A DNA stretch of 30,042 bases from a virus, in IMG/VR virus record IMGVR_UViG_3300037070_004296, positions 1-30,042 of that record. One strand, 5' to 3'. The position numbers and the translations under genes were made by a program. The notes below the pieces were generated by a model that ran no database searches, was not told where the DNA came from, and worked only from the letters and a program-made list of their open reading frames with translations. The first letter of the stretch is position 1, and each line of letters begins with the position of its first letter. Of the stretch, positions 1-30,042 are shown piece after piece.

Positions 1-767
1 GGAACGATGTTGTGAAAACTGAGGTTTTCCCTGTTGCTCCAACGATTACAAGCGACATCACCAAAGCTATTCAGGCTCAGATCCCCAATATCAACGATAC
101 TTCCCTGAATCGGGCTGTGTCGAAGATTGATGGACTCGTGGATAAGTACCGTAGCGGAAATCTTATCATGGATGGTGATAATGCCCTCAATTTAAAGAAT
201 GAGGTCAGCCAACTCATCAGTGAACTCAAGCCGGGGGCGGATAAAGAAGCTCTGGTTGCTGGATGGAAGTCTCTTAATGACATCTTAATTCGTAAGCAGT
301 TGCAGAAAGTTGGGAAACTCGCTGATTATGATGCTCTTACAGAGCCGTACAGTAATTTCTCAGTTCTACGGAAGGCGGCGAAGGCTGCGAGGGCCAACAA
401 AGGGAACTTCACCTCAAAACAGCTTGCTCAGGTCTCTCCGCCTGAAGGCCAGATGGGCTTTTTGGGAGAGACTGCGCACGAAGTCCTCGGACAAAGTCCT
501 GGGAAGGGTAATTTCCTCGGTAGGAGTCTAGCTTCTATTGCTATGGGCGGAGTTGGAGTGGCTAATCTCCCAGCGGCCATTGGAATGTTTGTGGGAGGTC
601 ATGCTTTGTCCTCCAAGACAGCACAGAGAGCTCTCTTGGGGAATACAAGAATTCAAAGAGCTATGTCTAAGGCTCTTCGTAAGACGGAAAAATTCAATCG
701 CAGACTCGGCACAGGTCTACGAGCGGCGGCAGTATCTAATCTAGGAGATGACAATGCCCGAAACTGA
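1..767 (+). CDS. Virion (internal/ejection-like) protein, C-terminal part, cut by left edge
   Basis: The reading frame is open to the left edge. The first in-frame start-like codon is GTG at 12, but nothing marks it as the true start, so this is probably the C-terminal 250 or so residues of a larger protein. The visible part has a helical, charged first half and, at about residues 165-205, a glycine/alanine-rich hydrophobic stretch (SIAMGGVGVANLPAAIGMFVG) that could cross or enter a membrane. It then has a basic C-terminus rich in Arg and Lys. Position just upstream of the tail fibre and late-strand orientation fit an internal or ejection protein of a podovirus, where membrane-active segments are common. 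That role is inferred from context and composition only. Confidence 0.6.
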   Translation, partial: NDVVKTEVFPVAPTITSDITKAIQAQIPNINDTSLNRAVSKIDGLVDKYRSGNLIMDGDNALNLKNEVSQLISELKPGADKEALVAGWKSLNDILIRKQLQKVGKLADYDALTEPYSNFSVLRKAAKAARANKGNFTSKQLAQVSPPEGQMGFLGETAHEVLGQSPGKGNFLGRSLASIAMGGVGVANLPAAIGMFVGGHALSSKTAQRALLGNTRIQRAMSKALRKTEKFNRRLGTGLRAAAVSNLGDDNARN

Positions 768-942
768 CAAGGCGACAAAATACCTCACGGAAGCTCTTCG
801 TACCGGGAAAAATCCGGTTAACAAGAATTTGAAGGATCCATTGAATCTGCGTATGCGCGGATACCAACTCTACACGAAGGAACAACAGACTCTTGGCGAG
901 CCCTCAGTTTCCTACGAAGAGTGGATGAAGACTCAGCAATAA
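754..942 (+). CDS. Small conserved-looking virion-operon protein, 62 aa
   Basis: This is a short, soluble, charged protein (MPETDKATKYLTEALRTGK...) with no recognised domain. ATG codons lie at 748 and 754. AGGAG at 743-747 touches the first and sits 6 nt before the second, so 754 is the better start. It overlaps the end of the preceding virion gene by 14 nt and ends 9 nt before the tail fibre, which indicates translational coupling within the late operon. The C-terminus is a short helix-friendly segment ending EEWMKTQQ. It may be a small structural or assembly factor, but the sequence does not show which. Confidence 0.65.
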   Translation: MPETDKATKYLTEALRTGKNPVNKNLKDPLNLRMRGYQLYTKEQQTLGEPSVSYEEWMKTQQ

Positions 943-951
943 GGAACGACC

Positions 952-2478
952 ATGCCTCGCAATAGCGGTGGAACATACTCACTCCCGGCCGGTAATCCGG
1001 TCGTAACCGGGGAGATTATCTCGTCCGCATGGGCGAATACGACCCTGACCGACATCGGCACCGCTATCACTGCGAGTCTTAGCAGAGCAGGCGAAGGAGG
1101 GATGCTTGCCCCTCTCTCCCTCTTCTCTGGTACAGCTGGATTCCCAGGTCTCACCTGGACAGCTGAAAGCACGAGTGGATGGTACAGAGCTGGTCTGAAT
1201 GACTTCCGGTGGGTTATCGCTGGGGTTGATCGTGTTACTTTGACGACTGCTGGAGCCACATTTGCAGGAAATGTCACAGCAGCTAGTTTCACTGGGCCAT
1301 TGACATCCGGTAACTTCGCCAACCCGAGCGCGTCGCTCGGCCTCGCCGCGGTCAACGGGAGCGCGGTCACGGCGATGCGCTCCGATGCCGCGCCCGCACT
1401 CTCGCAGGCCATCGCGCCAACGTGGACGGGATCGCACATCTTCACTTCATCGGGCATCGGCGCTACCCCGGCGATACGCCTTCAGTCCGCCTCGCCCTGG
1501 ATTGCCTTTCGCGAAACCGACCAAGCCGCAGGCGCGCAGGACTGGTTAGTCGGGAACTCCGGCGGAAGTTTTCTCATCGTCTCTAGCATTGATGGATCGG
1601 CGCTCGACAACGTCGTGTTCAACGCCACGCGCACTGGCTCGGCTGTCTCCAACATAACCTTCGGCAATCCAGCTAACAGTCCCAGCTACACATTCTCCGG
1701 TAGTGGCGTTGTCACCACGGGCGGCGTGATTCGCGGCCCTCTGGGTTCCGTCACTGCCCCTACCTATTCCTTTTCGGGGCTGACCGGCGCGGGCATGTTC
1801 GCTAGTGGGGACGGCACGCTGCGATTCGCGACCAACGGAGTCCACAGCTTCATCCTCGATTCGATCAATTCCCGCAATATCTCGTATCACTCACTGCAAG
1901 TTGTCCCGGATGGCACCGCCGCGCTGCCAGCGGTGACGTTCATCAACGACACCAACACCGGCATCTACCTCGACAGCCCTGACTCGCTGTCAGTTACCGC
2001 TGGCGGCGTGAACATCGTTTTGATCAGGGGTGCCGGGTTGCTAGTCGGCACCGGCCGCATCTTCAATCAGGACGGCAGCGTTGGAAATCCGGCGTACACG
2101 TTCCTGAACGATCAAGACACCGGATTCTGGCGTGCCGCCAGTGACACCATCGGCCTATCTACTGGTGGCGTCACGCGGCTGGGAATTTCCACCATAGTCG
2201 CTACGTTCACCGTCCCGACGGAAGCGCCGTCGTTTACTACTACATCGTCGCGCGCCGTCAAACGTGAGACTGGCTCCCCAAGCAAGGCGTCAAACATCCT
2301 CTCTCGTCTTCGTCCCATCCTTTACAGGATGCTAGAGGGAGATGATAAGGAGCAACTTGGCCTCATAGCCGAAGAGGTCCACGAGGTGTGTCCTCAGCTT
2401 TCCAACGGTAAGACCGTCGCATACGACCGACTCGCTCTCTTGCTCTTATCCGCATGGCAGGAGGAGCGAGTAGCGTGA
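952..2478 (+). CDS. Tail fibre with C-terminal S74 intramolecular chaperone
   Basis: This 508-residue trimeric tail fibre protein recognises the host surface. The N-terminus (about 1-115) resembles virion-attachment segments of podovirus fibres. The shaft carries repeated blocks of the form DGSxxxPAYTFxNDxxTGxW, seen near residues 263, 320 and 366, each ending in a TGG or AGG turn. The C-terminus from about residue 428 is a peptidase S74/endosialidase-type chaperone. A Ser432-Ser433-Arg-Ala-Val-Lys437 stretch matches the Ser/Lys self-cleavage site of that family, followed by the LGLIAEEV signature. In that family the chaperone trimerises the fibre and then cuts itself off. GC content rises sharply from about position 1318 and falls again near 2250, so the central shaft may have been acquired by recombination. 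Confidence 0.88.
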   Translation: MPRNSGGTYSLPAGNPVVTGEIISSAWANTTLTDIGTAITASLSRAGEGGMLAPLSLFSGTAGFPGLTWTAESTSGWYRAGLNDFRWVIAGVDRVTLTTAGATFAGNVTAASFTGPLTSGNFANPSASLGLAAVNGSAVTAMRSDAAPALSQAIAPTWTGSHIFTSSGIGATPAIRLQSASPWIAFRETDQAAGAQDWLVGNSGGSFLIVSSIDGSALDNVVFNATRTGSAVSNITFGNPANSPSYTFSGSGVVTTGGVIRGPLGSVTAPTYSFSGLTGAGMFASGDGTLRFATNGVHSFILDSINSRNISYHSLQVVPDGTAALPAVTFINDTNTGIYLDSPDSLSVTAGGVNIVLIRGAGLLVGTGRIFNQDGSVGNPAYTFLNDQDTGFWRAASDTIGLSTGGVTRLGISTIVATFTVPTEAPSFTTTSSRAVKRETGSPSKASNILSRLRPILYRMLEGDDKEQLGLIAEEVHEVCPQLSNGKTVAYDRLALLLLSAWQEERVA

Positions 2479-3224
2479 CTACTGGGTACATAGTTGCTGG
2501 ACGTGGGGACCTAGATGACCTGTTCGCTGTGCGAGTGTCAGCTCCTGGTGCTGCTACGAATTTCAAATCCAATGGAGGAGTTGACTTCAACCAACGCTTT
2601 GAGCCTCGTGGAGTGACCACCCCCATTGCGAACACAGGCTTCTTAGTCTCTGGTACTGGAGATCTTGCTCAAGTCTTCAAGAACAAGAGCGCTGTCGTAA
2701 ACACCTACAACACAGGAACTGGAGCAGTTGAAGTCGTCCCAGGGTCAGTCACCTCTGTCACCATCACTGTATGGGGAGCAGGAGGCGGTGGAGGTCGTGG
2801 CTCTGTTATGGGAGGCGGAGGCGGTGGTGGAGGATACTCGCAACGCACAGTGGCGGTCACCCCCGGCCAGACGTTCACCTACACAGTCGGTGTCGGCGGC
2901 ATAGGGCGAACTGGTTCTAATGGAAACGGAACTGCTGGTTCAGCCTCTACTGTGACGTCAGCAGCCCCTGTCGTTTCTATGACTGCGAATGGCGGAGGTC
3001 TTGGCACTACCGTCGCTGGAGGCAGTGGAGGTACGGCTTCGGGCGGAACCACCAACACTCAGGGAGATGTTGGATCCGTACCAGACGGTGGCGACTCCCC
3101 CAATGGAGGAACAGGCGGTGGACAGGGAGTAGCTGGAACAGCCCCCGGTGGAGGTGGTGGAGGAAATACAGCAGCCGATGCGAGTAATGGAGCTGCTGGA
3201 CGGATTATTTTCGCGTATGCATAA
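2475..3224 (+). CDS. Glycine-rich tail adhesin-like protein
   Basis: This 249-residue protein has two degenerate N-terminal repeats, (GYIVAGRGDLDDLFAVR and GFLVSGTGDLAQVFKNK). A beta-rich segment follows (VTSVTITVWGAGGGGGRG), then long polyglycine-rich stretches. This is the architecture of glycine-rich phage adhesins that sit at fibre tips (compare T-even gp38-type glycine-rich domains), so it is likely a receptor-binding accessory to the fibre encoded just upstream. The start is chosen as GTG 2475: AGGAGGAG at 2459-2466 lies 8 nt upstream, and GTG overlaps the fibre stop as GTGA. An in-frame ATG at 2454 inside the fibre gene has no comparable ribosome site. Receptor is unknown. Confidence 0.7.
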   Translation: MTTGYIVAGRGDLDDLFAVRVSAPGAATNFKSNGGVDFNQRFEPRGVTTPIANTGFLVSGTGDLAQVFKNKSAVVNTYNTGTGAVEVVPGSVTSVTITVWGAGGGGGRGSVMGGGGGGGGYSQRTVAVTPGQTFTYTVGVGGIGRTGSNGNGTAGSASTVTSAAPVVSMTANGGGLGTTVAGGSGGTASGGTTNTQGDVGSVPDGGDSPNGGTGGGQGVAGTAPGGGGGGNTAADASNGAAGRIIFAYA

Positions 3225-3238
3225 TAAGGATGATGACG

Positions 3239-3421
3239 ATGCAATCAAACGACTCTGTAGTAATTGACGGCCCAAAGACCTTGACTCTTTCGCCACAGGA
3301 TCTTTCAGTTATCCTGGACTCTTTGGCGGAGAGGCCGTTCAAGGTAGCGAACGGACCTATTTGCTCTATCATGGCTCAGCTGAAAGAACAGCAGCCGAAA
3401 CCAACGGAAGAACCAAAATGA
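3239..3421 (+). CDS. Small late protein, 60 aa, unknown function
   Basis: AAGGA at 3226-3230 is 8 nt before ATG 3239, which favours this start over the in-frame ATGs at 3230 and 3233. The product (MQSNDSVVIDGPKTLTL...) has a short beta-strand-like N-terminus and a helical middle (SPQDLSVILDSLAERPF). Its C-terminal tail is rich in Pro, Gln and Glu. No domain is recognised. It overlaps the next gene by 4 nt (ATGA), so the two are probably co-translated. The gene lies after the receptor-binding proteins and before two envelope-targeted proteins. Confidence 0.6.
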   Translation: MQSNDSVVIDGPKTLTLSPQDLSVILDSLAERPFKVANGPICSIMAQLKEQQPKPTEEPK

Positions 3422-3819
3422 AAAAGATGCTCTTAGCGGCGCTCCTTCTTGGAGTTAGCTTCACTGTTCAGGCTCAGAACGTCACTGGTCAGGTGACGGT
3501 CAATTGGACGAATCCGACCACGGCTATAGATGGCTCTCCTCTCACGGGATCTCAGGCTTTGACGAAGAACCAAATCTTCGTGGAGACTGCAACGATCCCA
3601 AACGGATTTGCCGGAGCTCCAAAGGTGGAGGTTGGGCCCTCTATCAGTACAGGGGCAGTCACAATGACTGTTCCCAGTGGAGCTACTCTCTATGTTCGTG
3701 TGAAATCCTGCAACTCCGGAGGGTGTAGTGATTTTAGTAGTGAGGCGACAAAGGTAGTCACGGTCCCTAGGCCCGGAGTTCCAACAACTGTGACCATTCA
3801 ACTCACCATAACTCCTTAA
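3418..3819 (+). CDS. Secreted Fn3-like (Ig-fold) protein with Sec signal peptide
   Basis: The start is ATG 3418, overlapping the previous stop (ATGA). An in-frame ATG 57 nt upstream would bury the signal peptide. Residues 1-19 (MKKMLLAALLLGVSFTVQA) are a clear Sec signal, probably cut after VQA. The roughly 110-residue mature part looks like one fibronectin type III or related Ig fold: VTVNWTNPTT near the start and YVRVKSCNSGGCSDFSSEA near the end, where Fn3 domains carry a YxVRxxN/S strand. Two cysteines, in KSCNSGGC, could form a disulfide in the periplasm. Phage Ig-like domains usually decorate virions, so one with an export signal is unusual. It might act at the host envelope, for example in exclusion or lysis. 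Function is not known. Confidence 0.7.
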   Translation: MKKMLLAALLLGVSFTVQAQNVTGQVTVNWTNPTTAIDGSPLTGSQALTKNQIFVETATIPNGFAGAPKVEVGPSISTGAVTMTVPSGATLYVRVKSCNSGGCSDFSSEATKVVTVPRPGVPTTVTIQLTITP

Positions 3820-3829
3820 GGAGTAGATA

Positions 3830-3967
3830 ATGCTCACAGTAATGCTTCTCTTAGTCGTAGGTGCCCTCGTGGCGGCTATCGTCGCTGCGATGGGGAAGTG
3901 CCCACTCTGGGTCAGCGTCATACTGCTTTGCGTCGCAATGGCAGTCCAGGTGATGCCGGTCAAGTGA
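3830..3967 (+). CDS. Two-helix small membrane protein, 45 aa (holin-like size)
   Basis: The coding region is short: ATG 3830 to TGA 3967, with a strong AAGGAG at 3818-3823 and 6 nt spacing. It encodes MLTVMLLLVVGALVAAIVAAM, a short loop GKCPLW, and a second hydrophobic segment VSVILLCVAMAVQV, so it forms a two-helix hairpin with almost no soluble part. Small two-helix proteins at the end of a late operon are often holins or holin antagonists. However, no endolysin is visible next to it, so that assignment is open. It follows a secreted protein by 10 nt and is the last plus-strand gene before the convergent zone. Confidence 0.6.
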   Translation: MLTVMLLLVVGALVAAIVAAMGKCPLWVSVILLCVAMAVQVMPVK

Positions 3968-4000
3968 CCGCGTAAGCCCTTGTTTTTGTTGGTGTTTTAG

Positions 4001-4038
4001 CCACAGGCCCTCCAGGCTTAGAGTTTGGGGGCCTGTGG
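4001..4038. other. 10-bp stem-loop in convergent zone
   Basis: CCACAGGCCC (4001-4010) and GGGCCTGTGG (4029-4038) form a perfect 10-bp stem around an 18-nt loop. It lies between the last late gene (+) and the last minus-strand gene. Neither side is followed by a clean T tract, so it is not a textbook intrinsic terminator. It could still stop convergent transcription or protect 3' ends. Smaller inverted repeats (GGCAT/ATGCC) follow at 4048-4065. Confidence 0.45.
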
Positions 4039-4099
4039 GGTAGCATTGGCATAGGGCCAAAATGCCTCGATAAGCCTTCTCGAGCTGCCACTTTTTGCT

Positions 4100-4297
4100 C
4101 TAGTACGGGTTTTCTAGCTTCTTGCCGCAGGTTGTAGCATCAAATGGGTCTGCAACGGCTAAAAGAACCCCCTGATGTGAGTAATAGAACTCTACTAGAC
4201 GATAGGGGGAGTCTTCTGTCCCCTTCCCCACTGTGACTCTCACACAGATGGTTTCAATCAATTGAACTGAGTCAATAGGGTTGTCTTTAGAAATCAT
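4100..4297 (-). CDS. Small conserved-type phage protein, 65 aa
   Basis: The product begins MISKDNPIDSVQLIETI and contains RVTVGKGTEDSPYRLVEFYYS, then GVLLAVADPFD. The pattern GKGTxDSPxRxVxxYY...G.LLA..DP recalls a family of very small proteins found in many tailed phages, whose function I do not know. ATG 4297 is used. A TTG codon 15 nt upstream is also open, and no strong ribosome site is visible for either. A 6-bp hairpin (GTTGAT/ATCAAC) lies just upstream. It is the last minus-strand gene, beyond the tRNA-like elements, and may be expressed separately or by read-through. Confidence 0.55.
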   Translation of the reverse strand: MISKDNPIDSVQLIETICVRVTVGKGTEDSPYRLVEFYYSHQGVLLAVADPFDATTCGKKLENPY

Positions 4298-4412
4298 TTT
4301 TGTGGTATCCAAACTGTTGATGCCAGAACAACTTAATCAACTCCCAGATAACAAAGTGCCAGATCGGGGAACTCTCAAACCCCGCGTGAGCTACCGGCTC
4401 GTCTCCCTGCTC

Positions 4413-4480
4413 TGGCGACAGGGACGGGTCTCGAACCCGCTTGACCATAAAGAAGCCCATCCGTGGGCTCCTGCCCTGTT
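4413..4480 (-). ncRNA. tRNA-like element lacking an anticodon arm
   Basis: Read on the minus strand, 68 nt form an acceptor stem ACAGGG/CCCTGT (an A-C mismatch at the first pair), an encoded CCA end with discriminator G, and a canonical T-arm GCGGG-TTCGAGA-CCCGT. A possible D-arm is GGAG/CTTC with GG in the loop. Only 11 nt (TTTATGGTCAA) separate the D-arm region from the T-arm, so there is no room for a 17-nt anticodon arm. The same middle segment also forms a terminator-like hairpin. It may be a decayed tRNA, a 3' tRNA fragment fused to a terminator, or a genuine tRNA mimic. It lies 23 nt from a second tRNA-like element on the same strand. Confidence 0.45.
4447..4470 (-). terminator. Possible intrinsic terminator inside the tRNA-like element
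   Basis: On the minus strand AGCCCA-CGGA-TGGGCT (4454-4469) forms a 6-bp stem with a tetraloop, followed directly by TCTTTAT. This could end the minus-strand operon. If it acts, the downstream T-arm and CCA half of the tRNA-like element would not be transcribed from the operon. The two readings compete. Confidence 0.4.
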
Positions 4481-4503
4481 TTACGTCTTTTGGCGAGACG
4501 AAT

Positions 4504-4597
4504 TGGTGGGAGGGGCTGGAGTTGAACCAGCAAGATGCCTTCCCGGGAGTACTAGCATCGCCCTTTCGGGTGCGTCTACCACTTTCGCCACCCTCCC
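4504..4597 (-). tRNA. tRNA-Leu-like gene with non-canonical middle
   Basis: On the minus strand the 94 nt start with GGGAGGG and end with CCCTCCC-A-CCA, a perfect 7-bp acceptor stem with encoded CCA. The D-arm TGGCGAAAGTGGTAGACGC is that of bacterial class II (leucine-type) tRNAs. The T-arm GCTGG-TTCAACT-CCAGC is canonical. The 39 nt between them do not fold as a 5-bp, 7-nt anticodon arm plus variable arm. Instead they give CCC-GAAA-GGG followed by GATGC/GCATC closing a 16-nt loop, then only TT before the T-arm. I cannot assign an anticodon. It may be a degenerate tRNA-Leu, a tRNA with a rearranged variable arm, or a decoy. Confidence 0.5.
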
Positions 4598-4876
4598 AAA
4601 TCTGTGGGGTATCGGCTGCTCGCTCCCCCTTCGCGCTAATTCCTGTGCCGACCTCGGTTCCCGCTATCCAGACTTACGGGACTATCCCATCACACTGCGA
4701 CGAGTGAAGTGTCTGGAGGATCAATTCAAAGAGTGCCCGGTAACTCGTTGACTCCGCCGGGCCGAAGCTAGGGTCCCCAACTATCCCCATCGTCGCATTG
4801 CGACGCCAGTCAAACAGATATAGTAGGCAGTGACGAGTCTCACTGTATGCCGTCCTGTTTGATGGGGCGAATTTCA
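4598..4876. other. No gene recognised; spacer before DUF3310 gene
   Basis: No open frame with a ribosome site was found on either strand. A perfect short hairpin, CGTCGC-ATT-GCGACG, lies at 4793-4807. As minus-strand transcription would run through it, this stretch is the 3' untranslated part of the modification operon and the 5' flank of the tRNA-like elements. Confidence 0.4.
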
Positions 4877-5230
4877 TTATCTGGATGTAGGAGGTGATGT
4901 GCCCCCATACTCTCCTTCGCGGTACGGAGTTTGTGTTCCAAGTCCTCGCTCTTTGGCTGTGAGATCACGACATTGCTCCGGCATTCCCGCATCCATTTTC
5001 GCAGCCTGGAGAAATTTCGCCTTCTTTTCAGCAATCTCAATGTACTTGTCAAGAAAATGGCGAGCTTTTTGGAGATCCACGATTCCACCTTTAGACTTCC
5101 AGCGAAAGAGATATTTTGAAACTTGGCCTTGAAAATAGTCAAGGTTGAACTCCTCCACGATGTCCCAATGTTCACGCCCACTCGCCGTCTTGTAGTGAGT
5201 CCCGCCAATTTGATGGTCATTTGCTTGCAT
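4877..5230 (-). CDS. DUF3310 (T7 gp1.7-like) protein
   Basis: Residues 5-68 carry the DUF3310 signature: IGGTHYK, HWDIVEEFNLDYFQGQVSKYLFRW, then a K-G-DLQKARHFLDKYIE helix. This domain occurs in T7 gp1.7, which has nucleotide kinase activity, and in small proteins of many phages. A role in nucleotide metabolism fits its position downstream of the ThyA-family and phosphatase genes. The C-terminal 45 residues are basic then Pro/Gly-rich and look disordered. ATG 5230 is used. A GAGGGG sequence lies about 11 nt upstream, which is a long spacing. It follows the phosphatase gene by 15 nt and is the last protein gene before the tRNA-like region. Confidence 0.75.
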   Translation of the reverse strand: MQANDHQIGGTHYKTASGREHWDIVEEFNLDYFQGQVSKYLFRWKSKGGIVDLQKARHFLDKYIEIAEKKAKFLQAAKMDAGMPEQCRDLTAKERGLGTQTPYREGEYGGTSPPTSR

Positions 5231-5245
5231 GTGCCATTATACCCC

Positions 5246-5722
5246 TCAAAAGTTACCGGATGCAACTTGAAAACACGTGATTCCTAATTCCCTCCATTTG
5301 TCCACCATTCGCTGACGATCTTCGTAGACGCAGAGAATATTCTCTAATCCGTACCCCCTCGCCCACTCAATCTTCAGGTCCCTGTCCTCAGTGAAGTCAC
5401 CGTGAGGACGCATGTAGATCACATGATAGTTGACTCCATAGAGTTTCAGCCATGCTCGCGTCTTATCCTTGACGATATCTGACCTCCCGGTCATGATGGC
5501 GATGACATAATCCCTGGACAGAGCGTTCATGGCCGCAATGACAGGGATATTCGGTGAATCTGTGTCGCAGGCGTCGTACCATGCGTCCCAATCACGGAGC
5601 TTGCACTTGCAGTCTTCGTTATTCTTATTGCACCCTATCTCGTGAGGGAGGTTAAGGAAGTGATGACGAGCATGGTCCAAAGAGATCGTGCCGTCCAGGT
5701 CAAAGATAATCGTATCATTCAT
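5246..5722 (-). CDS. T4 Pnkp-like HAD phosphatase (phosphatase domain only)
   Basis: This 158-residue HAD-family phosphatase has motif I FDLDGT (Asp8, Asp10), motif II IMTGRSD, a KDKTRAWL helix, the YMRPHGDFTEDRDLKIEWA segment and motif IV VYEDRQRMVD. The end, WRELGITCFQVASGNF, closely matches the end of T4 polynucleotide kinase-phosphatase as I remember it, but no P-loop kinase domain is present. The family removes phosphates from 3' DNA ends or nucleotides. An extra Cys-rich stretch (CNKNNEDCKCK) lies in the cap region at about 30-41. GGGAG is 7 nt before ATG 5722, and the gene overlaps the ThyA-like gene by 8 nt. It may process nicked DNA or act on a phosphorylated modified nucleotide. Confidence 0.8.
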   Translation of the reverse strand: MNDTIIFDLDGTISLDHARHHFLNLPHEIGCNKNNEDCKCKLRDWDAWYDACDTDSPNIPVIAAMNALSRDYVIAIMTGRSDIVKDKTRAWLKLYGVNYHVIYMRPHGDFTEDRDLKIEWARGYGLENILCVYEDRQRMVDKWRELGITCFQVASGNF

Positions 5723-6671
5723 GCCATTTCTCCCATTCTTGGCAGGCGTGTCTCAGCGGTTCATCATGGATCATTTGGATGTACGATACGTTCCCCTCTC
5801 CTAGACGTCTACGGTACTCGGAGAACATGGGCCTCGCCACATCCTGGAACCAGAGGGTATGCATCCGGGAGTGAGCGCCCCCGTAGATGAATGTTCTAGC
5901 ATCCCAGATGAATTTCTCCAGGATTTCACCCCTCGATATGAGTCTATGTCCAAGACTGAAGTTTCGGTAGGGGTCGTGAACCACCGTGGTCGCGTAGACA
6001 TCTTCGAAGTTGGGGAGGTTCTTGTAGACGTGGAGGTTGTTGGTGAAGACCCGATACGGTCCGCACTCCCGGCCAAGGGCCTCGGAAAGAAGCTGCTGAA
6101 GCATCGTCATGTGAACGACGTTGGCACCGAGCATCCCCCATACGAGGTCATTGCTCCGGTTGCATACCGTCATTTCCAATTTCTCATTAACAATTCGAAG
6201 ATAGATATGAGTGTTGCACGGGAGATCACGCTTGTTTTGGAGATCTGTGGTGGGATCCCACATGCCGATAACAGCTCGGCGGGTCCCCGGATCATCACGG
6301 AGTAGGATGTAGACTGAGAGGATTTGATTAACCTTAAAGTGACTGAACCATCTATGTCCATAGGCTCCGTGGACAAGATCAGTTTGTGGTTCCGCATATT
6401 CTCTGTACCTCTTGTTGAATTGCTCCAGCCAGCGTACATCGTTCATTCCAGCCATCATCCATACGAACTCCATTGTGTGGAAGTAGGGATTTGCCTGACG
6501 GATTGGATCATAAAGGATCCGCTCCAGCGGGTTGGTGATCTCCAATACTGTTGGACACGGCATAACTAAGACTTGACCGTTCCGTGAGTTATCGTGCACC
6601 GCATTGAGTCTCATTGAGGTGAGGGCCTCAACATACGCCTCAGGGGCGTTTCGTGCTTTGATGTGGATCAT
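5715..6671 (-). CDS. ThyA-family enzyme, probable dUMP hydroxymethyltransferase
   Basis: This is a 318-residue thymidylate synthase fold. The catalytic cysteine is Cys152 in DLPCNTH. The phosphate-binding arginine is in NRSND (Arg172, Ser173). The pyrimidine-reading asparagine is in GANVVHM (Asn184), where Asp is expected in dCMP-specific enzymes, so dUMP is the likely substrate. TRRAVIGMWDP supplies the partner-subunit arginines. Phage members of this family make either dTMP or 5-hydroxymethyl-dUMP from dUMP and methylenetetrahydrofolate. The neighbouring thymine-modification-type gene favours hydroxymethylation here. ATG 6671 overlaps the previous stop (ATGA). Product choice between methyl and hydroxymethyl cannot be read with certainty from sequence. 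Confidence 0.8.
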   Translation of the reverse strand: MIHIKARNAPEAYVEALTSMRLNAVHDNSRNGQVLVMPCPTVLEITNPLERILYDPIRQANPYFHTMEFVWMMAGMNDVRWLEQFNKRYREYAEPQTDLVHGAYGHRWFSHFKVNQILSVYILLRDDPGTRRAVIGMWDPTTDLQNKRDLPCNTHIYLRIVNEKLEMTVCNRSNDLVWGMLGANVVHMTMLQQLLSEALGRECGPYRVFTNNLHVYKNLPNFEDVYATTVVHDPYRNFSLGHRLISRGEILEKFIWDARTFIYGGAHSRMHTLWFQDVARPMFSEYRRRLGEGNVSYIQMIHDEPLRHACQEWEKWHE

Positions 6672-6868
6672 GATTCCATCCTGAATGTTTTGTTCTCTAC
6701 GAGCCCCTTCTTAGCATTCTCCAATTGGACCCCATCTTTGACAAGACCAATGTATTTCCAGCCCACGGGAGGGAGCAAAGACCATCTAGATCTTTCAACT
6801 TTCTCCCTACTGTAGACATTCCAGTAGAGATCTCCAGAGATAATAGTTGGCCTGAATTCATACTCCAT
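6668..6868 (-). CDS. Small protein in modification cluster, 66 aa
   Basis: The product begins MEYEFRPTIISGDLYWNVYSREKVERSRW, with many Tyr and Trp residues and no cysteine. It probably forms a compact beta-rich fold; no family is recognised. ATG 6868 overlaps the upstream gene by 11 nt and has AGAGG 5 nt upstream. The 3' end overlaps the ThyA-like start by 4 nt. Tight coupling on both sides places it in the base-modification operon, perhaps as a partner of one of the two enzymes, but that is inference from position only. Confidence 0.65.
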   Translation of the reverse strand: MEYEFRPTIISGDLYWNVYSREKVERSRWSLLPPVGWKYIGLVKDGVQLENAKKGLVENKTFRMES

Positions 6869-7745
6869 TGTACCCTCTCTTTGACTTTCCAGTCTTTGTC
6901 GCCACCCTCATGTACTTATCAAACTCACATAGGCAGTTCTGGAGGTCCTGGTTGCAGAACTTTGGGAAGCCAGCGGGAAGCCTGCCGTCTACGTAGGCTC
7001 TGATCTTCTTCACCCCCTCTTGGAACTGGCCGGGAGTGATCTTACCGGGCTCCCCGTAGAAAAACCACGACATCCCACGTAGACTCCCAGGACCGTGGGA
7101 GCACCATGTCCACCAGTCATCAGCTAGAGCAAGAGGGTGGTTTGTCGTGTTCTTTAGATCCGCTACGACCTGCGCCGCGAGGAAGCTCCCGAGCCCCTCC
7201 AGCTGTGTCAGCGCGTCGAAAGCGTTCGAGAGCCTAGGATTACTGGCCCCTAGGGCTGGCCCACGGGTAGCCATCAAAACCTTACGGTAGCCCTGTCGAG
7301 CGCCCTCGAGCACGTTCCTGGTTAAGTACGCTACCTTTCCCATAGGTAGGCCGTGGGTCGTAATCACATAGGCATTTCCCCATGTCTTGTATCCGCCTTC
7401 CATGCGTCGGTTCATTACCTCTTCAATCCAATTGAGGTTGAGGGTGAATGGGAACCCGACTTCCTCAAGGGTGTCGGGCCAGTTAACGAACCGCGCTAGA
7501 ATCATGGCGAGTTCGTAGTTATCCTCCATCACGTACTGTCCCCATCTATTCCGCAACCACTTGGTGACGCGGTCATCCTCCCTCCGTACGTTGCAGAAGT
7601 AAGTGGAGCGAAATACTGGATCAGAAGTCCAAGGCTTGGGGAACCCCTGAGTCTTCAACTCGTAGATCTTATTGCGCTCTCTTATCCAGTAGAGCAGGAT
7701 CTCAGGAGGCGGCTGAGTCAGCAAGGAATTGTTCAACGACTCCAT
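6858..7745 (-). CDS. Thymine pyrophosphorylase/HMUDK-helical-type DNA modification enzyme
   Basis: This 295-residue protein matches, from memory, the family named alpha-glutamyl/putrescinyl thymine pyrophosphorylase or 5-hmdU DNA kinase helical domain. The N-terminal signature is IRERNKIYELKTQGFPKPWT, then FRSTYFCNVRREDDRVTKWL (residues 21-64). A helix-hairpin-helix DNA glycosylase-like segment, LEGLGSFLAAQVVADLK (about 182-198), follows. The conserved DDWWTW and GPGSLRGM segments come after that. In phages with hypermodified thymine, this fold acts on 5-(phospho)hydroxymethyl-uracil in DNA. No P-loop kinase is fused to it. It overlaps the glycosyltransferase end by 44 nt. AGGAG lies about 9 nt before ATG 7745. 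The enzyme class is well supported; the exact reaction is not. Confidence 0.75.
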   Translation of the reverse strand: MESLNNSLLTQPPPEILLYWIRERNKIYELKTQGFPKPWTSDPVFRSTYFCNVRREDDRVTKWLRNRWGQYVMEDNYELAMILARFVNWPDTLEEVGFPFTLNLNWIEEVMNRRMEGGYKTWGNAYVITTHGLPMGKVAYLTRNVLEGARQGYRKVLMATRGPALGASNPRLSNAFDALTQLEGLGSFLAAQVVADLKNTTNHPLALADDWWTWCSHGPGSLRGMSWFFYGEPGKITPGQFQEGVKKIRAYVDGRLPAGFPKFCNQDLQNCLCEFDKYMRVATKTGKSKRGYNGV

Positions 7746-8949
7746 CTGGCATTACTCCTGTTTCTAGTATCGGATAGATTCCAGCTGGTCCGCCTTTGGC
7801 GAGCTTCAGGTACTCCTGACATGACTTTCGGTAATCAAAATGGTCGCTAAGGATCTTGCGTCCAGCTTCGATCATGTGAGTTGTCATGCTCTCAGGGAGA
7901 TTCACAGCCCAGTCCAAGACTTCTGCCAATGCTTCAGGTCGTATATCTGCGTCAACCGGAATGTAATTCTTTCCAGGTACGAAAAGCGGAACTTGAGGGG
8001 AATTCTCAGCCATATTCTCCCGAGTGCATATCGGGAGCACTCCGCAATTATATGACTCAATGCAAGAACGATTGAAGTGATTCCCCAGAGCAGCAAACTT
8101 ACGGGAGTAAGACATGTCCACCATAGCCCGCGAAGTCTGATATTGAGCAAAGAGTTCGTCATGGGTCATCATTCCTTTGTATGTATTTCCACTTTCGAGG
8201 AAACTTGACCAAAGACCAACATACTTCGGCTTAACCTTATCCACTGAACGCATGTAGCGTCCTTCAATTCCGTCACCACCGAGCACGATAGAGGAGGACT
8301 GGAGGTGACGTGCAGCTTCCACGACTTTATGCATCTGTTTCCATGCCTTCCACACGTGGGCAGAGACAGATACAGGTTGTCTTCGTTCCCAGGTTGGGAG
8401 CGAATCCCACGGTAGGGGGATATGAGGCGCACCGATAAAGGCTCTCGGGATGGGGCACCATGCGAGGGCGACGTAGCCTGCGTGCTGAGTACACGTGATA
8501 GCTTTGATCTTATCTTTGAGAAGAGCGACATGAGGGTAGAACTCTCGGAAATGAGCATCGTGGGCCGCTATGATTTGAGTGGTAGGGACATCGTATACTC
8601 TCTTCCACCAACCTTCAGGGTCAGGTGGAGGTGCTGGGATTTCGTGAATGATAAGGTCACTTCGGCTAGCAAGTTCCCAATATCGTTGAAGTCCTTCACG
8701 ATTCGTATATCCAAATGTTCTAACCCCATACCATCCGTTGGTGGTGTGACAAAGACCACCTGTCTGTGAGGGATAAGCTCCCTTAGACTTAGTGTCTGAT
8801 TTCTTTCTGTATTCTGGAACTTTAGAATCTCTGAGGATGACGAATTCGCAGGTGTGTCCATCTTCCTTGAACCCCCTTATCAAGTTCTCAACGTGATTGA
8901 CGATGCCGCCGTAGTCGCAGATTTCAAAGCAGGTGATAAGTATTCGCAT
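7702..8949 (-). CDS. GT-B glycosyltransferase (GT4-like), candidate hydroxymethyluracil DNA glycosylating enzyme
   Basis: This 415-residue protein has two Rossmann-like halves. The N-terminal half starts MRILITCFEICDYGGIVNHVENLIRGF, the classic GT4 opening with a Gly-Gly loop. The C-terminal half has VVEAARHLQSSSIVLGGDG. It then has CIESYNCGVLPICTRE near residues 297-312, where the E-x7-E type site of retaining GT-B enzymes lies (Glu298). ATG 8949 has GGGAG 5 nt upstream; an upstream in-frame start lies inside the terminator and is unlikely. It overlaps the thymine-modification gene, so DNA-linked 5-hydroxymethyluracil is a plausible acceptor. A host surface polymer or virion protein is the alternative. 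Sugar donor is unknown. Confidence 0.75.
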   Translation of the reverse strand: MRILITCFEICDYGGIVNHVENLIRGFKEDGHTCEFVILRDSKVPEYRKKSDTKSKGAYPSQTGGLCHTTNGWYGVRTFGYTNREGLQRYWELASRSDLIIHEIPAPPPDPEGWWKRVYDVPTTQIIAAHDAHFREFYPHVALLKDKIKAITCTQHAGYVALAWCPIPRAFIGAPHIPLPWDSLPTWERRQPVSVSAHVWKAWKQMHKVVEAARHLQSSSIVLGGDGIEGRYMRSVDKVKPKYVGLWSSFLESGNTYKGMMTHDELFAQYQTSRAMVDMSYSRKFAALGNHFNRSCIESYNCGVLPICTRENMAENSPQVPLFVPGKNYIPVDADIRPEALAEVLDWAVNLPESMTTHMIEAGRKILSDHFDYRKSCQEYLKLAKGGPAGIYPILETGVMPDGVVEQFLADSAAS

Positions 8950-8958
8950 AGATTCTCC

Positions 8959-8998
8959 CAAATGAAATCTCCCCGCCAACTCGTCAGTCGGCGGGGAG
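8959..8998 (-). terminator. Strong intrinsic terminator after the Ala/Pro-rich gene
   Basis: On the minus strand CTCCCCGCC (8998-8990) pairs with GGCGGGGAG (8977-8969), a perfect 9-bp GC-rich stem with a 12-nt loop, followed by ATTTCATTT. It lies between the stop of the 9023-9445 gene and the glycosyltransferase start. This separates the high-level unit upstream from the modification cluster, which is then read only by read-through or its own promoter. Confidence 0.8.
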
Positions 8999-9022
8999 TG
9001 TTGTCGGCTTGAACCGGACTAG

Positions 9023-9445
9023 TTACGAAGCAGCCGGAGCCTCGGCCGGGGCCGGTGTAGGAGCCGGAGCGGCGACCACCGGGGGAGTGCTCAGCGTGAT
9101 GTAGCCGCGGAGCACCGCGGAACGAAGCCAGCCGGACGGAGTCTGGACCGTGCCCTTTCCGTTGGTGATGCCGACACAGCCGTCGCGGAACTCGCGCACC
9201 GTCTTGCCTTCGTAACCCTTGATGCGATTCAGCCACTCCAGGCGCTGGCCTTTGACGGTCACGACTTTGTCCACGACCTGAATCTTGGCGTCCAGGTGAT
9301 AGCCGTACGAGCCGCGCGGAGCCGTCTCCTTCGGGGGAGCATTCGGATCCACGACCTTGGGGACTTTCGGGGCCTTCGCAGCCTTCGGGGCCTTCTCCTT
9401 GGTCGGAGGAGTCAGGTCGGGAGCGGAAACAGTTGCGTCGTTCAT
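9023..9445 (-). CDS. Ala/Pro/Lys-rich protein with small DNA-binding-like core
   Basis: This 140-residue protein has a basic, low-complexity N-terminal tail (KEKAPKAAKAPKVPK) and a compact core at about residues 46-120. A Pro/Ala tail ends the protein. The core has YEGKTVREF and later PSGWLRSAVLRGYITL, a short helix-wing pattern shared with the 22680-23003 product (YNGKPVAEF ... YLRGLVRRGWVTL). Flexible basic tails suggest a nucleic-acid-binding role. AAGGA lies 7 nt before ATG 9445. The gene has its own candidate promoter (9522-9494) and a strong terminator, unlike its neighbours, and is richer in G+C than they are. This is the layout of a separately controlled, highly expressed, possibly acquired gene. 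Confidence 0.65.
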   Translation of the reverse strand: MNDATVSAPDLTPPTKEKAPKAAKAPKVPKVVDPNAPPKETAPRGSYGYHLDAKIQVVDKVVTVKGQRLEWLNRIKGYEGKTVREFRDGCVGITNGKGTVQTPSGWLRSAVLRGYITLSTPPVVAAPAPTPAPAEAPAAS

Positions 9446-9493
9446 TGGAGATTCCTTTGTTGTTACGGTGACCCATCGCCACCATTAGAAGCA

Positions 9494-9522
9494 ATCTTAG
9501 CACGATCGTTTTCCTATTGCAA
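9494..9522 (-). promoter_or_regulatory. Candidate promoter TTGCAA-N17-TAAGAT
   Basis: On the minus strand TTGCAA (9522-9517) and TAAGAT (9499-9494) are 17 nt apart. It lies upstream of the 9445 start with a leader of about 40 nt. It shares the TTGC -35 with the other candidate promoters in this phage. Confidence 0.55.
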
Positions 9523-9741
9523 TAGGGTAGGCGGCAGATGGACCACTTTATTTCGTCCGCTCCGAACCATTCCAACGTGTATGCTCGGCGGTACGTGAGC
9601 CATGAACTCGTTTGGCTCCAGCACCATCTCCATCCCCTGATCACTGTTCATGAATCTCTTTCCACTCTCCGTCTTCGCCTGGAAAGTGACGCTATCTTCC
9701 TCCTCATTGACTAAGACCAGGATATCAATCTGGGTATTCAT
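9514..9741 (-). CDS. Small acidic protein, 75 aa, unknown function
   Basis: The product starts MNTQIDILVLVNEEEDSVTFQAKTESGKRF, a likely beta-hairpin rich protein with an acidic N-terminal half. No domain is recognised. ATG 9741 overlaps the helicase end by 17 nt and no strong ribosome site is visible, so it is probably translated by coupling. Its 3' end contains the -35 element of the downstream promoter. It belongs to the replication part of the minus operon by position. Confidence 0.55.
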   Translation of the reverse strand: MNTQIDILVLVNEEEDSVTFQAKTESGKRFMNSDQGMEMVLEPNEFMAHVPPSIHVGMVRSGRNKVVHLPPTLLQ

Positions 9742-11158
9742 TTTCGCGGTGCCTGTGTAGTGAGGCTAAGAGACTCTGCTGGTCCCGATCCTTGGAGTTT
9801 AGAACTTTTAGTACCTTGACGTCTAGCGTATTGTCCGCAACGAGATGGTACACAAAGACTCTATCAGCTTTCTGACCTTGTCTATAGACGCGGGCAATAG
9901 CTTGATCGTAAAACTCAAGGTTCCAAGTAATACCAAACCAAATGATATGACGGCAGCTCCCTTGGAGGTTAAGTCCATGGCCCATACTCGCTGGATGTCC
10001 GAGGAGGACTGGTATATCTCCGGCATTGAATCTATCAATGATCGCTTCCAGACGCTTCGGTGATACTCCAGACCCGAGCACTGGTACATCACCAAGCCTG
10101 TCCGTAATCCGTAGTCGGTCATGATCGAACTCATAAAGAACCAGCGCCGGGGCTCCGTTAAGCTCGGCCAAGATACTTTCCAAGGCATCTAGCTTCTCCT
10201 CATGGATGGGTAGGTGGATGCGTTCACCTTCTATGGTCTGGTAGACCGCCCCATTTGCGATCTGCCGGCATTTGATTCCAGCGACAGCCGCGTTCGCTGC
10301 GACTAGATTTCCTTCCTCCAAGAGGGTAATGAAGTCATTTTCTACTTCGTCGTAGATTTTTCGGGCTTTTTCGGGTAAGGTTATAGAGATTGATTGGAGT
10401 ATCAACTCTGGCATCTTGAGGTAGTCTTCGGCGCTTAGCTGGAGCACGAGCGGGCTGACTTTTTCGGTCACTTTCTGGAAGCTCCCCGGAGACGGCTTCC
10501 AGTCGTACACGTTGTATCCGCTCCTTTGGAAGTACGTGTTGCGGAAGTGTGTAATGTATCTCCCAAGAGACCTGCCTAGATCCAAAATATAGATTTGCCC
10601 AAATAGATCTTCCAATCCGTTTGGCACTGGAGTGCCCGTCAAAATCCACCGCCTTGTGAAGTTCTGCAATAAAGGCTTCAAAAGCTTGAACCTCTTTGTC
10701 GTGGAATCCTTGAACTTTGAACTCTCGTCCACGCAGAGTACGTCGAATTTGGGATACTTCGTTAGAGGGTCGAACAGCCATAAGAGTCCCTCGGGGTTGA
10801 TAATGTAGATATCCACATCCTTTTGGATGTTGTATAGCTTCCCCGGTCCATGGAGAATCGTATATGTCAGCCCCTCAAAGTCAATCCACTTCTGGATCTC
10901 GTCCGGCCAGACCTTGTAGGCCGGTCTTAGAGGGGCCACTATCAACATCTTTTTGACGTATCCCTTCTCCTTTAAGATTTTGAATGCCGCTAGGCACACT
11001 GACGTCTTGCCCAGTCCCGGGTCTAGGAACAGGCCCCCCGATCCTTGCGATAGGAGCAGCTTGATCGCTCTCTGCTGATACGGATGAGGGTTCCAGTGCG
11101 GCTTTGAGGGTGGTGACAGCACCGATAAATGTGTCGTGCCAAGTTGCTGGGATTCCAC
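9725..11158 (-). CDS. SNF2-type superfamily 2 helicase/translocase
   Basis: The Walker A motif is DPGLGKTS (Lys51 with this start) and motif II is VDESS. Motif III is ILTGTPVPN and motif VI is DQAIARVYRQGQKADR. PYQQRAIKLLLSQGSGG opens the first RecA-like lobe. These are diagnostic of SNF2/Rad54-like ATP-driven DNA translocases, common beside VRR-NUC genes in phages, where they are thought to remodel or unwind DNA. The frame is open up to an ATG at 11314, but that stretch lies over the conserved VRR-NUC core in another frame and has no ribosome site. GTG 11158, with GGAG about 10 nt upstream, is preferred, giving 477 residues. The true start could be slightly different. Confidence 0.85.
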   Translation of the reverse strand: MESQQLGTTHLSVLSPPSKPHWNPHPYQQRAIKLLLSQGSGGLFLDPGLGKTSVCLAAFKILKEKGYVKKMLIVAPLRPAYKVWPDEIQKWIDFEGLTYTILHGPGKLYNIQKDVDIYIINPEGLLWLFDPLTKYPKFDVLCVDESSKFKDSTTKRFKLLKPLLQNFTRRWILTGTPVPNGLEDLFGQIYILDLGRSLGRYITHFRNTYFQRSGYNVYDWKPSPGSFQKVTEKVSPLVLQLSAEDYLKMPELILQSISITLPEKARKIYDEVENDFITLLEEGNLVAANAAVAGIKCRQIANGAVYQTIEGERIHLPIHEEKLDALESILAELNGAPALVLYEFDHDRLRITDRLGDVPVLGSGVSPKRLEAIIDRFNAGDIPVLLGHPASMGHGLNLQGSCRHIIWFGITWNLEFYDQAIARVYRQGQKADRVFVYHLVADNTLDVKVLKVLNSKDRDQQSLLASLHRHRENEYPD

Positions 11159-11369
11159 GTCTATGTAGCTCCGAAATACGGTATTCTTGGAGTTTAGTTG
11201 GGACTTCTCCTCGTCGCTTAAATTCGATAAAAATTGTATGACCAGACGGTGAGATGAAAAGTCGGTCTGGCCAGCCGTCTTCTGCGAACTTAACTTTCGG
11301 GGTGAGGAAGCCATGTTTCTGTGCCCATTTGACTACGTTGTTCTCTATGTCTTTTTCAAGTTCGGACAT
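10881..11369 (-). CDS. VRR-NUC family nuclease with overprinted C-terminus
   Basis: Residues 1-95 form a VRR-NUC (PD-(D/E)XK superfamily) domain: an N-terminal Glu in MSELEKDIENNVVKWAQ, Asp35 in GWPDRLF, then Glu49 and Lys51 in IEFKRRGE. Gln61 in the following helix completes the site. The family cuts DNA junctions or flaps and in phages often sits beside a SNF2 helicase. The remaining 67 residues are Pro/Gly/Ser-rich and are read in a different frame from the helicase gene, which they overlap by about 278 nt. That tail is probably disordered. Thus one stretch of DNA encodes both the nuclease tail and the helicase N-terminus. ATG 11369 is used. Confidence 0.8.
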   Translation of the reverse strand: MSELEKDIENNVVKWAQKHGFLTPKVKFAEDGWPDRLFISPSGHTIFIEFKRRGEVPTKLQEYRISELHRRGIPATWHDTFIGAVTTLKAALEPSSVSAESDQAAPIARIGGPVPRPGTGQDVSVPSGIQNLKGEGIRQKDVDSGPSKTGLQGLAGRDPEVD

Positions 11370-11449
11370 ACTCGTGTTACCTGTATGAAACTGAGGGTTT
11401 CTGTTCGTTCACCGCACTTGAAGCATTCCTCAATTCCAGGATTCCCCAT
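11345..11449 (-). CDS. Possible tiny CxxC protein, 34 aa
   Basis: Between the Cas4-like stop and the VRR-NUC start there is a short frame, MGNPGIEECFKCGERTETL..., ending CPNLKKT. It has a CFKCG knuckle and a further cysteine. The ATG at 11449 has only a weak purine-rich stretch upstream, and the frame overlaps the VRR-NUC start by 25 nt. Such zinc-knuckle peptides occur between phage replication genes, but this could equally be untranslated spacer. Confidence 0.25.
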   Translation of the reverse strand: MGNPGIEECFKCGERTETLSFIQVTRVCPNLKKT

Positions 11450-11480
11450 CTCTTTGTCTTTCACCTTCCGCCAGTCGCAC

Positions 11481-12185
11481 CTAAAAGCGACAGGGGCCAC
11501 CTTGAGATTTGCTAAAAGAGCAGTAGACACAGTGGTATCCGGGGTTTGGGATGAATGGATCAATGTAGCTGGTCTGTTCCCTATGAGACCGCTCAAGTTT
11601 GAAGACTCTATCTGTCCACTGCTTCCGCAGTTCAGGCACTTGATCTCTATCAATGAGCTTTTCCCTGTTCTTATTGAGATCAAGGTAAACATGGATCGCC
11701 CGCACCCGGAGCACTGAAGGGTGCTCGGCGAATATCGTGAGACCATAAAGGTCTTTTTGGTCGTCGTGGTCGGGGTAGATTTTTCCGCTTTTCCAGTCGT
11801 AGAGGAGAGCTTCTGGCTCGTTGACGATTTTAAGATCGAGGACTGAACGGAGCCATGCTTCTTCCGAGTCCCACGGGACTGGCTCCCAGTTCCTGTTGAG
11901 GGCGACTTTATGTTCCGGGAAGACATTCTGGCTCCTTAGGTATGTGAAGAATCCATGGTAAAAGTCAAGGTCTGTTGGCAGCGTTTGAATCTCGTTCTTT
12001 ATGAACATCTCCACTGTCTTGTGCATGTCAATCCCCCGCTCTGCAGCAGGAGACTTCGCAGTATCAATTTTCAGGAGATACTTGTAGCGATACTTAGCTG
12101 GACAACTCTCGAATGTCTTGAGTTTGGATAGACTCCAGGTCAGTGGAGTCGATGGGGATGGGGGTCCACTGTCCTGATTCGTCAT
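11481..12185 (-). CDS. Cas4/RecB-like exonuclease with Fe-S cluster cysteines
   Basis: This 234-residue PD-(D/E)XK nuclease opens with SLSKLKTFESCPAKYRYKYLLKI (first Cys, Cys28). His55 is in RGIDMH. Asp117 is in LDLKIV and the core DWKSGK has Asp130 and Lys132. The QKDLYGL helix supplies the QxxxY-like motif, and a C-terminal cysteine cluster (Cys219, Cys222, Cys232) follows. Four cysteines in this arrangement bind a 4Fe-4S cluster in Cas4 and AddB-type nucleases. Phage homologues are thought to act in recombination or DNA end processing. GGAG is 7 nt before ATG 12185. It overlaps the preceding gene by 92 nt in another frame. No CRISPR genes are nearby, so it is a stand-alone phage enzyme. 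Confidence 0.85.
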   Translation of the reverse strand: MTNQDSGPPSPSTPLTWSLSKLKTFESCPAKYRYKYLLKIDTAKSPAAERGIDMHKTVEMFIKNEIQTLPTDLDFYHGFFTYLRSQNVFPEHKVALNRNWEPVPWDSEEAWLRSVLDLKIVNEPEALLYDWKSGKIYPDHDDQKDLYGLTIFAEHPSVLRVRAIHVYLDLNKNREKLIDRDQVPELRKQWTDRVFKLERSHREQTSYIDPFIPNPGYHCVYCSFSKSQGGPCRF

Positions 12186-12324
12186 CTAGATACTCCAAAC
12201 GTGAGGGTCCTTGGATGGTCACCATATGATTCTCATCGAGCTTCTCCAAGACTTTGACAGCTGCGATAAAGAACTGGCCCTCTTGGATATCGGGTGTCCC
12301 AACCATTTTCAAGCGAAGTTTCAT
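12094..12324 (-). CDS. Small replication-operon protein, 76 aa
   Basis: The product MKLRLKMVGTPDIQEGQFFIAAVKVLEKLDENHMVTIQG... looks like a small beta-barrel-type protein with an acidic C-terminus. No family is recognised. It starts at ATG 12324, overlapping the previous stop (ATGA), and its last 92 nt are shared with the Cas4-like gene in another frame. The overlaps suggest a tightly packed operon in which translation is coupled. Confidence 0.6.
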   Translation of the reverse strand: MKLRLKMVGTPDIQEGQFFIAAVKVLEKLDENHMVTIQGPSRLEYLDDESGQWTPIPIDSTDLESIQTQDIRELSS

Positions 12325-12605
12325 GTCTTTCCCTCTTTGTCTAGCATACGACCCTCAAATCTTGCTACCTGTTCTTTGAGCATGCAGAGTATGTCCTTCC
12401 TGTCTGCTGTAGAAAGATAGCTGACACGATCTTTGAAATCGTGTGTTAGCCCGAATGGAAAAACCATAAGGACAAACCCGACTTTTCGTTTATCTCCTGG
12501 TTCTAGCCCCTCATTGAGATATTCATCAAAGACGTCCCCCATAGCTCTCATCTTCTGTAGAAGTTCGGGTTCTACTGCACGGTCTCCAATTTCGTGGTCT
12601 TTCAT
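12321..12605 (-). CDS. Conserved-looking phage protein after DNA polymerase, 94 aa
   Basis: ATG 12605 overlaps the polymerase stop (ATGA) and GGAG lies 8 nt upstream. An in-frame upstream start inside the polymerase gene is less likely. The protein is helical, with FVLMVFPFG in the middle and YLSTADRKDILCMLKEQVARFEGR near the end. I recall the (D/A)R.D....LKEQ.ARFEG pattern in hypothetical proteins of several tailed phages, with no assigned function. A role as a replication or recombination accessory is suggested by position between PolA and the Cas4-like nuclease. Confidence 0.65.
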   Translation of the reverse strand: MKDHEIGDRAVEPELLQKMRAMGDVFDEYLNEGLEPGDKRKVGFVLMVFPFGLTHDFKDRVSYLSTADRKDILCMLKEQVARFEGRMLDKEGKT

Positions 12606-14461
12606 TCCACTTTCTCCGTGTCGGCCCAATTCGCTCCCATGAATCCATCGCTGAGCATTGGTACGTCAAACCTGTCTTTGTTCATGCATTCTTTTAAGAG
12701 GCGCATTTCAGCGGGCCAGGAGTCACTTGGGGATGAGATGTTGATCTCGTCATGGACTGTAGCCAGAAACTTTGGCTCCCAAGAACGACTTTCGTGCCAA
12801 TCAATGAGCGACTCTTTAGTCTGGTCCGCGGCGGAGCCTTGGATGAGATAATTGAGTAGCTTATACGAGAAATCCATGAGCCGGCCACCAACTTCCTTAG
12901 AGGGCTCCCTAAAATAGACACGACCGCCCCACGTCCGAATTGGCTGTCCGGACTTACCACGATCTTGTACACCCCGCATAAGTTTGCGAACTCCCGGCAT
13001 CGCGTTGAGGTAAGCTTCTTTGATTGTAAACGCATCACCGTAACCACGTCCGAGTTGAATCGAGAGACCTGTAACTCCACTTCCATAGATAATAGAAAAG
13101 GAAGTGATTTTGACTTCTTTGCGGGCATATCTTACTCCGATCATTACTTCAATCATCTCAAGGGCCATCTGGTGCGGGTCTAGGGAGGGGTTGGCTCGGT
13201 AGGCTTCGCATAGAGTTCCGTCTTCGAAATGAGCCAGGATTCGTATTTCTTGCGAAGAAAAGTCTCGTTTAAGCCAAACGTGTCCATCGTCTGGGAGGCA
13301 GTAGCGTCGCATTTGAGGTAGTGGATGAAGTCCGCTAGGAACAGGAAGGGGATCGCCTGTTGCGGTGACGAATTCAGTGGGGACGTTCTGAAAATTTGGA
13401 GAATCTGACGATAGTCTCCCGGTCCTAGTTCCTTTCTTACCATTAGTCTTCTCCTCTCTTGCTTGGCGCACTTGATTCCAGTTGGGGTGGACACGACCAT
13501 CTGTGGCTGACATCTCCAGCCAAGGTCGCATGAACGTGGACAGACAGGTTCCGAGGGCTGAGTGATAGTCCATTAAGACCTTTACCTCGGGGATAACGAT
13601 CTTAAGGTTGTCCTTGGACATGCTCCTTTTCTTACTTTTCTCCGTCAGTGTCCATTCTGTGACGGCCCCTGATCTCTCAAGAGCATTTGCAAAGCTCTCA
13701 TCTCCCTGGAGTTCATCGGTCGAACACCCAAGTCGTTCAGCCAGTAATTGCTCAGATCTTGTATAGCACCAACTATAGACGCTCTCGTGGTGCTCAAGGG
13801 TATCTCGGTCGAGCCTGATTCCTCTTTGGGTCCCGGCGAGCATGTGGGGGAAGAGTCGTTTTTCTCGGTCATAGGCGGCCACCATCCCGTCCGCTTCTAT
13901 TTTGGCATACAGGTGATCAAATAGTTTGCGAGTTCTAACAACGTCACCAACTGCATACCTCCCAACGAGATCGCCAGGAGCTTTGGATATGAACGCTCCT
14001 GCATTCTTTCTTGTTGCTCCAGGAACGTTTGATACGATCCAGTCATAGAGCTCATTTTGCTCAGTAGGAGCCATGCCAAGATACCGCTCTGCGCTAGGCT
14101 TAAGACTGTAAGTAGGAGCGTAGGGATCAGCCAGGAAGAGGAGGTACATTGTGTCATTGAACAGCCTCCACGGCTTCTTGTACCAGTGGAATCTTGCGTT
14201 GCAGAGATAGGTGTCCCATACCGAGACATCAAAACTAGCATTGTGGAACAAGAGCTCTCGCTCCGTGTCCCTGATCTTGGTCATATACTCGTGGGCTTTT
14301 CCGTAATCGCAGTTGTTGTTTGTCGGGTGCCCCCAAGAGAGATAAAAAGGTTCCTCCCCAGGAATCCAAATAGCGACTCCACAAGGCTTCGGAGGGTTAA
14401 TGATGGGATTACCTACGATGGCATCGGTTTCGAAGTCCACCGTAATAGGATTAGGTGCCAT
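12602..14461 (-). CDS. Family A DNA polymerase with 3'-5' proofreading domain
   Basis: This 619-residue replicative PolA has the exonuclease motifs DFET (Asp9, Glu11), HNASFD (Asp78) and YAVGD (Asp173), all intact, so it should proofread. The polymerase part has TGRLSSDSPNFQN and motif A DFSSQEIRI (Asp400), where the common DYSxIELR is altered. It also has motif B RKEVKITSFSIIYG (Lys451, Tyr459) and motif C VHDE (His570, Asp571, Glu572). There is no 5'-3' exonuclease domain, as in T7-like phages. ATG 14461 has GGGAG 4 nt upstream and puts the exonuclease motif at the N-terminus; a GTG 54 nt upstream is open but falls in a structured leader. It replicates the phage genome with the primase-helicase. 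Confidence 0.93.
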   Translation of the reverse strand: MAPNPITVDFETDAIVGNPIINPPKPCGVAIWIPGEEPFYLSWGHPTNNNCDYGKAHEYMTKIRDTERELLFHNASFDVSVWDTYLCNARFHWYKKPWRLFNDTMYLLFLADPYAPTYSLKPSAERYLGMAPTEQNELYDWIVSNVPGATRKNAGAFISKAPGDLVGRYAVGDVVRTRKLFDHLYAKIEADGMVAAYDREKRLFPHMLAGTQRGIRLDRDTLEHHESVYSWCYTRSEQLLAERLGCSTDELQGDESFANALERSGAVTEWTLTEKSKKRSMSKDNLKIVIPEVKVLMDYHSALGTCLSTFMRPWLEMSATDGRVHPNWNQVRQAREEKTNGKKGTRTGRLSSDSPNFQNVPTEFVTATGDPLPVPSGLHPLPQMRRYCLPDDGHVWLKRDFSSQEIRILAHFEDGTLCEAYRANPSLDPHQMALEMIEVMIGVRYARKEVKITSFSIIYGSGVTGLSIQLGRGYGDAFTIKEAYLNAMPGVRKLMRGVQDRGKSGQPIRTWGGRVYFREPSKEVGGRLMDFSYKLLNYLIQGSAADQTKESLIDWHESRSWEPKFLATVHDEINISSPSDSWPAEMRLLKECMNKDRFDVPMLSDGFMGANWADTEKVE

Positions 14462-14479
14462 AGAACTCCCGTAAAGAAA

Positions 14480-14539
14480 AGAGGGTGCTAGAGGCGGTGT
14501 TCTGGATTCCGGCACCGGCTGATACTAGGCTCGCCCTCT
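14480..14539 (-). other. Structured leader or weak terminator before the polymerase gene
   Basis: On the minus strand AGAGGG (14539-14534) pairs with CCCTCT (14485-14480), followed by TTTCTTT. The enclosed 48 nt contain CGGTG/CACCG. This may reduce read-through from the ssDNA-binding gene into the polymerase, or shape the polymerase leader just ahead of its ribosome site. Confidence 0.35.
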
Positions 14540-14545
14540 AAGGCG

Positions 14546-15298
14546 TCAGTACTTCTTTGTCTTGCCGTCGTCTTCCTTCTTCTCTTCTCCCTCACCATCA
14601 CCGCTGGCGTCATAAGGCGTCAGCAGGATTTGATCAATCGGTTCCCTGCGCATGTGGAGTGCGCCGAGTACCGATTCATCAGCTACGATTCCCTTGCACG
14701 CGAATCGCACAAGGAACTGCTTGTTCGGGTCTGGTTCAATAGTGATCTCTGTGAACACCGACCACGGTGGCCGTCGGTACTCCACAGCGATACCATTGAC
14801 ATAGGAGCCCCAATTACGAATGGACGTCACTGGCACCGTGAGGACAGCGACTTCCGCCTTCTTGATGAACTCCACCGGGTCCCCATCCCTTGGGATTTCA
14901 GGGACCAGCCCAAGTCGGCGACTGGCCCGACAAGCCTTCCCTCGCTTCCCCTCGCCTGCGCTCCCCCATTTGAACTTGTCGCAGCTTTCGCAGGTAACGG
15001 ACTGCTTCTCTTTTGAGTCCTCATGGGGGACCATTTCGTCTCCCGTGAGCGAAAGAGCAAAGCAATCAGGGTTCGCCGGGTTGTTCACATCAAACGGCTT
15101 GGAGTAGTAACGATGCTGTACCACGCTGGAGATGATGATACAGGTCAGCTTGTTGCCCGGAACCTTCTGGTTCTGGTACATCATCACTCCCCCACGCAGG
15201 GAGATGTTGGAAAGGGAAGGTCGCTCCAAAGCGGCGATTTCCTTCGCAGATTCTGCCAGTTTTTCGGCCCACTGGACTGGGAGGTTTGGGTCGGTCAT
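14546..15298 (-). CDS. Zn-site candidate ssDNA-binding protein (gp2.5-like position)
   Basis: This 250-residue protein has an N-terminal strand GGVMMYQNQKVPGNKLTCII and a cysteine set of Cys79, Cys103, Cys106 and Cys123 (CESC ... WGS ... GKACRASRRL). That pattern is likely a structural zinc site seen in a phage protein family usually encoded beside PolA. The C-terminus is strongly charged and acidic for about 20 residues before a final KTKKY, similar in style to SSB and T7 gp2.5 tails that recruit polymerase. A single-stranded DNA-binding role is inferred from position, tail and size. ATG 15298 overlaps the previous gene by 4 nt. Confidence 0.65.
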   Translation of the reverse strand: MTDPNLPVQWAEKLAESAKEIAALERPSLSNISLRGGVMMYQNQKVPGNKLTCIIISSVVQHRYYSKPFDVNNPANPDCFALSLTGDEMVPHEDSKEKQSVTCESCDKFKWGSAGEGKRGKACRASRRLGLVPEIPRDGDPVEFIKKAEVAVLTVPVTSIRNWGSYVNGIAVEYRRPPWSVFTEITIEPDPNKQFLVRFACKGIVADESVLGALHMRREPIDQILLTPYDASGDGEGEEKKEDDGKTKKY

Positions 15299-15507
15299 TC
15301 GTATTCCCTCCGAATTTTGCTGATGTGGGCTTCCAGTGCATATTTCGTCTTCAGCAATTCAGCCTCAATGACTGGACCATCCAGCGGATCTCCGCCGCCT
15401 TTCCATGAGTCGGCGATTGCAGCGGCTGCGAACTCATCAGTGAGTTCACTTAGCCTTTCCCACATTTCGTCAACCTTTACCTTCTGCGCTTTTGTCTTAT
15501 TCGCCAT
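15295..15507 (-). CDS. Small helical protein, 70 aa
   Basis: The product MANKTKAQKVKVDEMWERLSELTDEFAAAAIADSWKGG... is almost wholly helical with a basic N-terminus and a second helix ELLKTKYALEAHISKIRREYE. It may be a small helical hairpin or coiled coil. AAGGA lies 8 nt before ATG 15507. It ends with a 4-nt overlap onto the candidate ssDNA-binding gene, so it is likely translated with it. No family is recognised. Confidence 0.65.
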   Translation of the reverse strand: MANKTKAQKVKVDEMWERLSELTDEFAAAAIADSWKGGGDPLDGPVIEAELLKTKYALEAHISKIRREYE

Positions 15508-15518
15508 ACGACATTTCC

Positions 15519-15893
15519 TTAGGGTTTAGCTACTGATAGATCAAACACGATGAACCGATCCACACCGGGGATAATGATGCCATCCTCCCACCGGGATTTC
15601 ACGGCCGCTTCGGTGAGCCTCCGCTGCATGAGATCAAACGCGTCATTTTCCTTCATGTACGCATGGACCTTCGCCCAGTCCTGAGCGATGGGTTTGATCT
15701 TCTCTTGGATTGTGACGCGGGCCAAGGTTCCGCCAATGCTGGATACCTTAGATGCCTGAAGCTCTCTGATGAGCTCTTCTTTGAGTTTGGACTCTTGCTC
15801 TTGAATCCTGTCCACCTGCCTCTGCATCAGCAGGCGTTGCTCTCTTGTCGCATAAAACAAATCAACCTTCGCACTCAAGTTTTCGAGGGTCAT
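15519..15893 (-). CDS. Conserved-type phage early protein, 124 aa
   Basis: The start is ATG 15893. A longer open frame to a TTG at 15953 would run through a strong candidate promoter, so it is rejected. The N-terminal half is a long coiled-coil-like helix (FYATREQRLLMQRQVDRIQEQESKLKEELIREL). The C-terminal half has GGTLARVTIQEKIKPIAQDWAKVHAYM, FDLMQRRLTEAAVKSRWEDG and PGVDRFIVFDLSV. I recall this second half as a recurrent pattern in tailed-phage proteins encoded near ssDNA-binding and PolA genes. It may help DNA metabolism; its activity is unknown. Confidence 0.7.
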   Translation of the reverse strand: MTLENLSAKVDLFYATREQRLLMQRQVDRIQEQESKLKEELIRELQASKVSSIGGTLARVTIQEKIKPIAQDWAKVHAYMKENDAFDLMQRRLTEAAVKSRWEDGIIIPGVDRFIVFDLSVAKP

Positions 15894-15924
15894 ACACTGT
15901 CCGTTTATAGGTGGCAGTCTTATA

Positions 15925-15953
15925 AGTATACGCCTACGGGACTGCTCACGCAA
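15925..15953 (-). promoter_or_regulatory. Candidate promoter TTGCGT-N17-TATACT
   Basis: On the minus strand TTGCGT (15953-15948) and TATACT (15930-15925) are exactly 17 nt apart, in the 68-nt gap between two genes. Transcription would start near 15918, giving a leader of about 25 nt to ATG 15893. It matches the shared TTGC-type promoter of this phage. Confidence 0.65.
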
Positions 15954-15961
15954 GCGTTATT

Positions 15962-16153
15962 TTACAGATTCCACCCAAGTTTGTCAGCGTAGCGTTTCAT
16001 TTCTACGTAGACATTATGGTCTATTGCGATACGGTCAGTGGGTCTTTCATGGTTGTTGGCGTGAAGCCAGATTTGATAACCGTCGTGACCGATGTAGACT
16101 CCATCACCGAGGTAACGAGGTTCTCTGAATTGCGGGTTCTCTTCCTTTTCCAT
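15962..16153 (-). CDS. Small phage protein with LGDGVYIGHDGYQIWL motif, 63 aa
   Basis: The sequence YLGDGVYIGHDGYQIWLHANN followed by a short helix (VYVEMKRYADKLGW) recalls a widespread family of very small tailed-phage proteins; the function is unknown to me. AGGAG lies 7 nt before ATG 16153, and the start overlaps the previous stop by 1 nt (TAATG). It is the last gene before the internal promoter of the minus operon. Confidence 0.7.
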   Translation of the reverse strand: MEKEENPQFREPRYLGDGVYIGHDGYQIWLHANNHERPTDRIAIDHNVYVEMKRYADKLGWNL

Positions 16154-16428
16154 TAGTTAGCTCCTGTGTTCATGCCAACATCTTCTTCTCTCTGTTTTAT
16201 GATCAGCTTGATAAACTCTGTTTGGTTTCGTACTCCTAGTTTGGCAAAGAGTTTGGCCTTGTGTGTGGACGCTGTCTTAGGAGAGATGCCAAGCTCCTCT
16301 GCGATGGAAAGAATCGTCTTGCCCTCGTACAGGCCGTCCATGATCTCTTGCTGTCGTGGGCTCAGAGGCACTTTAAGAACCTCGCGTGAAGCTGTGAGTC
16401 CAAATGGCAGTCCATATTGTCCTTGCAT
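16153..16428 (-). CDS. Stand-alone LuxR-type HTH regulator
   Basis: Residues 21-79 form a complete LuxR/GerE helix-turn-helix: LSPRQQEIMDGLYEGKTILSIAEELG, then ISPKTASTHKAKLFAKLGVRN and TEFIKLI. There is no sensor or receiver domain, and the first 20 residues are short. GAGGAG lies 8 nt before ATG 16428. Its first 67 nt overlap the end of the membrane-protein gene in another frame. As an early-operon DNA-binding protein it could redirect host transcription or switch phage promoters. Its targets are unknown; repeats in this window are possible candidates. Confidence 0.85.
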   Translation of the reverse strand: MQGQYGLPFGLTASREVLKVPLSPRQQEIMDGLYEGKTILSIAEELGISPKTASTHKAKLFAKLGVRNQTEFIKLIIKQREEDVGMNTGAN

Positions 16429-16637
16429 TCTTTAAACTCCTCGATCGCCACCTTGCAGGAGGCATAATCTTTCTGCTTGCTCTTGGAAATGGCAACGACG
16501 GAGAAGCCTAAGAACACGATGATGGAAAGAAGGATGTAGATTATCCATCTGCTCAATTCGTCGATGTCCTTTCTATAGAATCCATTGTGGATTCTACGGT
16601 TCTCCCGTCTCTGGGCGATTTTAGCTTGAGGAATCAT
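16362..16637 (-). CDS. Single-pass membrane protein with Cys-rich C-terminal helix
   Basis: This 91-residue protein has a basic N-terminal segment (QRRENRRIHNGFYRK) and one membrane helix at about 31-50 (WIIYILLSIIVFLGFSVVAI). A C-terminal domain follows with four cysteines, the first two in a C-x9-C spacing (CKVAIEEFKEC). The charge pattern suggests the N-terminus in the cytoplasm and the cysteines in the periplasm, where they could form disulfides. AAGGAGGT lies 8 nt before ATG 16637. As the second gene of the early operon it may be a superinfection exclusion or host-takeover protein; this is inference. Confidence 0.65.
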   Translation of the reverse strand: MIPQAKIAQRRENRRIHNGFYRKDIDELSRWIIYILLSIIVFLGFSVVAISKSKQKDYASCKVAIEEFKECKDNMDCHLDSQLHARFLKCL

Positions 16638-16941
16638 CGTCCAGTACCTCCTTCATCGTTTTCTTGATCGTTTCAATGGCGTCCTCTCCAGCCAGACGAA
16701 TCCCGTCTTCCACGTGATCCATTTCTCCGTCAGCCCGGAGGATACCTTCCAGGATCAAGCGGGACATCTGGCCAATTTCATTGGTCTGGTGACAGCACAG
16801 AGCCATCCCCATGAGAATCTTCCATCGTTTTTCCTTCGGCTGCTCTTTCAGATTCTGCCAGTTCCTGACGGCAACCTCTACGTGGGCCTCAGCGACTCCG
16901 CTAATGGCTCGTAGGATATCGTCAAATACATTTTTCTGCAT
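16621..16941 (-). CDS. First gene of the minus early operon, helical protein, 106 aa
   Basis: The start is ATG 16941 with AAGGTGG 4 nt upstream; a TTG start at 16965 would overlap the presumed transcription start region. The protein is nearly all helix (MQKNVFDDILRAISGVAEAHVEVAVRNW ...) and ends in an acidic tail DDDSSS. No family is recognised. Being the first gene after the strongest candidate early promoter, it is likely expressed at once on infection, a position often used for host-takeover or anti-defence proteins. That is suggested only by location. Confidence 0.65.
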   Translation of the reverse strand: MQKNVFDDILRAISGVAEAHVEVAVRNWQNLKEQPKEKRWKILMGMALCCHQTNEIGQMSRLILEGILRADGEMDHVEDGIRLAGEDAIETIKKTMKEVLDDDSSS

Positions 16942-16970
16942 AAGTCCACCTTGTATATAGGGCAACCCTT

Positions 16971-16999
16971 AGCATAAGGGTCCGCCTAGCATAAGGCAA
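16971..16999 (-). promoter_or_regulatory. Early minus promoter TTGCCT-N17-TATGCT with direct repeats
   Basis: On the minus strand TTGCCT (16999-16994) and TATGCT (16976-16971) are 17 nt apart. A second TATGCT lies at 16993-16988 within the spacer as part of a 10-bp direct repeat (TAGCATAAGG at 16970-16979 and 16987-16996, 17 bp apart). GGCAACCC is also repeated (16961-16968 and 16996-17003). The repeats overlap the promoter and may bind a regulator. Confidence 0.65.
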
Positions 17000-17006
17000 C
17001 CCCTAC

Positions 17007-17035
17007 TTGCTCTGGATGTTACATAAGCGCACACT
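17007..17035 (+). promoter_or_regulatory. Weak divergent promoter TTGCTC-N17-CACACT
   Basis: TTGCTC (17007-17012) and CACACT (17030-17035) are 17 nt apart, facing away from the minus promoter. The -10 is poor. A hairpin, CCCGGCCC-ACAA-GGGCGGG with one bulge, follows at 17042-17060 in the presumed leader of the first plus-strand gene. Confidence 0.35.
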
Positions 17036-17074
17036 TACACACCCGGCCCACAAGGGCGGGATCTAGGGATTCCA

Positions 17075-17332
17075 ATGAACAGACGTGGATTCTTTAAGCT
17101 GCTCGCTTCTGGTCTTGCAGTTCCAGAAGAACTGCTGGTTCCGACGAAATCAATCTTCCTAGCTCCCATCGGGGGCTGGATTCATAACGGTCTAGTGATC
17201 ACACCTGAACTTTTAGTAAGCTCAGGGATCATTAGCAGATACTCTGGATACGATGTTATCTTTGTGCCTCCCAATGAGGTGCTGAAGGAAACAGATATGA
17301 TCTGGAGTCAAAGGTACGGGGGACATCTGTGA
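17075..17332 (+). CDS. Small protein with twin-arginine-like N-terminus, 85 aa
   Basis: The N-terminus MNRRGFFKLLASGLAVPEE has RRGFFK followed by a short hydrophobic stretch, like a TAT signal, although that stretch is short and no clear cleavage site follows. The rest (IFLAPIGGWIHNG ... YDVIFVPPNEVLKETDMIWSQRYGGHL) is beta-rich. I recall similar RRxFxK-starting short proteins in other tailed phages, without known function. AGGGA lies 5 nt before ATG 17075. It overlaps the primase-helicase start by 4 nt (GTGA), so it is the first gene of the plus early unit. Confidence 0.65.
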   Translation: MNRRGFFKLLASGLAVPEELLVPTKSIFLAPIGGWIHNGLVITPELLVSSGIISRYSGYDVIFVPPNEVLKETDMIWSQRYGGHL

Positions 17333-19305
17333 CAGTACTCAGCTTCCGGACCTTCAAGGTTCCGCAAGTAACCGAAACTAAATTCTTTCAATCTGTCGAA
17401 AAAGCTAATGAGGACTTCGCACGAGATGACTTAAAGCGAAGTGGACTAGACCTTACGGATCTAGGAGCCTACACTCATCCGATGCTTAGGCTTCCGGAGA
17501 AGGCTCAGGCTGGCTACGTGATTCCGTACTTTGGCCTAGACGGGAACCCGATAGTAGACGGACAGAACAATCTAATCATGCATAGGACTCGGTTGAAGTA
17601 CCCCGAGTTTGCAAAGGAATCAAGATACACTCAACCTTCCGGCGAGCAACTGGTGAAACATGGCCTCCCTTCCTATCTCCCCTACTTCCACCCCCTCAGT
17701 TTCAGCAATCAAGGAGACGTATTCGTCTGCTGCGAAGGGGAGAAAAAGACAGTCTCGGTCCTTAAGTATCTCGGTCTACCCGCGTTCGGTATCGGCGGTT
17801 GTCAAATGTGGCGGGATCCGGGTGGATCTGGAGCTATCCACCCGTGGATTAAAAGACTATTCCAACAGCGTGGAATCCAAAAACTACTTATCATCCCAGA
17901 TGCGGATGTATTTAGATACGATATCTGCAATGCTTATGGAACTTTTGCAGCAGCCGCCGAAACAGAGGGACTTGCAGTTGAGATCGCAAACCCGCAGGGA
18001 AAAATTGACGATCTCATCGTATCGTGGGGAAAGGATGCGTTGGAACTGTTTGGGGCTCTGCCACGCATTGCTTCAAAGGACCTCGTCCAGAGTCCTAATA
18101 GTCTCATTAAGAGGTTCAATCTTGCTTTCCGCGTCGATGCAAAGGATCGCCCGATAGTTCACCAGCATACGTCCAACATCATGCGACTCATGGAGGAGCA
18201 CTCTGCCTTCCCCAAAGTCTGGCGCAACTTGGACAATAACAGAGTTATGATCGGCGACAATGCTGCTCAGCCTGATCTAACTGAGATGGATATCGCCAAT
18301 TACTTCCAGCATAATCTCGGCTTTGACAAGGTCGGACACAAGACCATCTACTCTTGCATCCAAGCTCTATGCAAACGGAACGCAAGGAGCCCAATGCTCG
18401 AGTACATCAAGGGACTATCTTGGGACGGGGAACCAAGACTTGACACTTGGGCGATACGTCACTGGGGAGTTAAGGATACTGAGTTCAACCGGGAGGCGAT
18501 GTCCAAGTGGATGATAGCCTCTTGTGCTCGCATGGACAAGCCGGGTACGAAGGTAGATTGGATGCTCATTGTGACAGGCCCCCAAGGGACTGGGAAGACT
18601 TCAATGCCATCGATTCTATTCAAAGAGAACAATCTGGTACTCTACGGCGAGCACTCGGATAAGGACTTCCATATGCTCCTTCATTCATCTCTTTGTGTCG
18701 GGTTCGACGAGCTGGACAACTTCGGTAAGAAAGAGACTACATTCTTAAAGGCAATGATATCGAGGTGCGAAGATGCATTCCGACCTCCCTATGGACCAAG
18801 CGTTGAAGTCTTTCCACGTCGCTTTACACTCTATGGCTCTGGCAATCGCCATGAGTTTCTACAACACGACCCATCGGGATATCGTAGATACGCTGTATTG
18901 GAAGCTGGTAGAAAGTTGGACTTCGGAGGGCTTGATGCTGAACGAGACCATCTTTGGGCAGAGTCGTGGGCTCGCTACGTTCAGGGATGCGATTACTTTG
19001 AGCTCGCCGGAGCAAGTGAGCAGGCTGAACGATTTGTGGTGCCAAATCCCATAGAGGATCAGATAATCAATTGGATAGAGATGCAGAAGACGAACAAGAG
19101 TGGAACGAATGTGAAGGATGGATTCCTGTACTTCACTATGACTCAGCTTCTAATGGGGATTAATAGAGAACGTGATCTTTCTAATTCGTTCGCTATTCGT
19201 GAAGTTGCAGCGGTCTTACATAAGCTAGGATGCGAACAAAAGAGTAGTCAGGGATCTCCCGTCCCAGGCGTCTATGGACGTTATTATCAAGTGTCTACGA
19301 GCTAG
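17329..19305 (+). CDS. Primase-helicase: Toprim-like N-terminus plus VapE/VirE-type helicase
   Basis: This 658-residue protein appears to be the replicative primase-helicase. Residues about 100-240 form a Toprim-like (DUF3854-type) domain with CCEGEKK (Glu136) and IPDADV (Asp191, Asp193). Residues about 355-550 match the VirE/VapE family of P-loop ATPases: YIKGLSWDGEPRLDTW, Walker A GPQGTGKT (417-424, Lys423), Walker B VGFDELD (Asp460, Glu461), and an arginine-rich sensor SGYRRYAVL. No N-terminal zinc finger is visible. The start is GTG 17329 overlapping the previous stop. It would prime and unwind DNA for the PolA encoded on the other strand. Confidence 0.88.
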   Translation: MTVLSFRTFKVPQVTETKFFQSVEKANEDFARDDLKRSGLDLTDLGAYTHPMLRLPEKAQAGYVIPYFGLDGNPIVDGQNNLIMHRTRLKYPEFAKESRYTQPSGEQLVKHGLPSYLPYFHPLSFSNQGDVFVCCEGEKKTVSVLKYLGLPAFGIGGCQMWRDPGGSGAIHPWIKRLFQQRGIQKLLIIPDADVFRYDICNAYGTFAAAAETEGLAVEIANPQGKIDDLIVSWGKDALELFGALPRIASKDLVQSPNSLIKRFNLAFRVDAKDRPIVHQHTSNIMRLMEEHSAFPKVWRNLDNNRVMIGDNAAQPDLTEMDIANYFQHNLGFDKVGHKTIYSCIQALCKRNARSPMLEYIKGLSWDGEPRLDTWAIRHWGVKDTEFNREAMSKWMIASCARMDKPGTKVDWMLIVTGPQGTGKTSMPSILFKENNLVLYGEHSDKDFHMLLHSSLCVGFDELDNFGKKETTFLKAMISRCEDAFRPPYGPSVEVFPRRFTLYGSGNRHEFLQHDPSGYRRYAVLEAGRKLDFGGLDAERDHLWAESWARYVQGCDYFELAGASEQAERFVVPNPIEDQIINWIEMQKTNKSGTNVKDGFLYFTMTQLLMGINRERDLSNSFAIREVAAVLHKLGCEQKSSQGSPVPGVYGRYYQVSTS

Positions 19306-19428
19306 CGCGCCAGCGCGTATATAATAAGGTTTGAGACTGAGCAAAAAGAGCTTGCATTTGAAAACCTAGAGCTGCATCATATAGGTGCGGGCTTACACCG
19401 CACTGGAAATCTAACCGAGGTAACTTAA
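19306..19428 (+). other. Leader/spacer before the small-gene cluster
   Basis: This 123-nt gap holds a TATAAT (19320-19325) without a good -35, and a TTGCAT (19352-19357) followed 17 nt later by CATCAT, a poor match to the phage promoter. A hairpin GTGCGG/CCGCAC sits at 19385-19403. One of these may start or tune transcription of the small-gene cluster; none is convincing. Confidence 0.3.
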
Positions 19429-19701
19429 ATGAAATCTCTACGCTTAAAGAACACACACGTTTTCCGCGAAGGTTACATCACCTTCCCCAGCATCAACAAG
19501 GCAAAGGACTTCTCCCGCAAGCTCGGGGGTGCTGGTCAGGTCAGCGTAATCCACCGCTTCCCCACGGCTTACTCTGTCTTCGCCCTTAAGGCCGGGGAGT
19601 TCCCTGACGACATGGAACTCACGTACTTCGCCGCCAACTTCCAGGCCCAGCTCGACCAGCTGGAAGAGATGGCCGACAAACTGGCGGCGGTGAAGTCATG
19701 A
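19429..19701 (+). CDS. Small early protein, 90 aa
   Basis: GAGGT lies 7 nt before ATG 19429. The product MKSLRLKNTHVFREGYITFPSINKAKDFSRKLGGAGQVSVIH... has a mixed alpha/beta start and a long C-terminal helix (FAANFQAQLDQLEEMADKLAAVKS) that may dimerise. No family is recognised. It is the first of about ten very short, overlapping plus-strand genes that end near 21656, a typical accessory early region. Confidence 0.65.
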   Translation: MKSLRLKNTHVFREGYITFPSINKAKDFSRKLGGAGQVSVIHRFPTAYSVFALKAGEFPDDMELTYFAANFQAQLDQLEEMADKLAAVKS

Positions 19702-19988
19702 AGTTCGTAAACGAACATGGCCGGAATGCCCATAGCTCCTGGATGCTCAAGCAGCTTGGGGTCAAAAAGCTCCCCTCCGAAGGTATGCCGATTCGCATGG
19801 TCCAGGATATCATGGTGTGGGTGGAACCGTTTGTTCCTGCCTTCCGCAGTGGAGTCCGGGTTAAGAGTTCCACCCACCGCGTCCGCTGCTACTGCCCGGA
19901 GTGCGGAAAGAAAATGTCGGCCGGTCGCCTTCACCAGCACATCTGCAAGCCCACCACCAAAGACACTTTGTCGGGGTTACAGAAATGA
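19698..19988 (+). CDS. Zinc-finger-like small protein, 96 aa
   Basis: The C-terminal half holds RCYCPECGKKMSAGRLHQHIC, a C-x2-C-x10-H-x3-C zinc-finger arrangement in the style of C2HC fingers. The N-terminal half (about 1-50) is mixed and basic at the end. ATG 19698 overlaps the previous stop (ATGA). It may bind DNA or RNA, or be a protein-protein adaptor. Targets are unknown. Confidence 0.65.
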   Translation: MKFVNEHGRNAHSSWMLKQLGVKKLPSEGMPIRMVQDIMVWVEPFVPAFRSGVRVKSSTHRVRCYCPECGKKMSAGRLHQHICKPTTKDTLSGLQK

Positions 19989-20230
19989 CACACGAACAGG
20001 CAATCCGATGGTTCAAGGATGACTTCGACATTAACATGAATCGAGTCATCGGTGTTAAGGTTCCTGACGAAGCCCTTGACATCGCAGCTGAAGGAGTCGT
20101 GCTGTACACTGAAACTGTCACCAAGGACCCCACTCGTCTTCATGCGTTTATGACAGGGATGTCAGTGCTTCTCATGAATCTCGCAATGGCTGACAACGAT
20201 GGCGCATTTCTCTTTAGGGAGTTGGAATAA
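19985..20230 (+). CDS. Small helical protein, 81 aa
   Basis: ATG 19985 overlaps the previous stop (ATGA); a longer frame starting at 19901 would lie inside the zinc-finger gene and is rejected. The product (MTHEQAIRWFKDDFDINMNRVIGVKVPDEALDIAAEG...) is helical, acidic and ends in a Met/Leu-rich helix (AFMTGMSVLLMNLAMADNDG). No family is recognised. It is coupled to genes on both sides. Confidence 0.6.
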   Translation: MTHEQAIRWFKDDFDINMNRVIGVKVPDEALDIAAEGVVLYTETVTKDPTRLHAFMTGMSVLLMNLAMADNDGAFLFRELE

Positions 20231-20484
20231 TGAACAACGTAATCTATGAACGTGAACTCTGGCACAAGGCGAACCACAACCGCTGGAGAGTCTGTGTGAC
20301 CAAAGAAGTGAACATCTACTGTGTGTTCGTGGAGGCATGGTCCACCCTCGGGGAGGAAGTGGGCAAGCCCGAACTGGTGATTCATGTCCCCGTCCTCCAG
20401 TCCAAGGCCAGCGAGATCTGCCTTGAACTCGCCTGCTATATGTTCAAAGACAAGCGCGCCCTCCAGGGCTGGGAGGTTATGTGA
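20230..20484 (+). CDS. Small early protein, 84 aa
   Basis: The start overlaps the previous stop by one base (TAATG). The product (MNNVIYERELWHKANHNRWRVCVTKEVNIYCVFVEAW...) has three beta-like strands, then a helix with Cys and Tyr residues (ASEICLELACYMFKDKRALQGW). Four cysteines are present without a metal-site pattern. Function is unknown. Confidence 0.6.
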   Translation: MNNVIYERELWHKANHNRWRVCVTKEVNIYCVFVEAWSTLGEEVGKPELVIHVPVLQSKASEICLELACYMFKDKRALQGWEVM

Positions 20485-20684
20485 TAACGCTGTTCAGATC
20501 TTCGGATAAGAGGCACCCCGGCTTCCGCTTCGTTGAGCACCCGTTCGAGGTTCCTCCCCCTGATATGAAGGGGTACAATCGGTTCACGACCCTTTCCCGT
20601 CACATGGATCTGGACCAGCTCACCAAAGATGAAAGAAAAGCTGTAGAACTCTTAGGACAGGAGATTGAAACATGCGGGGCGTGA
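20481..20684 (+). CDS. Small early protein, 67 aa
   Basis: GTG 20481 overlaps the previous stop (GTGA) and has GGGAGG 4 nt upstream, a strong ribosome site for a GTG start. The product is basic at first (MITLFRSSDKRHPGFRFVEHPFEVPPPDMKG) and ends in an acidic helix (LTKDERKAVELLGQEIETCGA). No family is recognised. Confidence 0.6.
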   Translation: MITLFRSSDKRHPGFRFVEHPFEVPPPDMKGYNRFTTLSRHMDLDQLTKDERKAVELLGQEIETCGA

Positions 20685-20917
20685 TAAAAGCCAAGACGTT
20701 CGATGATGTGATCTTCTACGGGGCTGAGCGGGGCCTGTCCGTGTTCCCGATCAAGCAGCCCGACAAATGGAGGGACGAGTGGTACTTCAACTTCGCCCCT
20801 AACATTGGAGTCGAGGAGATCTGCCGTTGGTACAACGAAACAACAGAGCGGAGGGATGGCGGCTACGTCCATGGAACCCTCCTGTTCTACAGCGAGGGAG
20901 AGTACAGCCATGTCTAA
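20672..20917 (+). CDS. Small early protein rich in Tyr/Trp, 81 aa
   Basis: AGGAG lies 8 nt before ATG 20672, inside the end of the previous gene, with a 13-nt overlap. The product (MRGVIKAKTFDDVIFYGAERGLSVFPIKQPDKWRDEWYF...) has a high aromatic content and an EEICRWYNE helix. It shows no known motif. Its position suggests an accessory early function. Confidence 0.6.
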   Translation: MRGVIKAKTFDDVIFYGAERGLSVFPIKQPDKWRDEWYFNFAPNIGVEEICRWYNETTERRDGGYVHGTLLFYSEGEYSHV

Positions 20918-21122
20918 GTACGGTTGCGGAGCTACGTTCACGATCTGGGTCCCAAGAGGATGGAATCAAAGGGAGGTCAAGGTGCGCTGTGGGAGCACGG
21001 CTATTGACGGTGGAGTCAACCAGTGTCAGCACTGTGAAGTGATCGTCGGTCAGCCCCCACTCCCCATGGAAGAGGAGGGAGACCTTGAGTGGGACCACAG
21101 GGTCAACGGGGGAGGAGAGTAG
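20910..21122 (+). CDS. Four-cysteine zinc-ribbon-like small protein, 70 aa
   Basis: The start is ATG 20910, supported by GGGAGAG about 7 nt upstream; a longer in-frame start at 20805 overlaps the preceding gene and lacks support. Cysteines at 6, 27, 39 and 42 (YGCGA ... VRCGS ... CQHC) fit a zinc ribbon. The tail is acidic. It may bind nucleic acid or modify a host complex; no specific family is recognised. Confidence 0.6.
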   Translation: MSKYGCGATFTIWVPRGWNQREVKVRCGSTAIDGGVNQCQHCEVIVGQPPLPMEEEGDLEWDHRVNGGGE

Positions 21123-21123
21123 A

Positions 21124-21318
21124 ATGAAAGTCGGAGATAGAATTCTAGGAAAAGAGGGGCACTTGAAAGGACTGCTCCTTGTGATAAGGGAGATAGGGGA
21201 CGACATGGACTCGGTCACCTACGACTGCGAAGTCCTGGAGGATGGTAGGCTCTATCGGAAGGGAGATGAAGTGACCCTCTACCGCTTTGAATTCGAAAAG
21301 ACGGAGCAACTGTCATGA
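21124..21318 (+). CDS. Small beta-barrel-like protein, 64 aa
   Basis: ATG 21124 follows the previous stop by one base, with GGAGGAGAG just upstream. The product (MKVGDRILGKEGHLKGLLLVIREIG ... YDCEVLEDGRLYRKGDEVTLYRFEFEKTEQ) alternates strands and turns like a small SH3- or KOW-type barrel. That resemblance is by eye only. Confidence 0.6.
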   Translation: MKVGDRILGKEGHLKGLLLVIREIGDDMDSVTYDCEVLEDGRLYRKGDEVTLYRFEFEKTEQLS

Positions 21319-21380
21319 TTTGGTTCTGGATAGCCGTGTTCCTATACGCGTCCTGCTCGAATTGGGATAACAAGGAGTAA
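21315..21380 (+). CDS. Tiny membrane/lipoprotein-like peptide, 21 aa
   Basis: ATG 21315 overlaps the previous stop (ATGA), and the frame ends at TAA 21380. It encodes MIWFWIAVFLYASCSNWDNKE: a hydrophobic helix, then YASC, which resembles a weak lipobox, then a short polar tail. If processed it would be a minute lipoprotein. The next gene's ribosome site (AAGGAG at 21372) lies inside it, so it could also just be a coupling leader. Confidence 0.4.
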   Translation: MIWFWIAVFLYASCSNWDNKE

Positions 21381-21383
21381 GAT

Positions 21384-21656
21384 ATGGTCGGACTTAATCG
21401 CTTCTACCCTCTCATTGATTGCTGCTGCTTCATCATTGCTGACATGGGAGGGGAGCCAGATAGGAAAGAATACCTTGGGATGGACTGTCCATTGGACAAA
21501 AGTGTCCTCCAGATTGCAAGCGAGCAATGGGGGGAGAGAATGTCGCTACTCGCCAAAGCCCGCGCCGTCCGTAGCGCGACCCTTGAGCTCGACAAAGGGA
21601 GGGGAGCGAAGGAGATAGACGAGTTCATTCGCTGGTTCCTTGATCGGGAGGGATGA
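21384..21656 (+). CDS. Small early protein, 90 aa
   Basis: AAGGAG lies 6 nt before ATG 21384. The N-terminal part has a run of three cysteines (LIDCCCFIIADMGGEPDRKEYLG) and the C-terminal part is helical and basic (SLLAKARAVRSATLELDKGRGAKEIDEFIRWFLD). Its last 32 nt overlap the end of the convergent minus-strand gene. No family is recognised. It is the last plus gene before the regulatory region. Confidence 0.6.
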   Translation: MVGLNRFYPLIDCCCFIIADMGGEPDRKEYLGMDCPLDKSVLQIASEQWGERMSLLAKARAVRSATLELDKGRGAKEIDEFIRWFLDREG

Positions 21657-21873
21657 CAATAGACTTCATATCTACGAGGTACGGCTCGAATTCGGCAGGA
21701 AATCCATAGTAGTACCGTCCAAATCCCAGGTCTTTACCTGGGATTTTGATTCTACGGACTATCATTCCACGGGATATAAGTTCGTCAGCAAGGGATTTAC
21801 GAAAGCGATAGGAACCGAATTGGGATTCAACACCATTGGCGATGGCTATTTCACGAAGAGTCATAAGAGGCAT
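21625..21873 (-). CDS. Lone minus-strand winged-helix-like protein, candidate regulator
   Basis: ATG 21873 has GGAG 6 nt upstream and a candidate promoter (TTGCTC-N17-TACCAT) with an expected start near 21895. The 82-residue product reads MPLMTLREIAIANGVESQFGSYRFRKSLADELISRGMIVRRIKIPGKD in segments, then GFGRYYYGFPAEFEP. This is consistent with a helix-turn-helix followed by a wing. It is the only minus-strand gene between two plus-strand blocks, and GTAAC repeats overlap its promoter, which suggests self-regulation. An opposing plus-strand frame over the same region lacks a ribosome site and looks like a shadow. The HTH call is by eye. Confidence 0.55.
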   Translation of the reverse strand: MPLMTLREIAIANGVESQFGSYRFRKSLADELISRGMIVRRIKIPGKDLGFGRYYYGFPAEFEPYLVDMKSIVIPPDQGTSE

Positions 21874-21901
21874 GGGTAGCTCCAGGTATGAAGGGTAACA
21901 T

Positions 21902-21930
21902 ATGGTAACAGTCCACAACAGGGAGAGCAA
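21902..21930 (-). promoter_or_regulatory. Candidate promoter TTGCTC-N17-TACCAT
   Basis: On the minus strand TTGCTC (21930-21925) and TACCAT (21907-21902) are 17 nt apart. The start would be near 21895, 22 nt before ATG 21873. It overlaps two GTAAC repeats and the plus-strand terminator. Confidence 0.5.
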
Positions 21931-21950
21931 TGGCTCAAGTTGTTGTTTTT
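21914..21950 (+). terminator. Intrinsic terminator for the plus early cluster
   Basis: CACAACA and TGTTGT form an outer stem around GAGC-AATG-GCTC, followed by TTTTT. It lies beyond the convergent minus-strand gene, so plus transcripts would run antisense through that gene before ending here. Confidence 0.55.
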
Positions 21951-22092
21951 ACAGGAGGGTAATAGGAGTAACAGGAGTAACACTATTTCTTGTGTGTATA
22001 GTAAAAAAGAAAATTCTAAAAGCTGACCGTAAAAAACCTTTGGTATTCCCGTTACCCCGGTTACCTGTGTTACCCTCCCCTCAGATAGGCTT

Positions 22093-22132
22093 TTGATAGC
22101 CATTTGAACGGTAGTTGATGGCCTTTGAATGG
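22093..22132. repeat. Imperfect direct repeat, 22-bp period
   Basis: TTGATAGCCATTTGAACGG (22093-22111) and TTGATGGCCTTTGAATGGG-like sequence from 22115 match over most positions with one base missing. It lies between the GTAAC cluster and the TAACATAAT region. The remaining sequence at 22133-22230 shows no gene. Confidence 0.35.
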
Positions 22133-22313
22133 GTGTTTCGGGACGTGGACTAGCAATCCCCTGCCCATTCTCCCATCCATTTCATTTGTCGATGTCTAAT
22201 CTTACGTCCAAATCCCAGCTCGAGAGGCTCCGGATAACATAACAGAAGTTAACATAATACACAGATAACATAATACGGAGCTGCATTATGTTAAACTCCT
22301 GTCATAATATAGA

Positions 22314-22447
22314 TGGCACGGTCCTTGCATATGCAAAAGCTGTGCCACATCTTTATTATGTAAGATGGCATAAAGATTGCTATGCAATAACCGTGCCATC
22401 CGTATTATGTAATCTGGCACAGATATTGCCATGCAAAAGCCGTGCCA
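22314..22447. promoter_or_regulatory. Three 33-34 bp palindromes with sigma-54-type arms
   Basis: Palindromes at 22314-22347, 22366-22398 and 22415-22447 each run from TGGCA(C/T) to GTGCCA around a TTGC...GCAA centre. Every arm fits the sigma-54 promoter layout, TGGCAC plus 1, N4, then TTGC: TGGCACG-gtcc-TTGCA, TGGCATA-aaga-TTGCT and TGGCACA-gata-TTGCC on the plus strand. TGGCACA-gctt-TTGCA, TGGCACG-gtta-TTGCA and TGGCACG-gctt-TTGCA read on the minus strand. Head-to-head sigma-54 promoters touching at their -12 elements could not all work at once. The array may therefore bind a dimeric protein, titrate RNA polymerase-sigma-54, or form an origin-like iteron set. Confidence 0.65.
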
Positions 22448-22519
22448 CGTCTTTATTATGTTAAAGAGCTCTTATATCTTAACATAACGCTCCGCATTAT
22501 GGTAAGTGTCAAAAATTGG

Positions 22520-22554
22520 CACAATGTGTCCAAGGACGACACAATGTGCCCAAG
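22520..22554. repeat. 20-bp tandem repeat CACAATGTG(T/C)CCAAG
   Basis: CACAATGTGTCCAAG (22520-22534) and CACAATGTGCCCAAG (22540-22554) differ at one base and are 20 bp apart, about two helical turns. Each contains the palindrome CACAATGTG. The first is preceded by TTGG, making another TGGCAC, but no TTGC follows at the right distance. Confidence 0.5.
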
Positions 22555-22612
22555 AGCGTCAGGTAACATAATAGAAATTGGCAAGGGAGGCGTCTGGCTG
22601 GCCTGTTTGGGT

Positions 22613-22628
22613 TGGCACGGGGGTTGCA
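22613..22628 (+). promoter_or_regulatory. Sigma-54-type promoter TGGCACG-N4-TTGCA
   Basis: TGGCACG (22613-22619), GGGG, TTGCA (22624-22628) matches the sigma-54 consensus at every conserved base and spacing. It is a single arm, not a palindrome. The start would be near 22640, about 40 nt before ATG 22680. A hairpin GCCAGC/GCTGGC (22640-22657) begins at that point. A TTGCAT/TATGCT pair is also present but with a 19-nt spacer. Confidence 0.55.
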
Positions 22629-22679
22629 TGTACTAGTAGGCCAGCGCTTATGCTGGCGTTACAAAAATCTAGGTGTTGT

Positions 22680-23003
22680 ATGTCCAAAGCCACAAAGTCC
22701 ATTGCCGCCCCTGCCGCCGCCGAACCCGTAGTGGTTGCCCCTAAGGTCACGCCGGTTACTGCCAGCGCGCCCGTAGTGCAAACCCTTAGTGTCAAGCCGG
22801 GCATTGTGTCCCGGGGCGCGCGTGCCGCGTGGTACGCTCTGGCCCTCCAGTACAATGGCAAGCCGGTCGCCGAATTTTTGGCCGCTGGCACGGCAAATCC
22901 GCCGTCGCTGTATACGGCGCGGTCCAAGCACAACGGCAATCCGCATAGCGCGGTCGGCTACCTGCGCGGTCTGGTACGCCGGGGGTGGGTCACCTTAGTC
23001 TAA
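22680..23003 (+). CDS. GC-rich small DNA-binding-like protein in repeat cassette
   Basis: The start is ATG 22680 with AGGTG 4 nt upstream; an in-frame ATG at 22578 lies before the candidate promoter and is rejected. This 107-residue protein has an Ala/Pro/Val-rich N-terminal tail (about 1-40) and a basic core with SRGARAAWYALALQYNGKPVAEF. The core ends in SAVGYLRGLVRRGWVTLV, like a short helix-wing. The core resembles that of the 9023-9445 product. Codon use is much richer in G+C than the flanks. It stands alone between TAACATAAT repeats on both sides, with a sigma-54-like promoter in front and a strong terminator behind. It may bind the flanking repeats, but that is inference. Confidence 0.6.
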   Translation: MSKATKSIAAPAAAEPVVVAPKVTPVTASAPVVQTLSVKPGIVSRGARAAWYALALQYNGKPVAEFLAAGTANPPSLYTARSKHNGNPHSAVGYLRGLVRRGWVTLV

Positions 23004-23048
23004 ACCCCTAAGGTAATCGGGCCGGGCCCTTAGGGGTCCGGCCCTTTT
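23004..23048 (+). terminator. Terminator with an alternative hairpin
   Basis: GGGCCGG (23019-23025) and CCGGCCC (23038-23044) form a stem followed by TTTT. An overlapping, mutually exclusive stem pairs ACCCCTAAGG (23004-23013) with CCTTAGGGGT (23028-23037), 10 bp. It starts at the gene's stop codon, so ribosomes near the stop could favour one form. Confidence 0.7.
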
Positions 23049-23075
23049 GCGCGCGTCTGTGACGCACTGCATCAA

Positions 23076-23117
23076 TTACATAATAAAGATGTAACATAAT
23101 ATGGATGTAACATAATG
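23076..23117. repeat. TAACATAAT repeats (downstream group)
   Basis: TTACATAATA (23076), TAACATAATA (23092) and TAACATAATG (23108) follow the terminator, with a partial TCATAAC at 23126. They mirror the upstream group and frame the 22680 gene. From 23134 to 23236 no gene or clear motif is seen. Confidence 0.6.
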
Positions 23118-23236
23118 CATCTCTGTCATAACGCCCGACTCCATATGTAAAATGACTCCCCCCGGGGATTCTTAAAATAAAATTCACAAAAACAATCACC
23201 CGACTCACGTTCGTATTTTCAGGACTTTCTAGCTAC

Positions 23237-23267
23237 GTGCGAGGTTCGCTTTCGAAGAAGTGCGAGG
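23237..23267. repeat. GTGCGAGG direct repeat upstream of terminase
   Basis: GTGCGAGG occurs at 23237-23244 and 23260-23267, 23 bp apart, around a TTCGCTTTCGAAGA core. Lying just upstream of the small terminase gene, it could be a packaging (pac/cos) recognition element or a promoter control site. Confidence 0.3.
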
Positions 23268-23283
23268 ATTGGGTGTAGAGCTA

Positions 23284-23312
23284 TTGCATTCTCGCTTTTT
23301 ATCCTGTATGCT
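23284..23312 (+). promoter_or_regulatory. Late promoter TTGCAT-N17-TATGCT, possibly leaderless
   Basis: TTGCAT (23284-23289) and TATGCT (23307-23312) are 17 nt apart. The expected start at about 23319-23320 is next to ATG 23321, and no ribosome site precedes that ATG. The -10 is identical to those of the 16.97 kb and 28.99 kb promoters. Confidence 0.6.
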
Positions 23313-23320
23313 TCTCCTCC

Positions 23321-23776
23321 ATGGATCTCATTCCACAAGATACGAAGGAACCTGACGTCCTGGTCAAGTATCAGGGGGTAGACGTCCTACTCTCCGATGT
23401 TTCGCGTTCCACTCGCCAAATCGCTCGTTCCCTCCCTCCAGCGCCACGGAAGCAAAAGCTCCTAAACGCAATGGATGAGACCTTTGATCTAATTGGTGGA
23501 GTCCCCCGGCTCGCCGTGTGGGCTGATGAGAACCCAGACGACTTCTACAAGCTCTACGGGAAGACGCTCCCCCAACAGATCCAGGCCTCTATCGACGGTA
23601 AGATCCAGTGCATCATTCGGCCAGCCCTTCCTCCTTCCCCATTAGATGGAGAGTATCATGAGATCCAAAGCGGAGCTGATAGAGATCTACGGAGTGGAGG
23701 GAGTGAGGGAACGCTCACCGGGTCGTCTCCAAGTGATGGAGGAGCACGCCGGGAGGAAGATGGTATGGGTGGATGA
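23321..23776 (+). CDS. Terminase small subunit-like protein
   Basis: This 151-residue protein is encoded two genes before the large terminase. The middle has an LIGGVPRLAVWADENPDDFYKLYGKTLPQQIQ segment resembling the helical DNA-recognition region of small terminases in podovirus-like phages. The C-terminal 45 residues are Gly/Ser-rich and overlap the next gene in another frame. No ribosome site precedes ATG 23321, and a promoter places the transcript start almost at the ATG, so it may be read from a leaderless message. It would recognise the packaging site and recruit the large subunit. Confidence 0.6.
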   Translation: MDLIPQDTKEPDVLVKYQGVDVLLSDVSRSTRQIARSLPPAPRKQKLLNAMDETFDLIGGVPRLAVWADENPDDFYKLYGKTLPQQIQASIDGKIQCIIRPALPPSPLDGEYHEIQSGADRDLRSGGSEGTLTGSSPSDGGARREEDGMGG

Positions 23777-23879
23777 GGAGGATGCGCTCCCGCCAGTGGA
23801 GCCCTCCGACCCCGTGGTCGTCTCCGAGGCTGATCTTGATCTCGGGTTCGAGGACGAGGATGGAGAGGATGAAGAGTGA
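23658..23879 (+). CDS. Small acidic protein between terminase genes, 73 aa
   Basis: ATG 23658 has GGAGAG 4 nt upstream; an in-frame ATG at 23646 has no such site. The product starts MRSKAELIEIYGVEGVRERSPGRLQVMEEH and ends in a run of Asp and Glu (DLGFEDEDGEDEE). It overlaps the small terminase by 119 nt in another frame and the large terminase by 4 nt. It may be a packaging accessory or DNA mimic; no family is recognised. Confidence 0.6.
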   Translation: MRSKAELIEIYGVEGVRERSPGRLQVMEEHAGRKMVWVDEEDALPPVEPSDPVVVSEADLDLGFEDEDGEDEE

Positions 23880-25306
23880 GTCGGATAGAGCCCTCACCGG
23901 AAGGGGAGATCGTAGTACCCTACGTTGCTCGTCGTCAATTCCTTCCGTTCCATTCTCGTTCCCAGCGGTTCAGCTGCATGGTCTGTCATCGCCGTGCGGG
24001 GAAGACAGTCGCCTCCATAAACGAACTCATCGCCAGAGCAATCTACAGCAAGAAGAAGAGACCTCGCTATGGCTACATCGGCCCCCAACTCAAGCAAGCG
24101 AAGAAGATCGCTTGGGAGTACCTCAAAGAGTACACTCAGGGTCTATGCGACAAAGTATCGGAATCGGAACTATACGTACGACTTAAACACAATGGAGCTG
24201 AGATCTGCGTCTACGGTGCCGATAATCCTGACTCCTTCCGAGGCCAGTATTTTGATGGAATCGTTCTTGACGAGTATGGGGATATGTCCCCTTCGGTCTG
24301 GGGCAAGGTTCTACTTCCAACGCTCGCTGACCGGAAAGGATGGGCTGTTTTTATTGGGACATTCAAAGGGAAGAATCACTTCTATAAAGTTCATAGAAGA
24401 GCCGAGGGGAAGGACTTACTCCCCACAGAGGACGCTGAATATTTTAGAAAGAACTGGTATTCTTTCCTTCTAAAGGCCAGCCAATCCGGGATCCTATCAG
24501 ATGAAGAACTGCAACTCCAAAAGATGGAGCAAGATGATGAAGAGTACCAGCAGGAGTTTGAATGCAATCCAAACGCGGCTGTCAAGGGAACATACTACGC
24601 GTCAATCATCGCCAGCCTTGAGACTCGCGGTCAGATCTATAACGACCGGGCAGCTTATGACCCTGAATTCCCCGTCGACGTATGGAGTGATCTCGGCATA
24701 TCAGATTCTACCGCTCTCTGGTTTAGTCAACGTCGTCCCGACGGGTACGCCCTGATAGACTATGACGAAGCAAGTGGAAAGAAGCTGGAGTACTATTCCG
24801 ATCTACTGTATGCGAAGCCATATCGTTACGGGACCATTTGGGCTCCGCATGACATTAGAGCTCGCACCCTCCAGACTGGGCGCTCCACTATCCAGATGTT
24901 TCTCGAGCAGTTGGAAGATATCCAGCGCTTTGATCGCACTTCCGTCGATCCCATTGTACGTATTATTCCCAAGCTCGCGATTCAAGACGGTATTCAAGCG
25001 ACTAGGAAGATCCTATCTGACTGCTACTTCGCCTCCTCCACCACAGATGGGGTTGAGGCCCTCCGGGCATACAAGAGAGCATGGGACGAGGATAGGAAGG
25101 TGTTCCAAGAGCACCCTCACCATGACTGGTCATCGAACGGAAGCGACGCCTTCCGGGGCTTCGCGATCATGGCGAAAGGAATAGTGACTCTAGCCGAGAT
25201 AGAGGCTAAAGAGAACGAGCACAAAGTGAAACTACCAGAAATTCAACTTGAGCCCTTGTTCGAGCATCGCGAACGAGTGCTACGCATGAACAGGGGCAGA
25301 GTATGA
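23876..25306 (+). CDS. Terminase large subunit
   Basis: This 476-residue packaging motor has Walker A HRRAGKT (38-44), Walker B IVLDEYG (Asp132, Glu133) and the coupling motif FIGTFKG (159-165). The C-terminal RNase H-like nuclease has DLGISD (Asp272) and WAPHD (Asp326). The late SSNGSDAFRGFA segment matches the usual third nuclease region. It cuts concatemers and drives DNA into the head with ATP. GTG 23876 overlaps the previous stop (GTGA) with GGAGAGG 7 nt upstream. The portal gene overlaps its end by 4 nt. Confidence 0.93.
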   Translation: MSRIEPSPEGEIVVPYVARRQFLPFHSRSQRFSCMVCHRRAGKTVASINELIARAIYSKKKRPRYGYIGPQLKQAKKIAWEYLKEYTQGLCDKVSESELYVRLKHNGAEICVYGADNPDSFRGQYFDGIVLDEYGDMSPSVWGKVLLPTLADRKGWAVFIGTFKGKNHFYKVHRRAEGKDLLPTEDAEYFRKNWYSFLLKASQSGILSDEELQLQKMEQDDEEYQQEFECNPNAAVKGTYYASIIASLETRGQIYNDRAAYDPEFPVDVWSDLGISDSTALWFSQRRPDGYALIDYDEASGKKLEYYSDLLYAKPYRYGTIWAPHDIRARTLQTGRSTIQMFLEQLEDIQRFDRTSVDPIVRIIPKLAIQDGIQATRKILSDCYFASSTTDGVEALRAYKRAWDEDRKVFQEHPHHDWSSNGSDAFRGFAIMAKGIVTLAEIEAKENEHKVKLPEIQLEPLFEHRERVLRMNRGRV

Positions 25307-27510
25307 ACGAGACTTCAACATACGGGTCCAAGGCTAAGTCCAAGGGAGAGAGGAAAAATCCCAACGAGCAGTTCCCGGATACGGAAGCTGGATGGGCCTC
25401 TCGCTGGTCAGCTGAATTCGTTATCGCAGAGCGAGAACTGGACAAGTGGCTGAAGCAGGGAAAGAAGGTAATCCACCGCTTTTTGGACGATAAGCGGGGA
25501 GAGATTGAGACGGTAGGGGATCTCCAGTCAAATCTCAACCTTTTCCACTCCAATACCATCCAGCTCCAGTCCATGCTATACGGACGTCTACCCAAAGTGG
25601 AGGTAGATAGGACTTTCGCAGACGCGAATGATGACGAGGCGCGTGTCGCAGCCCTCATCCTCTCGCGTATACTCAACCAGGACATCCAAGCGGCTGGAGA
25701 GGACTACGCTTCGGTCCTCCGCTCATGTCTCCAGGACCGCCTCCTCCCCGGCCTAGGCTCTGCTCGAGTGAAGTACGACTACAAGAGCGAGATCACGGAT
25801 GTTCCCCCGATCCTGGACCCCGTAACGGGGGAGGAAATGGCCGAGGGGTACGAAGATGAGAAGGTGACGGATGAGTGGGTGGATACGATTTACACTCACT
25901 GGACCGACCAACTATGGTCGCCCGCGCGCACGTATGGGGAGCTTCGGTGGAAGGCGTATCGCTCGTTTATGAACTACGACGAACTTTGCAAGAGGTTCGG
26001 CGATGAGGTTGCGAAGAATCTGCCAAAGACGTCAAAAGTTCCAGGGAGGGACAGCAAGAAGGAGGATTCGGTAGAGCCACAGACCGAGGTGTGGGAAATC
26101 TGGGATAAAACACGGACCAAAGTGTTCTGGTTCGTAAAGGGCTACGATAAAATCCTTGATTCAATGGACGACCCACTGGAATTAGAGGGCTTTTGGCCTG
26201 ATCCACCTCCAATGATTGCAAATGTCACTACGACGAAGTACATTCCTCGTTCTGACTACGTCCTCGCGCAGGACCTGTACAACGAAATCGACAAATTACA
26301 GACTCGCATCTCGATCCTCACGGATGCGTGCAAATCCATCGGCTTTTATGATAAGAACAACGCTGGAATCAAGCGTGCCATGCAAGAGGGAGTGGAAAAC
26401 GACCTTATTCCTGTTGATAACTGGGCGATGTACGCCGAGAAAGGAGGCGCAAAGGGAGTCGTAGACTGGATGCCAATTGAGACCGTCGCCAGGACAATTG
26501 AGATCCTCACCTCAAAGCAGGGTGAGAAGATCCAGCAACTCTACCAAATCACTGGTATGAGTGATATCATGCGGGGAGCTTCCCAGCCATACGAAGCAGC
26601 AGCGACGTCAAAGGCTAAGGTTGAGTTCGCCAGCATCCGTGTTCAGGCCCTACAGGACGACTTCGCGCGTTTCGCCAGCGAACTACAGAGCTTGAAGGTC
26701 CAGATTATACAGAATTTCTACGAGCCGTACTGCATCAAAGAGCAGTCGAACATCATGTTTACCGAAGACGGTAAGGATGAGATGCTTGTAGACCGAGCAA
26801 TTGCGCTGATTAAGGACAAGAAGAGAATCAAGTGGCGCATCACCATTCGCCCGGAGAGTCTTGCGCTCGCTGACTATGCGAAGCTGAAGGCTGATCGTAC
26901 TGAGTACATCAACGCTCTCTCAATGTTCATGCAGTCTGCGGCCCCGCTGGTCCAACTGGATAAGAAAATCACCCCAATTCTGCTTGAGCTCCTCAAGTGG
27001 GGCCTCGCCGGGTTCAAGGGTAGCAATGAGATTGAGGGTGTTTTGGACAAGGCCATCGCCCTATACCAGAAGATCTCCGAACAGCCAGACAACAAGCCAG
27101 ATCCTGAGCAGATGAAGGCTCAGGCTGAGATGCAGGCGATGCAAGCGAAGCAGCAGGCTGAGATGCAGAAGCTACAAGGCGAGATGCAGATGGCTCGGGA
27201 AGAGCACGCAGCTAAGATGCAGCAGAGCCAGATGAAGGCTCAGCAGGAGATGGCAGCTCAGCAACAGCAGTTCCAGATGGAATTGACCAAGATGCGGGCT
27301 GAAATCCAGCAGGACCAGCAGAGGTTCCAGTTGGAACTGAAGCAAATGATGATGGAATTCGGCATGAAGAAGCAGGAACTCGCTGTAGAGGTGGAAGCCA
27401 AGAGGGCTGAACAGCAAGATCAATTCACTTTCAATACGGCGGAGAGAGAACATGAGGCGGAGGTACGTCTACAATCCGACAACAAAGGAAATGGAGGAGG
27501 TAACAGTTGA
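25303..27510 (+). CDS. Portal protein with long coiled-coil C-terminus
   Basis: This 735-residue portal starts at ATG 25303, overlapping the terminase stop (ATGA). The body (about 20-600) has the usual portal pattern with NLFHSNTIQLQSMLYGRLPKVEVDRTF, early tryptophan-rich wing segments and a TSKAKVEFASIRVQALQDDFARFASELQ stem-like helix, as in large podovirus portals. From about residue 605 it becomes extremely rich in Met, Gln, Glu and Lys in a long coiled coil, which could form a barrel into the head. It forms the dodecameric ring through which DNA passes. The last 59 nt overlap the next gene. Confidence 0.88.
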   Translation: MNETSTYGSKAKSKGERKNPNEQFPDTEAGWASRWSAEFVIAERELDKWLKQGKKVIHRFLDDKRGEIETVGDLQSNLNLFHSNTIQLQSMLYGRLPKVEVDRTFADANDDEARVAALILSRILNQDIQAAGEDYASVLRSCLQDRLLPGLGSARVKYDYKSEITDVPPILDPVTGEEMAEGYEDEKVTDEWVDTIYTHWTDQLWSPARTYGELRWKAYRSFMNYDELCKRFGDEVAKNLPKTSKVPGRDSKKEDSVEPQTEVWEIWDKTRTKVFWFVKGYDKILDSMDDPLELEGFWPDPPPMIANVTTTKYIPRSDYVLAQDLYNEIDKLQTRISILTDACKSIGFYDKNNAGIKRAMQEGVENDLIPVDNWAMYAEKGGAKGVVDWMPIETVARTIEILTSKQGEKIQQLYQITGMSDIMRGASQPYEAAATSKAKVEFASIRVQALQDDFARFASELQSLKVQIIQNFYEPYCIKEQSNIMFTEDGKDEMLVDRAIALIKDKKRIKWRITIRPESLALADYAKLKADRTEYINALSMFMQSAAPLVQLDKKITPILLELLKWGLAGFKGSNEIEGVLDKAIALYQKISEQPDNKPDPEQMKAQAEMQAMQAKQQAEMQKLQGEMQMAREEHAAKMQQSQMKAQQEMAAQQQQFQMELTKMRAEIQQDQQRFQLELKQMMMEFGMKKQELAVEVEAKRAEQQDQFTFNTAEREHEAEVRLQSDNKGNGGGNS

Positions 27511-27775
27511 GCGGAATCGCGGCAGCGGCCTCCTTATCATGGGCGATATTGAACCTTTCAAGTCGCCCGTGGATGGATCCGTCATCACTGGCCGTTCTGC
27601 TCTTCGTCAGCACAACAAAAGACACAACGTGACAAATCCAGCGGACTACAAGGAAGAATGGAAGACAAAAGCGAAGGAACGAGCGAAAGTTTTCACCCCC
27701 GGTGCTGGATTTGATAAGCAGCGACGAATTGAACACATCAAACGGGCCCTAGAAAGGCCGAGTAAAGGAAAATAG
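27452..27775 (+). CDS. Conserved phage protein between portal and scaffold, 107 aa
   Basis: GGAGAG lies about 5 nt before ATG 27452. The product has MRRRYVYNPTTKEMEEV, then IEPFKSPVDGSVITGRSALRQHNKRHNV and a basic C-terminus. The pattern SPxDGSxIxxRSAxRxHxxxH is familiar from small proteins in the same place in other phages; I know no function. It may act in head assembly. Confidence 0.7.
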   Translation: MRRRYVYNPTTKEMEEVTVERNRGSGLLIMGDIEPFKSPVDGSVITGRSALRQHNKRHNVTNPADYKEEWKTKAKERAKVFTPGAGFDKQRRIEHIKRALERPSKGK

Positions 27776-27777
27776 TC

Positions 27778-28953
27778 ATGGCCGAGAAAACACGACGCGA
27801 AATCCTATCCGAGGCCATTGAGGCCGATGAGGAAAACACTGGTGAACTCCAAGATACCGGGTCTGATTTGGGTGGGTCCGGAGTTTCTGAAGATACTTCG
27901 GGAGGTGATCAAGGAGATAGAGAAGCCGCCCCGGATAAAGATAGCACAACCGGTGAAGAAGACTCGAAAGCCAAGCTGGCCGATGACAAAGAACAGAAGG
28001 CAGGAGAGAAAGATCCTTATAAGAAAGAGCGCATCGCAGCCGCTAAGGATGATAAGGGCAAGTCGGGAGAGAAAGACGCCAAAGCTGGAGATAAGGATAA
28101 AACAGCTTCGGATATAAAGGCTCCAAACTCCTGGAAACCGGCAGAAAGGGAGCATTGGGCGAAGATTCCGAAGGAAGCTCAGCAAGCAATTCAGCGCCGG
28201 GAGCTGGAAGTCCAGCAAACTCTATCCAAAACAGCGACTGTTCGCCGTTGGGCCGAAGATTTTGCGAATGTAATCGCCCCGTACTCGCATCTCATCCGAG
28301 CACAGAATTCTACGCCTCTCCAGGCGATTCAAAACCTCATGCAGACGTCTGCCAGCCTGACAGTTGGAAGTTCCAGGCAGAAAGCGAACGTGGTAGCCCA
28401 GATTTGTCGCAATTTCAATGTTGACGTCAAGGAATTGGACGACGAATTGTCTAAAATCCTTGGCGTCGGCGGCCAAGGCGGAGAACGCAGACAAGAACAG
28501 GACCCGAACACTCTTCCTCCAGCATTCGCGCAGGCTTTGAAGCCAATTTACGACTTTATGGGGAACATCCAGTCTACCGTGGCTGAAAGGGATCAGCAAC
28601 TTCAGCAAAATGCCGTGAACACCGTGGAAGACTTCCTGGCAGACCCGAAAAACGAGTTTGCGGAAGATTTACGCGACGAAATGGCTGATATCATGGAGAT
28701 GAAGGCTGCGAGGGGCCAAAAAGTCACCATTCAGCAGGCGTACATGATGGCAGTCCGCCAGAACCCCGATATTGAGGCTATTGTTCAGCAGAGAACGGCT
28801 GCTGGCCGCGCGAATTCGAATAATGTATCGCGCGCGCGTAGGGCAGCCTCTACGATCAGTGGGAGCCCGTCTGGTGGCAACGCTGGAGCAAAGGGAGGAG
28901 GTAGTTCCCGCCGCGATGTGATTCGGGAGGCGATGAACGCGCAAGATCAGTAA
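27778..28953 (+). CDS. Scaffolding protein
   Basis: This 391-residue protein sits immediately before the capsid gene. The first 120 residues are acidic, lysine-rich and low in complexity (disordered). The middle (about 120-330) is helical, with NSWKPAEREHWAKIPKEAQQAIQRRE and YDFMGNIQSTVAERDQQLQQNAVNTVEDFLAD in segments. The C-terminus is Gly/Ser/Arg-rich with a final basic helix SSRRDVIREAMN, the type of end that binds capsid protein. AAAGGA lies just before ATG 27778. It would guide procapsid assembly and then leave. Confidence 0.82.
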   Translation: MAEKTRREILSEAIEADEENTGELQDTGSDLGGSGVSEDTSGGDQGDREAAPDKDSTTGEEDSKAKLADDKEQKAGEKDPYKKERIAAAKDDKGKSGEKDAKAGDKDKTASDIKAPNSWKPAEREHWAKIPKEAQQAIQRRELEVQQTLSKTATVRRWAEDFANVIAPYSHLIRAQNSTPLQAIQNLMQTSASLTVGSSRQKANVVAQICRNFNVDVKELDDELSKILGVGGQGGERRQEQDPNTLPPAFAQALKPIYDFMGNIQSTVAERDQQLQQNAVNTVEDFLADPKNEFAEDLRDEMADIMEMKAARGQKVTIQQAYMMAVRQNPDIEAIVQQRTAAGRANSNNVSRARRAASTISGSPSGGNAGAKGGGSSRRDVIREAMNAQDQ

Positions 28954-28961
28954 AATAGTGC

Positions 28962-28990
28962 TTGCAATCTCTGGAATTTGGTAGTATGCT
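28962..28990 (+). promoter_or_regulatory. Capsid promoter TTGCAA-N17-TATGCT
   Basis: TTGCAA (28962-28967) and TATGCT (28985-28990) are exactly 17 nt apart in the gap between scaffold and capsid genes. This gives the capsid gene its own promoter, with a leader of about 90 nt. Confidence 0.7.
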
Positions 28991-29081
28991 TCGTCCCGTG
29001 AGCTGAGAGCTAGGATCTCCCATCCCACGGGACGAGATCCCCAAGTTACGAAGCTGTCGTAAGAACAGAACTTTAACTTGG
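28991..29081 (+). other. Structured capsid mRNA leader
   Basis: TCGTCCCGTG (28991-29000) pairs with CACGGGACGA (29026-29035), 10 bp. GGATCTC (29013-29019) pairs with GAGATCC (29034-29040) as an alternative. Next, TTACGA/TCGTAA (29046-29062) competes with CCAAGTT/AACTTGG (29041-29047, 29075-29081). The last stem ends on the first bases of the capsid ribosome site GGAGG (29080-29084). Confidence 0.55.
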
Positions 29082-29088
29082 AGGTATC

Positions 29089-30042
29089 ATGGCATTTCCG
29101 AACGTCTCAGACGTTGTTGCTACGACTATCGAAAGTCGTAGCGGGGAAATCGCCGACAACGTAACGAAAAACAATGCTCTGCTCATGAAATTGAAGCAGC
29201 GCGGAAACATTCGTACGTTTGATGGCGGTTCGGTCATTTTCGAGGAGATTTCGTACGCTGAAAACGGCAACGCTGGATACTACAGCGGATACGACATTCT
29301 CCCTGTCGCTGCGCAGGATGTCATCTCTGCCGCGCAGTTCAGCATCAAACAGGCGGCGGTTCCCGTCGTCATCAGCGGACTGGAAATGCTCCAGAACGCT
29401 GGCAAAGAGAAGATCATCGACATGCTCGATGGTCGCATGGATGTCGCCGAAGCCTCCCTCGCCAATCTGTTGGCTGGTGGCGTCTACGCTGACGGAACTG
29501 GTTCTGGCGGTAAAGAAGTGACTGGCCTCGGTGCCGCAGTCCCTCTCAACCCCACGACCGGAACCTACGGAGCGATTGATCGGGCGACGTGGGCGTTCTG
29601 GCGCAACCAGTTCACGGATACCACTGGCATCACTGCTGCGACCATCCAGGCTTCCTGGAATGCTCAGTGGGCCAAGCAGGTACGTGGACGTGACCGCCCG
29701 GACCTGATCATGGTGGACAACGTCACGTGGTCGTTGTACATGGCCTCACTTCAGGCCATTCAGCGGTTCGTGGATGTGAACTCTGCCAACCTCGGGTTCC
29801 CGTCCATCAAGTTCATGGATGCCGACGTGGTTCTGGACGGTGGCATCGGAGGCTTCTGCCCCGGTGGCGTCGCGTTCTTCCTGAACACGAAGTACATCTT
29901 CTGGCGGCCGCACGCTCAGCGGAACATGGTCCCTCTCTCACCGAACAAACGGTACGCGATCAATCAGGACGCTGAAGTCCAGATCCTCGCGTGGGCGGGC
30001 AATCTCACTACCTCCGGCGCACAGTTCCAGGGCCGTTGGGAT
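29089..30042 (+). CDS. Major capsid protein, cut by right edge
   Basis: ATG 29089 has GGAGG 4 nt upstream, and the frame is open to the right edge for 318 codons. The N-terminus MAFPNVSDVVATTIESRSG, then NVTKNNALLMKLKQRGNIRTFDGG and SGLEMLQNAGKEKIIDMLDGRMDVAEASL, match a capsid family common in podovirus-like phages, presumably of HK97 fold. Later segments WAKQVRGRDRPDLIMVDN and FRP-like FWRPHAQRNMVPL also fit. It follows the scaffold gene and has its own promoter and structured leader, consistent with very high late expression. Confidence 0.9.
   Translation, partial: MAFPNVSDVVATTIESRSGEIADNVTKNNALLMKLKQRGNIRTFDGGSVIFEEISYAENGNAGYYSGYDILPVAAQDVISAAQFSIKQAAVPVVISGLEMLQNAGKEKIIDMLDGRMDVAEASLANLLAGGVYADGTGSGGKEVTGLGAAVPLNPTTGTYGAIDRATWAFWRNQFTDTTGITAATIQASWNAQWAKQVRGRDRPDLIMVDNVTWSLYMASLQAIQRFVDVNSANLGFPSIKFMDADVVLDGGIGGFCPGGVAFFLNTKYIFWRPHAQRNMVPLSPNKRYAINQDAEVQILAWAGNLTTSGAQFQGRWD

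Follow-up and report, generated by a model that had tools for sequence, protein, structure and literature searches.

A phased array of facing sigma-54-type sites

The array at 22314-22447 of the window (the whole 30,042-base stretch of viral DNA that was analysed) is composed of facing pairs of sigma-54-type sites, and we propose with moderate confidence that it acts as a sigma-54 (RpoN) promoter hub of compact bidirectional promoters. As a previous sequence-only reading had described, three units of 33-34 bp with two facing arms each are present: TGGCACGGTCCTTGC-ATAT-GCAAAAGCTGTGCCA at 22314-22347 (34 bp, with 4 bp between TTGC and GCAA), TGGCATAAAGATTGC-TAT-GCAATAACCGTGCCA at 22366-22398 (33 bp, with 3 bp between them) and TGGCACAGATATTGC-CAT-GCAAAAGCCGTGCCA at 22415-22447 (33 bp, again with 3 bp). 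All six arms had been assigned to one consensus; five indeed follow TGGCAC-N5-TTGC, whereas the sixth (22366-22380) carries TGGCAT. Given the standard spacing from -12 to +1, the predicted divergent starts lie at about 22340 (+) and 22321 (-) for the first pair, 22392 (+) and 22372 (-) for the second, and 22441 (+) and 22421 (-) for the third.

A seventh exact site, unpaired and missed by that reading, consists of TGGCACGGGGGTTGC followed by A at 22613-22627 on the plus strand and is identical in L235, a record of the same phage. It is located directly upstream of ORF 22680, and its predicted start (about 22639) lies 41 nt 5' of the ATG at 22680. The pattern TGGCAY-N5-TTGC matches exactly seven times in the 30,042 bases, all inside 22314-22627, against a mean of 0.18 and a maximum of 2 in 100 dinucleotide-preserving shuffles, which bears out the claim that the arms far exceed chance. 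When two mismatches are allowed, the pattern is not enriched across the whole window (30 found versus 22 expected), so the signal resides in the exact matches and their clustering.

The arms fit the sigma-54 consensus at positions left free by the search

The published sigma-54 consensus reads mrNrYTGGCACG-4bp-TTGCWNNw (PMC2725144). Its promoter core, comprising the -24 GG, the -12 GC and the fixed N5 spacing, is found in the seven exact sites of the window, and its flanking bases (mrNrY, the G after CAC and the W after TTGC) are found set-wide at positions that the search pattern left free. Specifically, with the T of TGGCA numbered 0, Y occupies position -1 at a frequency of 0.78-0.85, R occupies +6 at 0.98 (G alone at 0.63-0.77) and -4 at about 0.70, and W follows TTGC at 0.87-0.93. 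The background frequency is 0.44-0.56 for a two-base class and 0.20-0.24 for G. At positions -5 and -2 the enrichment is only weak. Part of this profile persists in arms lying over 400 bp away from arrays, and one-mismatch arms near arrays show an excess neither at the -24 GG nor at the -12 G. Additionally, a control pattern with a six-base spacer (N6) inside each arm has no viral match. The constant N5, combined with a flexible gap between facing cores, indicates that each arm is read singly, in a sigma-54-like manner, rather than as half of a rigid dimer site. Taken together, the fit of the free positions, the empty N6 control and the NtrC boxes beside some arrays sustain the earlier assignment, and the arms are, on sequence criteria, strongly supported as sigma-54-type sites. 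The gene psbA, a cyanophage check that would weaken the sigma-54 reading, was found in none of 45 records, an absence that proves little.

Facing pairs have the geometry of bidirectional promoters

Among the matches listed, the gap between facing cores is never 0-2 bp, mostly 3-8 bp and flexible up to 20 bp. At standard spacing, the predicted start separation equals 23 minus the gap, that is, 16-20 bp at gaps of 7-3 bp; gaps of 3-7 bp dominate, so that the predicted starts of the opposed cores are about 18 bp apart. Promoters that overlap and face each other are already known for sigma-70 as bidirectional promoters, a class in which start sites are most often 18 bp apart (PMC12825309). The sequence-only reading had held that facing promoters abutting at the -12 element are not a normal promoter design, a view that needs tempering in the light of this class.

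Neighbouring arms placed back to back are separated by 5-12, 16-21 or 25-32 bp, with distances of 13-15, 22-24 and 33-37 bp empty. This phasing has a vector strength of 0.53 versus 0.17 in a jitter null of 4000, and its best periods, 11-11.5 bp, are near and slightly above the helical repeat. Helical phasing suggests that neighbouring complexes may meet each other or a shared activator.

The array is a feature of many unrelated viruses

In a scan of IMG/VR, the facing pair was found in at least 119 viral stretches, and the gap was 3 or 4 bp in all of those listed, although 0-2 bp was allowed; wider gaps do occur, mostly of 5-8 bp and sparsely up to 20 bp. The dense pattern, defined as a facing pair with a third arm within 32 bp, matched at least 119 viral stretches versus once in 257 Gb of bacterial and archaeal genomes, a contrast that points to the array being a virus feature. 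Because prophages would appear in bacterial genomes, array phages presumably integrate rarely. The sole match from a bacterial genome, L228, is a 4.3 kb contig of a Verrucomicrobiia MAG on which no phage genes can be recognised, and the facing pair is absent from 387 other genomes of its phylum. The 279 stretches among the matches listed, which like all counts derived from them are samples and not prevalences, fall into 109 groups when stretches are joined through any protein that they share at 70% identity or more; their common terminase family forms 30 groups at 50%, and the GC content of array stretches ranges from 0.30 to 0.68. The motif scan of relatives that had been suggested found paired units in L088 (terminase 64% identical) and L084 (49%), the latter with one pair, so the absence from close relatives that would have told against the earlier reading is not observed. 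DNA similarity searches with three array regions against annotated phages gave no match.

The position of the array is largely constant. Among the matches listed, it lies upstream of the common-family terminase in 151 of 153 loci and upstream of a second terminase family in 12 of 12. Frequent neighbours on the right, all on one strand, are a small basic protein (c1), an endolysin, the terminase, the portal, and scaffold-like and head proteins (the last two by our own reading of the sequences), and frequent neighbours on the left, all on the opposite strand, are a primase-helicase, a thymidylate synthase and a DNA polymerase. ORFs of at least 300 aa contain only 2 of the 371 pairs, a count limited by the simple ORF caller used to delimit them.

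The arms do not simply serve the late genes. Unpaired arms are directional, pointing towards the replication module in a ratio of 120:50, and in the main lineage a sigma-70-like promoter stands between array and terminase in 51 of 133 loci, versus 12 on the opposite strand; these two features argue that the hub is not simply a late promoter. A model of late promoters only is likewise disfavoured by the arm nearest the late genes, which points away from them in 107 of the 133 main-lineage loci.

NtrC boxes accompany the arrays of some lineages

The NtrC box has the consensus TGCACCAnnnTGGTGCA, TGCACCA-N3-TGGTGCA (PMC8743547). Eighteen such boxes lie within 300 bp of pairs (7 loci), versus 4 elsewhere in 12 times more DNA, and the same box with an N2 or N4 spacer has 0 matches. 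The relaxed form TGCAC-N7-GTGCA occurs 32 times near pairs in 19 loci and 8 times far from them. L053 carries seven NtrC boxes on both sides of its arms, and in the full viral scan a box stands 15-45 bp before an arm in 19 contigs, several of which have tandem unpaired arms. The box is restricted to certain lineages, and the window has none.

As for the proteins, a phage-encoded enhancer-binding protein was rejected, the activator domain having a single marginal match in 45 records, and so was a phage-encoded RpoN-like protein, the sigma-54 DNA-binding domain exceeding the cut-off in 0 of 45 records, with two sub-threshold matches. Since the phages are nearly without activator domains and without a sigma-54 DNA-binding domain over the cut-off, the factors would be those of the host.

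Other local motifs were also observed. A GTGAGNNCTCAC dyad, possibly the site of a second regulator, occurs near arrays of L011, L053 and related loci; 13 copies lie near arrays, in 11 loci, and 1 lies far away. Between their arms, L239 (200-5700) and L179 carry distinct repeated motifs (TTCGAACGTTYGTACGAA; GAGTTAYGTAAAG), which gives the impression that every lineage adds a regulator site of its own to constant sigma-54 arms.

Neighbourhood of the array in the window

The first gene downstream of the array (22680-23003, +) encodes 107 aa and has a homolog in L088 that is likewise located just downstream of a facing pair. Its product and that of 9023-9445 (-) each have an Ala/Pro-rich N-terminus and are weakly similar in the C-terminal domain (30% over 67 aa); the two may be DNA-binding paralogs. 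The packaging and structural module follows, with the terminase large subunit at 23876-25306 (+), the portal protein at 25303-27510 (+) and the major head protein at 29089-30042 (+), whose frame runs off the record end. To the left lies a divergent ORF of uncertain start at 21625-21930 (-), which has no family match and is otherwise seen solely in the near-identical L235. No other minus-strand candidate precedes the plus-strand genes of 17075-21656, so that the divergent layout is only partial in the window, whose main strand switch is near 17 kb, not at the array.

Two candidate activator sites, the dyads GTGTC-N7-GGCAC (22506-22522) and GTGTC-N7-GACAC (22526-22542), are spaced 20 bp apart and lie about 97-133 bp 5' of the start predicted for the 22613 site, where an enhancer is usually found. 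By chance, 0.09 matches to GTGYC-N7-GRCAC would be expected in the window, a figure to be read with the choice of the motif after inspection in mind. The motif is not general in other lineages, and general dyads as universal enhancers were rejected because they show no preferred spacing, so the window dyads remain a lineage-specific guess.

Copies of TAACATAAT / ATTATGT(T)A in both orientations flank the pairs and alternate with them between 22250 and 22572; these TTACATAAT-type copies around the units had also escaped the earlier reader. About a dozen copies of TTACATAAT / TAACATAAT are present in two intergenic regions, 22250-22572 and 23076-23116, and the motif is also dispersed in the relatives L084 and L035. 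The copies are probably sites of a lineage-specific regulator. The gene at 16153-16428 (-) encodes a 91-aa protein that contains a GerE/LuxR-type helix-turn-helix and is a candidate for binding to the TTACATAAT motif.

Proposed mechanism

We infer that host RNA polymerase with sigma-54 would bind each facing pair in either orientation and transcribe from it in both directions, the two orientations of one pair being mutually exclusive, with starts 16-20 bp apart at gaps of 7-3 bp. Several helically phased pairs are stacked between genes, upstream of the packaging genes and, in most mapped lineages, with a divergent replication module opposite. Firing would require a host enhancer-binding protein, namely NtrC where NtrC boxes are present; the window phage would rely on another activator, for which the tandem dyads at 22506-22542, ahead of the unpaired promoter at 22613, are candidate sites. 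More tentatively, unrelated phages could have converged on this virus-specific, phased bidirectional sigma-54 hub, which would let host activators that respond to stress or nutrients decide between the replication and packaging programmes (in some lineages NtrC, and with it nitrogen limitation); we regard this extension as possible, with a probability somewhat short of even.

Alternative readings

The array could instead be a sponge or roadblock, in which the many high-affinity sites of replicated phage DNA hold RpoN or its polymerase as closed complexes with little transcription, thereby silencing the RpoN regulon of the host or keeping the two modules insulated from each other. Sigma-54 closed complexes are stable without activator. 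The idea, already raised by the sequence-only reading, is kept alive by some records with more sites than would be required for promoters (21 sites in 14 kb; tandem arms at 18 bp), and it accords with the helical phasing of neighbouring arms, which suggests co-occupancy, and with the rarity of phage-encoded activators. However, facing cores separated by 3-8 bp are expected to be mutually exclusive, so that half of the sites would be wasted; a sponge needs neither a fixed position upstream of one module nor NtrC enhancers, and the unpaired arms are directional. We therefore consider a sponge unlikely and prefer the promoter hub.

A still less probable reading is that the array forms part of a replication origin, where transcripts that start at the arms would prime or activate replication. 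DnaA boxes are enriched near arrays, where 30 loci contain 81 of them, whereas the remaining DNA, about eleven times as much, contains 41; in these 30 loci, for example L013, perfect boxes (TTATCCACA) are clustered beside the array. On the late strand, 57 of 158 loci have a GGGGGAGGGGG-type (G5AG5) tract close to the array, against 7 with the tract on the opposite strand and 5 with it far away. In L007, L013, L022 and others of the largest terminase group, the tract mostly follows the array within 0-160 bp; we take it to resemble the mitochondrial CSB II element, which favours the formation of RNA-DNA hybrids. These boxes and tracts beside arrays indicate that an origin may share the array region in the largest lineage. 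On the other hand, both features are mostly found in one terminase subgroup; the window contains neither an exact DnaA box nor a G5AG5 tract, and the turning point of its cumulative GC skew is near 18 kb rather than at 22.4 kb. What stays constant is the sigma-54 site, unlike the origin parts. The origin role suggested earlier thus finds counterparts in other lineages but not in the window itself.

It had also been suggested that a phage protein evolved the same site. The site of such a protein (for example the 16153-16428 product or a packaging protein) would resemble a sigma-54 element by coincidence, and the array does adjoin terminase genes in a window that encodes small DNA-binding candidates. 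Yet the same arms occur in unrelated phages in which the neighbouring motifs differ, they carry the full sigma-54 consensus at free positions, their flexible gap speaks against a rigid dimer, and the 45 records searched lack a sigma-54-like DNA-binding domain over the cut-off, which leaves this reading very improbable.

A hairpin or cruciform element in DNA or RNA is hardly credible, since, although single units are foldable as RNA (z -4.6, -5.4 and -2.0), the N5 segments of paired arms match at 1.47 of 5 positions versus 1.82 in shuffled pairings (sd 0.06; 291 distinct pairs), mixed C/T and G/A arms are in excess, also with one pair per group, and complementarity below chance, avoided rather than kept by covariation, argues against it.

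Implications and comparison with known systems

Consistent with the earlier remark that no such phage element was known to that reader, our search of open papers (subscription literature lay outside it) found neither a description of such phage arrays nor sigma-54 as a phage promoter factor. If the promoter-hub reading is true, the arrays would represent a new class of phage control region, common to about a hundred phage groups among the matches listed, and the sigma-54 equivalent of bidirectional promoters. In lineages with NtrC boxes, host nitrogen status would be linked directly to phage development. The findings suggest that arrays are a shared, undescribed means of coupling the expression of phage genes to a stress or nutrient circuit of the host, and the array signature may suggest which uncultured phages infect rpoN-bearing hosts.

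Named phages related through the terminase (about 40% identity), such as Rhodoferax phage P26218, share with the window phage a related terminase and head genes downstream of it; unlike the window phage, they have no facing pairs in the stretches examined. The core, the spacing and the flank preferences of the phage arms are those of bacterial RpoN -24/-12 promoters. Known bacterial sigma-54 promoters are mostly single and one-directional, whereas the phage arms form facing pairs in phased arrays, and do so in viruses. In several phages, NtrC boxes upstream of sigma-54 sites resemble the NtrC-sigma-54 units of the E. coli glnAp2 type; unlike in those units, the boxes are interleaved with facing pairs, no phage NtrC accompanies them, and the window phage lacks them. 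The sigma-70 bidirectional promoters of E. coli and plasmids have a symmetric core that is used either way with mutual exclusion (PMC12825309, PMC10268837). The phage pairs appear similar in their symmetric core, their predicted use in either orientation with mutual exclusion and their predicted starts about 18 bp apart, whereas the sigma-70 promoters are built on a -10 element, have no requirement for an AAA+ activator and are not arranged in arrays.
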